Source of the DNA: an uncultured Saprospiraceae bacterium
Lineage (GTDB): Bacteria; Bacteroidota; Bacteroidia; Chitinophagales; Saprospiraceae
Length of the DNA: 64,000 nucleotides
Reading direction: 5' to 3'
Assembly (NCBI GenBank): GCA_937959115.1
Contig: CALGAW010000036.1
Location: 1-64,000 of the forward strand
The first letter of the stretch is position 1. Each line of letters opens with the position of its first letter. The translations under genes and the position numbers were made by a program. This document shows, piece by piece, positions 1-64,000 of this stretch. The notes beneath the pieces were generated by a model, which did not search any database, was not told where the DNA came from, and saw only the letters and a list, made by a program, of their open reading frames with translations.

Positions 1-1
1 G

Positions 2-235
2 GAGGAAATCGACTGGAATGTCTATGGTCTTCAGCGGGTAGCCCAGTTTCGGCATACGTTACCAGTGGACAACGGTGTTGAGTTGGACATAATCGTTCTC
101 CTTGAAGGACCTACAGACACGTTAGGTCAAATGTCAACTGTATTAAATGGTATGCGGCAGATATTACCGGGTATGACCCAAGCCAATCAACCTCCTCAAA
201 CCCCTGCAGGACAGCCCTACAACACAAGCTTGTAA
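2..235 (+). CDS. C-terminal end of an unknown protein (5' truncated by window)
   Basis: An open frame enters from the left edge and stops with TAA at 233-235, giving the last 77 residues of a protein. The tail is Pro/Gln/Asn-rich (several QPP and AGQP stretches) after a short folded-looking segment with VELDIIVLLEGPTDT. I do not recognise the family and no function can be assigned from this fragment. The next gene starts about 400 bases downstream, so the two are probably not tightly coupled. Confidence 0.6.
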   Translation, partial: EEIDWNVYGLQRVAQFRHTLPVDNGVELDIIVLLEGPTDTLGQMSTVLNGMRQILPGMTQANQPPQTPAGQPYNTSL

Positions 236-636
236 CTTCAATCAAAAAGCGATTCTAGACTTACAATATGTGCTCTATTGGGTTATTTAAACAAGCCACA
301 ACTACTGTTTAAATTACTGATAACCAATTTTTTAAATTCGATAAAGCTTTGTTTTTCATTAAGCAAACAACTATTTACTCGTTATGTTTAACCAGAAAAT
401 TGAGGTTCAAGCCTTTAACTTAGCTTTTGAAAAGGGATACGAAAAGAAATTTAGTGTTTAAACTTGGGTGTTTTTCAATTTGAACAACAGTATCAAATCT
501 TAATAACTCATGAAAATACTGCCGGATGAGAATCTTCAAAACCCAGTATGAAAGAAAGCTAAACTTAATAAGACTTTACTCATTTTGCCCCTTGTTTTAT
601 CTGCTAACGGAGACCAATTACTAATCGATCTATATT
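236..636. other. Intergenic stretch, AT-rich, nothing recognised
   Basis: This 401-base gap precedes the first giant gene. It is AT-rich. A 25-codon ATG-initiated frame lies near 384-461, but nothing supports it as a gene. I saw no strong hairpin-plus-T-run terminator and no RNA gene. It presumably holds the promoter of the downstream gene. Confidence 0.5.
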
Positions 637-3600
637 ATGAAAATCAAAACAAATCTACTGAACCTTAAAACAATTGGTTCATTATTAATCCTTGTGTTAC
701 AATTGCTAGCGTTTCAATCCTTGCTATCCGCTCAATTTTATGTAAAGGAATCAAGGGTGATCAGTCCTTCGTCCTTTCCTAGGGTCCAACAGGTTTACAA
801 CAATAATTTATACATCATCGGATCAACGAGCAACACGAGCTTTCCCACTACAGATAGCAGTACTATTACGGGGAGCAATGGACTGTTTTTTCTAAAATTT
901 GATAGCCTTAGTACTTTGGTTGCAGAGTCGAAAGTATCAGAGTATTTTTATGCTGAGCAAATGTTCATCAAAAATGATATTATCTATGTGTTTGGAACTG
1001 CACCGAACCAGTTACCTAGCCATACACAGGTTCCGAGTAGCGGAAAAAATGATGTCTATATATTGAAGCTGGATTTAGACGGAAATCTTCTAGAAGCGAC
1101 CTACTTTGGAGGAAACAAGAGTGATTCCTTTAACTCTGCTGCAATACATGGAAACACGATTAGTTTGGTCCTTTCAACCTATTCTATTGATATTCCTGTT
1201 ACAGATAATTCAACATACAAAAGGTACACTGATTTAGTATATGCTCAATTTGACTTGACTACTTTGAATTTAAATTTTGCAACGTATCTTGGTGGTGATG
1301 GAGATGAGAGATATGGGATACTTCAAACACAAGGAACTAGTGCCTATATTGCTTATGAAACAACATCTACAAATCTCCCAGGTGCTGGAAGTGATACGTT
1401 GAACGGCTATTCTGATATTGCTATTTCGAAAATAGATCTGTCCTCTGGGAATCTCTTATCCACAATTTATCTTGGTGGTTCGAACTGGGATTATCCTCTT
1501 AGTTTTATCGTGCAGGATAGTGAATTAAGTGTTTATATAGAAACAAATAGCCCCGATTTCCCATTAGCTTCTCCTTCGCCAAGTTATAATTGGACTGCTT
1601 TTGCCCGATTAGATACAAGCTTAAACCAAATAGTCGGTACTTATTTAACTTATCTGGACGAATTAAGTGAAGTTTTCTTTGTAAAGCATAATGGATTTTA
1701 TTATAGTGTTGAATATGAAGAAGAAGATGAGGCAGAGTTAATTAAGTTTGATAAAAATGGAATCATCCAATGGAGATATGCACCAGATAACAACATGACA
1801 ACGATTGATTTAAAAATTTATGACGATAAAATTTATTACTTAAATTATGGTTCTCAATTACCTGTCACACAAAATTGTACTTATACTGGAGCAAATCACC
1901 TAGAAATATTGTCCCAAGATGGTGATATAATGTACTCGAATTTTTATCCCGTTAAATCTTCTTACATCAAATGGGCATTTATCGATTCATTACAGCATTT
2001 CCTTGTTGGTAGGAGCTATAATAGTTACAATAACTGTTTGCCTACAACTGACAGTAGTCAAGGCAGTGGACTGTACACACAATTAGTATCGTTTGAAGTC
2101 CCCGAATTCCTTGGTGATCCAAACCCTGATAACCTTACACAAACGGTTTGTAAAAATGGATTGGTGGATCCGATTAGAGTTGACCCCTATATGGTTTCGG
2201 GTACTACTCTTCCAATACTTTACGAATGTGGAATTCCCTTGTATCAATGCGATATTGAGGCCCTATACCAATGGCAGCAGTCCAATTCAACAAGTGGTCC
2301 GTGGACAGATATTCCTGGCGGGAACAACGCAAATTTCTCTCCTACTCCAGTTGTGACAACTACCTATTATAGAAGACTTGCTAGAGCCAACAAATGCTTC
2401 AATGGTCCTATCATTCAAACATCGACTATTCATAGTGTGATCGTAAACCAATACCAAGCGCCATACGTTGATGCTGGCGGTGTTTATTTCAGCTGCCCTG
2501 GAACCCCAGTCACCTTAAATTCAACGATATCAAGTGGAACACCCCCCTTTCAGTATTCCTGGCATGCTAGTAACAGCGCAACAACAATTGGTTCCACCGC
2601 AAACATCACAGTTACCCCTGCACAAGTCGGATCCGTAATTTATACCTTGTATGTTACAGATGCCAATGGCTGTGAACAACTTGATCAAGCAATCGTGCAC
2701 TCCGTTATTGCAGATGCTGGATCAGATATTTATTATTGTGCAGCTCAACCCGCTCCATCCATTGGAGGAGGAAGCATACCAATTCAAGGCGTCACCTATC
2801 AATGGTCACCAGCAACAGGGCTAAGCTGTGCAAACTGCCTTCATCCTGTTGCCACCCCAACCGTAAGCACACTGTATACACTCACAATGACAATGCCTGT
2901 GACGGGTAATGCAAGCACTTGTGTAACGACCGACCAAGTAACCGTTATTCCCGTTGATGCTCCAGCTCAAAACTTTGCAGGAGTTGATATCATAGGTTGT
3001 GGTGGAGACAATACGTCTATTGGAGGGGCAGCAGAATCAGGATTTTTCTACAAATGGTCGACAGGATATTATCTGACAAACTGTAATGCAACGCCTACCA
3101 TATTTAATCGGACGTGCATATCTCCAAATCCAAGCACATTTACCTTGACAGCCACCAATCAAGGCTGTACTTGGGAGGATGACATGGAATTAACAGTTCT
3201 TTGTACAGGGTTAGGATATATTAGTTGTGGTCCTGGTGTTATTGGACATCAAGATAATACTCCAAACATTAACGAGACCTATCAATGGACACAACTATCC
3301 GGAGATGGTATGATTGTTGGCCCCACTAATACCGCACAAACTTCTGTATCACCATCCATTACAATGACCTCGGTTTATGAACGTGAAGTTTCCTATGGAG
3401 GAACCACTTGTACCAGTACGATTTCCGTTCCTCCCTGCGCAAACCCGGCACCATCAATAACTCAACTTAGCTCGTGTCTGAATCTTAATACAAACCCAGA
3501 TGCTTGTATCAATATTTCAATATTTGGCATTCCATATCCAAACACGATTGTTTGGTCACCACAAATTGGCTTGAGCAATTACAATAATCGATTTACTTGT

Positions 3601-5811
3601 CTCACGGATACCATACATCGTACCTATACTGTAACAGTTACAAGCGATAACGATTCTACGATTTCAGCAACGACAATGGTGGAAGTAAACAATCCTTTTT
3701 GGATAACTCCAGAATTTGAGGCAATAGACACAATTGTATGCCCAAATGAACCTGTAAATATTGGGCAACCTGGCCTAGTAGGATATACCTATTTATGGTC
3801 CCCACAAACAGGGTTGGATGATCATTCTTCAGCGAATCCTATAGCAACAGTATCTACAACAACCCAATTTATTGTAAGGGTGACAAATACGAACTCTGGC
3901 TGTATGTTGAGGGATACAGCAGTGGTGGGTGTTTCGCCAGTATATGCAGATGCAGGAGATGATGTAGTCCTTTGTGACAATGGAACAATTGTTCTTGGGG
4001 TTCCAGCACAACCAAATGCAATTTACTCCTGGCAGCCTTCAGGAGCAGTTTGGCAAAATGGTACGGATCAGTTTTCTGCACAACCTGAAGTATTGGTTGG
4101 TACGAATACCACGTTTACATTGACTGTTCAAGACACATTGAATGATTGTGTTGATACAGATCTTGTTAATGTTTCTGTCGGAAATCCGATTGTTCCTTTT
4201 CTATTGCAAGACATTACGTATTGCTCGCCTCAGAATAGTATTCAATTAGGCGTCGGTGTGCCATCTGGTTATGCTAGTTATCAATGGTCTCCAAGCCTCA
4301 ACCTATCGAACCCTAGTATTCCAATGCCCACATTGATTACGCCCAGTTCTATCCCCGTGGAATATACCGTGATCGCGACCAATCAATCAGGTTGTACCTC
4401 CATCGCTAAACAATTGGTCAGCCCAAATACTGTGGAGCCGATTGTTGAGTCACCAAAATCGATTTGTGCCGGAGAATCTGTTTATATTGGTAGTAATCAG
4501 AACATAACAGGGCCGGGCATCACTTATTCTTGGAGTCCAATAACAGATATAGATGATCCAACTTCTCCCAACCCGCTTGTAACGGGTTCGGCTTCCGGTT
4601 CTACACTTTATACGGTAACTGTTAATAATAATGGTTGTACTAATTCTGCTTCTATTGAGGTAACGGTCAATGCCTTTGAGATCTCTCTGTCGTCAAAAAT
4701 CGTATGTGCAGGATCCTGTGTTTCTATAGGAGCCCAACCTGTCACGGGGTCATCGTATCTATGGGTTCCTGCGTATGGATTAGACGATCCAACCCTTGCC
4801 AATCCGAAAGCCTGCGTTATGACTGACACCGTATACACACTATATGCTAATGGTCCTACTGGCTGTCAAACCATTGTGGACGTACCAATTTATGTACATC
4901 CCGAATCTGCTCCACAAGTCACTGTTCCTCCTTTATCGGTTTGTTTAGGTAGTGGTCAAGACACGCTAAAGCCAATTGTTGCCCCTACGGGAAGTTATAC
5001 CTACAACTGGGCACCTAACAACGGAACGCTAGATTATCCGAATGCTGAAACGCCTTCTGTCGTCTTGTTTTCTGCTGGCACGCATACTTATGATGTAACC
5101 GTGACCAATACCATTTCTGGCTGTGCCTCCGAGTCTTCCGTTGTCGTAACAGCTGGAAACTGTAATGATCCTGCGTACCTGTGCTCCAATCTTGATGTTT
5201 GTTTAGAAATCGGCATAGATCCAGATCATCCATTAACAACGATTGACTGTGATGGTGATGGAGTCACCAATGAAGACGAATGTGCAGACGGCACGGATCC
5301 ACTCGACCCTTGTGATTATGTGGACACAAGTATCACTTTGCCAGTTACCGCTGACCAAAGTGGTTGTCCACCCACCTGTCCAGATTTGACACCGACTGTC
5401 CGCATTCTCCCTGGAAATCTTTCCGGAAATTCTGTGATTCAAGTTGCTGTTAGAATCTCGGAGGTACACAATATCGACACCGATGCCACTGTCATCAGTG
5501 TTCGTATTCCTTCTGATCCTCGTTTGTTGTTTGTTTGGGATATAGGGTTGACCTTTGCGGCCTTCACCTCTGTACAGAATCCGGATTGGAACTATCTTGG
5601 TGACAATGGTGTTTTCCACACCTGGACGTACAACGGACCGGGACTAATCATCGATGGCCTGAGTACTTCTGCCTTTGGGTTTATTGGTTTCTATGACCCA
5701 CAAGGGACGGACGGGCAAACCAATATTACGGCCACTGTTTTTCCGTTTAGCGGTGGGGAGTGTAATTTGACAAATAATTCAGATTCGGAATTGTTGATTT
5801 ATTTCCAGTAG
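637..5811 (+). CDS. Giant secreted protein: beta-propeller-like N-terminus, Ig/PKD-like repeats, TSP3 loop and shared C-terminal module
   Basis: This 1724-aa protein starts with a signal peptide (Lys-rich start, hydrophobic core ending near LLSAQ). Residues about 30-480 contain SBBP-like beta-propeller units (ATYLGGDGDE, TIYLGGSNWD). Residues about 550-1520 hold roughly ten Ig/PKD-like repeats of the form (Y)xWSPxxGLxxxxxxNPxAxPxxxTxYTLxVT, each with paired Cys. One canonical thrombospondin type 3 calcium loop follows (DCDGDGVTNEDEC, near 5248-5286), then a terminal domain of about 150 residues ending in GGECNLTNNSDSE. That terminal region is closely related to the end of the convergent giant gene. 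It carries neither a type A nor a type B (CHU_C) T9SS sorting domain. It is probably a cell-surface or secreted adhesin-like protein; the role is inferred from architecture only. Confidence 0.85.
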   Translation: MKIKTNLLNLKTIGSLLILVLQLLAFQSLLSAQFYVKESRVISPSSFPRVQQVYNNNLYIIGSTSNTSFPTTDSSTITGSNGLFFLKFDSLSTLVAESKVSEYFYAEQMFIKNDIIYVFGTAPNQLPSHTQVPSSGKNDVYILKLDLDGNLLEATYFGGNKSDSFNSAAIHGNTISLVLSTYSIDIPVTDNSTYKRYTDLVYAQFDLTTLNLNFATYLGGDGDERYGILQTQGTSAYIAYETTSTNLPGAGSDTLNGYSDIAISKIDLSSGNLLSTIYLGGSNWDYPLSFIVQDSELSVYIETNSPDFPLASPSPSYNWTAFARLDTSLNQIVGTYLTYLDELSEVFFVKHNGFYYSVEYEEEDEAELIKFDKNGIIQWRYAPDNNMTTIDLKIYDDKIYYLNYGSQLPVTQNCTYTGANHLEILSQDGDIMYSNFYPVKSSYIKWAFIDSLQHFLVGRSYNSYNNCLPTTDSSQGSGLYTQLVSFEVPEFLGDPNPDNLTQTVCKNGLVDPIRVDPYMVSGTTLPILYECGIPLYQCDIEALYQWQQSNSTSGPWTDIPGGNNANFSPTPVVTTTYYRRLARANKCFNGPIIQTSTIHSVIVNQYQAPYVDAGGVYFSCPGTPVTLNSTISSGTPPFQYSWHASNSATTIGSTANITVTPAQVGSVIYTLYVTDANGCEQLDQAIVHSVIADAGSDIYYCAAQPAPSIGGGSIPIQGVTYQWSPATGLSCANCLHPVATPTVSTLYTLTMTMPVTGNASTCVTTDQVTVIPVDAPAQNFAGVDIIGCGGDNTSIGGAAESGFFYKWSTGYYLTNCNATPTIFNRTCISPNPSTFTLTATNQGCTWEDDMELTVLCTGLGYISCGPGVIGHQDNTPNINETYQWTQLSGDGMIVGPTNTAQTSVSPSITMTSVYEREVSYGGTTCTSTISVPPCANPAPSITQLSSCLNLNTNPDACINISIFGIPYPNTIVWSPQIGLSNYNNRFTCLTDTIHRTYTVTVTSDNDSTISATTMVEVNNPFWITPEFEAIDTIVCPNEPVNIGQPGLVGYTYLWSPQTGLDDHSSANPIATVSTTTQFIVRVTNTNSGCMLRDTAVVGVSPVYADAGDDVVLCDNGTIVLGVPAQPNAIYSWQPSGAVWQNGTDQFSAQPEVLVGTNTTFTLTVQDTLNDCVDTDLVNVSVGNPIVPFLLQDITYCSPQNSIQLGVGVPSGYASYQWSPSLNLSNPSIPMPTLITPSSIPVEYTVIATNQSGCTSIAKQLVSPNTVEPIVESPKSICAGESVYIGSNQNITGPGITYSWSPITDIDDPTSPNPLVTGSASGSTLYTVTVNNNGCTNSASIEVTVNAFEISLSSKIVCAGSCVSIGAQPVTGSSYLWVPAYGLDDPTLANPKACVMTDTVYTLYANGPTGCQTIVDVPIYVHPESAPQVTVPPLSVCLGSGQDTLKPIVAPTGSYTYNWAPNNGTLDYPNAETPSVVLFSAGTHTYDVTVTNTISGCASESSVVVTAGNCNDPAYLCSNLDVCLEIGIDPDHPLTTIDCDGDGVTNEDECADGTDPLDPCDYVDTSITLPVTADQSGCPPTCPDLTPTVRILPGNLSGNSVIQVAVRISEVHNIDTDATVISVRIPSDPRLLFVWDIGLTFAAFTSVQNPDWNYLGDNGVFHTWTYNGPGLIIDGLSTSAFGFIGFYDPQGTDGQTNITATVFPFSGGECNLTNNSDSELLIYFQ

Positions 5812-6105
5812 GTTAAACCCGCTCCATCCATTGGTTATTGTCAAGACTGAAGTCTGTTGTTTATGAACATAAAACATATAGAGAAAGCACTAAAACTAAA
5901 GGGCAAGTCTCCAATTGTCTTTGAGGATTATGCTGGAGTTCTATATGCTTAAAAAGGAAAAAAAGCAATTGAGCATTGAAGGAAAATATTAAAAAGTAGT
6001 GCGGTGGAAATAGGTGTAAAACAAACATCAGAAGGAATAGATTGAGCTAATTCATTGATAAATGATAGTAGATTTAGGATTGGCAAAGCCTACTTTACTT
6101 TATCC
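5812..6105. other. Gap between the convergent giant genes with a possible decayed ORF
   Basis: There is no convincing intact gene here. A short ATG frame at 5863-5952 (29 codons, starting MNIKHIEKALKLKGK) is followed in a shifted frame by coding-like sequence interrupted by two TGA stops (about 5954-6119: KGKKAIEH, stop, RKILKSSAVEIGVKQ and so on). This pattern is what a decayed small gene would look like, but the parent family is not recognised. The alternative is chance translation of AT-rich spacer. Confidence 0.25.
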
Positions 6106-6138
6106 AAAAAAAATGGCCACCCGTTCCCGGATGACCAT
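6106..6138 (-). terminator. Rho-independent terminator of the 1954-aa gene
   Basis: Read on the minus strand, an 11-bp stem (ATGGTCATCCG paired with CGGGTGGCCAT, two G-U pairs) closes a GGAA tetraloop. It is followed at once by eight T. It begins 30 bases after the stop of the minus-strand giant gene. It is one of the clearest intrinsic terminators in the window. Confidence 0.9.
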
Positions 6139-6167
6139 CATAAAACTATCAGTTAATACTCCAAAGA

Positions 6168-9100
6168 TTATTCGAAGTAAACAAGTCGTTCTGAATCTGT
6201 ATTGTTGGAAAGATTACATTCTCCACCACTGAACGGGAATACCGTCGCTGTGATTGTCGTCTGCCCATCCGTACTTTGTGGGTCGTAGGTACCTTCAAAG
6301 CCAAATGCTTCCGTGGCCCCACCGATAATCGTACCACTGTTACTAGTATAGTGCCATTCGTGGAACAATCCACCAATAATACCTTGGTAATTCCAGTCAG
6401 CATTGTTGACAGGAGTTAGTGCCGCAGTCGTTAAATTAGGATTCCAAACAAACACAAATCGTGGGTCATTTGGTATTCTCACTCTAATTAATGAACCGTC
6501 CGTGTCTCGTGTGTTAAGCTCAGTGACCTTCACCGCAACGCCTACACCAGAAACTCCAGCAATATTACCAGGAAGTATCGTCATAATCGGAGTAAGGTCT
6601 GGACATAGTCCTTCACAATTACTCTGATCTGCCGTTACTGGCATGCTGATACTCGTATCTTCAAAATCACAAGGATCTAAAGGATCAGTGCTATCAGTAC
6701 ATTCCATACCATTGCTAACACCATCACCATCACAATCTGAACTACTGATCGGATTGGTTGGATCACTCATAATAAGTGCACAGAGATCAATCTCTTGATC
6801 AACTACAACAGTACAGTCATCTGCAGGATCCGCTGGATCACCACCACTTTGACATTCTGTATAGTTATCAATACCACCGTCATCACAATCTAAGTCCGCC
6901 ATCGGATGATTTGTATCGTAGTTGATTAGCTGACAGATGTTGAGACCTTCATCAATCGCAGCTTGACAGTCGTCTGCTGGATCAAATGGCTCTTCAGCAC
7001 TGTTACACTCATCAATATTCGACACTCCACCATTATCACAGTCTTGATTCGCAAGCGGATGGCTTGGATCTCCGTTGATCATAGCACAAATATCTACATT
7101 ACCAGCTGCTGCTGCCTGACAGTCATCAGAAGCCTCATCTGGGTCCGTTCCGTTTGCACATTCAGTCTGATTATCAATTCCTCCGTTATCACAATCTAGT
7201 GATGCGAGTGGATGATTTGGATCAGCCGTAAGTACTGCACAAATATCTGTGCCGTCTGTAGCAGCTTCTTCACAGAAATCAGTAGGACAATCGATATCGT
7301 CAGAAGGGACTGTTGGATCTAGTCCATCGTCACACTCCGTTTGATTATCAACACCTCCCATATCACAGTCAAGCGTCGCCCAAGGGTGTCCGCCACCAGC
7401 AATAATCGTACAAATATCCATACCTGCTGAAGCAGCAGCTTCACAGTCATCTCCTGCAGTTGCAGGATCTTGGCCATTTGTACATTCTGTAAAGTTATCG
7501 ACACCACCATCATCACAATCTAAGTTTGCAAGCGGATGATTTGGATCATAGTTGATGAGTGCACAAATGTTCAATGCTTCAGCAATCGCTGCTTGACAAT
7601 CGTCAGATGCAGCATTTGGATTTGTTCCAGCAGCACATTCTGTTTGATTATCAACACCACCATTATCACAATCTTGTGTTGCTAGTGGATTACTAGGATC
7701 AGCAGTAAGTACAGCACAAACATCCATTCCTGCAGAACTTGCCGCAGTACAGTCATCAGCTGGATCACTAGGATCGGTGCCTTCCATGCATTCTGTGCCG
7801 TTATCAACACCACCACCATCACAGTCTAAAGTAGCTAATGGACCAGTTGGGTCTCCATCGATAATTGAACAGATATCAGCATCTGCCGCTTCAACACAAG
7901 GATCAAGTGGACAGTCTAAATCATCAGAAGGATCATTAGGATCTGTGCCACTAGCACACTCTGTTTCATTGTCAACACCACCGTTGTCACAATCTAATGC
8001 TGCCCATGGATGTCCGCCACCTGCAATAATTGTACAGATGTCAAGACCACCCTCTGCTGCTGCCTGACAGTCATCAGCTGGATCACTAGGATCTTCGCCA
8101 TTGACACATTCCATATAGTTCGAAACACCACCATTATCACAATCTAATGTTGCTAATGGGTGAGTAGCATCGTAATTGATCAATACACAAATATTTGTTC
8201 CAGAATCAATTGCTGCTTGACAATCATCCGCTGGGTCAGTTGGATCTTCACCACTTTGACATTCAATCATATTTGGTACACCACCATTATCACAATCTAA
8301 CATTGCAAGCGGGTGATCAGGATTATTGGCAATGATCCCACAAATATTCAAATTAGCATCAATAGCTGCTTGACAATCATCTTCAGGATCTGATGGATCT
8401 TCACCGTTATCACATTCTGTCTGATTACTAACGCCTCCACCATCGCAATCTAATGTTGCAAGAGGAGAATTAGGGTTTCCAGCCAAGACAACACAAATGT
8501 CTAAGTTTTCATTTGTAACTTCAACACAAGGATCAAGCGGACAATCTAAATCATCTGAAGGATCATTCGGGTCTGTACCACTTGCACACTCCGTTTCGTT
8601 GTCAATACCACCGTTATCACAATCTAGTGTCGCCCAAGGGTGTCCACCGCCTGCAATAATTTGACAAATGTTCATCCCTGATTCAGCTGCAGCAAGGCAA
8701 TCATCATCAGGATCAGAAGGATCCTGTCCATTTTGACACTCTACAAGGTTTGACACACCGCCGTTATCACAATCTCTAAAAGCTAGCGGGTGTGTTGAAT
8801 CAAAGTTAATTAAAGCACAAATATCGAGACTTGCGTCAATTGCTGCACTACAATCATCCACTGGATTGTTTGGATCTTCCTGTGTATTACATTCAGTAGC
8901 ATTATCAACTCCACCGTTATCACAATCTTGTGTTGCTAGTGGGTTCGTTGGATCATTAATGATGATAACGCATAGGTTTAGATTTGCTGTAAAAACCGTT
9001 CTACAATCATCATCAGGATCTGAAGGATCGCCACCATTATTACATTCCGTTTCGTTATCAATACCACCATTATCACAATCTAATGTTGTCAATGGTGAAC

Positions 9101-12032
9101 GTGGATTATCGCTTATGATTCCACAAATGTCAATCGTTCCTGCATTACCAGCTGCACACAAGTCACAAGCAACTGCTTCAACTCTTACCATAGCAATTGC
9201 GCAACAACCATTGCGATCTGTAACTGAAACGGTATAAACACCGATCTCTAAACCACTTGCTATTGCAGATGTTTGTCCATTGCTCCACATATAAGTGAAA
9301 GGAATTGTTCCACCATTACCTGTGACCGTAGCAGATCCATCATTGATTTGTCCACAACTGACATCGTCTACATCTACCAGTAAGGTAAGTTTAGGGGCTT
9401 CGTCAACTCTAAACTGATCAGTGAGTTCACATCCATTTGCATCTGTAACAATGACTGAATATTGGCCTGCGCCTAGATTTGTGATCATGTTTGAATTTGC
9501 TGTAGCATATGGTTGTCCATCTTTCTCCCACTCATAGGTATAAGGCATTACACCACCCATTGGGGTAATCGTTATGGCACCATCTCCACCTCCATTACAA
9601 CTAACATCCTGAACGGTTGATACGCCGAAGGAAAATACTGGTGGATTTTTAACAAATGCATATCCAGTATCAGAACATCCCTTCGCATCCGTAACGGTAA
9701 CGTAATAATTACCAGTAGACAAATTACTAATGGTTTGTGTATTGCCTGTATTAGACCAAACATAAGTAAAAGGAGGTGTTCCGTTTAAATAAGCGGTTAC
9801 CATTGCGTCATTACTACCTCTACAAGTTACAGGGGTAACGACAAGTGTATCCATTTCACAACTGCAGTCCAACACTATCAAATCTAGCGTCACCTGTTGA
9901 TCAACACATGCCGTAGCATCTGGATTAAATACTTGGATATCGACCGTATAGGATCCTGCATCTGCTGCCGTCACATTTGGAAAGTTTACAGTGGCATTAT
10001 TTGAAGTAAAGCCATTTGGACCTGTCCAAGTATAGGTGGCAATTGCTAGACTGTCGACATAGAAGGTGGCATTGTCTCCTTCACAAACCGGGTCTATATT
10101 CCCTTTTATCAAGGGAGCAAAGGGTTCGATTGACACCGTATTAATCGAGGAGTTTAGACAGTCATCGTAAATTCTGATGGAGTACGTACCTAACGGAAGA
10201 CCAGGGAAGGTGGGAGAAGACTGCAGAGGTCTAGTCACAGGTCCCTGGAATAACTCATACGTATAGGGTGTATTACCATTTGCTCCATTCACCGTGACCA
10301 ATCCAACACCATTGTCACATTCTATACCCCAAGCCGCTTCAAGTGTTGGAGGAATGTATTCGGGAATAACAATTGTATCGTCAACAAAATTACATCCAGA
10401 ATAATTGTTCCAAATCCTGACCCGATACGAACCAGGTGAAAGGTTATACCAAGAGTTATTTATTCCCCCATTTTGAATGTTGACATAAGTTGGTGCAACT
10501 TGATAAAAGTAAAATCGATGTGAAGCAGTATTTCCACCAGTCTGAGTGAAATTTGCAGTAATCGAGTTGGCTGTAACACAGCCCGCCTCAACAACTGGAT
10601 TGTAGGTAAACATCAAGGGGTCATTTATGACAAAACAGGTGTCTATCGAACGTCCACAGGTATCTGTAACTGTGAAGCAATATTGCCCTGCAGGTCCCTC
10701 CACAGTACCGTAATAACTAAATGCTTCAGGTAATGGATTTGGATAACCGGGTGGAGCACTTGTCAATAGGTATTCCTCATTCCCAGCAGGATCAGGGCCA
10801 CCATTATCTCTATATTGACATTTGAATGAAATTAATCCATTTGTACATCCCCATGAAAAGCTTTCGCTAGCAAACATTGTCCATCGAGGACCTCTAAAGG
10901 TTCTACAATAAGAGTCTACATTACCACAACAATCCGTAATTCGCCAACAGTATTGACCGTCTTGAAGATTGAAAAAGGAGTCTACGGTTGTTGGGGGGAT
11001 TGCAGGAGCGCCTGGAGGAACTTGATACGTTTCGTAGGTTATCGTTCCATCTGTACAAACAGCAGGAATATAGGAGCTACTTGTATAAAAATAGAACCAA
11101 TTTCCAATCCCACAGTCATATCGATCAATCCCTGTAACATAGAACCGTTGGAAATAGTTTCGATAAGTGTCTACTAGTCCACAAGCATCTGTCATCGTCA
11201 TTAAGTAATCACCAGTCTGGAAGGCAGGTGACCAGCAAATGGTATCATATTCATATCTATAGTCGATTTGCCCTGAAAGTCCTATTAGGTCTGGATCAGT
11301 AGAAGAAGTAACAGTCCAACTCACAGGGTATTCTGGTTCATAATCATTTGTGTTCTCTAGGGCGGTAAATATTGTACATCCTTCGTTACAAACAAAATAT
11401 CGCCTGAAGTGAAATTGCCTAAAATCAGTTGGATAATCCTTTACGGCAACAATCACATCCCTCGTTTGGAAGTTGTTACACTGATCCCATGCTTGAATTT
11501 GATAGGATCCAGCAGCAAGGTTCGTATGACAACTATCAGGCCCAACATATAAAAGTGTTGGAGGATTTGTAGCTGCATTATAAAGCCGGTATTGATAAGG
11601 AGGGAGTCCTTTCGATGGTGTTCCGCAAACAACCCCGCCACTGGAGCCATCACAGATTGCATCTTCAAAGTAAATCCCTAATTCTAACGTCTGATACGTT
11701 CCAGGTACCACAACCGTAGTTGTTGCAATTGTTCCGCATGCGTCCGCGACCTCTACCGTATAAGTCCCAGCAGCAAGCGAATTAAAGGTTGGTGATTGCT
11801 GTCCTGGAATAGTAATCGGAGAGACAATAGAGTTGTAATAAAAGGTCGTTCCACCAGGTCCGGAAAACGGAACGCCACCGACTGGGGTAATGACTAGTGA
11901 GCCATTCGCTTCGCATGTCGCTACTGATCCAGTACCAGTAACACTCATCGGTGGTCCAGGGCATTGGGCTGACATTACGTAAGTAATGAACATTAAGAAA
12001 ATTGTAATGTAAAAGTGTCTTGGGTTTATCAT
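6168..12032 (-). CDS. Giant secreted protein: SprB-like repeats, 16-unit Cys/Asp repeat array, shared C-terminal module
   Basis: This 1954-aa protein has a signal peptide (hydrophobic FYITIFLMFITYVMSA). Residues about 25-720 are degenerate SprB/PKD-like units of roughly 90 aa (DACGxxxDTxR). Residues about 725-955 contain three clear SprB repeats (TPPFTYVWSNTGNTQTI; VTDANGCE; VTDRNGC). Sixteen 52-aa units follow, of consensus DDCQAAIDxxLNIC, xxHPLAxLDCDNGG, VxNxxECxxGxDP. Only the last unit has the canonical TSP3 loop DCDGDGVSN. The C-terminal domain of about 150 aa matches that of the convergent gene (CPDLTP, ILPGN, VRIPNDPR, FPFSGGECNLSNN). No type A or CHU_C sorting domain is visible. It is probably a surface or secreted adhesin; substrate unknown. 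A strong terminator lies just downstream. Confidence 0.87.
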   Translation of the reverse strand: MINPRHFYITIFLMFITYVMSAQCPGPPMSVTGTGSVATCEANGSLVITPVGGVPFSGPGGTTFYYNSIVSPITIPGQQSPTFNSLAAGTYTVEVADACGTIATTTVVVPGTYQTLELGIYFEDAICDGSSGGVVCGTPSKGLPPYQYRLYNAATNPPTLLYVGPDSCHTNLAAGSYQIQAWDQCNNFQTRDVIVAVKDYPTDFRQFHFRRYFVCNEGCTIFTALENTNDYEPEYPVSWTVTSSTDPDLIGLSGQIDYRYEYDTICWSPAFQTGDYLMTMTDACGLVDTYRNYFQRFYVTGIDRYDCGIGNWFYFYTSSSYIPAVCTDGTITYETYQVPPGAPAIPPTTVDSFFNLQDGQYCWRITDCCGNVDSYCRTFRGPRWTMFASESFSWGCTNGLISFKCQYRDNGGPDPAGNEEYLLTSAPPGYPNPLPEAFSYYGTVEGPAGQYCFTVTDTCGRSIDTCFVINDPLMFTYNPVVEAGCVTANSITANFTQTGGNTASHRFYFYQVAPTYVNIQNGGINNSWYNLSPGSYRVRIWNNYSGCNFVDDTIVIPEYIPPTLEAAWGIECDNGVGLVTVNGANGNTPYTYELFQGPVTRPLQSSPTFPGLPLGTYSIRIYDDCLNSSINTVSIEPFAPLIKGNIDPVCEGDNATFYVDSLAIATYTWTGPNGFTSNNATVNFPNVTAADAGSYTVDIQVFNPDATACVDQQVTLDLIVLDCSCEMDTLVVTPVTCRGSNDAMVTAYLNGTPPFTYVWSNTGNTQTISNLSTGNYYVTVTDAKGCSDTGYAFVKNPPVFSFGVSTVQDVSCNGGGDGAITITPMGGVMPYTYEWEKDGQPYATANSNMITNLGAGQYSVIVTDANGCELTDQFRVDEAPKLTLLVDVDDVSCGQINDGSATVTGNGGTIPFTYMWSNGQTSAIASGLEIGVYTVSVTDRNGCCAIAMVRVEAVACDLCAAGNAGTIDICGIISDNPRSPLTTLDCDNGGIDNETECNNGGDPSDPDDDCRTVFTANLNLCVIIINDPTNPLATQDCDNGGVDNATECNTQEDPNNPVDDCSAAIDASLDICALINFDSTHPLAFRDCDNGGVSNLVECQNGQDPSDPDDDCLAAAESGMNICQIIAGGGHPWATLDCDNGGIDNETECASGTDPNDPSDDLDCPLDPCVEVTNENLDICVVLAGNPNSPLATLDCDGGGVSNQTECDNGEDPSDPEDDCQAAIDANLNICGIIANNPDHPLAMLDCDNGGVPNMIECQSGEDPTDPADDCQAAIDSGTNICVLINYDATHPLATLDCDNGGVSNYMECVNGEDPSDPADDCQAAAEGGLDICTIIAGGGHPWAALDCDNGGVDNETECASGTDPNDPSDDLDCPLDPCVEAADADICSIIDGDPTGPLATLDCDGGGVDNGTECMEGTDPSDPADDCTAASSAGMDVCAVLTADPSNPLATQDCDNGGVDNQTECAAGTNPNAASDDCQAAIAEALNICALINYDPNHPLANLDCDDGGVDNFTECTNGQDPATAGDDCEAAASAGMDICTIIAGGGHPWATLDCDMGGVDNQTECDDGLDPTVPSDDIDCPTDFCEEAATDGTDICAVLTADPNHPLASLDCDNGGIDNQTECANGTDPDEASDDCQAAAAGNVDICAMINGDPSHPLANQDCDNGGVSNIDECNSAEEPFDPADDCQAAIDEGLNICQLINYDTNHPMADLDCDDGGIDNYTECQSGGDPADPADDCTVVVDQEIDLCALIMSDPTNPISSSDCDGDGVSNGMECTDSTDPLDPCDFEDTSISMPVTADQSNCEGLCPDLTPIMTILPGNIAGVSGVGVAVKVTELNTRDTDGSLIRVRIPNDPRFVFVWNPNLTTAALTPVNNADWNYQGIIGGLFHEWHYTSNSGTIIGGATEAFGFEGTYDPQSTDGQTTITATVFPFSGGECNLSNNTDSERLVYFE
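6640..9170 (-). repeat. In-gene array of 16 units (~156 nt) with four-unit higher-order period (~630 nt)
   Basis: The DCD motif of each unit recurs about every 150-165 nt from near 9068 down to 6734, giving 16 units. Every fourth unit (4, 8, 12) has the variant IIAGGGHPWA and an extended exit with DPNDPSDDLDC or a close variant, at about 8640, 8010 and 7385, that is 625-631 nt apart. Units 3, 7, 11 and 15 share a LINYD/LINFD variant. The array therefore grew by duplicating a block of four. Each unit carries about four Cys, so the array has more than 60. Confidence 0.9.
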
Positions 12033-12570
12033 AAAATTTGATTTAATAGGTTTCTCTCTATTAACTTGTAATAGAAATCTTAAATAAATTTGAGTTTGAA
12101 TTGTAGTATAAGTGTTAGAGAAGAAATATTTCTGCCAATATTCCTAGTCCAATATAGATAAAGAATTTTGATAAAAAAAATACGTCTTAGCCTTTATTAC
12201 ACGATCATGTAACTAATCGGTTATATTTATTAATTAACATTTAGATAGTAAGTAAATTACTGATCCACTACGCTCTGATAACCAATACAAAATATATTAA
12301 AATTGATTATTTGAAGGGTCTTGGTTGTTCAACGATAGTATCCGATAGAAATTTACTCCTCGATCCAATTATTTATTCTTTTGGATGATTTTCCATGCGC
12401 ACTGCAAGATTGATCAGAAAGCTTTAAAGAAAAGAGAAAGGATAAATTTGCTTAAACAAATAAGGATAACCGATAATACTAATCAGGTTCTAATTAAAGT
12501 TTAGTATTGTTCTTGAAACTTCAATATTATTCTAAGTAAAAACTATATTTGTGTCTAATTTCAAAACTCA
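12033..12570. other. Divergent intergenic region, AT-rich
   Basis: This 538-base gap separates the minus-strand giant gene from the plus-strand DUF2061 gene, so it should contain promoters for both directions. It is very AT-rich, with several long A and T runs. I saw no ORF, RNA gene, perfect operator-like palindrome or terminator that I would defend. Confidence 0.5.
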
Positions 12571-13026
12571 ATGAGAGAATCTCATTTAAGAAGCATTTTA
12601 AAAGGTTTTTCCTGGAGAATAACCGCCACGCTAACCCTCATATGCATTGTCTATTTTGTAGATGGGAATATTAGTGCAGCATTACAAGTCGGGTTTCTTG
12701 AATTTCTAATAAAGTTATTCATCTATTATGCCCATGAAAGGCTGTGGATCAGATACCTTAAGGATGCAAAGCAAACACCAAAAATCAGCCTTTACAAGAC
12801 CATATCTTGGAGAATTGTAGCTTCCTTTACTTCCTTACTAATTGTAACTTCTATTCTAGATTCGGGAAGTGCGGCTTCAATAATCGTAACGATCGAGTTT
12901 TTTGCAAAATTTGCGATCTATTTCTTACACGAACGGTTATGGCAGTATGCTCCTCTTGGAAGCGTTAGAAAACTTGTTCGACCAACAAAAAATAATGAAA
13001 ATGAATTTGGAAACGATACTCCCTGA
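12571..13026 (+). CDS. DUF2061 family membrane protein (two tandem domains)
   Basis: The 151-aa protein has two copies of the DUF2061 motif, each SWRIxAxxT followed by two hydrophobic helices and ending in a YxxHERLW signature (first copy about residues 8-60, second about 72-125). It is an integral membrane protein of unknown biochemical role. The family often sits beside sulfate-assimilation genes in Bacteroidota, and here cysQ follows with a 32-base overlap, which fits that association. Start is the ATG at 12571; no better start exists upstream. Confidence 0.85.
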   Translation: MRESHLRSILKGFSWRITATLTLICIVYFVDGNISAALQVGFLEFLIKLFIYYAHERLWIRYLKDAKQTPKISLYKTISWRIVASFTSLLIVTSILDSGSAASIIVTIEFFAKFAIYFLHERLWQYAPLGSVRKLVRPTKNNENEFGNDTP

Positions 13027-13780
13027 TGTTATTAAGATTGCAAAGGAGGCTGGAGATGCTATCCTTCATATTTATGAACATTCAAAAGACATAGGCATCC
13101 AATCAAAATCAGATGATTCACCATTGACAGTTGCGGATACCACCGCAAACAAAATCATCTGTGATGGCCTTGAACAGTTGAGCCTACAGTTTCCCATCAT
13201 TTCCGAAGAAAATAAGCAACTCGACTTTACCGTTAGAAGCAAATATGAATACTGTTGGATGGTAGATCCACTAGATGGCACTAAGGAATTCATCAAACGA
13301 AATGGTGAGTTTACAGTAAACATCGCCCTTATCCATAAAAATAGACCCGTGCTAGGAGTCGTACACCTGCCAGTTAACAACGAAACCTACTGGGCGGCAA
13401 GTCAACACGGAGCACATTTTAGCAATGGTACCACTACAACACAACTGGCAGCCCCAGCTTTTACCTTAAAAGATACTGGCCTTACCCTCGTCTGTTCCAG
13501 ATCACACTTAAACGATGCAACGAAGAATTTTGTAGACCAATTTGAGCAACCCAACCTCCTAGCTCGTGGCAGTTCACTTAAATTCATGGCACTTGCAGCA
13601 GGAAGTGCTCATGTGTATCCTCGGCTAGCACCAACCATGGAGTGGGACACAGCGGCTGCACAAATCGTACTAGAAGAAGCAGGCGGAAGTGTCATCAATA
13701 AAGAAACCAACAAACCGCTAGAGTATAACAAAGAAAATTTACTGAATCCGCATTTCATCGCCTATGCCAACAAGCAGTAA
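12995..13780 (+). CDS. cysQ: 3'(2'),5'-bisphosphate nucleotidase CysQ
   Basis: This inositol-monophosphatase-superfamily enzyme hydrolyses 3'-phosphoadenosine 5'-phosphate (PAP) to AMP, clearing the by-product of sulfate assimilation and sulfotransferase reactions. Visible motifs are SPLTVADTTAN, the metal-binding DPLDGTKEFI, and WDTAAAQIVLEEAGG near the C-terminus. The frame is open upstream of 12995, but homologues begin near here, so I chose ATG 12995 (ATG 13001 is also possible), giving about 261 aa. It overlaps the DUF2061 gene before it and purN after it by 17 bases, consistent with one operon. A PAPS-using sulfotransferase is encoded later in the window (54977). Confidence 0.93.
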   Translation: MKMNLETILPDVIKIAKEAGDAILHIYEHSKDIGIQSKSDDSPLTVADTTANKIICDGLEQLSLQFPIISEENKQLDFTVRSKYEYCWMVDPLDGTKEFIKRNGEFTVNIALIHKNRPVLGVVHLPVNNETYWAASQHGAHFSNGTTTTQLAAPAFTLKDTGLTLVCSRSHLNDATKNFVDQFEQPNLLARGSSLKFMALAAGSAHVYPRLAPTMEWDTAAAQIVLEEAGGSVINKETNKPLEYNKENLLNPHFIAYANKQ

Positions 13781-14366
13781 AGACAAGGCAATTCGATTGG
13801 CCATCTTTGCCTCTGGTGGCGGTAGTAACGCAGAACAAATCATCCGTTACTTTGCCCAGCATGCTTCTATTTCTGTCCGCCTCATTATTTCTAATAAGCG
13901 AACAGCCAAGGTCTTGGAACATGCCAAAAATCACGACATTCCGTCTCTAGTCATTCGTAAAAAGCAGCTGTCTGACCCTACAGTCTTGATCAATTCGCTT
14001 ACCGCTGCTGGTATTACACATATCGTGTTAGCTGGTTTCCTGTTGCTGGTTCCTAAGGCACTAATCAAGGCATTTCCTGATAAAATATTGAATATTCACC
14101 CGTCACTTTTACCTAAGTACGGAGGGAAAGGCATGTATGGCATGCATGTCCATCGCGCTGTTTACGAAAATCAGGAATCGGTGAGCGGGATGACAATTCA
14201 CTTAGTGAATGAAGAATATGACAAGGGGAAAGTTCTTTTTCAGCAAGAAACCACCCTAGACCCAAGCGATACGCCTGAACGTATTGCAGCAAAGGTATTA
14301 ACCCTAGAACATCGACATTATGCTAGGGTTATTGAACAGTTCATCCTTAAGGACTTGAACATATAG
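13764..14366 (+). CDS. purN: Phosphoribosylglycinamide formyltransferase PurN
   Basis: The 200-aa enzyme transfers a formyl group from 10-formyl-THF to GAR in purine synthesis. It shows the N-terminal nucleotide-binding loop (IFASGGGSNAEQII), the catalytic region NIHPSLLPKYGGKGMYG with its Asn and His, and the downstream YDKGKVLFQ with the catalytic Asp. Length is normal for the family. It starts 17 bases inside cysQ. No clear terminator follows; the next 80 bases lead into the tandem micro-ORF units. Confidence 0.95.
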   Translation: MPTSSKDKAIRLAIFASGGGSNAEQIIRYFAQHASISVRLIISNKRTAKVLEHAKNHDIPSLVIRKKQLSDPTVLINSLTAAGITHIVLAGFLLLVPKALIKAFPDKILNIHPSLLPKYGGKGMYGMHVHRAVYENQESVSGMTIHLVNEEYDKGKVLFQQETTLDPSDTPERIAAKVLTLEHRHYARVIEQFILKDLNI

Positions 14367-14614
14367 GCTATTTTTAATTTCAAAACATTATTCTGTTTTA
14401 GTTTACCTATCTTAATTTTTTGTTAAAATAAGTGCAATTTTAGGGAACCAATCCGTCAATAATTTCGTTATACATAATAGAAGCGCATACTAAACCCGCG
14501 CTAATTTAATGTCTTATATTTTATCACCTTGACAACTGTTGAGGATTCGTTTGAGGGCAGTTTTAAACTGGATTCAAAGTAGTCTCCTTATGGGTGTCAG
14601 CAAATTGTTCAGCT

Positions 14615-14695
14615 ATGTTAAAGCGAAAATTCAAAAGAACTTATCTGGTTAGAGCAGCTTCTGCTCCTGTTACCAAAAGAAAGTATGTTCGTTAA
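14615..14695 (+). CDS. 26-aa basic microprotein, copy 1
   Basis: A 26-codon ATG ORF encodes a peptide beginning MLKRKFKRTYLVRA, with ten Lys/Arg among 26 residues. The neighbouring copy at 14972-15052 encodes a peptide identical at 22 of 26 positions. The ORF pair has no indels, and six of the ten changed codons are synonymous, while the flanking sequence varies in length. That pattern suggests selection on the peptide. A hairpin (GAGCAG-CTT-CTGCTC) lies inside the ORF. No similarity to a known family is recognised; a ribosome- or nucleic-acid-binding peptide, a leader peptide or a toxin-like peptide are all possible. Confidence 0.55.
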   Translation: MLKRKFKRTYLVRAASAPVTKRKYVR

Positions 14696-14723
14696 CGAAA
14701 CAGCGACATATTAAGGATAAGGA

Positions 14724-14749
14724 GGCTATCGTTTCGGTAGCCTTTTTTC
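14724..14749 (+). terminator. Intrinsic terminator of micro-ORF unit 1
   Basis: A 7-bp stem GGCTATC / GGTAGCC (one U-G pair) with a GTTTC loop is followed by TTTTTTCTTTTTT. It closes the first unit 28 bases after the micro-ORF stop. Confidence 0.88.
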
Positions 14750-14971
14750 TTTTTTCAAAAACCCCAATCAAAACAAAATTTGGATTTCAAGTAAGAAAAT
14801 TAAAAATTTTTAAATAAAATTCATTTTTCGGGAACCATTCCATCATTTATTTCGTAGTACATATTGAAGCGCGCAAACAAGCGTGCCGATTTAAATTAAA
14901 TTTTATCATTCACCTTGACAACTGTCAAGGATGCTTTAAGCCTCCTTGTGGTGTCAGTAAATTGTTCAACT

Positions 14972-15052
14972 ATGTTTAAACGTAAATTCAAAAGAACGTA
15001 TTTGGTTAGAGCAACTTCTGCTCCTGTAACCAAAAGCAAGTATGTCAGCTAA
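14972..15052 (+). CDS. 26-aa basic microprotein, copy 2
   Basis: This is the paralogue of the 14615-14695 ORF: same length, start MFKRKFKRTYLVRA, substitutions only at positions 2, 15, 22 and 26. Eight of 26 residues are Lys/Arg. The ORF is followed 28 bases later by a perfect terminator. There is no recognised family and no transmembrane segment. Because it is so short, confidence rests on conservation between the two copies alone. Confidence 0.55.
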   Translation: MFKRKFKRTYLVRATSAPVTKSKYVS

Positions 15053-15079
15053 CGTATGACTACTCGCTTGAAAAAAGGA

Positions 15080-15103
15080 GGCTACTTTCGAGTAGCCTTT
15101 TTT
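15080..15103 (+). terminator. Intrinsic terminator of micro-ORF unit 2
   Basis: A perfect 7-bp stem GGCTACT / AGTAGCC with a TTCG tetraloop is followed by six T. An A-run lies just upstream, so the element could also act on the minus strand. Confidence 0.92.
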
Positions 15104-15168
15104 GGTTTAAATAGGTTGAAAAATCAAGTCAAGTTTCATAGAAGATTATGCGTATTGCGAATCTTTGT

Positions 15169-15176
15169 TAATTTTG
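15169..15176 (+). promoter_or_regulatory. TAnnTTTG (-7) promoter element
   Basis: TAATTTTG exactly matches the Bacteroidota -7 consensus. It sits five bases before the ATG at 15181, so transcription would start at or next to the start codon, giving a leaderless or nearly leaderless mRNA. No good -33 TTG is seen at the expected spacing. Confidence 0.45.
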
Positions 15177-15180
15177 CGGT

Positions 15181-15342
15181 ATGGCAAGAATTAAGAAAAA
15201 ACGGTTTCGGACTCCCCAGGAGAAATATAAAGAGCACAAACGCAATGCAAAAATAGTTTTTGTCATCCTCACCATTGCTTCAATCGTTTACATCTTTAAA
15301 AATAGAATCCGCATTAAATGGTGGATCGAATCTTTTATGTAA
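15181..15342 (+). CDS. Small single-pass membrane protein, 53 aa
   Basis: ATG at 15181 to TAA at 15340-15342 encodes 53 residues: a strongly basic N-terminus (MARIKKKRFRTPQEKYKEHK), one hydrophobic helix (about residues 24-39) and a basic Trp-containing tail. An inside-positive single-pass topology is likely. A near-consensus -7 element lies directly upstream and no other frame explains the region. It resembles the small unnamed membrane proteins common in Bacteroidota; function unknown. Confidence 0.65.
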   Translation: MARIKKKRFRTPQEKYKEHKRNAKIVFVILTIASIVYIFKNRIRIKWWIESFM

Positions 15343-15497
15343 TAGAAACTGTAATCGATTTTCAGAATAGAATTAAAGGCTGTTTCATTTACCAAATCAA
15401 AAATAGAGATAAGCAAAGGCAAGCGCATTGTTTATTATTAACTCAGCAGACCACAGCACCCAGAAAGGGGAAAGGGGTATGCACGCTTTCTCTATTT

Positions 15498-16151
15498 CTA
15501 AGGTGCCAACCGCTCCAAGCTCCAAGCACCACCCTCCTCAACGACATACAGCAATCGGTCATGCAGACGGTTTGGCCGTCCTTGCCAAAACTCGACACTG
15601 CTCGGCTTCAACACAAACCCGCCCCAGTGATCAGGACAAGGCAATACCTCTACACCCTTATATTCTTCTGTCAACCGTTCTGCCTCTTGCTCAAGCACAC
15701 TCCGATCAGCAATCACTACACTCTGCTGCGAGACATGCGCTCCAATTTGACTTTTCTTTGGCCGTGTCTGGAAATACCGCTCTGAGTCCGCAGCACTCAT
15801 TTTTGTAAGCGTCCCCTCTATCCGCACTTGCCGCTCCAGCGGCTCCCAGAAAAACACCAAGGCAGCCTTCGGATTTTCAGCCAGTTCTTGCCCCTTCCTG
15901 CTTACATAATTTGTATAAAAAACAAAACCATCTTGGCTCACCCCTTTCAACAGGACAATACGAGCCGATGGAAACCCATCACTCGTAGCAGTAGCCAAAG
16001 TCATCGCATTGGGTTCACGACGCCCCATTACATCAATCGCTTCCTGAAACCAAGCCTTAAATTGATCAATCGGATCAGGCAAAACCATTGTCTTATCAAG
16101 CTTTCGACTTGAATAATTTTTCCGTAAATCTTCCAGTTTATTTTGATCCAT
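15498..16151 (-). CDS. pdxH: Pyridoxamine 5'-phosphate oxidase PdxH
   Basis: This 217-aa FMN enzyme oxidises pyridoxine or pyridoxamine 5'-phosphate to pyridoxal 5'-phosphate, the last step of vitamin B6 synthesis and salvage. FMN-site residues are visible in SARIVLLKG and FYTNYVSRKGQEL, and the C-terminal signature reads VEFWQGRPNRLHDR. Length matches the family. It lies 27 bases downstream of fumC on the same strand and is probably co-transcribed with it. No clear terminator is visible between it and the small membrane protein gene. Confidence 0.96.
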   Translation of the reverse strand: MDQNKLEDLRKNYSSRKLDKTMVLPDPIDQFKAWFQEAIDVMGRREPNAMTLATATSDGFPSARIVLLKGVSQDGFVFYTNYVSRKGQELAENPKAALVFFWEPLERQVRIEGTLTKMSAADSERYFQTRPKKSQIGAHVSQQSVVIADRSVLEQEAERLTEEYKGVEVLPCPDHWGGFVLKPSSVEFWQGRPNRLHDRLLYVVEEGGAWSLERLAP

Positions 16152-16178
16152 TGAATTATAGTTTTAAGTTGGTTGACA

Positions 16179-17570
16179 TTAAATACTGCCAATCATATCC
16201 TCAGGCTTCACCCACTCATCAAACTCAGCACCCGTCAACAAACCTAACTCAACAGCCGCTTCCTTCAGCGTTTTATCTTCCTTGTGCGCCTTCTTCGCAA
16301 TTTTCGCCGCATTATCATACCCAATTTTTGTATTCAACGCTGTCACCAACATCAAGGAGTTATAAAGATTCTCATGTATCTTCTTGTTATTTGGCTCCAA
16401 TCCTTTGATGCAATTCTCATTAAAGCTCACACAGGCATCGCCAATCAATCGCGCAGAAATCAAAAAATTATAAATCATCATTGGTTTGAAGACATTAAGT
16501 TCAAAATGCCCATTCATCCCACCAATATTAATCGCTACATCGTTCCCAACCACTTGAGCCATTGCCATAGTCAAGGCTTCTGATTGTGTCGGATTCACTT
16601 TTCCAGGCATAATCGACGATCCTGGCTCATTCGCAGGAATCACCAACTCCCCAATACCTGAACGTGGACCAGAAGCCAACATTCTAATATCATTCCCAAT
16701 TTTCATCAACGAACAAGCCACGGTTTTTAGTGCACCGTGCGCTTCTACAATAGCATCGTGTGCAGCTAAGCCTTCAAACTTGTTTTCACCTGTTACAAAT
16801 GGCAATCCAGAAAGCTCTGCGATATAAGTTGCCACCTTTTCAGAGTAGCCTGGAGGCGTATTGATTCCAGTTCCTACTGCAGTGCCACCCAAAGCCAATT
16901 CGGACAGATGAGGCAACGTGTGTTCAATTGCGCGAATCCCATGATCCAATTGAGATACGTATCCACTCAACTCTTGACCAACGGTTAATGGAGTCGCATC
17001 CATAAAGTGTGTGCGACCAATTTTCACAACATGCTGAAACGCTTCTGACTTTGCTTTGAACGTATCTCTCAAGGCTTTCATTCCTGGCAAGGTATTCTCT
17101 ATCAGCATTTTGTAAGCTGAAATGTGCATTGCGGTTGGAAAAGTATCATTAGAAGATTGAGATTTATTGACATCATCATTCGGATGCACCGTTTTCTTCT
17201 CATCCGTCAATTTCCCACCATTAATCACCTGACAGCGATTGCTCACTACTTCATTAAAATTCATATTACTCTGAGTCCCAGAACCAGTTTGCCACACCAC
17301 CAACGGAAATTGATCGTCCAACTCACCTGCCATGATCTCATCACATACCTTAGCAATCAGATCCCGTTTCTCCCTGCTTAGTACGCCACACTCGCAGTTT
17401 GTATAAGCGGCCGCCTTTTTGAGTACCGCAAACGCTTTAGTGATTTCAAGTGGCATCCGCTGTCCACCAATTTTAAAATTTTGAATAGAACGCTGCGTCT
17501 GAGCGCCCCAATATTTATCAGCAGGCACATCTACATACCCGATACTGTCTTTCTCTTTTCTATATTCCAT
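16179..17570 (-). CDS. fumC: Class II fumarate hydratase FumC
   Basis: The 463-aa cytosolic TCA-cycle enzyme interconverts fumarate and malate. It shows [16 protein letters not shown] near residue 95, the H-containing [15 protein letters not shown] segment and the fumarate lyase signature [13 protein letters not shown] near residue 318. Length and motifs are those of the oxygen-stable class II enzyme. The start at ATG 17570 gives the usual N-terminus with the [12 protein letters not shown] segment. pdxH follows closely. Confidence 0.97.
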
Positions 17571-18003
17571 GGTGTTTCGCTTTTTTAATCACTCATTATG
17601 TTGATCCCGCAAAAATAGGTTGTAATTTCACAACTTTCAAGTATTACAAGGAGAAACTAATTGAATATCGAACAAGGAATATCGATTGAAGAATTTTATG
17701 GCCAAATAACAACCTGAGAGGTCTATCTAATCCGCTTTTTTGGGGGTCATGCCAGGCGGTGATTCCTTCCCACAAAGCTCTGCTCACCACCTGTCACCAG
17801 GCTATCCGCTCTTATGTGCTCCTTACAGTCCGCGCATACCACTACTATCCTTTGCCCACGCATCCTTTAAGGGTTTTTGATCCGGTAGAGTGAAAATTCA
17901 CAAATGTTCTCTAGAAAATTACCGCGCTAAAATAGACACTAGCAGTGTCGCAATAAGTTTATCGCGTTCAGTATAAGGGATTATCGACCCTTAGCACTAA
18001 CAA
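17571..18003. other. Intergenic region with a GC-richer block resembling a dispersed repeat
   Basis: The gap between fumC and the beta-barrel gene contains, at about 17740-17880, a block with markedly higher GC than its surroundings and no ORF. It includes AGGCTATCCGCTCTTATGTG and GTCCGCGCATACCACTACTA. I associate this sort of block with dispersed intergenic repeats of Saprospiria-like genomes, but that is from memory. The only other trace here is a short match near 48110 (GCTCTTACGTGCT). The rest should hold the fumC promoter. Confidence 0.35.
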
Positions 18004-18537
18004 TTAAAAGTAATACTGAATCCCCAACACAGGCGTCAACGTCAAATCATCCGTAATCAAATCATCTGACAATCTTCTTTGCAATACGACAGGCAAAATC
18101 ACCTCTGCTGCCCAATAATCTGCAAAGAAATAAGTCGCTCCTGGTCCAACAGAAGCATGCAGACTCAGCCCGTAGTTTTCTTTATAACCTCGTGTACCAA
18201 CACCAAGTGCAACTTCAGGGAATACAGCAAAATCATAAGAAAAATCAAACTGGAAATAGTACCGTGCATACACCGAACCGCCAATATTATTAATGCGTTG
18301 GTTGACGCCCAATGGTGAAACATTGATTGTTTTTGAATAGTGAGGCATGATCCCTGCACTCAGTTTTTCAGTAAAGAAATACCCAATGTTTGCTCGAGTA
18401 CTAAGTTTAAAGGATCCGCCGACCGGCTGACCAAAAAAACCGGCACCCACCTGAATTTGTTGTAATTCGATTTGAGCTTTACCAGTAAAACAGAAAAAAA
18501 GGATCGTGGAAAATAAAATCAAGTACTTTTTGATCAT
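18004..18537 (-). CDS. Outer-membrane beta-barrel protein (porin family)
   Basis: The 177-aa protein has a signal peptide (IKKYLILFSTILFFCFTGKAQ). It then has alternating hydrophobic/polar strands with aromatic residues (GYFFTEKLSAGI, YARYYFQFDF, PGATYFFADYWAAEV) and ends in an aromatic residue (GIQYYF), as expected for a small eight-stranded outer-membrane barrel. It stands alone, divergent from the SDR gene. The specific role is unknown. Confidence 0.8.
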   Translation of the reverse strand: MIKKYLILFSTILFFCFTGKAQIELQQIQVGAGFFGQPVGGSFKLSTRANIGYFFTEKLSAGIMPHYSKTINVSPLGVNQRINNIGGSVYARYYFQFDFSYDFAVFPEVALGVGTRGYKENYGLSLHASVGPGATYFFADYWAAEVILPVVLQRRLSDDLITDDLTLTPVLGIQYYF

Positions 18538-18690
18538 TTTGAGGTGTTTAGTGTTAAAAATAGGATTGTAAAATTAGTATTTATTTAAAAATTAACCAAC
18601 CTGATCATTAACTTCTTACATTTGAGAAAATTTTCAATAGATTCGTGTCGAAACATTATCTATAATAACATCGGTTTAAATTAATCTGAA

Positions 18691-19476
18691 ATGAATCTGA
18701 ACCTTAAAAATAAAAATGCGTTCGTAGCTGGCAGTTCAAAAGGAATTGGTAAAGCCACCGCTATAGAACTCGCTAGCCTAGGCGCAAACATCACATTAGC
18801 AGCCAGAAACGAAAGTAAACTAAAACAGGTACTAGAAGAACTAGATACGAGCCAAGGGCAACAGCACCAATTCCTCATCATAGATTTTGAGGATCAGCAA
18901 GGGCTTCAACAAAAAGTAAATGCGTTAGTCGAAAAAAAACCGTTTCATATTCTGATCAACAACACTGGAGGACCAAAAGGCGGTCCAATACACAAGGCCA
19001 ACCCAACAGAATTCCTACAAGCATACAACAATCACATTATCTGCAATCACTTGCTACTACAAGCAATGCTGGAAGGCATGAAGGCAGAAGGCTTTGGTCG
19101 TGTGATCAATATTATATCCACTTCTGTGAAAACCCCAATCCCAAATCTTGGCGTTTCTAACACGACAAGAGGTGCGGTTGCAAGTTGGGCAAAAACAATG
19201 TCCATTGAGCTTGCAGGGTTCGGCATTACGGTCAACAATGTGTTACCAGGATTCACAAACACAGGACGACTGAATGAAATTATTGATGCACGAGCAAACA
19301 AGCAAGGCGTTTCCCAAGAACAAGTCATCAAACAAATGGTCGCGACCGTTCCCGCAAATCGATTTGGCGAACCATCTGAAATAGCAGCAGCAGCAGCGTT
19401 TTTAGCAACTCCAGCAGCAGCATATATCAATGGAACAAACGTTGTTGTAGACGGTGGAAGAACAAAATGCTTGTAA
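18691..19476 (+). CDS. SDR family oxidoreductase with a non-canonical active site
   Basis: A 261-aa short-chain dehydrogenase/reductase. The NAD(P)-binding motif is AGSSKGIGKA (residues 13-22), the NNAG element reads NNTGG (90-94), and the catalytic Ser region is IISTSV. Where the classical YxxxK should lie there is S156-N157-T-T-R160, so both Tyr and Lys are replaced. An SNxxR form is known to me from an SDR subfamily annotated as 3-oxoacyl-ACP reductase-like, so this is probably functional but of uncertain substrate. smpB follows after 63 bases. Confidence 0.85.
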   Translation: MNLNLKNKNAFVAGSSKGIGKATAIELASLGANITLAARNESKLKQVLEELDTSQGQQHQFLIIDFEDQQGLQQKVNALVEKKPFHILINNTGGPKGGPIHKANPTEFLQAYNNHIICNHLLLQAMLEGMKAEGFGRVINIISTSVKTPIPNLGVSNTTRGAVASWAKTMSIELAGFGITVNNVLPGFTNTGRLNEIIDARANKQGVSQEQVIKQMVATVPANRFGEPSEIAAAAAFLATPAAAYINGTNVVVDGGRTKCL

Positions 19477-19539
19477 ACAAGGAACTTTGAATACAAATCA
19501 TGCGTTGATAAGGTATCAAGTGATGAACAACTAATCGTT

Positions 19540-20016
19540 ATGGCAAAGAAAACAGCAGGCGTCAAAGAAATAAATATAGTCAACAGGAAAGCAGCATTCG
19601 AATACGAGCTCCTTACCTTTTTCGAAGCAGGCATCATGTTGACCGGTACAGAGGTGAAATCAGTTCGTGCTGGTGAAGCCAATATCAAAGAATCCTTCTG
19701 TTTTATAAAGGATAATGAAGTGTTTATACGAGACATGCACATTTCAGTCTACAAATTTGGATCCTATGCCAATCACGAACCGCTGAGAGTAAGAAAACTA
19801 CTGTTAAAGAAACAGGAAATCAAAAAAATGTTTCGCAGTGTCAATGAAAAAGGATGCACCATCGTTCCTTTCAAAATGTACGAATCAGATCGCGGATACA
19901 TAAAGATACAAATAGCAATTGGGCGCGGTAAAAAATCATTTGACAAACGCCAGACCATCAAAAACAGAGAAAACAAACGAGACCTCGATAGAATCAAAAA
20001 ACAACATGGCGCATAG
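19540..20016 (+). CDS. smpB: SsrA-binding protein SmpB
   Basis: The 158-aa protein binds tmRNA and delivers it to stalled ribosomes for trans-translation. It shows NRKAAFEYEL near the start, the AGIMLTGTEVKSVRAGEANIKESF core and the basic C-terminal tail (GRGKKSFDKRQTIKNRE and DLDRIKK) that enters the mRNA channel. Length and motifs are typical. Its TAG stop overlaps the GTG start of the next gene by one base, suggesting translational coupling. The tmRNA gene itself was not found here. Confidence 0.97.
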   Translation: MAKKTAGVKEINIVNRKAAFEYELLTFFEAGIMLTGTEVKSVRAGEANIKESFCFIKDNEVFIRDMHISVYKFGSYANHEPLRVRKLLLKKQEIKKMFRSVNEKGCTIVPFKMYESDRGYIKIQIAIGRGKKSFDKRQTIKNRENKRDLDRIKKQHGA

Positions 20017-20729
20017 TGCGGGGTGTTGTTTACATATTGATCACTTTTCTCCTCTACTCTTGTGAATACAAAGAACAAAAATCGGTCACCAAAACCAAGA
20101 CTCCTCAAGTAAGGGTAGATTCAATCGAATTGAAGTCGATAGAAGCACCCAAAGTATTGTCCATTGAAAATTTAAAGCAAGAAGGCGCGCAGTGGGCAGA
20201 CATCAACCTCCTCGCTCCTGACATCGCATTGGATATCCGATATGCCACTAACAACAACTTTACAAAAAAACAGATTTATGATTGTCCAAAATGCCTCTTG
20301 CGCCTAGAAGTCGCTGAAGCATTACTCCTGGTAAAAGCGTCCCTGAGCAAATCTGGCTATGGCCTCAAACTGTTTGATTGCTATCGGCCACTGGCTGCTC
20401 AGCAACGCCTATGGGACATAAAACCTGACAAGCGATATGTGACACCTCCTGAAAAAGGTTCCATGCACAACCGTGGAGCAGCAGTAGACATCACGCTAAC
20501 CGACACCATTGGCAATGAACTTGAAATGGGTACTGACTTTGACGTATTCTCGAGAAAGGCATGGCACAATTACAAGGACTTACCCAAGCAGGTAATCGAA
20601 CGACGCATTTTACTTAAAAACCATATGGAACAGCATGGATTTAAGTCGATTACCACGGAATGGTGGCATTATTCGTATACAGGAAAGAAAGGATACGGCA
20701 TCAGAAAAGATTTTTGGGAATGCCTGTAG
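20016..20729 (+). CDS. ddpX: D-alanyl-D-alanine dipeptidase (M15D, DdpX/VanX-like), lipoprotein
   Basis: The 237-aa zinc peptidase starts with GTG overlapping the smpB stop. A short hydrophobic N-terminus ends in a lipobox-like LLYSC at Cys16, so it is probably a lipoprotein. Catalytic motifs are SMHNRGAAVDITLTD (zinc His and Asp) and TEWWHYSY (catalytic Glu and zinc His). It hydrolyses the D-Ala-D-Ala dipeptide in wall recycling. No vanR/S/H/A-type genes are near, so a resistance role is not indicated. Confidence 0.9.
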   Translation: MRGVVYILITFLLYSCEYKEQKSVTKTKTPQVRVDSIELKSIEAPKVLSIENLKQEGAQWADINLLAPDIALDIRYATNNNFTKKQIYDCPKCLLRLEVAEALLLVKASLSKSGYGLKLFDCYRPLAAQQRLWDIKPDKRYVTPPEKGSMHNRGAAVDITLTDTIGNELEMGTDFDVFSRKAWHNYKDLPKQVIERRILLKNHMEQHGFKSITTEWWHYSYTGKKGYGIRKDFWECL

Positions 20730-20789
20730 GGGACGAATTGCATTCACCAAAATATTTCATCCCACAATAGTGCTTTCGCCCCAATATTG

Positions 20790-20813
20790 AACCCGCATTA
20801 TATAATGCAGGTT
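20790..20813. terminator. Inverted repeat between convergent genes
   Basis: AACC-GCATTA pairs with TAATGC-GGTT around a central TA, with one C/A mismatch. It lies between the convergent dipeptidase and TMTC-like genes. There is no strong T-run on either side, so a terminator role is only suggested by position. Confidence 0.35.
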
Positions 20814-20838
20814 GAACCTAAATCCACCTTTCTCCTTA

Positions 20839-22728
20839 CTATCTCCCCAAGTAAGGCGCCAATAATTGCTTGTTTTTATTATAATTTCCGTCTCGCGGGT
20901 TTTGCTCAAGCAATTTTGCTGCTTTTTGTATCAATTGTACCCCTTTAGTCCTGTCTTTTTGACTATCCAGCAACAATCGTCCATAATTGAAATTCGTGAT
21001 AAAGCTCTGAGGCATGACGCTTGCTAATTGCTTAAGAGTTTGCAGCTGAAATGCCTGATCAGGTGTCTGTTGCAACAAAGCCATTACGTTTTGAACAGTG
21101 CTTTCCTTTGGTGCTACCCGAATCAAGTTAATGTTAGCGTCTATTGACTTACGAAAATCTCCTAGGTAATAATAGGTGTCGCCCAATTTGCTGTGTGCAC
21201 TCTTGTACTCAGGATAAATTTCAATGGCCTTTTCAAGCAAAGGAATCGCTTGGTTTAGGGTTTGATTTTTAATCGTTTTATCATTCTCCGCTAGTGCTTG
21301 TTTTAAATACATTTCACCTAAGGCATAATTACATTTTGCACTATTGTCAGAAACTTGAATGTCTTTAGATACAAGTGTAAAATTGTCCTTCCAATCAAAG
21401 TTTCGAACAATTGTTTTGCCTGCAAATAAAACACCTGTTAGACCAATAATCCCAAGTAGTACAGGGATTTGTTTTTCTTTTGATGGGAAAAATCGCTTCA
21501 ACCCTTCTACAAGCAACCAAGCAATCACAATACAGAAACCAAGGCTCGGAAAATACAAAAACCGCTCACCCATAAACACTCCAATATTGACAAATACATT
21601 AGAAACAATAGAAAACGTAATGAGATAAAACAAAATCCCGTAAGCAACCACACTCTTCGAAGGCAATTTGAGTAGCGCGAACACTCCCAGACCAACATAC
21701 AACAACAACGACAGGATAGAAACCAGTCCAAAGCCCGTCAAACCTATGTGATATGGATAGTAGTCATACGTCAACGGATGTGGGAAAAACAGTAACCGAA
21801 GATATTCGCCAAAGGTATAACAGATCGTCCCGTACTTCTCAGCAATCGAAGCACCTAAAAACGGATTATTTATCAGGCTATCTGTCATTGAGTCACCTCC
21901 ACCCCCCACAATACTTTGACGTAATGCCAAATACAATACTGTCATGACCCCAATTGGAGCAAAAGCAACCAAGTTCTTCTTCAAGTTATACTTAGTAAAC
22001 ACATATACTGTCAACGGAATGATAGCTAGAAATGTGATGGTATTTTCCTTAGACATGAGTCCCAAGAAAAAAGCAATGGCTGTAAATGCCAAGTACTTTG
22101 CCTGCTTGGTTTCTAAGTACCGAATCGTATAAATCAAGGCAAACAGTGAACCGATCAAGGCCAAAATCTCATCCCGTCCCTTGATATTAGCAACGACCTC
22201 AGTGTGCACAGGATGCAACAAAAATAACACAGCAGTGATGAAAGGTATAGACAAGTACCAGCGTAACGGCTCGTGTTTCTGAAGTAATCGACTAAGAAGT
22301 AAAAAAATCAAACATCCAGTAAACCCATACAACAGAAGATTGACCAAATGTCCAACAGTAGGATTGTAGCCAAAAATCGCATGTTCCATCGCAAACGTCA
22401 CCACAGACAACGGACGATAGCGGCTCCCCGCTACGATCACCAGCTTCTTACCCGTTTTACCTATAAACGTATCATGAGACAAGATATCTGAAATGCCCCC
22501 AAACCCTTGAGCAACAAACTTATTGTCAAGATTGGTCACCGAATCATCAATGGCATACCCGTTCATCAAGGTATTGCCATACAACAAAAACGCCAACCCC
22601 AAAATGACGAAAAGCGGCAGCTTATTCGATGGAAACATCCAACTCCTTTTTCCTTTTAAAGCGCGTGTTTCCCTTGTTGTCGCCTTCTTTTGCGGCTTAC
22701 TCTTTTTTTTGTTTACGTTCTTCGCCAT
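20839..22728 (-). CDS. TMTC/ArnT-like multi-spanning glycosyltransferase with C-terminal TPRs
   Basis: The 629-aa integral membrane protein has a basic cytoplasmic N-terminus (about 30 residues) and roughly ten hydrophobic helices up to residue about 445. The first periplasmic loop carries the acidic pair NGYAIDDSVTN and the YRPLSVVTFAMEH motif typical of TMTC-type C-fold (GT-C) enzymes, which use polyprenyl-phosphate sugars. Residues about 470-625 form tetratricopeptide repeats (YKSAHSKLGDTYYYLGDF). It probably glycosylates periplasmic proteins or lipids; acceptor unknown. The secreted glycosidase-like gene upstream lies 88 bases away on the same strand. Confidence 0.82.
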   Translation of the reverse strand: MAKNVNKKKSKPQKKATTRETRALKGKRSWMFPSNKLPLFVILGLAFLLYGNTLMNGYAIDDSVTNLDNKFVAQGFGGISDILSHDTFIGKTGKKLVIVAGSRYRPLSVVTFAMEHAIFGYNPTVGHLVNLLLYGFTGCLIFLLLSRLLQKHEPLRWYLSIPFITAVLFLLHPVHTEVVANIKGRDEILALIGSLFALIYTIRYLETKQAKYLAFTAIAFFLGLMSKENTITFLAIIPLTVYVFTKYNLKKNLVAFAPIGVMTVLYLALRQSIVGGGGDSMTDSLINNPFLGASIAEKYGTICYTFGEYLRLLFFPHPLTYDYYPYHIGLTGFGLVSILSLLLYVGLGVFALLKLPSKSVVAYGILFYLITFSIVSNVFVNIGVFMGERFLYFPSLGFCIVIAWLLVEGLKRFFPSKEKQIPVLLGIIGLTGVLFAGKTIVRNFDWKDNFTLVSKDIQVSDNSAKCNYALGEMYLKQALAENDKTIKNQTLNQAIPLLEKAIEIYPEYKSAHSKLGDTYYYLGDFRKSIDANINLIRVAPKESTVQNVMALLQQTPDQAFQLQTLKQLASVMPQSFITNFNYGRLLLDSQKDRTKGVQLIQKAAKLLEQNPRDGNYNKNKQLLAPYLGR

Positions 22729-22816
22729 TGATTGCTCATATGAATGAAATGCAATATAATAAAAAGACCGAAGACAGAAGACCGAAGTAGCATCGAGTGT
22801 AAACTTCCGTCTTCCC

Positions 22817-24940
22817 CTACTTTTTCACCCCAATGATTCGTCCAATATTCCAGATGTTTTTATACAGAAACCCCCACTTATTTTCTTTAATCTGTTCTTC
22901 TTCCCGCTCCCAGAAGTGAAGTTTGTGTACGGGGAATAAATAACCAAAATGATAAGCCGTGTGCCCCTTGCGTTTAGTTGAAAGCTCCTTAACATTATAA
23001 CGGTAAGCAGCCTCCCGTTTGTGAACGATTAGCAAGGCTTCTTGCCTAGCAGTTGTAGCCGTTTTCAGCAAGTCTAGATAGGTCTTATCCGATTTCTGCC
23101 CTTCAATACGAGCCAACCGCCGTGCCTTGATTGATTCCAGACATGCCTTGCGATGCTTGGCGCGCAGCAAAGTGATTTCCAGTCCATCGTACAGTTCTTC
23201 TAGCAATGGCTGTTGACCGTTTATTTGTTGTCTGAAATCCTTGAGCACTGCTCCATATGCTTCAATGAAGTCTCCCAATGGGCCGATAGCCTTTTCAGTC
23301 AATTCATTGAGCTCAGCCTTGCTTGCGTTGCGAAACAGATAATCATATCGCCAATGTGGTCGTGGCTGAAATTCCCTTGATAGGCTTTTCGGTACTTCAT
23401 CCATTACGGATTGTGCTGCAAGATATCGGATCAACTCTTTTTCCTTAAAATAATGATCTTGCAAATCATGTAATTGTTTGAGTGATTGCTGAATTCCCTT
23501 GTGCTCAAACAAATGATGGATGGCATCAGTCGGATGAGCGGGCTCCTGATAATCCCAAGACCAGCGAGCGATGCTCCAGTCAAACAACCAGTAGCCCCAT
23601 TCCCAGCCAGAAGAAAATGTGAGATGGCCTTCTATCCCTGCCTGTTCAGTGATTTCAATGTCTTTATGACGAGAGGAGAGATAAGGCAATAGTGTCATCG
23701 GCACAGAATTATCAAAGGAAACCCAATAGGCAGATTCTGGAAAGTACCAGGTTTCACGTTGCTGTTGTTCCTGCTTCATCAGTGTGTGCATGTGTTTAAG
23801 GTTTTCATTGCCATAGCAAGGCGCCTTGTCTTCATGCAAGCCATAAAACATAACCGTATGGATCATCACCCCACGGTCACTGTCCTTGGATTTACTGGTT
23901 GCTCCTGAATAATTGAGAACGGCGTCACCCTTTTTTACAATGTGCGCTCGCCCCATGATTTTCTTGTCATTTTCTCTAGCCCATTCTAGTATTTTATCCA
24001 CTAACTGGTAGCGCTTACTAGAATTGCCGCTGGTATATTCTGTAGAAGACAATTCGATATTAAAAACATCAAATCCCACTATTTTCAGTTGATTCAGGTT
24101 GCTGATGATCTGTTTTTCTTTTGATTTAAACGATTTGGGCTTCTTCACATAAAGCTGATAGGCTTTTTGCTGAATCATATTAAGTGATATGTCTAGCCCC
24201 ATGATGACCCCTCGGTCGTGGCCATAGTCGACCCATTTCTTTGCATATGGCCGCCAACGCTCAAGCGCAACACTATTCAGTAAATTAAATTCGAAGTAAT
24301 TTTGTCCGTTTCTCACGAGCCAGTTGATGTATTCTCTGACTATTTCATCCCCTTTCGGGTAATCTTCATCCAACAATGGTTCTGTGAGCTCAAGCGGATG
24401 CATGGTGTGAATGTGGAAGCCCCGCTTTACAAAACGTGGATTTGCTTGCCATTCCCAGTTTGCTGATAGCGGCCAAACATCAATAGTAGGGATGACGGTT
24501 TCTCTAGGATGGTAGAATCGAAAACCTATTTTTTCTTGGAGGAGTGCATACATCCCGCTTGCAATTCCCTCGTAGGACGGTGACGATAGGCGCAGGGTGA
24601 TCTGTTGACCGTCTTGCCTTGATTTCCATTTGAATTCGGTATTCGGATAATCAAAGTACGGGATATCGTTTCTTATGGTGTTTTGGATGCCTGCGAACGG
24701 TTTTTGAGTTGGCAGCTCGAAGTTGATTTGGATGGCTGCATTCGCATTGTTCTGACTTACTTTGCACTGGCAAGCGTTGGAGAGGAGTTGCTGAGCGTCT
24801 GAGATGGCGTGGCTGGTAACGGGTTGCTGGAGAAGTGCTGTGGGCGGATTGACTGAGATACTGATTTCAGCTTGCAGGGTGGTGCTAAAGACTAGAAGCA
24901 GTAAGCCTGGACAACGGATGAATAAGTTTAGAAAGGGCAT
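22817..24940 (-). CDS. Secreted glycosidase-like protein (GH20/GH67-type N-terminal domain)
   Basis: The 707-aa protein has a signal peptide (LLLLVFSTTLQA). Residues about 30-160 resemble the alpha/beta domain preceding GH20 and GH67 barrels and found with DUF4838 (EGIASGMYALLQEKIGFRFYHP). The central region looks like a TIM-barrel-type domain (YFEFNLLNSVALERW, DRGVIMGLDISL, FNIELSSTEYTSG). The C-terminal ~200 residues are helical and highly charged. I cannot identify the catalytic pair, so activity is unproven. It probably acts on an extracellular glycan in the periplasm or at the surface. Confidence 0.6.
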   Translation of the reverse strand: MPFLNLFIRCPGLLLLVFSTTLQAEISISVNPPTALLQQPVTSHAISDAQQLLSNACQCKVSQNNANAAIQINFELPTQKPFAGIQNTIRNDIPYFDYPNTEFKWKSRQDGQQITLRLSSPSYEGIASGMYALLQEKIGFRFYHPRETVIPTIDVWPLSANWEWQANPRFVKRGFHIHTMHPLELTEPLLDEDYPKGDEIVREYINWLVRNGQNYFEFNLLNSVALERWRPYAKKWVDYGHDRGVIMGLDISLNMIQQKAYQLYVKKPKSFKSKEKQIISNLNQLKIVGFDVFNIELSSTEYTSGNSSKRYQLVDKILEWARENDKKIMGRAHIVKKGDAVLNYSGATSKSKDSDRGVMIHTVMFYGLHEDKAPCYGNENLKHMHTLMKQEQQQRETWYFPESAYWVSFDNSVPMTLLPYLSSRHKDIEITEQAGIEGHLTFSSGWEWGYWLFDWSIARWSWDYQEPAHPTDAIHHLFEHKGIQQSLKQLHDLQDHYFKEKELIRYLAAQSVMDEVPKSLSREFQPRPHWRYDYLFRNASKAELNELTEKAIGPLGDFIEAYGAVLKDFRQQINGQQPLLEELYDGLEITLLRAKHRKACLESIKARRLARIEGQKSDKTYLDLLKTATTARQEALLIVHKREAAYRYNVKELSTKRKGHTAYHFGYLFPVHKLHFWEREEEQIKENKWGFLYKNIWNIGRIIGVKK

Positions 24941-25062
24941 ACTTAAACGGTTGATTTGAGTGCTAAATTACACAATTTGAATTGGAGAAAGGACCAATAA
25001 ATAAATGCAATTAGCATTCAAGAGGCATCGTCATCAACGGATTACTTAGCTAATAATCAAAA

Positions 25063-25125
25063 TGCGGAGATTAAACTTGCTATTCTCAGTAAATTTGCGG
25101 AGATTAATTAATATATTCACCGCAT
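25063..25125 (+). promoter_or_regulatory. Operator-like repeats over the fic promoter
   Basis: TGCGGAGATTAA occurs twice, at 25063-25074 and 25096-25107, exactly 33 bp apart (about three helical turns). An inverted half-site CCGCAT is at 25120-25125. The second copy overlaps a perfect Bacteroidota -7 element TAAATTTG (25090-25097). A repressor bound here would block the promoter. Autoregulation by the Fic protein's own winged-helix tail is the simplest reading but is inferred. Confidence 0.55.
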
Positions 25126-25139
25126 AATTTAAATGCACA

Positions 25140-26237
25140 ATGGCAAAGTATATATATCAATACAAGAATTGGCCGAATTTTACTTGGAATGAAGAAGAAA
25201 TTCAAGTCATTTTAGGAAAAGTTAGACATCTACAGGGAAAGCTCTTTGGTCAAATGAGTGCTTTAGGGTTCTCTATAAAAGAAGAAACACTGTTAGCAGT
25301 ATTGATCGTTGATGTATTAAAATCATCAGAAATAGAAGGAGAAAATCTCGATTATGAGCAAGTAAGATCATCCATCGCTAAAAAACTAGGTTTAGATTAT
25401 AATGACACGATTTATCCAAGTAGAGCTATTGAAGGAGTGGTTGAAATGATGCTCGATGCAACACAGAATTTGGATCAGCCTCTTGATGAGGAACGCTTGT
25501 TTAATTGGCATGCCGCACTATTCCCAACAGGTAGAAGTGGCATGCATAAGATAGAAACGGCCTGTTATAGAACGGGGGAAATGCAAATTGTCTCTGGACC
25601 GATGGGAAAAGAACGCGTTCATTATCAAGCTCCGCCTCCAACCGTTATGAAAAAGGAAATGGATGTGTTTTTAAATTGGTTTAATAACGATTCCTCATTA
25701 GACTTGGTCGTAAAATCTGCGGTTGCACATTTTTGGTTTATAATCATTCATCCGTTTGATGATGGTAATGGAAGGATTGCAAGAGCACTTTCCGATTTGT
25801 TATTGGCTCGATCTGAAAATAGTACATTTAGATTTTATAGTCTTTCAAAGCAAATATTATTCGAAAAGAAGGTTTATTACGCTATGTTACAAGAAGTACA
25901 GCAGAGTGATGGGGATATTACAAAATGGATTCTTTGGTTTCTAAATTCCCTTTATCGAGCATTAAAATCAACAGAAGAGTCGATAAAGAACATTCTTAGA
26001 AAAGCTGATTTCTGGGATATTCATAAGGAAACAATATTAAACAGCAGACAACGACTAATGCTTAACAAGTTACTAGGTGATTTTATTGGAAAATTAAAAA
26101 CATCCAAGTGGGCAAAAATGGCTAAGTGCTCCCAAGACACCGCATTACGAGACATCAAAGATTTAATTGAAAAAGGGATATTAAAACTAGAAGATTCTGG
26201 TGGTAGAAGTACAACCTATGAATTAAAAGAGTTTTAG
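25140..26237 (+). CDS. Fic family protein (DUF4172 N-terminus, Fic core, C-terminal HTH)
   Basis: A 365-aa protein. Residues 1-80 are a DUF4172-like domain with the inhibitory-helix motif SSEIEG (62-67), which in class II Fic proteins blocks ATP until relieved. The catalytic core HPFDDGNGRIAR (204-215) matches HxFxxGNGRxxR, so AMPylation or related nucleotidyl transfer is expected. Residues about 300-365 look like a winged helix (CSQDTALRDIKDLIEKG). It is monocistronic, with an operator-like repeat over its promoter. Targets are unknown. It is not obviously part of a toxin-antitoxin pair, because the inhibitory helix is internal. Confidence 0.93.
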   Translation: MAKYIYQYKNWPNFTWNEEEIQVILGKVRHLQGKLFGQMSALGFSIKEETLLAVLIVDVLKSSEIEGENLDYEQVRSSIAKKLGLDYNDTIYPSRAIEGVVEMMLDATQNLDQPLDEERLFNWHAALFPTGRSGMHKIETACYRTGEMQIVSGPMGKERVHYQAPPPTVMKKEMDVFLNWFNNDSSLDLVVKSAVAHFWFIIIHPFDDGNGRIARALSDLLLARSENSTFRFYSLSKQILFEKKVYYAMLQEVQQSDGDITKWILWFLNSLYRALKSTEESIKNILRKADFWDIHKETILNSRQRLMLNKLLGDFIGKLKTSKWAKMAKCSQDTALRDIKDLIEKGILKLEDSGGRSTTYELKEF

Positions 26238-26641
26238 CCTGAATTATTGAATAAAATCAACGTTAAGGAGTAAATCTGCCAATATAAAGGCCCTGCCATA
26301 AACCACTTATCTTTAATGGATTAAGATCAAATTCAATCTCAAAAAGATTGTAAAATTATTTTAATTTATGTTTACTTATCCTTGCTTAAGGTGTTCAATT
26401 TTATATTCTGACATCAACAAAATTGATGTAATCCTGAGAATTTAAAATAATTCTATTTCAACATAGGGTTTTTTCATTGCTTAGTGTATTCAATACAACG
26501 AAGCAAGTATTCGTACCATTTATAATAGAAAATATTTAAATTTAAATCAATTATACCGATTGATTCGAAACGAATTTGCAGTTTCACAGTAAAATCATCT
26601 AAGCGTTCATTCAATTGATGTGCTTATACAAAAGAATGATT
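26238..26641. other. AT-rich intergenic region upstream of the DUF1800 operon
   Basis: This gap of about 400 bases has no convincing ORF. A 7-bp inverted repeat ACATCAA-CAAAA-TTGATGT lies at 26411-26429. It presumably contains the promoter for the DUF1800-DUF1501 operon; I could not assign a promoter element with confidence. Confidence 0.4.
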
Positions 26642-28507
26642 ATGAAAATAATAGCAATTAGAACACTGATGTTTAGCCTACTGTGCTGGCTCCCTTCCCT
26701 AGCCATTAGTCAAATCTATACAGATTATGTGGGAGGAGGACACACTCAAGGCGTAACCGTAACAAGCAGCTCAGGCTCCGGACAAAACGGCGGCCTCAAC
26801 TCAGCAGATGGTAGCGGACTAGGCATCGACGAATACCAAGCAGCCCGCTTCTTGAATCACGCAACACTGGGAGCAGATTATGAAATGATAACAGACGTCC
26901 AAAATCAAGGAATCTCGAATTGGATCGACAATCAAATGGCAATGCCACAAGTCAGCTTTACGGATACGACTTGGATGCTTTGGGATCACTTTTACCCACA
27001 GTATATAGCCAAATGGGGCTATTACAACGTGGTCAACTCTCCCAATGCAGTCATTCCTTACTGGTTTTACTGGAAAATGGCCTGGTGGAACAATATCCTC
27101 AAATCAGATGATCAGCTTCGTCAGCGCGTTGCACAGGCTTACAGCCAGATATTCGTTGTGTCAGACAAGTCCACCCTCCAACTTTCAGGGCCGGGACTGG
27201 CGAGTTATTACGATGTATTGTATCAGAATGCCTTTGGCAATTACAGAGACTTGCTTCGAGAAATTTCCCTCCACCCTACTATGGGCGTCTACTTAAGCCA
27301 CATGGGAAATCCAAAGTCTGACCCCATCAACAACGTCCACCCAGATGAAAACTACGCCCGTGAGGTCATGCAACTGTTCTCTATTGGATTATATGAGCTG
27401 AACTTAGATGGGACACGGAAACTGGATGCGCAAGGAGATTTTATTCCAACGTACGACAATAGCGATATTCGCGAATTTGCCAAAATATTTACAGGCCTTG
27501 GACCTGGTGGTTATTACTGGCCTTGGCAAGACTATTCAATGGTTCCTGTGGTTTGGGGCAACCCCTTTAACAACGTACCAGGGACCATTCAAATGTGGGA
27601 GCCGATGCAAGCATTCGAAACATGGCATGAACAAGGACCCAAAACGTTGCTAAATGGGCAAGTAGTTCCTGCAGGAAACACTACAATGCAAGACATCGAT
27701 GCTGCAATAGATAACCTGTACAATCATCCTAATGTCGGTCCTTTTATTGGAAGGTTATTAATTCAACGATTAGTAAAATCAAACCCAACACCAGCCTACA
27801 TCAAGCGAGTAGCAATGATCTTTAATGATAACGGAAGTGGTGTAAGAGGCGATATGGGAGCTGTCATCCGAGCAATCTTAACAGATTCTGAAGCGTTGAA
27901 TTGCTTTTGGCTAGAAGAGCCACATCATGGCAAACTGAAGGAACCATTGATACGATATACTCAAGTGCTGAGAGCGTTTAATGCTTATAATCAAACAGAC
28001 CGATTGTGGAATTATGGCTATGTGTTTGATGAATCCGTTAGCCAAGGTGTATTGACATCACCAAGTGTGTTCAATTTTTATTTACCTGACTTTCAACCAA
28101 GTGGCCCAATAGGAAGTGCTGATTTAGTAGGGCCTGAATTTCAAATTCATACTTCTGCTACTTCTATCAATTATGTCAATCTAGTGTATCTCTGGTTTGT
28201 GTCTGGTTGGTTTGGCGAAGTGGCGACAAATGCTAGTAATACCGTTATCAATGCCCCAGGATATGAGTTGAATGAGCTCAATCCCGCTGACTACCTTTAC
28301 TTAGATACTGCTGATGAGGAAGCATTGGCAAGCAACCCTGCAGCACTAGTAGATCGAATCGACTTAATCTTGACTGGAGGCTTATTTTCCACTGCTACAA
28401 AAACGAGTATTGTAAATGCAGTAACCGTAGTGCCGACGATGCCTGAGCGGGTAAAACTCGCCTTGTATCTATCCTTTATTGCGCCTGATTACGCAATTGA
28501 AAAATAG
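26642..28507 (+). CDS. DUF1800 family secreted protein
   Basis: I start this at ATG 26642 (MKIIAIRTLMF), which gives a clean signal peptide ending LAISQ; the frame is open a little upstream. The DUF1800 domain begins near YQAARFLNHATLGADYEMI and spans most of the 621 residues, including HPDENYAREVMQLFSIGL and LIQRLVKSNPTPAYI, typical of the family. Biochemical function is unknown. Genes of this family are almost always paired with DUF1501, as here (43 bases downstream), suggesting the two exported proteins act together. Confidence 0.92.
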   Translation: MKIIAIRTLMFSLLCWLPSLAISQIYTDYVGGGHTQGVTVTSSSGSGQNGGLNSADGSGLGIDEYQAARFLNHATLGADYEMITDVQNQGISNWIDNQMAMPQVSFTDTTWMLWDHFYPQYIAKWGYYNVVNSPNAVIPYWFYWKMAWWNNILKSDDQLRQRVAQAYSQIFVVSDKSTLQLSGPGLASYYDVLYQNAFGNYRDLLREISLHPTMGVYLSHMGNPKSDPINNVHPDENYAREVMQLFSIGLYELNLDGTRKLDAQGDFIPTYDNSDIREFAKIFTGLGPGGYYWPWQDYSMVPVVWGNPFNNVPGTIQMWEPMQAFETWHEQGPKTLLNGQVVPAGNTTMQDIDAAIDNLYNHPNVGPFIGRLLIQRLVKSNPTPAYIKRVAMIFNDNGSGVRGDMGAVIRAILTDSEALNCFWLEEPHHGKLKEPLIRYTQVLRAFNAYNQTDRLWNYGYVFDESVSQGVLTSPSVFNFYLPDFQPSGPIGSADLVGPEFQIHTSATSINYVNLVYLWFVSGWFGEVATNASNTVINAPGYELNELNPADYLYLDTADEEALASNPAALVDRIDLILTGGLFSTATKTSIVNAVTVVPTMPERVKLALYLSFIAPDYAIEK

Positions 28508-28550
28508 AGGATTAACTGTTGAATAATACTATTAATTACAACTTAAGATC

Positions 28551-29978
28551 ATGAAAAATAATTCAAATCAACATAAAAACGGAATGAGTAGAAGGAAGTT
28601 TCTAGGTACAGCCTCTTGTGCTGCGCTTGGATCAACAACAATGCTTTCCTCTATTCTCAATCTTGGGGTTATCAATTCATTGGCTGGAATGTCACTTCCT
28701 ACTTACAAGGAAGACAATACGTATAAAGCCCTGATTTGCATCTTGTTGGCTGGCGGAAATGACAGCTACAATATGCTTGTACCTCGTAATGGCGCGCACT
28801 ATACGGAGTACGCCACTACACGATCCAACTTAGCATTAGCCCAAGGGGATTTACTGCCAATCAACTACACCGATCCAAATGGCCGACAATTTGGCCTACA
28901 TCCATCTATGCCAGAGGTTCAGTCCTTATTTAACTCGAATAAGATGGCCTTTGTTTCTAATGTTGGAACACTTGTAGAACCGACAACGATGGCGCAATAT
29001 CAAAATGGTGGTGTCTCAACTCCACTAGGGTTGTTTTCTCATTCGGACCAAATACAGCAATGGCAAACCTCTATCCCACAAACCCGTTCCGCAATTGGTT
29101 GGGGAGGCCGAATAGCCGATATCCTACACGCTGGGAATGGCAATCAAAATATTTCAATGAACATTACCCTTTCGGGAACGAATGTCTTTCAAATTGGAAA
29201 CAACGTGACAGAATATGCAATTCGTGCATCGGCAGGCGGTAGCGTAGGCATTAGTGTATATGATAGCACAAATCCTGTTGACGCCTTTTTAAAGACAGGG
29301 GTAGAAAGTTTGTTAAATCAACAATACAACGATATATTCCGATCAACTTATGCGAATAAGATTAAAAACTCGCAGAGCTACCATGAGCAGTTTAATCTTG
29401 CATTAGCAGGAGTGCCGCCACTGAACACCACCTTTTCTCCTAGCTATATGTCCAAGAACATGGAACTGATTGCCAAAACAATCGCAGCACGAAACACAAT
29501 CAATGTTAATCGTCAAACCTTTTTTGTGACCTTTGGCGGCTGGGATCATCACGACAACTTAATTGATAATCAGGACGATATGCTGGGTGTACTAAGCACA
29601 GCGATCGGTGAACTGGAGTTAGCTCTACAAGAGCTTGGTGTATTTAATGACGTCACCACCTTCACAATATCCGATTTTGCACGATCCCTTACCTCAAATG
29701 GAAATGGTAGCGACCACGCTTGGGGTGGCAACACAATGGTGATGGGCGGTGCTGTAAATGGAGGGCAGGTGTATGGCTCCTATCCTTCACTGGCTTATGG
29801 CGGTGCAAATGATGTGGGAGGCGCAATCATGTTACCTACAACGGCAGTAGACGAATACTTCGCAGAACTATCAGAATGGTTTGGTATCTCTGCATCAGAC
29901 TTACCCTATATTCTGCCAAACATTGGCAACTTCTACACGCCAGGAACGGGTGGACCCATCGGATTTATGAACATTTAA
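28551..29978 (+). CDS. DUF1501 family protein with Tat-type signal
   Basis: The 475-aa protein begins with a twin-arginine-like signal (MSRRKFLGTASCAALG, preceded by a short polar extension). The body has family hallmarks: LICILLAGGNDSYNMLVPRN, FGLHPSMPEVQSLF, TFGGWDHHDNL and ISDFARSLTSNGNGSDHAWG. The fold is related to the sulfatase/alkaline-phosphatase superfamily, but the reaction is unknown. Export by Tat and pairing with the DUF1800 gene suggest a folded, metal-containing partner. A T9SS cargo gene follows 11 bases later. Confidence 0.93.
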   Translation: MKNNSNQHKNGMSRRKFLGTASCAALGSTTMLSSILNLGVINSLAGMSLPTYKEDNTYKALICILLAGGNDSYNMLVPRNGAHYTEYATTRSNLALAQGDLLPINYTDPNGRQFGLHPSMPEVQSLFNSNKMAFVSNVGTLVEPTTMAQYQNGGVSTPLGLFSHSDQIQQWQTSIPQTRSAIGWGGRIADILHAGNGNQNISMNITLSGTNVFQIGNNVTEYAIRASAGGSVGISVYDSTNPVDAFLKTGVESLLNQQYNDIFRSTYANKIKNSQSYHEQFNLALAGVPPLNTTFSPSYMSKNMELIAKTIAARNTINVNRQTFFVTFGGWDHHDNLIDNQDDMLGVLSTAIGELELALQELGVFNDVTTFTISDFARSLTSNGNGSDHAWGGNTMVMGGAVNGGQVYGSYPSLAYGGANDVGGAIMLPTTAVDEYFAELSEWFGISASDLPYILPNIGNFYTPGTGGPIGFMNI

Positions 29979-29989
29979 AAATTATTGAA

Positions 29990-30706
29990 ATGAAAAATAT
30001 TTTCTTAATTATAATCAGCGCTTTATCGATTCAGCTACATGGTCAAATGTGTAATGATGACACACATTCTACCAATGTTTATGACAGCTGGGTCTCTTGC
30101 CAAATGGCTACAAATCCGAATCCCGCTAGAGGCAATTCGCACTGGGTACAATATGATCTAGGCTATGTCTACAGCCTTGGTCCGACTTATCTCTGGAATT
30201 TCAACGTTATGGGTCAAACAGATCGAGGGATGAAGAACATCATCATCGATTATTCTTTGGATGGCGTGAATTGGACATTAGCATCTACCTTTCAGCTACC
30301 TCAAGCAACGGGATTACCCACATACATTGGAGATTATGGCCCGAACCTCAATGACATCGATGCTCGCTACATACTGATTACGGCAAGCGATACTTGGGGA
30401 ACGAATGGCTGTGCTGGCTTGTCTGAGGTTCAATTTGAGATTCAAGGTGTGGTTTCTAATGAAGAAGTCTCTAGCGTATTGTCACTTGAAATCTATCCCA
30501 ACCCAGCTGATCAGTTTGTTACGATCGAGACGGATTATGAATTGACAGAGGTGATTCTATTGGGTGTGACGGGAGCGGAATTGGCTCGGTATCAAAATCA
30601 AGCGCGTATCGATGTTTCTTATCTGCCTTCTGGTGCTTATATGATCAAGGGACTTACTGCTAAAAACGAGGTGGTTGTTGGGCGGTTTATTAAGCAAGGA
30701 GGGTAA
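29990..30706 (+). CDS. Secreted discoidin-like protein with T9SS type A sorting domain
   Basis: The start chosen is ATG 29990, giving 238 aa with signal peptide MKNIFLIIISALSIQLHGQ. Residues about 25-165 resemble a galactose-binding/F5-8-type-C jelly roll (SHWVQYDLGYVYSLG, TLASTFQLPQ, ARYILITASDTWG). The C-terminal ~75 residues are a type A sorting domain (LEIYPNPADQFVTIE, LPSGAYMIKG). It is the third gene of the DUF1800-DUF1501 operon, so it may anchor or recruit that pair at the cell surface; this is inference. Confidence 0.85.
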   Translation: MKNIFLIIISALSIQLHGQMCNDDTHSTNVYDSWVSCQMATNPNPARGNSHWVQYDLGYVYSLGPTYLWNFNVMGQTDRGMKNIIIDYSLDGVNWTLASTFQLPQATGLPTYIGDYGPNLNDIDARYILITASDTWGTNGCAGLSEVQFEIQGVVSNEEVSSVLSLEIYPNPADQFVTIETDYELTEVILLGVTGAELARYQNQARIDVSYLPSGAYMIKGLTAKNEVVVGRFIKQGG

Positions 30707-30918
30707 GGTTAAAAGACAGTGCATAAAGTTCATGCATAGGATAATTCAGGATGCTTGATTCTTTACTATGATACTGCTCTGGGGTGTATTCAATATCGAT
30801 TTGTGTTGAAATGTACTTTATTTATTAATCTGAGTTCGATTATTAAATAAATGCTATATTTTGAATCCACAAATAATTGTAAATTGCATCGATTTTCGAA
30901 CTTGATAACACCACAACC

Positions 30919-31683
30919 ATGAACGTAAAAAGCATTGTTTCCTACAATCTTAATGGCATTCGAGCCGCAATGAAGAAAGATCTAATTGGCTGGGTGAAAA
31001 CATCAGGGCATGATGTCTACTGCTTCCAAGAAACCAAGGCGCACCCAGATCAAGTGGATGCTGCGTTGTTTGAAGAAATCGGCTACAAAGGATACTGGGT
31101 GAGCGCTGAGAAAAAAGGATACAGTGGTGTTGCCATCTTCTCTAAAATCGAACCCGATCAAGTCATTTATGAATCGGGCATAGAACTTTGTGACCATGAA
31201 GGCAGAATTATCAGAGCCGACTTTGGAGACACCACCCTACTCAATTGCTACTTCCCTTCAGGAACGACTGGTGAAGAACGTCAGACCATCAAATACAAAT
31301 TTTTAGATGACATGTATGACTGGGTTCAGGAATTGAAAAAAACACGCCCCAAGCTCATTATCGTAGGCGATTACAATATCGCCCACACCGAAAAAGACAT
31401 CCACAACCCTAAAAGTAAAAACAGTGGCTTCTTACCTGACGAGCGTGCTTGGTTGACGAAATGGTTTGAAAGTGGATTTGTTGATTCCTTCCGATTTCTA
31501 AATCCAGAGCAAATACAATATAGCTGGTGGACGTATCGCTTTGGCGCTCGAAAAAACAACAAGGGATGGCGGATAGACTATCAGTCAGTCACAGAGAATA
31601 TGAAAGGTGATTTGAAGGCTTGTCAACAGTTGAACGATGTACATCATTCTGATCATTGTCCAGTTTTGGTGGAGTTTAAGTAG
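30919..31683 (+). CDS. exoA: Exodeoxyribonuclease III / AP endonuclease
   Basis: This 254-aa EEP-fold nuclease cleaves 5' of abasic sites and degrades 3' ends in base excision repair. Active-site motifs are SYNLNGIRAA (Asn), QETKAH (Glu metal ligand), GDYNIAHTEKDIHNP (Asp/Asn) and HHSDHCPV (catalytic Asp-His). Length is standard. It sits alone with a 200-base leader; the YjjG-type nucleotidase follows after 33 bases and may be co-transcribed. Closer to B. subtilis ExoA than to E. coli XthA in general form; the symbol is given by that similarity. Confidence 0.95.
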   Translation: MNVKSIVSYNLNGIRAAMKKDLIGWVKTSGHDVYCFQETKAHPDQVDAALFEEIGYKGYWVSAEKKGYSGVAIFSKIEPDQVIYESGIELCDHEGRIIRADFGDTTLLNCYFPSGTTGEERQTIKYKFLDDMYDWVQELKKTRPKLIIVGDYNIAHTEKDIHNPKSKNSGFLPDERAWLTKWFESGFVDSFRFLNPEQIQYSWWTYRFGARKNNKGWRIDYQSVTENMKGDLKACQQLNDVHHSDHCPVLVEFK

Positions 31684-31716
31684 GAACGTTAACTTACCAT
31701 TACCTAAATAGATACA

Positions 31717-32403
31717 ATGACAAAATATACTCATATATTTCTTGATCTTGATAATACCATATTCGATTTTACCAAAAGCAGTAAGTTAGCGTTTACTGCA
31801 TTGCTAGAAAGTTATGAAATTTCTGAAGCACCTGATCACTATGCAGTTTACAAAAAGATAAATGCAGAGGTGTGGTCAGATCTTGAACGAGGATTGATCG
31901 ATCAAAGAGAATTAAAGAAAAGGCGGTTTCAATTGTTTTTTGATCATCTACAGTTTGAGGGTGATGGATATGCAGCAAATCAACGATATCTAGAATTCCT
32001 TGTCCAGTATCCTGCGTATATTGAGAATGCAGTATCAATTGTAAAAAAACTATCAAACGATTACACACTTGTAGCTGCTACGAATGGACTGACTCAAGTG
32101 CAATATCCAAGATTAAGCAATCAAGGCTTACAGAAATACTTTGATGCGATTATTGTCTCGGAAGAGATAAAAGTAGCAAAACCACATAGGCGTTTTTTTG
32201 ATCAATGTTTTGCGCAGTCGGGTGACCCAGAAAAGTCAAAGGTATTGATGATCGGTGATTCTTTGTATTCCGATATTCAAGGAGGAATTAACTATAGTAT
32301 TGATACATGTTGGTTCAATCCCACTAAAAATCCAAACGTTTTATCAGAAGATCCAACTTACGAGATAATCAAATTAGAAGAATTGTTTGAAATAGTTCAA
32401 TAG
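31717..32403 (+). CDS. yjjG: HAD-superfamily pyrimidine 5'-nucleotidase, YjjG family
   Basis: The 228-aa HAD phosphatase has motif I FLDLDNTIFDF (nucleophile Asp and acid Asp), motif II ATNGLTQVQ, a Lys in VSEEIKVAKPHRRFF and motif III MIGDSLYSDIQGG. The cap insertion and length fit YjjG, which removes phosphate from non-canonical pyrimidine nucleotides as a housecleaning step. Assignment to YjjG rather than another HAD subfamily rests on overall pattern. Confidence 0.88.
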   Translation: MTKYTHIFLDLDNTIFDFTKSSKLAFTALLESYEISEAPDHYAVYKKINAEVWSDLERGLIDQRELKKRRFQLFFDHLQFEGDGYAANQRYLEFLVQYPAYIENAVSIVKKLSNDYTLVAATNGLTQVQYPRLSNQGLQKYFDAIIVSEEIKVAKPHRRFFDQCFAQSGDPEKSKVLMIGDSLYSDIQGGINYSIDTCWFNPTKNPNVLSEDPTYEIIKLEELFEIVQ

Positions 32404-32435
32404 TGTGAGAAACTATTTTAACAAGAATAAATTAT

Positions 32436-33812
32436 TTATTTAATTTCTTTGTGCGGCTTTGCATCAAAGCCAACTTTCGAAGAAAACGCCTCAAAATCCT
32501 TTATCTTTTTCAAACTCTCCTTCTTTGTCTCTTCAGGCAATGAGAGCTCATGAATTGGATTGGTACCTTTACCTAAACTTGTAAACTCAGGCTCTTTGCC
32601 ACCCTGAGCAAATGGTGCTTGAAACCATTCATCATTTCTTAGCTTAAACCGATCTTTGCCAAGGGCCAGACAAATTTGATTGAACTTATATTTGTCAAGG
32701 GTTTTCCCTCTATTGTTATACCAGTAGGAAGACATAACAGGCAGTGAGCGTTCAGGATCGTGCAACATCGATGGCCCATTGGTTTCTTGACCGATCGTCT
32801 TCATAAAACTATTATAGATATGGCGCACACTGACCGGAGTATCAATCACCTTCGGTTGATTATCTTCATGTGACATCCAGAACATTGGTACTTTGTTTCC
32901 ACCATCCGTTACATTGCTAAAATGGTACATCCAGTTGTCTTCACCAAAGGTTTCGCCATGATCTGAACCGAAAACGACTAGATTGCCAGTATTCTCGTGC
33001 ATTTCTTGGCAAAAAGAGTTGACTGATGGAGCCATGTCCTTCCAGGCGAGGTATTGGCGATTTTTAAGAATGGGTTTCATTTTATCACTGATCGGATCTT
33101 TCTCTCGTGTAAGGAAGGTCTGATTAATCATTTGAAACATGGCCTTGATCTCCTTTACCTTGTTGATCATTCCTGGGGTGCTTGTTTTGAAGGTTGGTGC
33201 GATATGATAAGGGAAGTGGGTTTCCATCATATTAAGAAAGATAAAACTCTTCTCTCCCTTCGCTTCGTTTTCCTCAATGATTGTGCGTGCTTGGTCAAAA
33301 ATATCTTCATACGTTTGCTGCAGCCATGTTTTTGCAGATTCTATGTCCTCCGTCATTTTTTGCACCAAAACATCCTTGGACATAAGCTTTGCTCGTAACC
33401 TTGGTTTACCCATTAAGACAATAAACTTTTGAAGAGTATTAAACTTCGGTGGAACGTGTTTCCAGATTCGGCGTACATCATCAAATCCTCTATCAAGACC
33501 AAAGATGTGTGTCGTCGCAACATTCGCTGTAACCTGGTAGGTTTTATAACCAGCTGCCTGCATCTGACTAGCTAAAGTTGGAATATCCTTATGGATACTT
33601 CTAGATTGCGAAGTAGCACCATGTTCATGAGGTACAAGACCAGTAAACATAGAAGAAGTAGCTGGAAGTGTCCAGCAGCCAGCAGAACGAGCTTCGGTAA
33701 ATGAGGTTGCTGTTTTTTCGACGTATGGAAGTCCTATACCTTGCTCATACACAGTATCATACCGAAGGCTGTCAGCAATTAAAAAAATGATATTTCTTGG
33801 CAAATTGGCCAT
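32436..33812 (-). CDS. Sulfatase/alkaline-phosphatase superfamily protein with a Thr at the nucleophile site
   Basis: The 458-aa protein has the superfamily core: metal Asp in FLIADSLRYDT, active-site loop GCWTLPATSSMFTGLVPHEHG, and metal ligands in FGSDHGETFGED. The loop lacks the C/S-x-P-x-R sequence that is matured to formylglycine, and Thr of WTLPAT occupies the nucleophile position. This is the form seen in phosphotransferase/phosphodiesterase-like members, so a true sulfatase activity is doubtful. There is no signal peptide, so it is probably cytoplasmic. Substrate unknown. Confidence 0.85.
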   Translation of the reverse strand: MANLPRNIIFLIADSLRYDTVYEQGIGLPYVEKTATSFTEARSAGCWTLPATSSMFTGLVPHEHGATSQSRSIHKDIPTLASQMQAAGYKTYQVTANVATTHIFGLDRGFDDVRRIWKHVPPKFNTLQKFIVLMGKPRLRAKLMSKDVLVQKMTEDIESAKTWLQQTYEDIFDQARTIIEENEAKGEKSFIFLNMMETHFPYHIAPTFKTSTPGMINKVKEIKAMFQMINQTFLTREKDPISDKMKPILKNRQYLAWKDMAPSVNSFCQEMHENTGNLVVFGSDHGETFGEDNWMYHFSNVTDGGNKVPMFWMSHEDNQPKVIDTPVSVRHIYNSFMKTIGQETNGPSMLHDPERSLPVMSSYWYNNRGKTLDKYKFNQICLALGKDRFKLRNDEWFQAPFAQGGKEPEFTSLGKGTNPIHELSLPEETKKESLKKIKDFEAFSSKVGFDAKPHKEIK

Positions 33813-34279
33813 AGATTACGCTTTTGGTAGCCGCAAAGATAGAAGTATTGAAGGGAATTTCGAATAACGATAGAAGAATTTCGAATGAAGAAGTACACTG
33901 GTATTTTTATTATAAATGAAATGTCTAATGAAGGTCGCTTGTCTTTTAACTAACGAAGGAATGCCAAATCTGAATATTCCCTTTTCTTCCGTTTGTAGAA
34001 GTAATATTGAACTTAGAATAATAAATTTCAATATCTAACCTGACCTTCTTACCTTTGGTGCGTTTATTAATATCGATCGATTCTATTCCAAGAAACTATA
34101 TGTTAACTTGTTGATTCATTTATAAAACAATTACAAAGATTTTAACAATTGATTATTAATATCTTAGCAATTTAAGGTATAGAATTTGAACGAATTAAAA
34201 GAGAGAAAACGTAAGAAGTTGCAATTATTTGGTTACATTGTGTAACTAAAATGATTATTTTGCCGTATAAAGGTAAAGT
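33813..34279. other. Divergent intergenic region with one palindromic site
   Basis: This 467-base AT-rich gap separates the divergent sulfatase-superfamily and patatin-like genes. Short frames here look like chance. The only structure I would point to is the palindrome at 34232-34246. It should contain promoters for both flanking genes. Confidence 0.4.
34232..34246 (+). promoter_or_regulatory. Palindromic operator candidate upstream of the patatin-like gene
   Basis: GTTACA-TTG-TGTAAC is a perfect 6-bp inverted repeat with a three-base spacer, 34 bases before the start codon. Its position near the promoter suggests a dimeric regulator site, but there is only one copy and the regulator is unknown. 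Confidence 0.3.
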
Positions 34280-37075
34280 ATGAAACAGATGCTAACAAAC
34301 AACAACGACAATGACTTCACCGCAAACATCAAGGATGTATATGCGATGGAGGAGCAATACCTGGAACAAAGAAGAAAGGTAAACAAGATCTCACCTGAAG
34401 AGGCGGAGGACACTTGGGGAATCTGCATTTCTAGTGGTGGCGTCCGATCTTCCATTTTGTCTCTCGGTTTTATTCAATCACTTATTAAACACAACTTCTT
34501 TCGACGATTTGATTATATAAGCACACTTGGAGGAGGTGGTTTCATTGCTGGCTGTTTAACTAGTTTGCTAACGGGTTCAAAATCGGCAAGCGGTAAGTTT
34601 GGGGTCAATCCGCAAAACAGTCCGTTCAACCAAGGAACCAAGCAGCCTATCGTAAACCCCAATATGCCGACTGCTGAGCAACAGTTGGAACATTTAAAGA
34701 AATCAAGAGGCTACCTTCCAGATTTTAGTCCCACAAAACTAAGTTTCAACAACTTTCTAGGCGTTTGGCTGGGTGGATGGCTGTATGTCACCTTTGTCAA
34801 TTTCATTATTTTGATGTTGCTCGCATCCGGAACCGTCACCTTTTTAGATTGGGTTTCAGATGATGGTTCATTTAATGCATTTATTATGGACTATTACCTA
34901 GGGATGCGAGAAACTGGATTGCTAGGAAGGTTTTCAATTGTTTTTGATCATATTTCGATGGCTTGCCTCCATGTGTTTAATGCGCTTGATTCAACAGGCA
35001 TGCTCATTCTTGGGCTCCTAGCAATTTTTGGATTGAGCTTTACGTTGACCTATATGGAATCTCAACGGATGGGTTTACGTCCAAATTCTCACAAATCACT
35101 AATCGATAAAAAGGCAAAGCGGTACATTTTGATTATGATTGCCTTTATGGTTTCATTGATTTTTGGAATTGGCTTGATAAGGGGAATGGAATCAATTCAG
35201 CTTATCCCCAATTTTAAATATTGGTTAGTCTTTCTATTCCCATTGGCCATCTCTTTCGGTGCTTGGATTGGTACACACATAATTTCAATCATTTACTACA
35301 GAATCAGCCTAGAACGACCCAATATAGAAGAAGTTCGCCGAATGATTAGCAACATCAAGGGATCTGCTTTACTAATTTTATTGAGTTCTGCTGTTTGTCC
35401 ATTCATTTTTATGATTTCACTTTACATTGGTGGATGGCTTGTCTTGTTCCTCGCATTCATAATGTTTGTTATTGGTGCCTATTTAATTTTCTATAAGTCG
35501 GAAAACTTATTGATTCCTCAAATTAAAAATCATGTTTGGTTTCGCTGGATATCGAATATAGCAGTAATGTTGATTATTTTCTTTTCCTTTTCAGGAATAA
35601 TCCGTGTTCTAATATATTTACAAGACAAGCAAAATTTGACCATTTATGTTGTCTTTCTAATTTCACTAATCATTTGTGTATTGCTATTCTTCTTCAGTCA
35701 TGGAAATCGAAGCAATCTACATACCTATCTAAAATCCAAGCTCGCAGAAGCCATTCTAGTAACAGAAAATCGTAATGAACTAGGCAATCTACAAAACCTT
35801 AGGAATGATACTGGACTAAAACTTCATGATTTAGGTGAAGACAATTTTTCTGGACCTTATCATCTTATAAATGCTTCTGTGAATGTTCACCAGTCTTCCG
35901 AAGAATACAGACAATCAAGAATGGCTTTACCGTTTCTGTTTTCTAAATATTATGTTGGCTCTGAGGCAACTCAATACGTGAGAACTAAGGCCTTTCAAAA
36001 TGGTGAAACGCGCTTGGCTGATGCGATAACAAACTCAACAGCAAGGATTCACTCAGGCATGGGGATTTACTCAATATGGGCGCAATCCTTTGTGATCACT
36101 GCTTTGAACTTGAGATTTGGATGCTGGATTCACAATCCCCTTTATTATCAAAAAGGCATTCGCAAAAGTAATTTAAACCACTCTTTCCGAAACCTAATCA
36201 AGGAGTTTATTGGTCGTTTTGATGAGCGATCACGGTTTATCAACGTTTCAGACGGGACACACTGTGGAGACAACTATGGTCTAGTTGCTTTGATACAACG
36301 AGAATGTTCTCACATTGTGTTATGTGATTTTACTTCAAAGCAGCACCAATCCTTGATCATAAATCCTTATCAGCAAACGCTCCATCTGATCAAGCAATAT
36401 AATGTGCAATCCGTAGAAATAGACACAGAGGCTTTTAAAGAGCCTAAGGGCACAAAACGGTGTAACTCTTGTGTACAGGTAGGGACGATTCATTACAAGT
36501 CAGGTAAGACAGCTATACTGTATTATGTAAAAGCACTGATTACTGAAGGCACACCAACTGAATTGCAGGATTACTCAGAAAGCGAAATTGATTTTCCTTT
36601 TGAGTCACTAACCAAACAGTCTTTTGAGCCTAGCAAATTCGAGATGTATCGCTCTCTTGGAAGACACCTTGGAGAAATCTTTTTGAAAAAATACAAATTA
36701 AGTACAAAGGAAAAAGACCGCACAGAGCTTTACAGTCTCATCGATCGAAGAATCCTTCAATTAGAAAAGGATCTCGGTATACAGAGTTCTGGTAGTCTGC
36801 TAATGACAATGACACCACAAGAGCGACTTGCCTACTTCGAACAGTTAATCGGAAAAGCTGAACAGTTGCTAAGCATAGCGGACATCAAACCTAATCAAGA
36901 AGTCAATGGCTTAATAGAGGCAAAAAATGTGCTACAGGAAAAACTCAATTACCTTCGCCTAGCCAAGGCAAAATTAGCAGAAGGATCTGAGAAATTCGAA
37001 ATCACTAAAGACATGGAAGCTGTAGAACAGGAACTAGAGGAAATTGAAACCGAGCTCAAAAGATTGAAGATGTAA
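34280..37075 (+). CDS. Large multi-spanning patatin-like protein lacking the catalytic serine
   Basis: A 931-aa protein. The oxyanion-hole motif CISSGGVRSS is at residues 49-58. The nucleophile elbow, normally (S/T)xSGGG, reads STLGGGGF, so Gly84 (codon 34529-34531) replaces Ser. The dyad Asp is kept in SDGTHCGDNYGL (D658). Between the two halves lie about seven to eight hydrophobic helices (residues ~160-475). The C-terminal ~100 residues are a charged coiled coil. The family hydrolyses acyl esters of lipids, but this copy is predicted to be inactive or to use different chemistry. Ordinary codon use and an intact frame argue against a decaying gene. Confidence 0.82.
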   Translation: MKQMLTNNNDNDFTANIKDVYAMEEQYLEQRRKVNKISPEEAEDTWGICISSGGVRSSILSLGFIQSLIKHNFFRRFDYISTLGGGGFIAGCLTSLLTGSKSASGKFGVNPQNSPFNQGTKQPIVNPNMPTAEQQLEHLKKSRGYLPDFSPTKLSFNNFLGVWLGGWLYVTFVNFIILMLLASGTVTFLDWVSDDGSFNAFIMDYYLGMRETGLLGRFSIVFDHISMACLHVFNALDSTGMLILGLLAIFGLSFTLTYMESQRMGLRPNSHKSLIDKKAKRYILIMIAFMVSLIFGIGLIRGMESIQLIPNFKYWLVFLFPLAISFGAWIGTHIISIIYYRISLERPNIEEVRRMISNIKGSALLILLSSAVCPFIFMISLYIGGWLVLFLAFIMFVIGAYLIFYKSENLLIPQIKNHVWFRWISNIAVMLIIFFSFSGIIRVLIYLQDKQNLTIYVVFLISLIICVLLFFFSHGNRSNLHTYLKSKLAEAILVTENRNELGNLQNLRNDTGLKLHDLGEDNFSGPYHLINASVNVHQSSEEYRQSRMALPFLFSKYYVGSEATQYVRTKAFQNGETRLADAITNSTARIHSGMGIYSIWAQSFVITALNLRFGCWIHNPLYYQKGIRKSNLNHSFRNLIKEFIGRFDERSRFINVSDGTHCGDNYGLVALIQRECSHIVLCDFTSKQHQSLIINPYQQTLHLIKQYNVQSVEIDTEAFKEPKGTKRCNSCVQVGTIHYKSGKTAILYYVKALITEGTPTELQDYSESEIDFPFESLTKQSFEPSKFEMYRSLGRHLGEIFLKKYKLSTKEKDRTELYSLIDRRILQLEKDLGIQSSGSLLMTMTPQERLAYFEQLIGKAEQLLSIADIKPNQEVNGLIEAKNVLQEKLNYLRLAKAKLAEGSEKFEITKDMEAVEQELEEIETELKRLKM

Positions 37076-37200
37076 CTGAGTAATTTGCTCATTGTCTCGA
37101 AAAAAGGATCTAGGTTTCAATGGATTTTAAGGAATTCTATGATTTTCTCACTTTTATAAAGATTCAAATTAGATACATATACGTCTTCCATACAACACAA

Positions 37201-37296
37201 AACTGCCATTTTGTCATTAATTTTCATTAAAAACTGTCGTTTTGTCATTAATTTTGTCAGTGATTGTTAGAAAAACGGCATGGCATCCCTCTTGTT
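37201..37296 (+). promoter_or_regulatory. Direct repeat and sigma-54-like promoter upstream of hsp20
   Basis: A 24-nt element with core CTGYCRTTTTGTCATTAA is present twice, at 37201-37224 and 37232-37255, 31 bp apart (about three turns). It is followed by TGGCAT-CCCTC-TTGTT (37281-37296), close to the -24/-12 consensus TGGCAC-N5-TTGCA. This looks like an activator-binding pair plus a sigma-54-type promoter, 48 bases before the start codon. Activator unknown. Confidence 0.55.
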
Positions 37297-37343
37297 AGAA
37301 TGTTAAGTGTATTCAATTTATTAAAAAATCAAAAATTATACAC

Positions 37344-37787
37344 ATGCATACTGCAAATAAAAAAAGAAGAAGACAACATCACGCGAATCCATTTTTCAAC
37401 CAGTTATTCACTGATGTATTTAACTTAAACGTCGATGATCTTATAGGTTCTGACTTTGCACAAACCAAGCCTGCTGTAAACATCTTTGAAACGAATGATG
37501 GCTACCACATGGAAATTGCTGCGCCTGGTTTATCAAAGGAAGATTTCACCATCAACCTAGAGAAAAATGTGATTACAATTTCAGCGGAAAAAGAGGTGAC
37601 AGAAACAGATCGAAAGGTAAAGAGAAGAGAGTTTAACTTTGGAAAGTTTAGCCGGAAATTCACGCTTCCGAACACTGTCAATATTCAGGCAATCAGTGCT
37701 AAGCACGAAAATGGTATTCTTATTCTTGCGTTACCAAAGAAAGAGGAAGCAAAAGATGCTTCACCACGTACAGTAGAAATTCTTTAA
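37344..37787 (+). CDS. Hsp20/alpha-crystallin family small heat-shock protein
   Basis: This 147-aa ATP-independent holdase has a basic N-terminal arm (ANKKRRRQHHANPFFNQLF), the alpha-crystallin domain from about residue 40 (PAVNIFETNDGYHMEIAAPGL, KEDFTINLEKNVITI) and the conserved A-x-x-x-N-G-I-L (AKHENGILIL), then a short tail. It is monocistronic, with its own terminator and an elaborate upstream region, which fits stress-controlled expression. Confidence 0.95.
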   Translation: MHTANKKRRRQHHANPFFNQLFTDVFNLNVDDLIGSDFAQTKPAVNIFETNDGYHMEIAAPGLSKEDFTINLEKNVITISAEKEVTETDRKVKRREFNFGKFSRKFTLPNTVNIQAISAKHENGILILALPKKEEAKDASPRTVEIL

Positions 37788-37875
37788 GGAGAATAATTTT
37801 AGTAAAAGAGAGATTCGATTTTAGGATCGAGTACTAGAGTAAGTTTAGTTTAATTTCATAGGTTAGATTTGGGTT

Positions 37876-37913
37876 AACAGGGAGTTGATTAAGTTCAATT
37901 CCCTGTTTTTTTT
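37876..37913 (+). terminator. Intrinsic terminator of hsp20
   Basis: An 8-bp stem AACAGGGA / TCCCTGTT, extended by TTGA/TCAA, is followed by eight T. It ends one base before the stop of the convergent RNase gene. The A-rich opposite strand does not provide a comparable U-tract for the minus direction. Confidence 0.92.
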
Positions 37914-37914
37914 A

Positions 37915-39468
37915 TTACAACCTTATTTCGTCGTTATTTTCGTCAAAGAAATGATACTCTAAGAAACTATAATTACTATTTGACTTTAATTTTATCCACT
38001 TCTTATACTTCATAAACCACTCCACCTGAATTGATTTCAAACCTTTCTTAAGATAAGCGAGCACATAAGGATGTACCGTCAGCTCGAGTTTTCTAGAAGG
38101 AGATTGGTTATAAATCAAATTCATTTCCCGTTCAATCTTTTCAGTCAACAGGATAGAAGGAGTTGAGATTTTCCCATCGCCGTTACAGGAGGGACACGTT
38201 TCCGTTGTATCCATAGTAATTGCTGGACGCACCCGTTGTCTGGTGATTGCCATCAAACCAAACTTACTTAATGGTAAAATGGTATGCTGTGCACGGTCAT
38301 TCTTCATACAGTCTTTCATGTATTGGTGAATGGATCGCTTATTTTCTTGCTTCTTGACATCAATAAAGTCAATCATGATGATACCACCGATATCTCTCAA
38401 TCGCAGTTGGCGTGCAATCTCTTTGGCAGATTCCATGTTAACAGCAAATGCGTTATTTTCTTGATTCGAATGACTGCCAACCCGTTGTCCACTATTTACA
38501 TCAATAACATGCATCGCTTCTGTCTGCTCAATTACGAGATAGGCACCACTACTCATGGTAGCAGTTTTACCGAAAGAAGACTTAATCTGTTTAGAGATGC
38601 CGAACGATTCAAAAATGGGTTTACTTGAACTATAGAACTGTACATTTTTAACCATGTCAGGCTCTAGTGTTGACAAGTAATTTTTTATGCTAAATTGCAT
38701 ATCCTTATCATTCACAACGATTTTGCTAAAATTATCTGTCATCAGATCTCTCAAGATGCTAGATGTTTTATCCAATTCGCTCAGCAGTTTTTTAGGTGGC
38801 TTGGCTTTATTAAGTTGCTTGTAGATTAGCTCCCACTTTTCTTGCAACATTGCCATTTCTTCATGCAATTCTGCGGTTCCTTTACCTTCAGCGGCAGTAC
38901 GCACAATCACGCCAAAGTTCTTAGGGCGGATGCTCTCTACCAATCGGAGTAATCGGCTTCTCTCTTCAGGATTTGAAACCTTCTTAGAAACGGCAACTAC
39001 ATTAGAGAATGGAGTCAGAACAGTATAACGTCCTGGGATGGTCATTTCACAGCTAAGTCGTGGGCCTTTAGTAGAAATCGGTTCTTTGAGAATCTGAACA
39101 AGGATAGGCTGATGTTTATCAAGCACCTGGTCAATTTTCCCAGTTTTAATGATTTCTGGCTCAAACTTAAAGTTATCTAACTTGTGCGTTTGCATGCTAC
39201 CAGAAGTGGCACCATTGGTATACTTGACGAGTGATCTCAATTTAGGACCAAGGTCAGTATAATGCAAAAAAGCATCTTTATCATAGCCTATATCAACAAA
39301 AGCAGCATTTAATCCAGGGATTAATTTTTTAATTTTACCCAAAAATATATCCCCTACAGTAAATTTGCTGTTGGTCTTTTGTGTATGTAACTCTGTTAGT
39401 CTCTTTTCTTCTACTAAAGCTATCTCAACTTCAGTAGGTGTAGAATTGATAATTAGTTCTTTCTCCAA
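37915..39468 (-). CDS. rng: Ribonuclease G/E family endoribonuclease
   Basis: This RNase E/G-type enzyme processes rRNA and degrades mRNA. It has an N-terminal S1-like region (GDIFLGKIKKLIPGLNAAFVDIGYDKDAFLH), the catalytic DNase-I-like region with Asp residues (MHVIDVNSGQRVG, IIMIDFIDVKK) and the zinc-link CPSCNGDGK. No ATG start fits: TTG 39510 gives 531 aa, but TTG 39468 gives an N-terminus (EKELIINSTP) like that of Bacteroidota homologues and a normal length of about 517 aa, so I prefer it. It is the last gene of a minus-strand group with HU, TPR and the mini-protein. Confidence 0.93.
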   Translation of the reverse strand: MEKELIINSTPTEVEIALVEEKRLTELHTQKTNSKFTVGDIFLGKIKKLIPGLNAAFVDIGYDKDAFLHYTDLGPKLRSLVKYTNGATSGSMQTHKLDNFKFEPEIIKTGKIDQVLDKHQPILVQILKEPISTKGPRLSCEMTIPGRYTVLTPFSNVVAVSKKVSNPEERSRLLRLVESIRPKNFGVIVRTAAEGKGTAELHEEMAMLQEKWELIYKQLNKAKPPKKLLSELDKTSSILRDLMTDNFSKIVVNDKDMQFSIKNYLSTLEPDMVKNVQFYSSSKPIFESFGISKQIKSSFGKTATMSSGAYLVIEQTEAMHVIDVNSGQRVGSHSNQENNAFAVNMESAKEIARQLRLRDIGGIIMIDFIDVKKQENKRSIHQYMKDCMKNDRAQHTILPLSKFGLMAITRQRVRPAITMDTTETCPSCNGDGKISTPSILLTEKIEREMNLIYNQSPSRKLELTVHPYVLAYLKKGLKSIQVEWFMKYKKWIKLKSNSNYSFLEYHFFDENNDEIRL

Positions 39469-39661
39469 AATTAATCGTTTGATGATTGTTTTCGTTTTTA
39501 TAAACGGCAATATAATTTAACCCCCAAGTACTATTTTCTTTTGAAATGGTACTGAAAACCGAATTGAATTGAACAATCTGATTAATAGAACGGGATGAAG
39601 GAGATAACTGATTTGATTTAAGTTTAAGATTATAACTGGATCCGAAACCGTTCTATAGAAT

Positions 39662-39690
39662 AACACTGTCATTTTTTTAACGACAGTGTT
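39662..39690 (-). terminator. Hairpin between the mini-protein gene and rng
   Basis: A perfect 9-bp inverted repeat AACACTGTC / GACAGTGTT with an 11-base A/T loop lies just after the mini-protein stop on the minus strand. The downstream side is AT-rich but lacks a long U-run, so it may attenuate read-through into rng or protect the 3' end. Confidence 0.55.
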
Positions 39691-39702
39691 ATTATTTATT
39701 TA

Positions 39703-39795
39703 TTATTTCTTCTTCTTATGTCTATTCTTCCGTAAACGTTTCTTGCGCTTATGAGTTGCAATCTTGTGACGTTTACGTTTTTTACCACACGGCAT
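39703..39795 (-). CDS. 30-aa AURKAIP1/COX24-domain mini-protein (ribosome-associated type)
   Basis: ATG at 39795 to TAA at 39703 encodes 30 residues beginning MPCGKKRKRHKIATHKRKKR, with most of the rest Lys, Arg or His. This matches the very short AURKAIP1/COX24-domain proteins conserved in Bacteroidota; the eukaryotic domain belongs to a mitochondrial small-subunit ribosomal protein (mS38). A role in the ribosome is therefore likely by homology. It is too short for routine gene calling, yet intact, and it sits in the conserved rng-HU neighbourhood. Confidence 0.85.
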   Translation of the reverse strand: MPCGKKRKRHKIATHKRKKRLRKNRHKKKK

Positions 39796-39856
39796 ATAAA
39801 ATCGTTTTAATATGTTTAAAATATATAATTTCTTAGCTAATGTTATCCAAAGATTT

Positions 39857-40690
39857 CTAGATTGTGTTTAAAATCTCAGTAACTTTCTTTTGCATTGTCA
39901 AATCATCTGTTAGTGAAATGCACTTTTTCAGGTATTCAGTGGCTTTAGACTTATCTCCCTTTTGGAGGAAGGTTTGCCCCATCCAGAAATGTGCATCCAC
40001 ATTCTCAGGATTGTTTTTTAAAACCGTTTCAAACCGTTTAAGTGCTTTCTCCAATTGATTTGTTCTCAAGGAGAGTTTACCGAGCGTAATAGACGCAAGG
40101 ACATTCTCTGGATGTTTTTCAGCAATTTCTCTAATCATCATAATCCCTTTCATAGGATTAGGTGAGCCATTTACGTAACAAAGCCCCAAATTGACCCGAT
40201 GTGTTTTATTTTCCGGTTCTAATGATATGGCATTTTCAAAATTGCCAATGGCTTTGTCCATACAATGAGCTCTGATTAAGGAGTCTGTGGCTTGTTGGAA
40301 ACACGTGTAATAAGTGGTTCCTGCAATAGACCAAGCAGTTCCTGAATCCTCAATTTTTGCAACCTCTCCAGCATAAAAGCCACCGATTGCAAATTGGTTG
40401 AGTTTGTTCCATTCACTTGAAATAGATTTCAGCGTTGCTACTTTTTCTTTTTCACCACTGTTTTCTAATTTTTTTTCAAGTTGTCGAATTGGCTCTAGTT
40501 TTTCATTTTCAAACTTCCCTTTGGAAGCTTTTAATAGTTGGTCAATTGTTATAGAGACTGGGTCTTCAGCTTGCAAAGCCCTTGTCTTGTCAATTTGTTT
40601 TCTTTCCTTAGGCTTGGTCGGTACCGCTACATAAAGAACCAAAAACAGGATTGCTGCTAGTACAACAACAACTATTTGGAATTTGGACAT
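39857..40690 (-). CDS. Membrane-anchored TPR protein
   Basis: The 277-aa protein has an N-terminal transmembrane anchor (FQIVVVVLAAILFLVLYVAV) and at least three tetratricopeptide repeats in residues ~130-275 (IGNFENAISLEPENKTHRVNLGLCYVNG, ALKRFETVLKNNPENVDAHFWMGQTFL). The TPR part should face the periplasm and act as a protein-interaction scaffold. It lies between the HU gene and the mini-protein/rng genes on the same strand, a neighbourhood common in Bacteroidota. Partner unknown. Confidence 0.85.
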   Translation of the reverse strand: MSKFQIVVVVLAAILFLVLYVAVPTKPKERKQIDKTRALQAEDPVSITIDQLLKASKGKFENEKLEPIRQLEKKLENSGEKEKVATLKSISSEWNKLNQFAIGGFYAGEVAKIEDSGTAWSIAGTTYYTCFQQATDSLIRAHCMDKAIGNFENAISLEPENKTHRVNLGLCYVNGSPNPMKGIMMIREIAEKHPENVLASITLGKLSLRTNQLEKALKRFETVLKNNPENVDAHFWMGQTFLQKGDKSKATEYLKKCISLTDDLTMQKKVTEILNTI

Positions 40691-40754
40691 ACAAAGATAG
40701 TTACATTATATGGAAGTTGCAATGTATTTTGTGATTATTGTTAAAGGTGGTAAA

Positions 40755-41060
40755 CTAAGCTTCCTTAATATCTTTAGGTTTAACCTTACTTTTTACTGCA
40801 TCGAGGAAAATTGCAGCAGGTTTAAATACAGGAATACAATGCTCAGGAATAACAAGTCTTTTGTTCAACTTAATGTTACGCCCGACTTTCTCAGCTCTCA
40901 CTTTTACAGCGAAACTTCCAAATCCTCTGACATAAACATTTTCTCCTTCTGATAAACTCCCTTTTACTTCGTTAAAAAAGGCTTCAAGTGTTACTAATAC
41001 GTCTACTTTTGCAATTCCGGTCTTTTCGGAAATCTTGTTAACTAAATCCGCTTTTCTCAT
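40755..41060 (-). CDS. HU/IHF family DNA-binding protein
   Basis: The 101-aa DNABII protein begins MRKADLVNKISEKTGI and has the GSFAVKVRAEKVGRN arm region and the VIPEHCIPVFKPA segment where HU/IHF have their Pro-tipped beta arm. It bends and compacts DNA. This Bacteroidota-type copy is typically next to rng and mutY, as here. Divergent from mutY across about 330 bases. Confidence 0.95.
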   Translation of the reverse strand: MRKADLVNKISEKTGIAKVDVLVTLEAFFNEVKGSLSEGENVYVRGFGSFAVKVRAEKVGRNIKLNKRLVIPEHCIPVFKPAAIFLDAVKSKVKPKDIKEA

Positions 41061-41393
41061 GTTACTAGTGTTTTGGTTATACTTTTGTGAATGATAAACT
41101 TATGGGTTATTGTATTCGTAAAGTTCGCAATTAATTTTAATTAAACTAATAAATTCACGTATTATTTAAAGTGTGATCAAAAAAATCAAGGAAACAAACA
41201 ACTGATATTCAGCATATAATAGTCTTCATCATTTATGGATATTTAACACTTATAAATTGCTTAAAAAAATATTATTTCGAATTTCAATAATCAACTTTGT
41301 CCAAATATCGAATAAGGTTCTAAATCTTTAAATAAATTTGGCAATCCTTTTCGTATTATATTAATTTTATTGCTGTACATTGATCCCATTATT
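41061..41393. other. Divergent HU-mutY intergenic region
   Basis: This 333-base, very AT-rich gap separates divergently transcribed HU and mutY and must contain both promoters. I saw no ORF, hairpin or RNA gene in it that I can support. Confidence 0.45.
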
Positions 41394-42473
41394 ATGAAAG
41401 ATTCTTTTTTATTTTCTTCCCTTATAATAAATTGGTCAACCAAAAACGACCGACTTTTACCCTGGAAACAGACAAATGATCCATATAAAATATGGCTTTC
41501 AGAAATTATTCTTCAGCAAACTAGAATTGACCAAGGAACTCCATATTATCTTAAGTTCATCACCGAGTTTCCTACAGTGAATGATCTTGCTAAAGCAGAT
41601 GAAGATGAAGTACTTAAGCTATGGCAAGGACTCGGCTACTATTCAAGAGCAAGAAACCTACACTTTACCGCAAAGTATATCGCAAATGAACTAAATGGAG
41701 TATTCCCTACCAATCATAAAGACATCCTTAAGCTCAAAGGCATTGGCGATTATACAGCTGCAGCTATTGCCTCCTTTGCATATGGTCTCCCTCACGCCGT
41801 TGTAGATGGAAATGTTTACCGGGTTCTATCAAGAGTGTTTGGAATAGAAACGCCAATCGATTCAACGCAAGGGAAAAAAGAATTCAGCCAATTAGCCTCA
41901 GAATTACTGGATTATAAAAGACCCGCGGCAAACAATCAAGCCATCATGGATTTTGGAGCACTACAATGCACACCCAAATCACCAGATTGCGAAAACTGCC
42001 CACTAAAAGATTTTTGCATTGCCTTCAACACAAAAAAAATAGATCAACTTCCAGTAAAGCAGAAAAAACTGATCAAGAAAAACCGCTACTTCCATTATTT
42101 AGTTATCAATATTGACGAATCAGTCTTTTTAAACAAAAGAAACACTAAAGATATTTGGCAAGGACTATATGATTTCCCGCTAATAGAACACTCATCCCTT
42201 CTCTCTACTGAAGAACTCAAAGATCATCCAGAATGGAAAGCCTATTTTGAAGGTACAAATATTGAAATCACCTCTATTTCAAAGCCATTTAAACAAACGC
42301 TTTCCCACCAATATATCCATGCCGTGTTTTACGAAATAATGATTAAAAAAACCTCGAACAACTCAATTCTAACACACAACAAAGTAAGAAGAGCAGCGAT
42401 AGATCAATTTGCATTTCCAAAAATAATTACTTGGTTTTTATCCGATAAAACATTATATTTAGGCTTTAAATAA
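41394..42473 (+). CDS. mutY: A/G-specific adenine glycosylase MutY
   Basis: The enzyme removes adenine mispaired with 8-oxoguanine. ATG 41394 is preferred over the upstream TTG because homologues begin near it; this gives 359 aa. The catalytic Glu lies in WLSEIILQQTR, the helix-hairpin-helix with catalytic Asp in LKGIGDYTAAAIASFAYG and AVVDGNVYRV, and the 4Fe-4S ligands fit C-x6-C-x2-C-x5-C (CTPKSPDCENCPLKDFC). The C-terminal ~130 residues are the Nudix-like 8-oxoG-recognition domain. ssb and gldE follow in the usual Bacteroidota order. Confidence 0.96.
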   Translation: MKDSFLFSSLIINWSTKNDRLLPWKQTNDPYKIWLSEIILQQTRIDQGTPYYLKFITEFPTVNDLAKADEDEVLKLWQGLGYYSRARNLHFTAKYIANELNGVFPTNHKDILKLKGIGDYTAAAIASFAYGLPHAVVDGNVYRVLSRVFGIETPIDSTQGKKEFSQLASELLDYKRPAANNQAIMDFGALQCTPKSPDCENCPLKDFCIAFNTKKIDQLPVKQKKLIKKNRYFHYLVINIDESVFLNKRNTKDIWQGLYDFPLIEHSSLLSTEELKDHPEWKAYFEGTNIEITSISKPFKQTLSHQYIHAVFYEIMIKKTSNNSILTHNKVRRAAIDQFAFPKIITWFLSDKTLYLGFK

Positions 42474-42553
42474 TTAATTTGCTTATTAAAATAGCGATAT
42501 ACCTAACTGATTTAAAGCTATTTAAATAGAAACATAACCAAAAAGACTACAAA

Positions 42554-43069
42554 ATGAGTAACATAAATAAAGTAATTTTAATTGGAAGGTTAGGCAAAGA
42601 TCCAGAAGTTAGATATTTAGAAAATGGATCTGCAGTAGCAAAGATGGGCCTTGCAACAACCGAATCCTACAAAGACAAACAAGGAGAATGGCAAGACCTC
42701 ACAGAATGGCACGATGTAATCATGTGGCGTTTTCTAGCAGAACGAGCAGAAAAATCGCTTAAAAAAGGAGCATTAGTCTACATTGAAGGGAAGCTAAAAA
42801 GTCGGAAATGGCAGAAAGAAGGTGAAGAATCTGCAAGAAAGATAACGGAAGTTGTAGCCGACACTTTCAGACTATTGTCAAAGCGAGAAGGTGCTGGAGG
42901 TTATGAGAATACCTTTCCGTCTCAGGATGACGAGATTCTACATGCGAAATCAAATGTTTCAAGAGAAAATAGTAGTGAAAAACCTTCTCCAACAGTTGAT
43001 AAGCCTGCAAATCCAGTAGCAAATGACAATGTTTCTCCTCAAGAACCTGCAGATGACCTACCATTTTAG
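42554..43069 (+). CDS. ssb: Single-stranded DNA-binding protein
   Basis: The 171-aa protein has an N-terminal OB fold (KVILIGRLGKDPEVRYLENG, WHDVIMWRFLAERAEKSLKKG, VYIEGKLKSRKW) to about residue 112, a flexible polar linker and the acidic C-terminal tip DDLPF that recruits repair and replication partners. It is the middle gene of mutY-ssb-gldE. Confidence 0.96.
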   Translation: MSNINKVILIGRLGKDPEVRYLENGSAVAKMGLATTESYKDKQGEWQDLTEWHDVIMWRFLAERAEKSLKKGALVYIEGKLKSRKWQKEGEESARKITEVVADTFRLLSKREGAGGYENTFPSQDDEILHAKSNVSRENSSEKPSPTVDKPANPVANDNVSPQEPADDLPF

Positions 43070-43117
43070 TATATTTGATTAATGTTCGTTTCTTTTTTCA
43101 AATAAAAGTAAAAAAAC

Positions 43118-44506
43118 TTGGATTCAGACCCTGGCGGAGAATACTACCATTATTACTTAGACACCTTATTGCTTTCAATTGATTACAGTAACCATTTTTC
43201 TTTTGTTATTGGGGTCATTGTACTTTGTTTCTTGCTAGTCTGCTCAGGCTTAATCTCTGGGTCTGAGGTAGCATTCTTTTCAATGGATCAAAATGATCTA
43301 GAAGGCATCAAAAAGGATAACAAGACAGGAAACAAAATCATTCAGCTGCTTGACCAACCTAAGCGATTACTCGCTACCATCCTTATCGCTAACAACTTTA
43401 TCAATGTAGCAATCATTATGCTTTCGACTTATTTGCTTAATATCATCTTTAGTGATGAACTAGCGAGTTGGGTCTCCTCTGCCCTTGGTGAAGAACTAGG
43501 GAAAGCAATCTCCTTCTTCTTCGAAGTTGTGTTAATTACCTTCCTCTTGGTGTTGTTTGGTGAAGTTGCTCCTAAAGTCTATGCAAAAAAGAACAACCTT
43601 AAGCTCGCAGGAATAATGGCTCGCCCATTGAACTTCCTTAGCAAAGTAACCCGCTGGCCAAGTAGTCTACTCATGAAGGGGTATGATGCTCTTGAAAATA
43701 AATTCAAAACCAAAGATGGTAATAAGGTCACCCTTGAAGAAATTGATCACGCAATAGAACTGACCGTAAAAGATACCGCAAACGCCAATCAAGAAATTGA
43801 ACTGCTAAAAAGTATCGTGAAATTTGGAAACGTGCCCGTCAAACAAATCATGTGCGCCAGAGTTGACATCACAGCGATTGACATCGAAGACAAATTTACG
43901 GATGTGCTTAAAATGATCAGAGAATCAGGCTATTCCAGAATTCCTGTCTATACAGAAGACCTAGATACCATCAACGGTTTTCTATACGCTAAAGACCTAT
44001 TAGAACACTTGGATAAAAAAAATGACTTCAACTGGCAAAAAATCATCAGAACCTCTCCATTTTTCATACCTGAAAGTAAAAAAATCGATGACCTCCTTAA
44101 AGAATTTCAAGCAAAACGGGTACACATTGCAATCGTTGTAGATGAGTTCGGAGGCACAGCAGGACTCGTCACACTAGAAGATGTGATAGAAGAGATTATT
44201 GGAGAAATCAAAGATGAGTTTGACGACCATATTGAAGTTGAATATAAAAAAATCAATGATTATAACTTTCTATTTGAAGGAAAAACGATGATTAACGATG
44301 TTTGTAAGCTTACTGGACTCGACACATCAATCTTTGAGGAAGTTAGAGGAGATGCCGACTCACTCGGTGGCCTAATCCTTGAAATGGTAGGTAGACTGCC
44401 AAAATATGATGAGGTCATTAACTTCGAAAATTATAGTTTTAAAATCGTGTCTGTCGATAAAAAAAGAATCCGTCAAGTCAAGGTTACCTTACCCGACGAC
44501 ATTTAG
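43118..44506 (+). CDS. gldE: Gliding motility-associated protein GldE (CNNM/CorC type)
   Basis: A 462-aa membrane protein with a DUF21/CNNM transmembrane domain (residues ~25-200, SGSEVAFFSMDQNDLEGI), a pair of CBS domains (~220-340, IRESGYSRIPVYTEDLDTINGF split across the first) and a C-terminal CorC/HlyC domain (LGGLILEMVGRLP). The start is TTG at 43118; no ATG fits, and the resulting N-terminus (MDSDPGG) is like that of GldE proteins. GldE supports gliding/T9SS function with GldD in flavobacteria; gldD is not the next gene here, rsmE is. Confidence 0.9.
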   Translation: MDSDPGGEYYHYYLDTLLLSIDYSNHFSFVIGVIVLCFLLVCSGLISGSEVAFFSMDQNDLEGIKKDNKTGNKIIQLLDQPKRLLATILIANNFINVAIIMLSTYLLNIIFSDELASWVSSALGEELGKAISFFFEVVLITFLLVLFGEVAPKVYAKKNNLKLAGIMARPLNFLSKVTRWPSSLLMKGYDALENKFKTKDGNKVTLEEIDHAIELTVKDTANANQEIELLKSIVKFGNVPVKQIMCARVDITAIDIEDKFTDVLKMIRESGYSRIPVYTEDLDTINGFLYAKDLLEHLDKKNDFNWQKIIRTSPFFIPESKKIDDLLKEFQAKRVHIAIVVDEFGGTAGLVTLEDVIEEIIGEIKDEFDDHIEVEYKKINDYNFLFEGKTMINDVCKLTGLDTSIFEEVRGDADSLGGLILEMVGRLPKYDEVINFENYSFKIVSVDKKRIRQVKVTLPDDI

Positions 44507-44640
44507 AAAAATAGGATTCTACTAGTAAAGCGCTCACACCTTCTATGTGAAAAAACAAACCCTTGTAACACACAATCTAACCAACCCGCTTAGCGTCCAA
44601 TTCTTCATTTGATTATCTTTTTTTTATGTTTGCAGTTCAT

Positions 44641-45342
44641 ATGCAACTATTCTTTACAAACCAGATTGATGACAACATCGCAATACTGCCCCCTGAAGAG
44701 GCTAGACACTGTTTAGCATCCTTGCGTAAAAAGGCGGGAGACGACATTCAGTTTGTAGATGGAAAAGGCGGGATGTATACTGGGGCATTACTTGAAGCAA
44801 GCAAGAAAAGATGCTCTATAAGGATCATTGAAAAAGAACAGACCACTCCCATTCCAACTATAAACCTGCACATAGCCATTGCACCTACAAAAAACATTGC
44901 ACGGTTTGAATGGTTTCTGGAAAAAGCGACAGAAATTGGTATAACAGAGATCACTCCACTGCTTTGCCAACGATCAGAAAGAAGAAAACTTCGATTTGAC
45001 CGACTTGAACGAATCATACTCTCAGCCATGAAGCAATCAGGAAAAGCATGGTTGCCCAAAATCAATCCGCTCACACCAATAAAGGAAGTTGTTCAGCAAT
45101 CTGAAGATTCTACTCAAAAGTTTATCGCTCACTGCCACAATTCAGAAAAAAATGCGTTAAAAGATAGTTGTTCTGTCGGATCTGACGTCTTAATTCTAAT
45201 CGGACCAGAAGGAGATTTTTCGGAAGAGGAATTAGGCATGGCATTTGACAATAGTTTTATACCGGTAAGCCTTGGCGCCAGTCGCTTAAGAACTGAAACC
45301 GCAGGACTAGCAGCCTGTCACACCGTCAACTTAATTAATTGA
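44641..45342 (+). CDS. rsmE: 16S rRNA m3U1498 methyltransferase RsmE
   Basis: This SPOUT-class SAM-dependent enzyme methylates U1498 of 16S rRNA. Motifs include FFTNQIDDNI at the start, ATEIGITEITPLLCQRSER, LIGPEGDFSEEELGMA and the knot motif SLGASRLRTETAGLAA. Start ATG 44641 is preferred over ATG 44626 because it aligns with the usual M-Q-L-F-F. DUF4159 starts one base after the stop, so the two are probably coupled. Confidence 0.93.
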   Translation: MQLFFTNQIDDNIAILPPEEARHCLASLRKKAGDDIQFVDGKGGMYTGALLEASKKRCSIRIIEKEQTTPIPTINLHIAIAPTKNIARFEWFLEKATEIGITEITPLLCQRSERRKLRFDRLERIILSAMKQSGKAWLPKINPLTPIKEVVQQSEDSTQKFIAHCHNSEKNALKDSCSVGSDVLILIGPEGDFSEEELGMAFDNSFIPVSLGASRLRTETAGLAACHTVNLIN

Positions 45343-45343
45343 T

Positions 45344-46024
45344 ATGAAACGAATTACCTTATCTCTCATCACCATTTTATGCATTGTATTTGCTTGGCTA
45401 GCATTCAGCAGTTTTCTCAATGCGGATAAGCCAACAATTAAACTGGCGCTACTCAAGTACAGTGGTGGAGGCGACTGGTATTCGAATCCAACAGCACTGC
45501 CCAATCTTGCAGATTTCTGTAACAAGAACCTAGGAACTGATTTTGATAAGGACTATGCAACAGTAGAGGTTGGAAGTGTTGAACTCTTCAATTATCCATG
45601 GTACCATATGACAGGTCACGGAAACGTAGTATTCTCAGATGCAGAAGCAGAAAACCTCAGAAACTACTTGTTAGCTGGGGGATTTCTACATATCGATGAT
45701 AACTTTGGAATGGACAAATTTGTTCGACCAGCAATGAAAAAAGTGTTTCCAGAATTGGACTTTATAGAGCTTCCTTTCACACATGAAATCTACAATCAAC
45801 GCTTTTCGTTTAAAAGTGGTTTGCCAAAAATTCATGAACATGATGGTAAAGCAGCACAAGGTTTTGGTTTGCTCTGGGAAGGACGCCTAATCTGCTTCTA
45901 TAGTTTTGAATCTGATCTGGGTGATGGATGGGAAGATCCAGGTGTTCATAAAGACCCAGAAGAAATTCGTCAAATGGCACTGAAAATGGGATCAAACATT
46001 ATACAGTTCGCATTCGAGCAGTAA
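45344..46024 (+). CDS. DUF4159 domain exported protein
   Basis: The 226-aa protein has an N-terminal hydrophobic signal/anchor (TLSLITILCIVFAWLAF) and a DUF4159 domain over most of its length (LALLKYSGGGDWYSNP, YPWYHMTGHGNVVFSDAE, LLAGGFLHIDDNFG). The fold is reported as class I glutamine amidotransferase-like in related proteins, but the function is unknown. It directly follows rsmE and precedes another exported protein. Confidence 0.88.
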   Translation: MKRITLSLITILCIVFAWLAFSSFLNADKPTIKLALLKYSGGGDWYSNPTALPNLADFCNKNLGTDFDKDYATVEVGSVELFNYPWYHMTGHGNVVFSDAEAENLRNYLLAGGFLHIDDNFGMDKFVRPAMKKVFPELDFIELPFTHEIYNQRFSFKSGLPKIHEHDGKAAQGFGLLWEGRLICFYSFESDLGDGWEDPGVHKDPEEIRQMALKMGSNIIQFAFEQ

Positions 46025-46131
46025 ATCCTGTTACTAACTTCGTTCACACTGTCACATTTTCAAGAATCTACAAGGTCAACAATGTCTTTAAACAGGTATT
46101 TTGCTTGAATCATATGACATAATTTTAAAAA

Positions 46132-46956
46132 ATGAAGATTCTATCCCTAAAAATAATCACGTTTTTCCTATTAATTCCACTATTGAGCTATAGCCAATTT
46201 GGAAATGGGGGAGCAAAAGAAGTTAAAAAATTAAAGAATACAGAAACTCTCGTTATTCTTGGCTACTCCCATGCCTACAACGATGCGATTAAGGAAGCAT
46301 TTGAAAAACATTGGACGTTCACAAAATTCAGCTTTATTAGTGGAACTCAATACAAAAAGCATTGTAATAACAGCAATTACTCATTTGTGCATGTCTTCAC
46401 ATTAAAAGACTCCCAGTTTACTCGCGAACAATATGATGATGTAGGAATCGTGCTAGGAGGAAGATGCAAAACAGGACCAGAAGACATGGTGGCATATGCC
46501 AACATGATTGTTTATGATGATGAATATTTTAGGCTAGAGTGCAAACGCGCTGTACAATTCATGCAAAATTATCTTGAGATTGTCCTTGACCAATCCCTGC
46601 CAAAGGATAATGACAAGGAAACCATTAACTATTATGCCTCTAAACATAAGGAAATGGAAGGCCAGACGCTAGTATTCAGCCCATCAGACCTGAGAAAAGA
46701 GATAAGAGAAATCGATAAAATAAAAAAGTATTATTCGCACCCAGTAAAGCTCGAAACGGGTCTATTCATAGATCGAGCGGTCTGGAAAGGCGAAAAGGAT
46801 ATGCTCTACACACTTTATCTGTTTGACATGCGTGGCTATTCCTATCATTTCATTATTAAAGCTGAAAACAATGAAATCATCTATGCAACGCCGACAAAAT
46901 CGGGACAAGGCTACTTGGTAAGCAATCCCATTCTGAAGAAGTTTAATTCCTTCTGA
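46132..46956 (+). CDS. Exported protein of unknown function
   Basis: The 274-aa protein has a signal peptide (KIITFFLLIPLLSYSQ) and no transmembrane segment thereafter. The middle has a Rossmann-like alternation (TLVILGYSHAYNDAIKEAFE, DVGIVLGGRCKTGPED), and the C-terminal part is beta-rich (MLYTLYLFDMRGYSYHFII). I do not recognise the family. It lies 107 bases after DUF4159 and before pheS on the same strand. Probably periplasmic. Confidence 0.65.
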   Translation: MKILSLKIITFFLLIPLLSYSQFGNGGAKEVKKLKNTETLVILGYSHAYNDAIKEAFEKHWTFTKFSFISGTQYKKHCNNSNYSFVHVFTLKDSQFTREQYDDVGIVLGGRCKTGPEDMVAYANMIVYDDEYFRLECKRAVQFMQNYLEIVLDQSLPKDNDKETINYYASKHKEMEGQTLVFSPSDLRKEIREIDKIKKYYSHPVKLETGLFIDRAVWKGEKDMLYTLYLFDMRGYSYHFIIKAENNEIIYATPTKSGQGYLVSNPILKKFNSF

Positions 46957-47029
46957 CCTTATTCTGGACAAGATGCCGGCTAGAAATAATTAATACTTAC
47001 AAAAACGAGCATTAGTGTTTAATAATATT

Positions 47030-47037
47030 TATTTTTG
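47030..47037 (+). promoter_or_regulatory. TAnnTTTG (-7) promoter element for pheS
   Basis: TATTTTTG matches the Bacteroidota -7 consensus and lies 26 bases before the pheS start codon, leaving a short 5' leader. No convincing -33 TTG is seen, and no Phe-rich leader peptide or T-box-like structure is present. Confidence 0.4.
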
Positions 47038-47063
47038 CGGTCAAACAAAACAGTCTTACAGCT

Positions 47064-48095
47064 ATGTCTCAAGAAGTTTTTGAAAAGGCTAATGCCTTGG
47101 CAACAGAAATTAGAACAACCGCTCCAAGCTCCCCTGAAGAAATCGAGCAATTTAGAATTAAGTTCCTAGGTTCAAAAGGCGCTCTTAAAGGTATTTTTCA
47201 AGAAATTAGAAATGTCGAGAATACCCGAAAAAAAGAATTCGGGCTACTTGTCAATGCCATCAAGCAAGAAGCAGAGCAAAAACTTAACACGCTCAAGGAA
47301 CAAGCAGAAACCGCTTCTGAATCTGGAAAGGGAGATCTAGACCTCACCGCCCCCGGGGAACCAACAACTCTTGGCTCTCGCCACCCCATCGCCATCATGA
47401 TGAATGAGATGATCAGTATTTTTGAGCGAATTGGGTTTGTCGTAGCTGAAGACCGAGAAATTGAGGATGACTGGCACAACTTTACAGCCATGAACTCTCC
47501 TGAAGATCACCCAGCCAGAGACATGCAAGACACTTTCTACATTATGAATGATCCGACCATGCTCCTGCGCTCACACACCAGTTCAGTACAAGCAAGGGTC
47601 ATGACAGAACAGAAACCGCCAATTCGGATCATTGCTCCAGGAAGAGTGTATCGGAATGAAACGATTTCGGCCCGCTCACATTGCCAGTTCCACCAAATCG
47701 AAGGCTTGTATATTGATGAGAATGTCTCTTTTGCAGATATGAAACAAACACTTTACTACTTTGCTAGAGAGATGTTTGGCGAAACTAAAATCAGACTAAG
47801 ACCTTCCTACTTCCCCTTTACCGAACCAAGTGCAGAAATGGATGTTTGGATGGGAACGGAAACAGAAGAAACCAAGCGCTTAACGAAAGGAACAGGCTGG
47901 CTTGAAATCTTGGGATGCGGAATGGTAGATCCAGCAGTACTGGAAAACTGTGGAATAGATAGCAAAAAATACACAGGCTATGCTTGGGGAATGGGCATTG
48001 AACGCCCCGCTATGATCAAGTATGGCATTCCAGATATTCGGTATTTCTTTGAAAATGATATTCGCTTCTTACAGCAATTTTCATCCGCCATTTAG
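47064..48095 (+). CDS. pheS: Phenylalanyl-tRNA synthetase alpha subunit
   Basis: The 343-aa class II catalytic subunit has an N-terminal coiled coil and KFLGSKGALKGIF, class II motif 2 (GRVYRNETISARSHCQFHQIEG), the MLLRSHTSSVQARVM segment and motif 3 (GYAWGMGIERPAMIKYGI). It works with PheT, which is not in this window. A separate B3/4-domain protein at 51604 shares a domain with PheT but is not PheT. Confidence 0.97.
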   Translation: MSQEVFEKANALATEIRTTAPSSPEEIEQFRIKFLGSKGALKGIFQEIRNVENTRKKEFGLLVNAIKQEAEQKLNTLKEQAETASESGKGDLDLTAPGEPTTLGSRHPIAIMMNEMISIFERIGFVVAEDREIEDDWHNFTAMNSPEDHPARDMQDTFYIMNDPTMLLRSHTSSVQARVMTEQKPPIRIIAPGRVYRNETISARSHCQFHQIEGLYIDENVSFADMKQTLYYFAREMFGETKIRLRPSYFPFTEPSAEMDVWMGTETEETKRLTKGTGWLEILGCGMVDPAVLENCGIDSKKYTGYAWGMGIERPAMIKYGIPDIRYFFENDIRFLQQFSSAI

Positions 48096-48153
48096 GGGAA
48101 TGCAATTCGCTCTTACGTGCTTTGTATTGCTTGACTAGTAATTTTATTGAACC

Positions 48154-48621
48154 ATGACGATTGAGATTCAACCCGTTGCTTTTGTTAAAAATAGCAGGGA
48201 AACGCCTGAGGATGATGACTGGGGAAGGGTGGCTTCCATCATCGAACTAGCAGAGCACATCCCTACAGAATCGTTGACTGGCATTGGTGAATTTTCTCAT
48301 CTTGAAATCCTTTATTACTTCCATTTGGTACCTGATGAGAAAGCAGTTGCAAGGTCAAGACATCCTAGGAACAACATGGATTGGCCAGTCGTTGGCACTT
48401 TTGCGCAGCGTAATAAAAGCCGCCCCAATCGCCTGGGCATCACTACAGTAAAATTGAAGCAATATGAAGGCCGAACCCTCACCGTTATCGGACTGGATGC
48501 TATAGATGGGACTCCAGTGATTGATATCAAACCTGTTATGAATGAGTTTTTACCGATGGGTCAAGTCGAACAACCCAAATGGAGTAAAGAATTAATGGCA
48601 AACTATTGGAAAAAAGAATAA
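48154..48621 (+). CDS. TrmO/TsaA family tRNA methyltransferase-like protein
   Basis: This 155-aa beta-barrel protein of the TsaA/TrmO family uses SAM to N6-methylate t6A37 of tRNAs. It shows GIGEFSHLEILYYFH, VGTFAQRNKSRPNRLGIT and LDAIDGTPVIDIKP. The RPN-x-x-G motif has Arg where many family members have Pro, a modest departure. The DinB-like gene begins two bases after the stop codon. Confidence 0.85.
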   Translation: MTIEIQPVAFVKNSRETPEDDDWGRVASIIELAEHIPTESLTGIGEFSHLEILYYFHLVPDEKAVARSRHPRNNMDWPVVGTFAQRNKSRPNRLGITTVKLKQYEGRTLTVIGLDAIDGTPVIDIKPVMNEFLPMGQVEQPKWSKELMANYWKKE

Positions 48622-48623
48622 AA

Positions 48624-49130
48624 ATGATTGATCAAAAAGAATACGCCCCATTCTATCAACCTTATATCTCAAAGGTTCCCGTTGCAGCTATTGCAGAGAA
48701 TCTTGAGCAAGTCAACAAGGAAACACTTGCTTTTTTTGAAGAGCATTCTGGCCTTGATGGTAATTATCAATATGCGCCAGGTAAATGGACAATCAAGGAA
48801 GTGCTAATGCATTTAATTGATACCGAAAAAATTATGGCGTTTCGCGCCTTGTGTATTGCTCGAGGAGACCAGACTAAACTCCCAGGATTTGATCAAAACC
48901 AATATGCAGAAACCGTTGACGTTTCTAGTCGTACGATCAAGGACTTGTTGGAGGAGTTTGCGCTTACTAGACAGCTCACAATGACGACTTTCAAGCACTT
49001 CACTGATCAAGAGCTTTTAAACCTTGGAACGGCTAGTAATAACCCTGTTTCTGTGAGGGCATTGGCTTACATCATTATTGGTCATGAGTTGCATCATATG
49101 AAGGTGATGAGGGAACGGTATGTAGGATAA
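48624..49130 (+). CDS. DinB/YfiT-type four-helix metalloprotein
   Basis: The chosen start ATG 48624 gives 168 aa. It has the DinB-superfamily pattern of three metal-binding His on a four-helix bundle (KEVLMHLIDTEKIMAFR and GHELHHMKVMRERY). Members are thiol-dependent transferases or uncharacterised stress proteins. It follows the TrmO-like gene with only a two-base gap, so the two are likely co-translated. The exact reaction is unknown. Confidence 0.85.
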   Translation: MIDQKEYAPFYQPYISKVPVAAIAENLEQVNKETLAFFEEHSGLDGNYQYAPGKWTIKEVLMHLIDTEKIMAFRALCIARGDQTKLPGFDQNQYAETVDVSSRTIKDLLEEFALTRQLTMTTFKHFTDQELLNLGTASNNPVSVRALAYIIIGHELHHMKVMRERYVG

Positions 49131-49167
49131 TTAATTAGATTATCGGTAGGATTCAGACGACAAGCAA

Positions 49168-50001
49168 TTACTTCTCAGTAATATGCACGCCCAACTTATC
49201 TAATTCCTCTAACACCCAGTTTATCGCGGTTTCATTTGTTACTTCTTCGCCGTAAATCTCCTTGATATAAAGGTCTCCTTGATTTGATGCTTCCCCTGGT
49301 GAGCCATAGCTATAAGCAAAGTCTGCCCAACCGACCTTTTCTGCTAGTGAAAACATGATGCGACGAAGCATGGATGGATGTCCCAGGCAGAAGATCAATT
49401 CAGACATGTCTAGTGGTTGGTTTACTTTTTTTATGATGACGTCCACTTCTAGTCTAGCGTCATCTTTCTTGCGTTTTGCCTTACGTTTGCTGTGAGAAAC
49501 CCAATTACAGACGATTTCAGTTCTATGTCCTGCATATTCTATGGCATCAATCAGTGTGCAGATCATCGCACCACGCTGCATAATGGTTTGAGCAAGAATT
49601 TTTTCTGAAAAAGAGATGGAACAAACGATGGTGTAAATTTTCCCTGGGTAATTCCGCATGTCTAATTCCCTAGAAAGAAAATGTTCGGGTTGATTGGCCA
49701 GATAGCTACCGATATCAACATTAAACCCAGCTACGTCATGTTTTCGTTCTGGTCGGAGAACTCGTTCTGTAACTCTAGGAATGATATCTGCTTGATACTT
49801 CTCAACTTCGCGCAATCCATCTTTCCAACCATACAAGGCGGTTTCCATGGCTTCTTCCCAATTTTTAGACCCTTGCCAAGAATCACTTGCTACTTTCCTA
49901 GAGTTTTGCTTCTTGGATTCACTATCCTGCATGGCAAACTTCCAGAAGTCAGAAAGATCTTCAAATTTTAATGCCTCTTTCGTAGAATCGGTCCAGATCA
50001 T
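49168..50001 (-). CDS. Unknown partner protein of the CobS-like ATPase
   Basis: I start this at ATG 50001, giving 277 aa and a 41-base overlap with the ATPase gene. An N-terminal charged helical region (LSDFWKFAMQDSESKKQ, GSKNWEEAMETALYGW) leads to a Rossmann/VWA-like core (KIYTIVCSISFSEKI, MQRGAMICTLIDAIEYAGH, EVDVIIKKVNQPLD), but no MIDAS DxSxS motif is present. I associate this type with phage-type proteins encoded beside CobS-like ATPases; that is memory, not a search result. Overlap and shared strand argue that it works with the ATPase, possibly as the substrate adaptor that a CobT/VWA protein usually provides. Confidence 0.6.
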   Translation of the reverse strand: MIWTDSTKEALKFEDLSDFWKFAMQDSESKKQNSRKVASDSWQGSKNWEEAMETALYGWKDGLREVEKYQADIIPRVTERVLRPERKHDVAGFNVDIGSYLANQPEHFLSRELDMRNYPGKIYTIVCSISFSEKILAQTIMQRGAMICTLIDAIEYAGHRTEIVCNWVSHSKRKAKRKKDDARLEVDVIIKKVNQPLDMSELIFCLGHPSMLRRIMFSLAEKVGWADFAYSYGSPGEASNQGDLYIKEIYGEEVTNETAINWVLEELDKLGVHITEK

Positions 50002-50977
50002 AGTGAATATTATTCTGAATTTTGTCAATGATAGTCTTGTCCAACCCTTTCCAGATCAACAATTTAACAACAGTTCTTAGGTCTAAGCCAGCAGCAAGCA
50101 GTTTTACTCCAAAAATAGAAGCTCTAGGGCTTACCACATGTCGGATTTTCAGCTCTTCCACCACTTTTCTAACTTCTTGTACAAAATCTACCCAATTGTT
50201 GTTGCCAGCAAGGGCGCGCTCCAGCTCTTCATCAAACCGCCAATCTAAAAACACAAACCGATCAAGCGAGGCGGCGTCGAGCTGATTTCGGCCAACATAT
50301 TGTCTGTCTGCTCCTTGTCCGTAGGTATTCGCAGCAGCGATACAATAAAAATCTTTATGTCGTTCAACCCGTTTGTCAGGAAAATCCATATAATCATTGG
50401 CTAAAGCAGCATTAAAGGCAAGAACTGCTTGGGGATAACTGGCGTCAATTTCATCAAAAAGAAATAGACCTCCTTTCTCATAAGCGCGTCGAAATTCAGT
50501 ATTTACGATTTTTCCATTGGCATCAATGAATCCTGTCAATTTAAACTCACTTGCGATGGCTCCTGTAAAGTAGAACGGAACATCCATTGCTTTAGCCACA
50601 TTTACGGCAGCTGTGGTTTTTCCAGAACCAGCAGGACCAACCATATAGGCATTCAGACCTGTAGAGGAAATGCGGAGTAACGTTTCGAACAGGTAATGTT
50701 GAAGCCCTAAGTCTTTCGGCTTCTTATTATCTATTTTGATTTCAATTCGCTTGGCTGCAAGCTTCTTCAAGGCTTCAATATCCGCACGGATGTCTTGAAG
50801 CGCTTTACTGGAAATCGTTTCACCGTTTCCGTCAGCAATACTGTTTGACTGCGTTGCTGGAAGGTCGATTTCAAATTCGCAGCTGCGCATGACTTCTACT
50901 ATGATATCCTGTAACGGAAGGTTGAGCAAGTCTGAAGGCAATGCTGTATCGGGTTGTGTTATTTTAATTTTTGACAC
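49961..50977 (-). CDS. CobS/MoxR-like AAA+ ATPase
   Basis: A 338-aa protein starting with GTG at 50977. The N-terminal ~100 residues are a helical extension. The AAA+ core follows, with Walker A MVGPAGSGKTTAA (near residue 118), Walker B GLFLFDEIDAS, sensor-1-like FYCIAAANTYGQG, and the arginine-finger region QLDAASLDRFVFLDW. MoxR-type ATPases act with a VWA or similar protein to remodel or metallate a target. Here the only candidate partner is the overlapping downstream gene. No cobalamin genes are near, so cobalt chelation is unlikely. Confidence 0.88.
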   Translation of the reverse strand: MSKIKITQPDTALPSDLLNLPLQDIIVEVMRSCEFEIDLPATQSNSIADGNGETISSKALQDIRADIEALKKLAAKRIEIKIDNKKPKDLGLQHYLFETLLRISSTGLNAYMVGPAGSGKTTAAVNVAKAMDVPFYFTGAIASEFKLTGFIDANGKIVNTEFRRAYEKGGLFLFDEIDASYPQAVLAFNAALANDYMDFPDKRVERHKDFYCIAAANTYGQGADRQYVGRNQLDAASLDRFVFLDWRFDEELERALAGNNNWVDFVQEVRKVVEELKIRHVVSPRASIFGVKLLAAGLDLRTVVKLLIWKGLDKTIIDKIQNNIHYDLDRFYERGIKI

Positions 50978-51041
50978 CGAAATTTATTTTAATAAATTAG
51001 TCTTATATAATTGTTAGACGAACAACTTACAACTAAGTTGC

Positions 51042-51599
51042 TCAAAAATCCTTATTTATCAATGCAAAACGCAAATGATCTTCCCATTTCCCATTGATTT
51101 TAAGATATTGCTCAGAAAATCCTTCTTTTTTAAATCCTAATTTTTCAATGACTTTGATAGATGCAAGATTATCGGGCATAATGTTCGCTTCAATCCGATG
51201 CAGCTTCAATCTCTTAAATGCGAATTGGATGACATGAGCAATACCTTCTGTGGCTATTCCTTTGCTTTGAAATTGTTGATCTACCTTATATCCAACAAAG
51301 CAGGATTGTAGTGGGCCGCGGACTACATTAGAAAGCGTTACTGTTCCTAATATCTGAGATCTCTCATGGTCTAAATGATGAAAAAGATAAAAGGAATATT
51401 TTGTCTTATTGTTCCATCCATCCACATCAGATTGCAATAGTTTCTGTTGGTATAATTCTGTATAATAATCCTTGTTGAGCGTTGGTTGAAAGACCCTAAA
51501 GAAGGATTTATTTTTCTTAAGAAAGGCAAGTACTACCTTTACATGACTAGCATCAAGTGGTTGAATGATTAATCGTTGGCTTTGTAAAACATTTTCCAT
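51042..51599 (-). CDS. GNAT N-acetyltransferase (RimJ/RimL-like)
   Basis: The 185-aa protein has a GNAT fold: LIIQPLDASHVKVVLAFL at the start, the acetyl-CoA-binding motif region (VGYKVDQQFQSKGIATEGIAHV split over beta4-alpha3) and LHRIEANIMPDNLASIKVIEKLGFKKEG at the C-terminal end. The pattern matches acetyltransferases of the ribosomal-protein-alanine type, but the substrate could be a small molecule. It begins four bases after the B3/4 gene on the same strand. Confidence 0.88.
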   Translation of the reverse strand: MENVLQSQRLIIQPLDASHVKVVLAFLKKNKSFFRVFQPTLNKDYYTELYQQKLLQSDVDGWNNKTKYSFYLFHHLDHERSQILGTVTLSNVVRGPLQSCFVGYKVDQQFQSKGIATEGIAHVIQFAFKRLKLHRIEANIMPDNLASIKVIEKLGFKKEGFSEQYLKINGKWEDHLRFALINKDF

Positions 51600-51603
51600 G
51601 CCT

Positions 51604-52266
51604 TTAATTGATAATCGTTGAGGTGATGTCTATAGCGTTGGTGTATTGAGGCAATAACTCTTTTGTGAGCACCAGCGCATCATTCAAAGATGGATCTCCT
51701 TCAAAGTCGAAGAATACCATTAAAAACTCCTTGCAGTCATCTGTAACCATTGTCCTTGATGAATCGCTTGTAGGAGAGCCAAAAGCACCCAATGTATCTC
51801 TTAGCAGTGGTAAGCATTCAATGTTGAGGCTGCCACGACCGATTGCTTCATAAGGTTCATCTGCCTGTCCAATTCCTAGTGTGATTTGTCCATCGATTTT
51901 ATGATTGTCATATCCACCGATAGAGAATCCAGTTTTTATTGATATCAGGTTCAACAAATCCACTAGGTTATTGATTTGGTATAGTCCGTTACCTTTTACA
52001 GCTCGCCTTAGCAATGCTTCAGCGCTTGGGCGGTAGCGGGAAGGATCTTTGCCTAGTTTTCTGTAGGCTGTTTTTGTTTGAAAAACAGTACGAATCTGGC
52101 TGACGGATCCACTATTATGTGTTTCCTTGATGGATTCAAGGGTGGTGTTGGTCAATTCTAGCAGAGCTTCTGATGACGGTTGAGGACTAGCTTTGCAGCG
52201 AACAATGCCGACTCTGCTTCCTGGAAGCAGTTTCCTGATTTCTGGTGAAAAACTGAACGAGATCAT
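51604..52266 (-). CDS. B3/B4 (PheT-like tRNA-binding) domain protein
   Basis: The 220-aa stand-alone protein is related to the B3/B4 domain of phenylalanyl-tRNA synthetase beta. Diagnostic segments are YRKLGKDPSRYRPSAEALLRR, YQINNLVDLLNLISIKTGFSIGGYD and FDFEGDPSL. Stand-alone B3/4 proteins are thought to act in editing or binding of mischarged tRNA or other substrates, but function is unproven. It is the first gene of a minus-strand pair with the GNAT gene. Confidence 0.85.
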   Translation of the reverse strand: MISFSFSPEIRKLLPGSRVGIVRCKASPQPSSEALLELTNTTLESIKETHNSGSVSQIRTVFQTKTAYRKLGKDPSRYRPSAEALLRRAVKGNGLYQINNLVDLLNLISIKTGFSIGGYDNHKIDGQITLGIGQADEPYEAIGRGSLNIECLPLLRDTLGAFGSPTSDSSRTMVTDDCKEFLMVFFDFEGDPSLNDALVLTKELLPQYTNAIDITSTIIN

Positions 52267-52391
52267 GATGCTAAAATACAGTTTTCTATTGAGGTTTAAT
52301 TTTATTTATTTAGAAAGATTTGATCAACAATAATTAACTTTTTTATGTTTCCTTCTTATTGTCTAAATTGCGATTCAATAATATAATTAAT

Positions 52392-53453
52392 ATGGTAAAA
52401 ATAGATCAGTCAAAGCCAGTAATGGTAACTGGAGCAACTGGATATGTAGCAGGATGGTTAATTAAAAAGTTGTTAGAGCAAGGAATCACAGTGCATGCAG
52501 CTGTCAGAGACCCTAGTAATCAATCTAAACTAGAGCATTTAGACAAATTGGCAACTACGTCTTCAGGATCCATAAAATACTTTAAAACAGATTTGCTAGA
52601 CAACGGATCTTATCTTGAAGCAATGCAAGGTTGTGAGTTGATTTACCATACCGCTTCTCCGTTTATTACAAAGTTTAAAGATCCACAAAAAGAGTTGATC
52701 GATCCTGCATTGAATGGAACTGCGAATGTTTTGGAAAGTGCCAATCAAACGTCTTCAGTCAAAAGAATTGTTGTCACAAGTAGCTGTGCAGCAATATATA
52801 CCGATGCCATTGATTGTCAAAAAGCTCCGGGAGGAATACTAACCGAAGCGGTGTGGAATACGTCTTCCTCGTTGAACTATCAACCCTACTCTTATTCAAA
52901 AACGCTTGCAGAGCAAAAAGCATGGGAAATGAGCAAAGCACAAAACCAATGGGACTTAGTGACCATCAACCCATGTTTTGTAATGGGGCCACCGCTCAAC
53001 ACTAAAACAGTGACTTCTGCTACGTTTGATGTGATGAAGCAAATGGGAGATGGCTCTATGAAAATGGGAGCACCAAAAATCGGTGTTGGAGTAGTGGATG
53101 TACGCGATGTCGCTGAAGCGCATTATAGAGCAGGCTACACTCCAGAAGCCAACGGCAGATACATCACCGCTGCACATAACTCTGACTTCTTAGAGATGGG
53201 TATTGTGCTTCAAGACCGTTTTGGAGGAGACTATCCATTACCAAAGAAGGCCTTACCCAAATGGTTGCTCATGATAGTTGGCCCGTTTGTAGACCCTTTG
53301 TTTTCGAGGCCGTTTATTCGAAACAATGTCAATATTCCTTGGAAGGCGGACAATTCTAAGATTATGAAAGAGCTTGGAATGAACTTCAAACCGTTGAAAG
53401 AAACAATGGAAGATACTTTCCAAGCAATGATAGATTATGGTGCATTTTCATAG
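52392..53453 (+). CDS. NAD-dependent epimerase/reductase (extended SDR, DFR/CCR-like)
   Basis: ATG 52392 is preferred over the upstream TTG, giving 353 aa. Nucleotide binding is through MVTGATGYVAGWLIKKLL, followed by the extended-SDR features VVTSSCAAIYTDA and the catalytic Tyr-x-x-x-Lys in PYSYSKTLAEQKAWEM. The closest look is dihydroflavonol/cinnamoyl-CoA-reductase-like rather than sugar epimerase. The substrate is unknown. It precedes the small DUF4177-like gene and the glycan genes, but the link is only positional. Confidence 0.88.
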   Translation: MVKIDQSKPVMVTGATGYVAGWLIKKLLEQGITVHAAVRDPSNQSKLEHLDKLATTSSGSIKYFKTDLLDNGSYLEAMQGCELIYHTASPFITKFKDPQKELIDPALNGTANVLESANQTSSVKRIVVTSSCAAIYTDAIDCQKAPGGILTEAVWNTSSSLNYQPYSYSKTLAEQKAWEMSKAQNQWDLVTINPCFVMGPPLNTKTVTSATFDVMKQMGDGSMKMGAPKIGVGVVDVRDVAEAHYRAGYTPEANGRYITAAHNSDFLEMGIVLQDRFGGDYPLPKKALPKWLLMIVGPFVDPLFSRPFIRNNVNIPWKADNSKIMKELGMNFKPLKETMEDTFQAMIDYGAFS

Positions 53454-53532
53454 CTGTATTTGAATAAATGATTGAATTTTAAGTATTTTAATCGAGTTGT
53501 ACGGTTTTGGTGTATTGAAAAGAGAAAAAAGA

Positions 53533-53730
53533 ATGCAAAAGTTTGAGTACAAAATATTGACATTTACTGGAAAAGGAATCCTTTCGTATAGTTTCGATCT
53601 CCAAGAAATTGAAGCTACACTTACTGGCTTTGGACTAGAGGGCTGGGAATTGGTTTCTAACATTCATACAACAGATGCCAATGGAAAAGCCATCCGTTTT
53701 CATTATATGAAACGTGAAATAAAAGAGTAA
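53533..53730 (+). CDS. Small DUF4177-like protein, 65 aa
   Basis: The start chosen is ATG 53533 (MQKFEYKILTF). The short beta-alpha-beta pattern, with KFEYKILTFTG, LTGFGLEGWELVSN and a C-terminal RFHYMKREIKE, matches DUF4177 (EYKV ... LxxxGxxGWELV ... KR). Function unknown; usually cytoplasmic. It lies ten bases before the ABC ATPase gene and may be co-transcribed. Confidence 0.72.
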   Translation: MQKFEYKILTFTGKGILSYSFDLQEIEATLTGFGLEGWELVSNIHTTDANGKAIRFHYMKREIKE

Positions 53731-53740
53731 ATCAATATTG

Positions 53741-54961
53741 ATGACACCAATCCTTGAAATTAAACAACTTTCAAAAAAATATACCCTTCGAACAACTCGG
53801 AGCTATTTGAGCTTGAGGGATTCGCTTGCAGGGGTATTTCGCTCCAGCAAGGCTTCGCAAGAGCTATGGGCATTGAAGGATGTGAGCTTCAACATCAACC
53901 AAGGAGAAAGCGTTGGGATTATTGGAAGAAATGGTGCCGGGAAATCAACCCTCCTAAAAATATTATCGAAAATCACGCCTCCGACTTCTGGACACATCAA
54001 AGCAAGAGGAAGAGTCGCCAGTCTTCTAGAAGTTGGTACTGGGTTTCATCCAGAATTGTCAGGGAGAGAGAATATCTACTTGAACGGTTCCATACTAGGA
54101 TTGCGCAAACAGGAAATCGACTTAAAATTCGACGAAATTGTAGACTTTGCAGGCACAGAACAGTTCTTGGAAACACCACTAAAGCATTACTCGAGTGGTA
54201 TGAAACTTCGCCTAGCGTTTTCAGTCGCCGCTTTTCTAGAACCTGAAATCATGGTGATTGACGAGGTATTGGCTGTAGGCGATGCCGCTTTTCAGAAAAA
54301 ATGCCTAGGGAAAATGAGTGAGGTGACTCAAGGAGGCAGAACCGTGATCTTTGTAAGCCACAACATGGGTGCAATCAGACAACTTTGCCCCAGAACGATC
54401 GTCTTGGACAATGGGCAAAAACAGTTTGACGGCAATTCAGATGAAGCAGTAGACTTCTATCTAAAAGAAAGTAAAGCAGTTGCCGACTCCATTCCTTTAT
54501 CTGAGCGGCAAGATCGCAAAGGCACTCAACTGTTTAGTTTTCAAGATGTAACATTCCATGTCAATGGTATTCAACAACCAGTCCTTCATATTACTACGGG
54601 ACAAGCGGTTACAATTACCTGTAAATTTAAGAGTGATACGTCTTTGAAAGAGAAGGAAGTAGATGTTTCTATTGCGTTTTATAACCTGACCGGCAATTTC
54701 TTGTTTGCTTGCCGAAGCGATGTGGTAGGAAATCATTTGATTGTTAAAGACCAAGAGGGAAGTTTTCATTGTAAATTTGATAGAAATCCACTTAAAACTG
54801 GTCGATATTGGTATAATGTGATTGCTTTCCATAAAGGACAAGTACTGGATAATGTGGTGCAAGCAGGATTCATCGAAGTACAAACTGGTGACTTTTATGG
54901 GACAGGAAAACTCCCAGCTCCAGGAAGGGCAGGCGTTTGTGTAGATTATTACTGGGATTAA
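53741..54961 (+). CDS. Polysaccharide ABC exporter ATP-binding subunit (Wzt/TagH-like)
   Basis: The 406-aa subunit starts at ATG 53741. The NBD (~1-245) has Walker A GIIGRNGAGKSTLLK, the signature YSSGMKLRLAFSVAA and Walker B EIMVIDEVLAVGD. Residues ~265-405 form an extra beta-sandwich like the Wzt C-terminal domain that recognises the modified end of an O-antigen-type glycan. The partner permease (Wzm/TagG) is not beside it and is not seen in the window. A sulfotransferase and fucosyltransferase follow immediately, supporting a role in surface-glycan export. Confidence 0.92.
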   Translation: MTPILEIKQLSKKYTLRTTRSYLSLRDSLAGVFRSSKASQELWALKDVSFNINQGESVGIIGRNGAGKSTLLKILSKITPPTSGHIKARGRVASLLEVGTGFHPELSGRENIYLNGSILGLRKQEIDLKFDEIVDFAGTEQFLETPLKHYSSGMKLRLAFSVAAFLEPEIMVIDEVLAVGDAAFQKKCLGKMSEVTQGGRTVIFVSHNMGAIRQLCPRTIVLDNGQKQFDGNSDEAVDFYLKESKAVADSIPLSERQDRKGTQLFSFQDVTFHVNGIQQPVLHITTGQAVTITCKFKSDTSLKEKEVDVSIAFYNLTGNFLFACRSDVVGNHLIVKDQEGSFHCKFDRNPLKTGRYWYNVIAFHKGQVLDNVVQAGFIEVQTGDFYGTGKLPAPGRAGVCVDYYWD

Positions 54962-54976
54962 TAAACATTGATTGTT

Positions 54977-56017
54977 ATGAAAAGATTCAATTCTTTTTAT
55001 TTAACACATAAAATTAAAAAACTCAACTTTCTTTATTCTAGGACCAGAGCAGATTATGGCCTAATGAAGGACTGGAGTCGTGAAGTAGATCCCCACATTC
55101 CCAATCATTCTAATCCACAGCAATTACGATTATTACTAGGCGTAAACAGAAGTGGAACGACTTGGATGGGCGAAGTGTTGTCAAGGACCTCAAGTCCAAT
55201 TCGATACTTTATGGAGGGATTGCAATATATCAAGCCACTGCTACAATTTACTCCAGTAGATGACCGATTGTCGATTAGCTATCATCCTGAATTAAACTTG
55301 TCGCATCCACTGACAAAGGCATACAAAGCATTTTTGGCTACTAATAAAGGACTGGACGCCCTGAATTTGACTAGCTGTACTCACCGTAATGACCTTGACT
55401 ATCACTATTGTCTAACCAAGCAAGTACACAGCATTTTGGCAACAGATGGATTGCTGAAAGTATTAAATACAAAGGCGATTCTCCTAGTGCGCGATCCAGT
55501 TTATGTTGTAGATAGTCTTCTGTCAAGAGATCACTTAAAGTCTTATTCGTTGACAAATGAATGGAAATATATTCAGGATGAGGACTTCCTAAATGAGTTT
55601 CATCCAACAAGGAAAAAGGAGCTACTTAAGACTTTTAAGGCATTAAATGGTATTTTCCCGAATCGGTATACCATTATCTTAAGAAAGGTGTTTACGGTTG
55701 CATTGATTAATGAAATGCTAGTTCAGTTAGCAGAAAAGTATCGTTCGCTTTGTCTGTTGGTACGTTATGAAAAGCTATTAGAAAACCCAGAAGAGATATT
55801 TGAATCGTGTGCAAAACACTTTGGACTTAACTGGGATGAGCAAATCGTTTCCTTCTTGGAGAAAACAACAAGAAACAAGAACGATAATAGCACACGAATG
55901 CCAATTTTCAGAGATCAAAAGGCTCAACACAATCGCCCCTTTAAATTTATTACGGATCAAGAAACCAAAAAGATAAGAGCCTTTCTCACAAACTTGGATT
56001 TATATAAATACAAATGA
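54977..56017 (+). CDS. Sulfotransferase (PAPS-dependent family)
   Basis: The 346-aa protein uses ATG 54977 (an earlier TTG is possible). The PAPS 5'-phosphosulfate-binding loop is LLLGVNRSGTTWMGEVLSR near residue 45, and the 3'-phosphate region is AILLVRDPVYVVDSLLSRDH near residue 170. A late conserved segment is VRYEKLLENPEEIF. It is expected to sulfate a carbohydrate. Its last four bases overlap the fucosyltransferase start (ATGA), so the two are translationally coupled. CysQ at 12995 would clear the PAP by-product. Confidence 0.85.
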   Translation: MKRFNSFYLTHKIKKLNFLYSRTRADYGLMKDWSREVDPHIPNHSNPQQLRLLLGVNRSGTTWMGEVLSRTSSPIRYFMEGLQYIKPLLQFTPVDDRLSISYHPELNLSHPLTKAYKAFLATNKGLDALNLTSCTHRNDLDYHYCLTKQVHSILATDGLLKVLNTKAILLVRDPVYVVDSLLSRDHLKSYSLTNEWKYIQDEDFLNEFHPTRKKELLKTFKALNGIFPNRYTIILRKVFTVALINEMLVQLAEKYRSLCLLVRYEKLLENPEEIFESCAKHFGLNWDEQIVSFLEKTTRNKNDNSTRMPIFRDQKAQHNRPFKFITDQETKKIRAFLTNLDLYKYK

Positions 56018-56832
56018 TACACGTAAAACTGGAAGGACGTTTAGGAAATCAACTATTTCAATACGCATTTGCTTGTGCAATGGCAAAGCGATTGAACACG
56101 TCATTCAGGTTGGTTGGAACTAACTTTTTACTGCCCGCCTACTTTGATTTACCTGGCTTTAACATACAGAAAAATGCCTTTTTTTATTGGTTAGATCGAC
56201 TTTTTGATAAAGTTGGTATCAAAAGAGCATTTACCGTAATTGACAATGTTAAATCAGTTAAAGAAAACGTCGCTCTTGTCAAAGACAACAAAAGTTATAG
56301 TGGTTATTATCAATCATCATCTTATTTTAAACCTTGGATTGATATCAACAAAAAAGTAGTCGTAAAACCGGAGTATGTAAATCAGTTTTCGGCTCAATAC
56401 AAAGAACGATTTGAAGGAAAGAAGATCGTTGCTGTGCATGTAAGACGAACAGATTATGTTCTGATAAAACATCCAGATTCAAGCTCAGAAAATTTAAGTC
56501 TGCCAATGCGTTTTTATGAAGCCAGTCTTGAGAAAGTGAGTGACTTAGAATCTTGTGAAGTTTTCTTTCTAAGTGATGACCTTCCATTTGTGAAAAATCA
56601 TTTTGGAACGAAACCCAACTTTCATTATGATGCAAATTCTGAAATTATTGACCTATTGATCATGATAAATGCTGATGTTGTGATCACTGCAAACAGTTCT
56701 TTTTCCTGGTGGGGCGCCTATTTAAACAACAAGGAGGATAAGGTCGTTTATTCGCCTAGGAATTGGTTCGGTTATCCCTCAGGAAAAGAGTATCCTAATG
56801 GAATCATGGAAACTCCGTTTACTTGGTGTTAA
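56014..56832 (+). CDS. Alpha-1,2-fucosyltransferase (GT11)
   Basis: This 272-aa GT11 enzyme transfers fucose from GDP-fucose to galactose-type acceptors. Motifs are IHVKLEGRLGNQLFQYAFA at the start, the GDP-fucose-binding HVRRTDYV (H-x-R-R-x-D) near residue 144 and SSFSWWGAYLN near the C-terminus. It is coupled to the sulfotransferase by an ATGA overlap. Together with the Wzt-like gene it suggests a fucosylated, sulfated surface polysaccharide; the exact structure cannot be predicted. Confidence 0.93.
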   Translation: MIHVKLEGRLGNQLFQYAFACAMAKRLNTSFRLVGTNFLLPAYFDLPGFNIQKNAFFYWLDRLFDKVGIKRAFTVIDNVKSVKENVALVKDNKSYSGYYQSSSYFKPWIDINKKVVVKPEYVNQFSAQYKERFEGKKIVAVHVRRTDYVLIKHPDSSSENLSLPMRFYEASLEKVSDLESCEVFFLSDDLPFVKNHFGTKPNFHYDANSEIIDLLIMINADVVITANSSFSWWGAYLNNKEDKVVYSPRNWFGYPSGKEYPNGIMETPFTWC

Positions 56833-56839
56833 ACCAAGT
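56821..56839 (+). terminator. Hairpin at the end of the fucosyltransferase gene
   Basis: A 7-bp stem ACTTGGT / ACCAAGT encloses GTTAA, which includes most of the stop codon. There is no following T-run on either strand, so it is a weak terminator candidate between convergent genes. Confidence 0.35.
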
Positions 56840-56857
56840 GTTACAGCATTGGGTTAG

Positions 56858-57439
56858 TTATAGCTCGAAGGTATATGCTGCAGAAACCTTGACCTCATAG
56901 GAAACACCAACATTTGTAGCCGGGAGTCCGGTTAAATCAAATTCAAAAAATAGTTCTTTAGAAGAAAAATCAGCAAAGTAGTCAGAATAATCGCCACTAT
57001 TCACATTGAAATTTAGAAGTTTGGTGGTCGTGTCAAAGTTGGATAGATCTGCTAGGACTGTTCGTTCACCAGTAGATTCATTTTCAGCGACTAGCCTCGC
57101 GTCAACTAGTTTGCTGCTTAATTCAATCTCATCTCGACAATCCATATAAATACTAGTACAGGTCAAGTCATTTAAAATCAAGTTACTTGCTCCATTCGTC
57201 TCTGGAATTGTATGGATGATCTCACCAATGAGATCACGATAAGGATCAGCATTCTCAACATATACTTTAGAGGTAGCTCCTCCTCCTATCAACACTTTAT
57301 AGTTTGTAAGCAAATCCAGATAGGCTCCTGACTTATAGCTCAATTCGGCTGTTCCAGAATTGGCTTTTGGTTTTTTACAAGAAGTAACAATCAGACATAA
57401 GCTTAAAACGAAGAGTAGTGGATAAAAACGATTATTCAT
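56858..57439 (-). CDS. Lipoprotein of unknown function
   Basis: ATG 57439 gives 193 aa with a lipoprotein signal (FYPLLFVLSLCLIVTSC), so the mature protein begins at Cys20. The rest is predicted mostly beta with many Ser, Thr and Asp (SGAYLDLLTNYKVLIGGG, DTTTKLLNFNVNSGDYSDYF), like small exported adhesin-like beta-sandwiches. No family recognised. It begins 19 bases after the esterase stop, on the same strand. Confidence 0.75.
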   Translation of the reverse strand: MNNRFYPLLFVLSLCLIVTSCKKPKANSGTAELSYKSGAYLDLLTNYKVLIGGGATSKVYVENADPYRDLIGEIIHTIPETNGASNLILNDLTCTSIYMDCRDEIELSSKLVDARLVAENESTGERTVLADLSNFDTTTKLLNFNVNSGDYSDYFADFSSKELFFEFDLTGLPATNVGVSYEVKVSAAYTFEL

Positions 57440-57458
57440 TGTATTGTAGTTTTGGCTG

Positions 57459-58721
57459 TTATTTTTGATTTGACACAAAGACTTTTTGAGTAACAGGTGC
57501 TAGTTCCAGATTGTCAAACAGAACATAAATTTGATAGAATCCATCATTTAATGCCGTTACATCCAACTGAGAATTATCCGAAATCCCATCCTGAGCTTGC
57601 ACCAACCTTCCTAGACCATCAAACACCTTTATGTCATAATTGGATTGGATATTAGAAAGCTCAATTTGTATATGCTCGCTTGCTGGATTTGGGAAGATAT
57701 TGACCTGTTGGCTCACGTCAATCTGCTCAACTGGAACAGTAAAGCCTTCACAGGCAACAGACTCCATCAGCCAAACCGATGAACGGTCTAAACTGTCTTG
57801 CCATACTGCATTGGACAGAAAATCACCGTGCCCACCACCTGGAACGGAGATGAATCGATTGAGCACACCAGCTTGATCTGCTTTTGGGTGCATAACAGAA
57901 CTTCCTTCCATTGAAATGATTGGAATACCACTGATGGAGACCATGCCATATCCGTAAGGGACAACATCGTCATTTGTTCCGTGAATACTGATAAGCGGTG
58001 CATCTCCCGGCTGAATCCAGTCGGCATTATATAATGCGCCAAATTGATTAATGACGCCTTGTATTTCTGAAGAATATCCCATACTCGGATTTGCTGGATC
58101 ATCAGTTGTTCCTGGAAGCCCACCATTTGCGATTAAGCCATTATAGATAAACGTACTTTGCACCTCGGACAAGTCATTGATGTATGCCATGTGCCCAGCA
58201 AGAATACCACCAGCAGACTGTCCGCCAACAAAAATGAAATTGGTGTCTACTCTGAATTGGTTAGTGGTTGCCGCATCCTTTCTGAAATAGCGTACAGCAG
58301 CTTTCATATCACCAACTGCCTTGATTACAACATCAAGCATCACCGTAGAGTCAGGAACAGGAAACAATGGTCCGTCATACAATCTATAATCCATCGTTGC
58401 TGCGACATAGCCACGTTTAGCAAAATATTCACAGTAGTATTGCAATGTAGCCTTGTCTCCCAAAATAAAACTTCCTCCATGTGCCATTATGATCACGGGT
58501 CGTTCGGTTGCCACATCACCATCTGGTGTATACACATCCATCCGAAGGTTCCTTAAGTTACCAGCATACGTGATGTTTTCACCGTACTTTACTGTTGTGC
58601 TAGTTGTTGAAGGGAATACCTCGTTTAGGTATCGATTATCGTCACAATATGCATTTTGGCTTTGCAGTTGTCCAAAAGAGAAGGCGAATACGATAAGAAA
58701 AGAAATTGCTGTGATTTTCAT
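57459..58721 (-). CDS. Secreted alpha/beta-hydrolase (esterase) with T9SS type A sorting domain
   Basis: The 420-aa protein has a signal peptide (FLIVFAFSFGQLQSQ). The catalytic domain has the oxyanion motif MAHGGSFILGD (HGG), the nucleophile elbow GGQSAGG and acid/His regions in DDVVPYGYG and PGGGHGDFLS, so it is an active-looking carboxylesterase/lipase of the HGGG class. The last ~80 residues are a type A sorting domain (NIFPNPASEHIQIEL ... VFDGLGRLVQ ... KVFVSNQK). It is exported to the surface through the T9SS. Confidence 0.9.
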   Translation of the reverse strand: MKITAISFLIVFAFSFGQLQSQNAYCDDNRYLNEVFPSTTSTTVKYGENITYAGNLRNLRMDVYTPDGDVATERPVIIMAHGGSFILGDKATLQYYCEYFAKRGYVAATMDYRLYDGPLFPVPDSTVMLDVVIKAVGDMKAAVRYFRKDAATTNQFRVDTNFIFVGGQSAGGILAGHMAYINDLSEVQSTFIYNGLIANGGLPGTTDDPANPSMGYSSEIQGVINQFGALYNADWIQPGDAPLISIHGTNDDVVPYGYGMVSISGIPIISMEGSSVMHPKADQAGVLNRFISVPGGGHGDFLSNAVWQDSLDRSSVWLMESVACEGFTVPVEQIDVSQQVNIFPNPASEHIQIELSNIQSNYDIKVFDGLGRLVQAQDGISDNSQLDVTALNDGFYQIYVLFDNLELAPVTQKVFVSNQK

Positions 58722-58853
58722 ATTTATAAGGTAGTATGTTTTCCAAAAATAAACAATTCTTAAAACTTTACTGCTGATGATCTTAATTTCTACCGGTTTT
58801 AACTAAAAAAAGGTAATTGAACGCTGAAGCGTCGCAGTACTTTAGTTCTACTT

Positions 58854-59492
58854 TTAGCCTTCTTCATTCGATATTTTGCTATCCGTATTGGATATTTCCT
58901 GTTTCTTATTTTTATCGTAGCGTTCATCCAAGCTAAACAATTCGGGGCGTTTGCCACTTATATTTCGATAGAAATCCATGATTTTAACCATATCTGCTTC
59001 CATATCATCGCTAAGGTGCATCACTCCGCCTAGGCCTGATTGCTTTTTTGCATAATCTAGGAAACCAAAGGCAATTGGAAGGTTTGCACCTTTAGCAATG
59101 TAATAAAACCCTGTTTTCCATTGTTTTCTCAAAGCTCTTGTGCCTTCTGGAGAAATAGCTAACTTTAATTCATCCTCTTTATTTAGTAGCTCGATAATCG
59201 CTTCGGTCATGCTTTGTCGTTCTTCCCCTTCTTTTTTGGGCCTTCTATTTATACCAATTGCTCCCATTGGTCTAAAAATCATACCTAGCGGAAATTTCAT
59301 AAACTCATCTTTCATGGCCCATTTAACAGGAATTTTAAAATGATTGAACGTAGCCACCATTATTAGGGCGTCCCAGTAGGTAGTATGCGGAGCAGCTATA
59401 ACAACACATTTTTTAGGAATTTCAAATTCTCCGATGTGCTGCGGTTTCCAACCTAACAATTTCAAAAAAGTTGTTCCAAGTAATTTTCCCAT
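58854..59492 (-). CDS. 1-acyl-sn-glycerol-3-phosphate acyltransferase family protein
   Basis: ATG 59492 gives 212 aa. The LPLAT catalytic motif HX4D reads PHTTYWDAL, followed by a later SPEGTRAL block (IAISPEGTR-type; here LAISPEGTRALRK) that binds glycerol phosphate. It acylates lysophosphatidate or a similar acceptor at the inner membrane. The Lys/Glu-rich C-terminal tail is unusual but short. It stands alone, divergent from the tandem secreted proteins. Confidence 0.88.
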   Translation of the reverse strand: MGKLLGTTFLKLLGWKPQHIGEFEIPKKCVVIAAPHTTYWDALIMVATFNHFKIPVKWAMKDEFMKFPLGMIFRPMGAIGINRRPKKEGEERQSMTEAIIELLNKEDELKLAISPEGTRALRKQWKTGFYYIAKGANLPIAFGFLDYAKKQSGLGGVMHLSDDMEADMVKIMDFYRNISGKRPELFSLDERYDKNKKQEISNTDSKISNEEG

Positions 59493-59671
59493 TATCAATA
59501 GATTATTTCACAAAGTTAATTCTTATAAAATGCTATTCAAAAATTTAATGAAATTTGTCTTTTGTCCAACCGATTGCGCTATTATTCCGTTAAAGTAGTA
59601 TCGATCTTACTTTTGGCAAGTATATTCTCCTTATCTTAGAAATTCTATTTTGAAAAATTCAACAAGTAAAA

Positions 59672-61132
59672 ATGAAACATTTAATCTTTGTCTTCCTACT
59701 GCTCCCGTTTTTTGTTAATGGGCAAACTCAAGCAACTTTACTCTACAACTGGGATGACCCAACGATTGTAGGTAGCAATGCTTATGATAATGCGTACAAT
59801 GAAATTTGGGGTGTCGTCGCAAACGACAAAGAATTTGCAGTAATTGGGTCAACAAGAGGTACCCACTTTTTTGATTTGACAGATATGACCAACCCGCAAG
59901 AGTTGACAAATGCTTACGTGGCGCCAGGTGTGCAGGGCGGCTCTATCATTCATCGTGACTATCATGACTATAAGTGCTACTTGTATGCGGTTGCAGATGA
60001 AGGAAGTGGAAGTACGTTACAAATCATTGATTATTCCGACTTACCTAATTCTACTACGGTAGTTTATAATAGTAATAATGCAATCAGAAGAGCACACAAT
60101 ATTTTTATTGATACCGCTCAAGCAGTTCTATATGCTGTTTTTGTTGATAATGCAACGACTAATAGACAAAACATGATGGTTTTCTCTTTAGCCAACCCTA
60201 CAAACCCAACATTCATTGCAACACACAATAGTATCCAAGGACAATCGTTGGGCGGTGCACATGATATTTATGTAAGAGATGGAATTGCCTACCTAAACTG
60301 TGGAAACAACAACGGACTTGTCATAGCAGATTTTAACAATCCAGCAAGTCCGACACTTCTAGGAGTGATTGATAGTTATCCAGATCAGGGATATAATCAT
60401 TCAGGTTGGCTTTCTGATGATGGTAACTATTATTTCCTAGCAGATGAAACGCACAACAAAGCCGTAAAAGTGTTGGATGTTTCTGATCCGTCAAACATTC
60501 AAGTATTAACAACTATAGATGCTGGCCCAGGGGCTTCTACATTTTCGATTCCCCATAATATAATTACAAGAGGGAAATATGTCTACGTTTCCTACTACTA
60601 CGATGGTCTTCAGGTTTATGACTTCACAAATCCGTCAGCACCAACACGTGTTGCCTTTTATGATACCTATTCAGGGGCTGACAACAGTAGTTACGAAGGT
60701 GCGTGGGGTGTTTTTCCTTATTTGCCTTCAGGGAATGTCCTAGTTTCCGACATGCAAACAGGACTTTACGTATTCGAAAAAATTGATCAAACCATTACAG
60801 GTACTTATCCGCCACTTGGTACTACAGCCAACTGTGGTTCCCCCCTTTCAAATAATAGCAAAGCGTCTCCAGTAAATAGTCTGCAAGTAACGCCTCATCC
60901 CGTTTCAAATAGGGCTGTGCTCAGTCTAGAGCTTACTCAGGATCAGAATACTGGTATTCAGTTGCTAGATTTGACTGGAAAGATGTTGCAAGAATTTGAC
61001 CGTTATGACTTGATTGCAGGAAAGAATACTATTAATCTAAAAATCAGCAATGTGGTTGCTTCCGGAATTTATATTCTTCAAATATCTGGTGACGAGTTTA
61101 CGCATTCAGAAAAATTGATCATTCATAAATAA
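59672..61132 (+). CDS. Choice-of-anchor-B secreted protein with T9SS type A sorting domain (paralogue 1)
   Basis: The 486-aa protein has signal peptide MKHLIFVFLLLPFFVNGQ. Residues ~30-380 form LVIVD-type beta-propeller repeats (DLTDMTNPQELT, VLDVSDPSNIQVL, VYDFTNPSAPTRVA). A short linker leads to a type A sorting domain (LQVTPHPVSNRAVLS ... LLDLTGKML ... EKLIIHK). It is secreted and possibly surface-anchored; substrate unknown. The next gene is a tandem paralogue nine bases downstream, with matching propeller blades. Confidence 0.9.
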   Translation: MKHLIFVFLLLPFFVNGQTQATLLYNWDDPTIVGSNAYDNAYNEIWGVVANDKEFAVIGSTRGTHFFDLTDMTNPQELTNAYVAPGVQGGSIIHRDYHDYKCYLYAVADEGSGSTLQIIDYSDLPNSTTVVYNSNNAIRRAHNIFIDTAQAVLYAVFVDNATTNRQNMMVFSLANPTNPTFIATHNSIQGQSLGGAHDIYVRDGIAYLNCGNNNGLVIADFNNPASPTLLGVIDSYPDQGYNHSGWLSDDGNYYFLADETHNKAVKVLDVSDPSNIQVLTTIDAGPGASTFSIPHNIITRGKYVYVSYYYDGLQVYDFTNPSAPTRVAFYDTYSGADNSSYEGAWGVFPYLPSGNVLVSDMQTGLYVFEKIDQTITGTYPPLGTTANCGSPLSNNSKASPVNSLQVTPHPVSNRAVLSLELTQDQNTGIQLLDLTGKMLQEFDRYDLIAGKNTINLKISNVVASGIYILQISGDEFTHSEKLIIHK

Positions 61133-61141
61133 ATTGAAATC

Positions 61142-62590
61142 ATGAGACTTTTCATCGCCTTTTTATTGCTTTCTCCCCTGCTCTTAACAGCTCAGACACA
61201 GTCTACTCTTTTACACAACTGGGATGACACAACGATTGTAGGGAGTAACTCGTTTAATAATGCCTATAATGAAATTTGGGGTGTTGTTTCAAACAACAAA
61301 GAGTACGCAGTGATTGGCTCAACAAAAGGAACACACTTTATTGATGTTACTGATGTCAACAATGTTCAAGAAGTGACGAATGGTTTCGTAGTTCCTGGAG
61401 AAGCTGGGGGCGTGATTATTCATAGAGATTATCATGATTACCAGTGTTATCTCTATGCTGTTGCGGATGAAGGACTTGGAAGCACCTTGCAAATCATCGA
61501 CTATTCTGACCTTCCAAACTCAACTACAGTCGTATATTCTGACAACTCGATTATCAGAAGATCACACAATATCTTTGTAGATACGGCACATGCAGTGTTA
61601 TACGCTGTTGGAACGGACAATCCTACTGATAATATTATTTATGTGATGTCAATTTCACTTGCTGACCCTGAAAACCCGACGCTGATTCGTAAGTACGATG
61701 ACATTCAGGGACGGACGGTCATGGGAGCGCACGACATCTATGTCCGGGATGCTATAGCGTATATCAACTGTGGGAGTAACGGATTTGTGATTGCTGATAT
61801 GTCTGACCCAATGAACCCTATTTTGCTGGGCTCTCTCGACACTTATCCTCAGCAGGGTTATAACCATTCTGGATGGCTTTCTGAAGATGGCAACTACTAT
61901 TATTTAGCAGATGAAACGCATAACCGTGACTTAAAGGTATTGGACGTCTCCGATCCAGCAAACATACAAGTGGTTGGCTTCTTTAATGAAGGAAGTACAA
62001 CTTCCAACATTGCCATTCCGCATAATGTCTTGGTACGTGGTGATTACATGTATGTTTCTTATTACTATCATGGTATTGTGGTGTATGACATCTCAAATCC
62101 AGCTGTTCCAGTCCGTCATGCCTATTATGATACCTATCCTGGCCCTGAAGCGTTTAGTTATAAAGGTGTTTGGGGTATTTTTCCTTTTCTTCCTTCTGGA
62201 AATATTATAGCTTCTGATATGGAAACTGGTTTGTATGTCTTTGAAAAAGAAGACCCTACCATTACAGGCGCTTATCCAACACTTGGATCTTCAGAAAATT
62301 GTGGATTGATTTCTTCAAATGAAAATTATACTCCTTCTTCTTCAGTTACCTTGTATCCACAGCCCGCAACAGAATTAATAAACGTTGTTGTACAGGAAGA
62401 ACTAAATGATCAAATAGATATAGCCTTGTATGATATCACTGGAAGAAAAATAAAATCGTTTGATCCCATTCATTTCACTGGTGGTTTACATGAATTTCAG
62501 TTAAATCTTAGTGAAATTCCTGCTGGAATGTATGTGTTAGAGTTAAAAGGAAGTTATTTTATACAATCAAAAAAGATAATTCTTGAATAA
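61142..62590 (+). CDS. Choice-of-anchor-B secreted protein with T9SS type A sorting domain (paralogue 2)
   Basis: The 482-aa protein is closely similar to its upstream neighbour along the full length: signal peptide (RLFIAFLLLSPLLLTAQ), LVIVD propeller (DVTDVNNVQEVT, VLDVSDPANIQVVG, VYDISNPAVPVRHA) and type A sorting domain (VTLYPQPATELINVV ... LYDITGRKI). Sequence differs throughout, so the duplication is not recent. The two are probably one operon and would be secreted together, perhaps forming hetero-assemblies. Confidence 0.9.
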   Translation: MRLFIAFLLLSPLLLTAQTQSTLLHNWDDTTIVGSNSFNNAYNEIWGVVSNNKEYAVIGSTKGTHFIDVTDVNNVQEVTNGFVVPGEAGGVIIHRDYHDYQCYLYAVADEGLGSTLQIIDYSDLPNSTTVVYSDNSIIRRSHNIFVDTAHAVLYAVGTDNPTDNIIYVMSISLADPENPTLIRKYDDIQGRTVMGAHDIYVRDAIAYINCGSNGFVIADMSDPMNPILLGSLDTYPQQGYNHSGWLSEDGNYYYLADETHNRDLKVLDVSDPANIQVVGFFNEGSTTSNIAIPHNVLVRGDYMYVSYYYHGIVVYDISNPAVPVRHAYYDTYPGPEAFSYKGVWGIFPFLPSGNIIASDMETGLYVFEKEDPTITGAYPTLGSSENCGLISSNENYTPSSSVTLYPQPATELINVVVQEELNDQIDIALYDITGRKIKSFDPIHFTGGLHEFQLNLSEIPAGMYVLELKGSYFIQSKKIILE

Positions 62591-62635
62591 ATCAGAATCT
62601 GCGGTTACTTTTGGGCTAACAAAAATAGTGATTGA

Positions 62636-64000
62636 TTGAAAATTTATAGTAGCCTTATATTCTGTCTTTTCTTTTTTGCTGTGGCAAATGCACAGGAACC
62701 AACGCTCATACAGCCAATTTCTGTTGATACCGTGCCAGTGATTACTACAACCAATCAAGACGACACCACTAATCAGGTGCTTTATTTTTATTTAAATGAT
62801 TTTAAACTAAATGTGGTCAAGGATGAGTTTGAAAAAATTCATCGGTTCAATCCTGTGCTTTCGGGTGATTTTCAACATCAATATCTAGGAAATTTTGGCT
62901 CACCACACTATTCATTAATGTACGAACCAAGACTTCGAAGAGGGTTTGACCTAGGATATCATAGTTATGATGGCTATTTAGTATCTCAAAAAGAGGTTCC
63001 TTTTTATAATGTAGAAAAACCACATACAGATGCTTTTTTCTCTGCTGCAACCCAGGAAGACGCTTTTATTGATGTTAATTTCTCAAGCAATACTTCAAAA
63101 CGATCCAATTCCTATATTTCCTATAACCGGATTAGCCATATTGGTTCTTATACGCATCAGCAAGTAAGACATACTAAGTATGTGACATCTACTTATTGGA
63201 GAAGCAAACGAGACAACTATATGGCGTTTTTTAGCTGGGCAGGGAATACAATAAAGCAAAAGAACAATGGTGGTATCTTGAGTGATACGATTTTAGAGGA
63301 CGAAGATTTTGTTAATGCAATCAGAGAATTGGTTCCAGTAAATCTTGAATCTGCCCAATCAGAATATGACAATCACGAAATCACACTTACTCAATATTTT
63401 TCGTTTTCGACATTAAAACGCAATGCAAATCCAATTATTGAATCTCAGACTATTGTCATCAAGGATTCTCTTGGCCATCCAGTAGATACAATTGTCAAGA
63501 AAAAGCGAGAACCCTCAAAATCTATAAACGAAGAGCCGGAGATCTCAGCCAAAACGTTTTTGAGCCATCAGTTCTCCTATAAACTAGAAAGTATCAAGTT
63601 CTTTGACGACAATGTCGCTACTATTGGTGCATCTGATTATTATGGAGATTTCCTAGTAAATCAAAGAGGTCTGAGAAATTACATCGCGGTAAAAAGATAC
63701 GAAAATCAGTTTAAGGCAAATCTGAAACTTGGGAATACAGAAGGCGGTACTACTATTTTGTTTCAACCAGGGCTGACTTATGCCCTTTATTTTATAGAAC
63801 AGGAACCAGAACGTTTTTCAAGGAATGACTTATTCGTAACTGCACGACTAAAAACAAAACTTCAGGAGTTTTTTGATTTGGAAGCGAATGGCCAGATAGG
63901 AATCGGCTCTAATGCAGGCGATTACACGCTGTCTGGTAAACTGTCTACTGGCATACAGGACAAGGCAACGCTTGAACTAACAGCAATGCAACAACTGTAT
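62636..64000 (+). CDS. Putative porin (Bacteroidota porin family), 3' truncated by window
   Basis: An open frame starts at TTG 62636 (the only start giving a signal peptide, KIYSSLIFCLFFFAVANAQ) and continues for 455 codons to the window edge without a stop. Content resembles the Bacteroidota putative-porin family: LGNFGSPHYSLMYEPR-like beginning, many aromatic/Asn strands and SNTSKRSNSYISYNRI. It is expected in the outer membrane. TTG start and truncation make it easy to miss. It lies 45 bases after the second choice-of-anchor gene. Confidence 0.75.
   Translation, partial: MKIYSSLIFCLFFFAVANAQEPTLIQPISVDTVPVITTTNQDDTTNQVLYFYLNDFKLNVVKDEFEKIHRFNPVLSGDFQHQYLGNFGSPHYSLMYEPRLRRGFDLGYHSYDGYLVSQKEVPFYNVEKPHTDAFFSAATQEDAFIDVNFSSNTSKRSNSYISYNRISHIGSYTHQQVRHTKYVTSTYWRSKRDNYMAFFSWAGNTIKQKNNGGILSDTILEDEDFVNAIRELVPVNLESAQSEYDNHEITLTQYFSFSTLKRNANPIIESQTIVIKDSLGHPVDTIVKKKREPSKSINEEPEISAKTFLSHQFSYKLESIKFFDDNVATIGASDYYGDFLVNQRGLRNYIAVKRYENQFKANLKLGNTEGGTTILFQPGLTYALYFIEQEPERFSRNDLFVTARLKTKLQEFFDLEANGQIGIGSNAGDYTLSGKLSTGIQDKATLELTAMQQLY

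Follow-up and report, generated by a model that had tools for sequence, protein, structure and literature searches.

What becomes of a calcium-binding loop when one of its expected ligands is replaced by glycine in nearly every copy of a tandem array? The question is raised by a single open reading frame of 1954 amino acids (P0001) on the minus strand of the window, by which we mean the whole 64,000-nucleotide stretch that was analysed. The encoded protein carries 16 cysteine-rich units between SprB repeats and a C-terminal domain that ends at the stop codon. The relevant features, in window coordinates, are as follows.

6168 to 12032, minus strand: whole open frame of P0001, comprising a signal-peptide-like start, a head, SprB repeats, the 16-unit array and a C-terminal domain
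11967 to 12032, minus strand: signal-peptide-like N-terminal stretch, recognized by eye (a crude test was applied across the protein set)
9183 to 9845, minus strand: SprB repeats directly before the array, approximate limits (Pfam SprB, PF13573, four stretches, 2.5e-25)
6666 to 9161, minus strand: 16-unit array, residues 958 to 1789 of P0001
9006 to 9161, minus strand: unit 1 (DCDNGG)
8853 to 9005, minus strand: unit 2 (DCDNGG)
8700 to 8852, minus strand: unit 3 (DCDNGG)
8544 to 8699, minus strand: unit 4 (DCDNGG, GGGHPWA variant)
8529 to 8549, minus strand: first extra-Cys linker between four-unit blocks, LDCPLDP (AlphaFold2 confidence below 50 at model residues 205 to 207, inside the linker)
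8376 to 8543, minus strand: unit 5 (DCDGGG, fifth Cys in the N-terminal linker)
8223 to 8375, minus strand: unit 6 (DCDNGG)
8070 to 8222, minus strand: unit 7 (DCDNGG)
7914 to 8069, minus strand: unit 8 (DCDNGG, GGGHPWA variant)
7899 to 7919, minus strand: second extra-Cys linker
7752 to 7913, minus strand: unit 9 (DCDGGG, fifth Cys in the linker)
7599 to 7751, minus strand: unit 10 (DCDNGG)
7446 to 7598, minus strand: unit 11 (DCDDGG)
7290 to 7445, minus strand: unit 12 (DCDMGG, GGGHPWA variant)
7275 to 7295, minus strand: third extra-Cys linker
7122 to 7289, minus strand: unit 13 (DCDNGG, fifth Cys in the linker)
6969 to 7121, minus strand: unit 14 (DCDNGG)
6816 to 6968, minus strand: unit 15 (DCDDGG)
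6666 to 6815, minus strand: unit 16, terminal (DCDGDG), without the acidic pair; next Cys nine residues past the loop
6171 to 6665, minus strand: C-terminal domain, residues 1790 to 1954 (165 residues searched; profile core 153), a candidate T9SS sorting domain named in neither Pfam nor NCBIfam
6112 to 6139, minus strand: terminator-like hairpin, 12 pairs and a T run, just 3' of the stop codon (weak)
637 to 5811, plus strand: convergent neighbour of 1724 amino acids that shares the C-terminal domain of P0001 and has a single DCDGDG unit, without an array

Evidence for the hairpin is weak, as the 64-kb stretch holds five terminator-like sites against 4.0 +/- 2.2 in shuffles. A promoter scan of the stretch likewise gave no excess (21 sites versus 21.1 in shuffles). 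A match of whole P0001 to Adipokin_hormo (24 bits against a cut-off of 22.9, residues 1265 to 1292) was taken as chance.

The earlier note had described 16 units of about 52 residues (156 nt). The number stands, and the period is slightly shorter, with units of about 51 residues and motifs spaced 50 to 58 residues apart (mode 51). Its account of the loops and cysteines holds: fifteen units read DCDxGG (10 DCDNGG, 2 DCDGGG, 2 DCDDGG and 1 DCDMGG) and unit 16 alone reads DCDGDG, with four cysteines in 12 units and five in units 5, 9, 13 and 16. The GGGHPWA variant, which had been assigned to every fourth unit, occurs at units 4, 8 and 12 (residues 1128, 1338 and 1546; 630 and 624 nt apart); unit 16, next in the four-unit phase, is without it. 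No more than two DCDx[GD]G motifs appeared in any of 2000 residue shuffles of P0001. Given that Tandem Repeats Finder detects only 2.3 copies at the DNA level, the unit copies must be far diverged. The array is also extremely acidic, with 185 Asp or Glu residues versus 3 Lys or Arg in 832 residues, and folding without bound cations is hard to imagine.

The four-unit higher-order period and growth by blocks, both proposed earlier, are borne out. Codon-aligned DNA identity between units reaches 0.658 and 0.648 at lags 4 and 8, compared with 0.60 to 0.62 at lags 1 to 3 and 5 to 7, and only 1 of 20,000 shuffles of units 1 to 15 attains the observed period-4 difference. At lag 12, represented by only four pairs, identity is 0.604 and carries no periodic signal. 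The blocks are separated by linkers with an extra cysteine, and the same arrangement recurs across many proteins: the interval between such linkers is four units in 30 of 41 cases, the remainder being six units (seven times), three (twice), nine and ten. By a crude pattern, 53 of 62 linkers come after a unit whose loop is directly preceded by Trp, and five Trp units are without a linker. In several other proteins, the Trp unit carries an inserted DPDGDG-type stretch where P0001 has GGG. Nineteen arrays have a linker and reach the stop codon; as far as units were detected, 14 of them end with the fourth unit past the final linker and the other five (L022, two in L031 and two in L032) with the first. 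Units of like phase also resemble one another across proteins (0.607 vs 0.554; 0 of 2000 shuffles; 120 units from clean four-unit blocks in 11 open frames), and 0 of 2000 shuffles reaches the resemblance when the Trp phase is left out. Because the linker recurs at four units and like phases are alike across proteins, the block appears old and kept, and it apparently arose before the paralogues spread. Each linker contributes one cysteine, so that a four-unit block has an odd number of them, a count that pairing within the chain does not by itself account for.

AlphaFold2 modeling of units 1 to 8 from ten rows returned short helices and no strands (mean pLDDT 89.2, pTM 0.48). The lowest confidence falls inside the extra-Cys linker that joins unit 4 to unit 5; because only two of the ten rows contain this linker, sparse data may account for the dip instead of a hinge. 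Comparing the eight-unit model with the PDB by Foldseek yielded nothing convincing (best E 3.9), and none of 66 chains reached a Z of 2 in VIA-align. We do not claim a new fold, because a model of more than 400 residues can hide a single-domain match.

In the genome from which the window comes (6.38 Mb, 90 contigs), one DNA form of the motif has 249 matches, against none in the reversed control. Twenty further regions picked from the best matches, together with the window locus, sample part of the family; they contain 27 open frames corresponding to 26 proteins (one is read as two overlapping pieces) and gave 428 profile matches before de-duplication. De-duplicated, these 26 proteins hold 411 loops with both cysteines, 393 with Gly at loop position 5 (Gly-5) and 18 with Asp (Asp-5). 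Rows of this genome without the standard cysteines are plain TSP3 loops. By another count, 13 of 416 loops from this genome are without a Cys 11 to 20 residues upstream, 12 by insertion and one where the L022 array begins. One unit type in foreign arrays has the C12 Cys replaced by His and extra Cys nearby (3 of 181 loops, two being the same gene; L039/L034/L115). Such cases of Cys loss are too few for disulfide pairs to be deduced from them.

The unit profile was found in 9 of 298 genomes of the order, including the window's own; five are strong (the window's genome, G158, G138, G001 and G232) and the other four weak. Among 395 genomes drawn from the phylum it was found in three, namely the window's genome and two weak cases. 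Two short peptide patterns located six loci in three metagenome-assembled genomes (MAGs) labelled Saprospiraceae, in a scan that may omit the window's own genome; the array of G158, which belongs to the window's family, is close to that of one of these three MAGs. The bacterium that carries the window is thus probably a member of the Saprospiraceae. Within the sampled genomes, the array is rare and patchy. Beyond the scope of the earlier note, the stalk presents itself as a gene family, several proteins share the four-unit block, and the C-terminal domain is in its own right a candidate export signal without a name.

The loop sequences bear most directly on the opening question. As described in the accessible part of PMC3123361, an EF-hand-like Dx[DN]xDG loop has ligands at positions 1, 3, 5 and 12 and a usual residue at position 9. 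The array loops have the expected residues at 1, 3, 9 and 12 but not at 5, and a candidate substitute lies in the tail of the unit. Columns were counted over 426 aligned loops from 428 rows of the window's genome, which were not de-duplicated and include a few plain TSP3 loops: Asp occupies positions 1 and 3 in 426 of 426, Gly position 5 in 399, Asn position 9 in 419 and Glu position 12 in 423. All letters in the C1 (395) and C12 (418) columns are Cys. Asp accounts for all 414 letters of column 50, just before the first Cys of the next unit, and for all 386 of column 51; a direct count adds 13 Glu at column 51 that the profile alignment leaves out.

This acidic pair goes with the residue at position 5. 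In arrays of the window's genome, Gly-5 units at the usual 12-residue spacing have DD or DE in 313 of 313 cases. Among 19 Asp-5 units, 18 have the next Cys already at nine residues and no pair, and the other has no Cys in range. Both types alternate within one array of a named MAG (L041), where the rule holds in all 28 units (13 Gly-5 with the pair and 15 Asp-5 without). There the tail of the preceding unit goes the opposite way, with 12 of the 15 Asp-5 units coming after a pair, which identifies the unit's own tail as the coupling partner. Across the named MAG loci at 12-residue spacing, the pair is present in 47 of 47 Gly-5 units and 0 of 4 Asp-5 units; three of these four read DA, each before an ordinary unit, and one, the last unit of its array, reads DN. 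Units with Ala at position 5 also carry the pair (2 of 2, both in G138).

Counted by genome or group, Gly-5 or Ala-5 loops have the pair in 387 of 391 cases in the window's genome (two more are cut off), 38 of 43 in G158, 16 of 16 in G138 (one cut off), 6 of 6 in G001, 2 of 2 in G232, and, among the MAGs, 48 of 51 in CALLFA, 14 of 14 in JAHDDF and 4 of 4 in CALGLU; G158 and CALLFA are visibly related, so these groups are not independent, nor are the units within an array. Four exceptions in the window's genome and one each in G158 and CALLFA do have DD, with an extra Cys before it that causes them to be scored as misses, and the others (four in G158, two in CALLFA) have a longer tail. Asp-5 loops have the pair in 1 of 27 cases in the window's genome, 0 of 1 in G158, 0 of 2 in G232, 0 of 18 in G593 and 0 of 21 in CALLFA, a weaker test of the rule given that the counts take in loops without both cysteines (9 of 27, 1 of 1 in G158, 18 of 18 in G593 and 6 of 21 in CALLFA). 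The only Asp-5 loop with the pair in the window's genome is itself a plain TSP3 loop without both cysteines. The ligand that the earlier note called lost is thus better read as relocated: Gly-5 is the rule of the family and is accompanied, where the same unit ends, by an acidic pair that Asp-5 units lack. Judged from these sequence patterns, the position-5 calcium ligand has probably moved to the unit's tail.

Two other readings of the same pattern have to be weighed, and we think both unlikely. The ligand may simply be lost, with disulfides alone holding the stalk, the loops surviving as weak or dead calcium sites and the pair serving as a helix cap. Gly-5 does take away a canonical ligand, the strict conservation of Cys could suffice for stiffness, and the pair falls at the start of the next predicted helix in the AlphaFold2 model, where it could indeed act as a cap. 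A dead site, however, would have no need of positions 1, 3, 9 and 12, yet 419 to 426 of 426 loops retain them. In the three Asp-5 units that stand at normal spacing before an ordinary unit, the first acid is still present and the second alone is gone (DA in 3 of 3), and the charge of the array, 185 acidic against 3 basic residues, also speaks against loss. Alternatively, Gly-5 with the pair and Asp-5 without it may be two old unit lineages coupled by descent rather than by compensation. In the window's genome, nearly all Cys-bearing Asp-5 units are the last unit before the C-terminal domain and could be a single position-specific lineage. The relatedness of the genomes, the non-independence of units in one array and the Asp-5 counts that include loops without both cysteines point the same way, leaving three clean internal cases at 12-residue spacing. 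Those three nevertheless differ from Gly-5 units at the second acid only, Ala-5 acts like Gly-5, and in L041 both types interleave within one array, with joint change in 28 of 28 units. We find such a purely genealogical coupling improbable and retain relocation of the ligand.

The four-unit period invites a comparable doubt, and here the competing explanation is quite possible, if somewhat less favoured: the period may be a structurally meaningless leftover of block duplication, from which four-unit spacing would persist by itself. The L041 array has a five-unit spacing pattern, and L017, in the window's genome, has 25 units at a constant 49-residue spacing without linkers. Both cases weaken a strict structural four-fold and show that four is not obligatory. 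Against a mere leftover stand the return of the extra-Cys linker after four units in most intervals over many proteins and the resemblance of like-phase units over 11 open frames, which no shuffle reproduced. The C-terminal domain, for its part, may be an adhesive or carbohydrate-binding module rather than a sorting signal. CBM_2 matches 9 of 39 members below its cut-off (best E 0.0017; the copy in the window scores 17.6 bits versus 24), a number that no other Pfam family exceeds among these 39, and weak PDB matches of the domain are to chains named exoglucanase or xylanase (E 0.13). A binding module would sit less easily with the strictly terminal position, the single copy per protein and the varied heads described below, and we regard this reading as doubtful.

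The domain occurs at 76 places in the window's genome, two of which are fragments (45 residues at a contig edge and 28 residues). In all 74 collected proteins it is present once, with at most three residues between its end and the stop codon. Its 12 matches in other genomes (10 genomes; two matches are below 20 bits) all end two to eight residues before the stop. The profile was detected in 12 of 298 genomes of the order. By the crude signal-peptide test, 61 of 67 N-complete proteins pass, and the six that fail resemble signal peptides by eye; among mid-protein controls, 4 of 67 pass. Ten of the 74 proteins were scanned for cargo, with matches over cut-off to sulfatase, alpha/beta hydrolase, PKD, cadherin/Big_9, LVIVD and MopE-type proteins; one of the ten is copper monooxygenase-like below cut-off, and two are without a match.

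No homology of the domain to the type A (TIGR04183) or type B (TIGR04131) T9SS tails was found by NCBIfam scan or profile comparison. Among 39 members, the only NCBIfam model matched was TIGR03000, in two tails and taken as chance, with no T9SS model among the matches; the type C model NF033708 (T9SS_Cterm_ChiA) matches 0 of 39, and seven sub-cut-off matches to it in the window's genome fall at none of the domain's 76 places. The hhalign probability is 0.2% against ten type A tails and 0.2% against ten type B tails of the window's genome, compared with 41.8% for type A against type B. A structure model of the domain from two rows has a pLDDT of 36.7, too low to be of use. We propose the domain as a further candidate T9SS signal, for export or anchoring.

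The genomic setting is consistent with this proposal. SprA, the only T9SS component searched, scores 2423 bits in the window's genome, which also has 38 type B tail matches over cut-off and at least 150 type A matches, all over cut-off (150 of 575 candidates scored). The protein set thereby combines the features of T9SS cargo: a signal peptide by the crude test, a terminal C-terminal domain and SprA in the genome. The last 130 residues of nine foreign array proteins were also scanned. Over cut-off, type B tails are present in L041 and L038 and a type A tail in L118, and the tail of L040 matches the 3-coathanger stack model NF045639; below cut-off are type B matches in L119 and L116 and a type A match in L117. 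L039 and L115 had no match. The stalk therefore appears to be a module that is joined to various tails, of which three or more are known T9SS signals.

Taken together, we consider it fairly likely that the array is the stalk of a T9SS-exported surface protein, stiffened by disulfides and calcium, in which an acid from the unit's own tail replaces the ligand missing at Gly-5. From the anatomy of the protein we infer calcium binding, disulfide pairing, export, the ligand swap in space, a hinge and an orientation, along the following lines. Each unit would be a four-Cys helical module grown from a bacterial TSP3 calcium loop. A Sec signal would direct the protein to the periplasm, and the T9SS would carry it across the outer membrane by means of the C-terminal domain. 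On the cell surface, disulfides would staple the rod and calcium would neutralize its extreme acidity, with the tail acid just before the next unit's first Cys taking over the role of the fifth-position carboxylate. Such a metal site would be tied to the junction with the next unit, so that calcium would stiffen the joint. Four units would form a block, and its boundary, with the extra Cys and linker, may be a hinge. The N-terminal head would be carried outward, and the C-terminal domain would act as the export or anchoring signal.

The joint claim, that the ligand has moved to the next-repeat junction so that the metal stiffens a disulfide rod and that at least 74 proteins carry a further class of T9SS signal, is one we hold tentatively, with belief and doubt close to balance. 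If true, the coupling of Gly-5 to the tail acid would show a calcium ligand changing its place in the sequence, and hundreds of natural variants would be available for study. The C-terminal domain would give the T9SS one more class of signal, and many surface proteins of this lineage could be annotated as its cargo.

Comparison with known systems places both modules at some distance from named families. Searches of Pfam, NCBIfam and the PDB gave no match naming the unit; among PDB sequences, no relative of the P0001 array was found, and the unit profile had one spurious match, to lysostaphin (E 0.053). The part of P0001 before the array matches an Ig/SprB-type stretch of GhpA (PDB 9flp; E 3.6e-66), the giant grappling-hook surface protein of Aureispira sp. 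CCB-QB1. GhpA has no match to the array or the C-terminal domain, and we rejected membership in the grappling-hook system, as the strong match consists of Ig/SprB-type stretches and stops short of the array and tail. The literature searched, in which few subscription journals were covered, holds no account of such a stalk or of a further C-terminal domain class, and a term search of the accessible portion of PMC12618676 gave no match. T9SS C-terminal signals of types A, B and C are named in the available text of the review PMC10202324, where recognition of the different signals is given as an open question in the field. Like types A (TIGR04183), B (TIGR04131) and C (NF033708), the domain described here is C-terminal, follows a signal peptide and varied cargo, and occurs in a genome with SprA. 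It differs from them in being about 150 residues long, with most copies in the window's genome ending SE-x-[LVI]-x-YF.

For the array, the closest parallels are the TSP3 repeats. Those of animal thrombospondins carry disulfides, as proposed for the array units. A structure is available (PDB 1ux6, cited in the accessible part of PMC3123361), and both systems consist of tandem acidic calcium loops; in the array units, the Dx[DN]xDG motif is broken at the third Asp. Bacterial TSP3 (PF18884) shares the D-x-D-x-x-G-x-x-[DN]-x-x-E ... G-x-D-P-x-D-P pattern, and both unit 16 and the single unit of the convergent neighbour come near its model. P0001 reaches 16.2 bits against a gathering score of 25, in one stretch covering unit 16 only, and a second protein (P0002) reaches 24.5, below 25; among two-unit members, 4 of 38 match (best E 0.039). 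BDHCT, found in 9 of these 38 (best E 0.00095), was taken as a chance match. The bacterial TSP3 motif has an acidic residue at loop position 5, where the array has Gly in 399 of 426 aligned loops. The missing acid and the unreached curated score keep the unit out of TSP3_bac, and the 15 other units of P0001 are unmatched, in agreement with the earlier view of an array distinct from ordinary TSP3. Gly-5, four cysteines, about 28 more residues and the acidic pair set the unit apart from PF18884; going by its sequence, it probably functions as a TSP3-type stalk does, and TSP3 is its probable ancestor.

The window protein and its convergent neighbor end in homologous tails (window 6189-6737 on the minus strand and 5245-5790 on the plus strand, respectively). 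The two tail-coding stretches, each about 550 bases long, are inverted relative to one another and share 64.6% DNA identity. This pair is a possible site of inversion or tail exchange. An ordinary gene was also annotated nearby:

Window 25140-26237, plus strand: Fic/DOC protein with DUF4172

In genome G000, the L102 region and locus L062 (contig C15, 81310-94600) include the following gene:

G000:C15, 81310-88527, minus strand: SprA

Two genes encoding the C-terminal domain lie about 1 kb from SprA on the same strand, with ends at 89611 and 91039. This closeness could be due to chance, given that there are 74 such genes.

Beyond the linkers, extra cysteines occur in a helix (b) and a tail (c), in stretches common to some arrays (L013, L016, L019, L020, and others), where they perhaps form an additional disulfide. 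In many blocks (L013, L014, L015, L019, and L020), the Trp unit contains a DPDGDG-type insertion at the position where the window protein reads GGG; this insertion may be a second calcium loop.

Locus L017 (G000:C31:1-6500) contains a linker-free run of 25 units, spaced at 49 aa throughout and adjacent to four-unit-type blocks; this run is perhaps a separate expansion. Loci L035 and L116 of genome G138 are stalks of mixed composition, in which unit pairs alternate with a domain of ~120 aa (spacings of 51 and 170) along a partly masked stretch. L119 (G593:C21), an open frame piece of 3,197 aa, has a tail close to the type B model and 17 irregularly spaced unit matches. All 17 have Asp at calcium-loop position 5 and possibly represent an older form of the unit.
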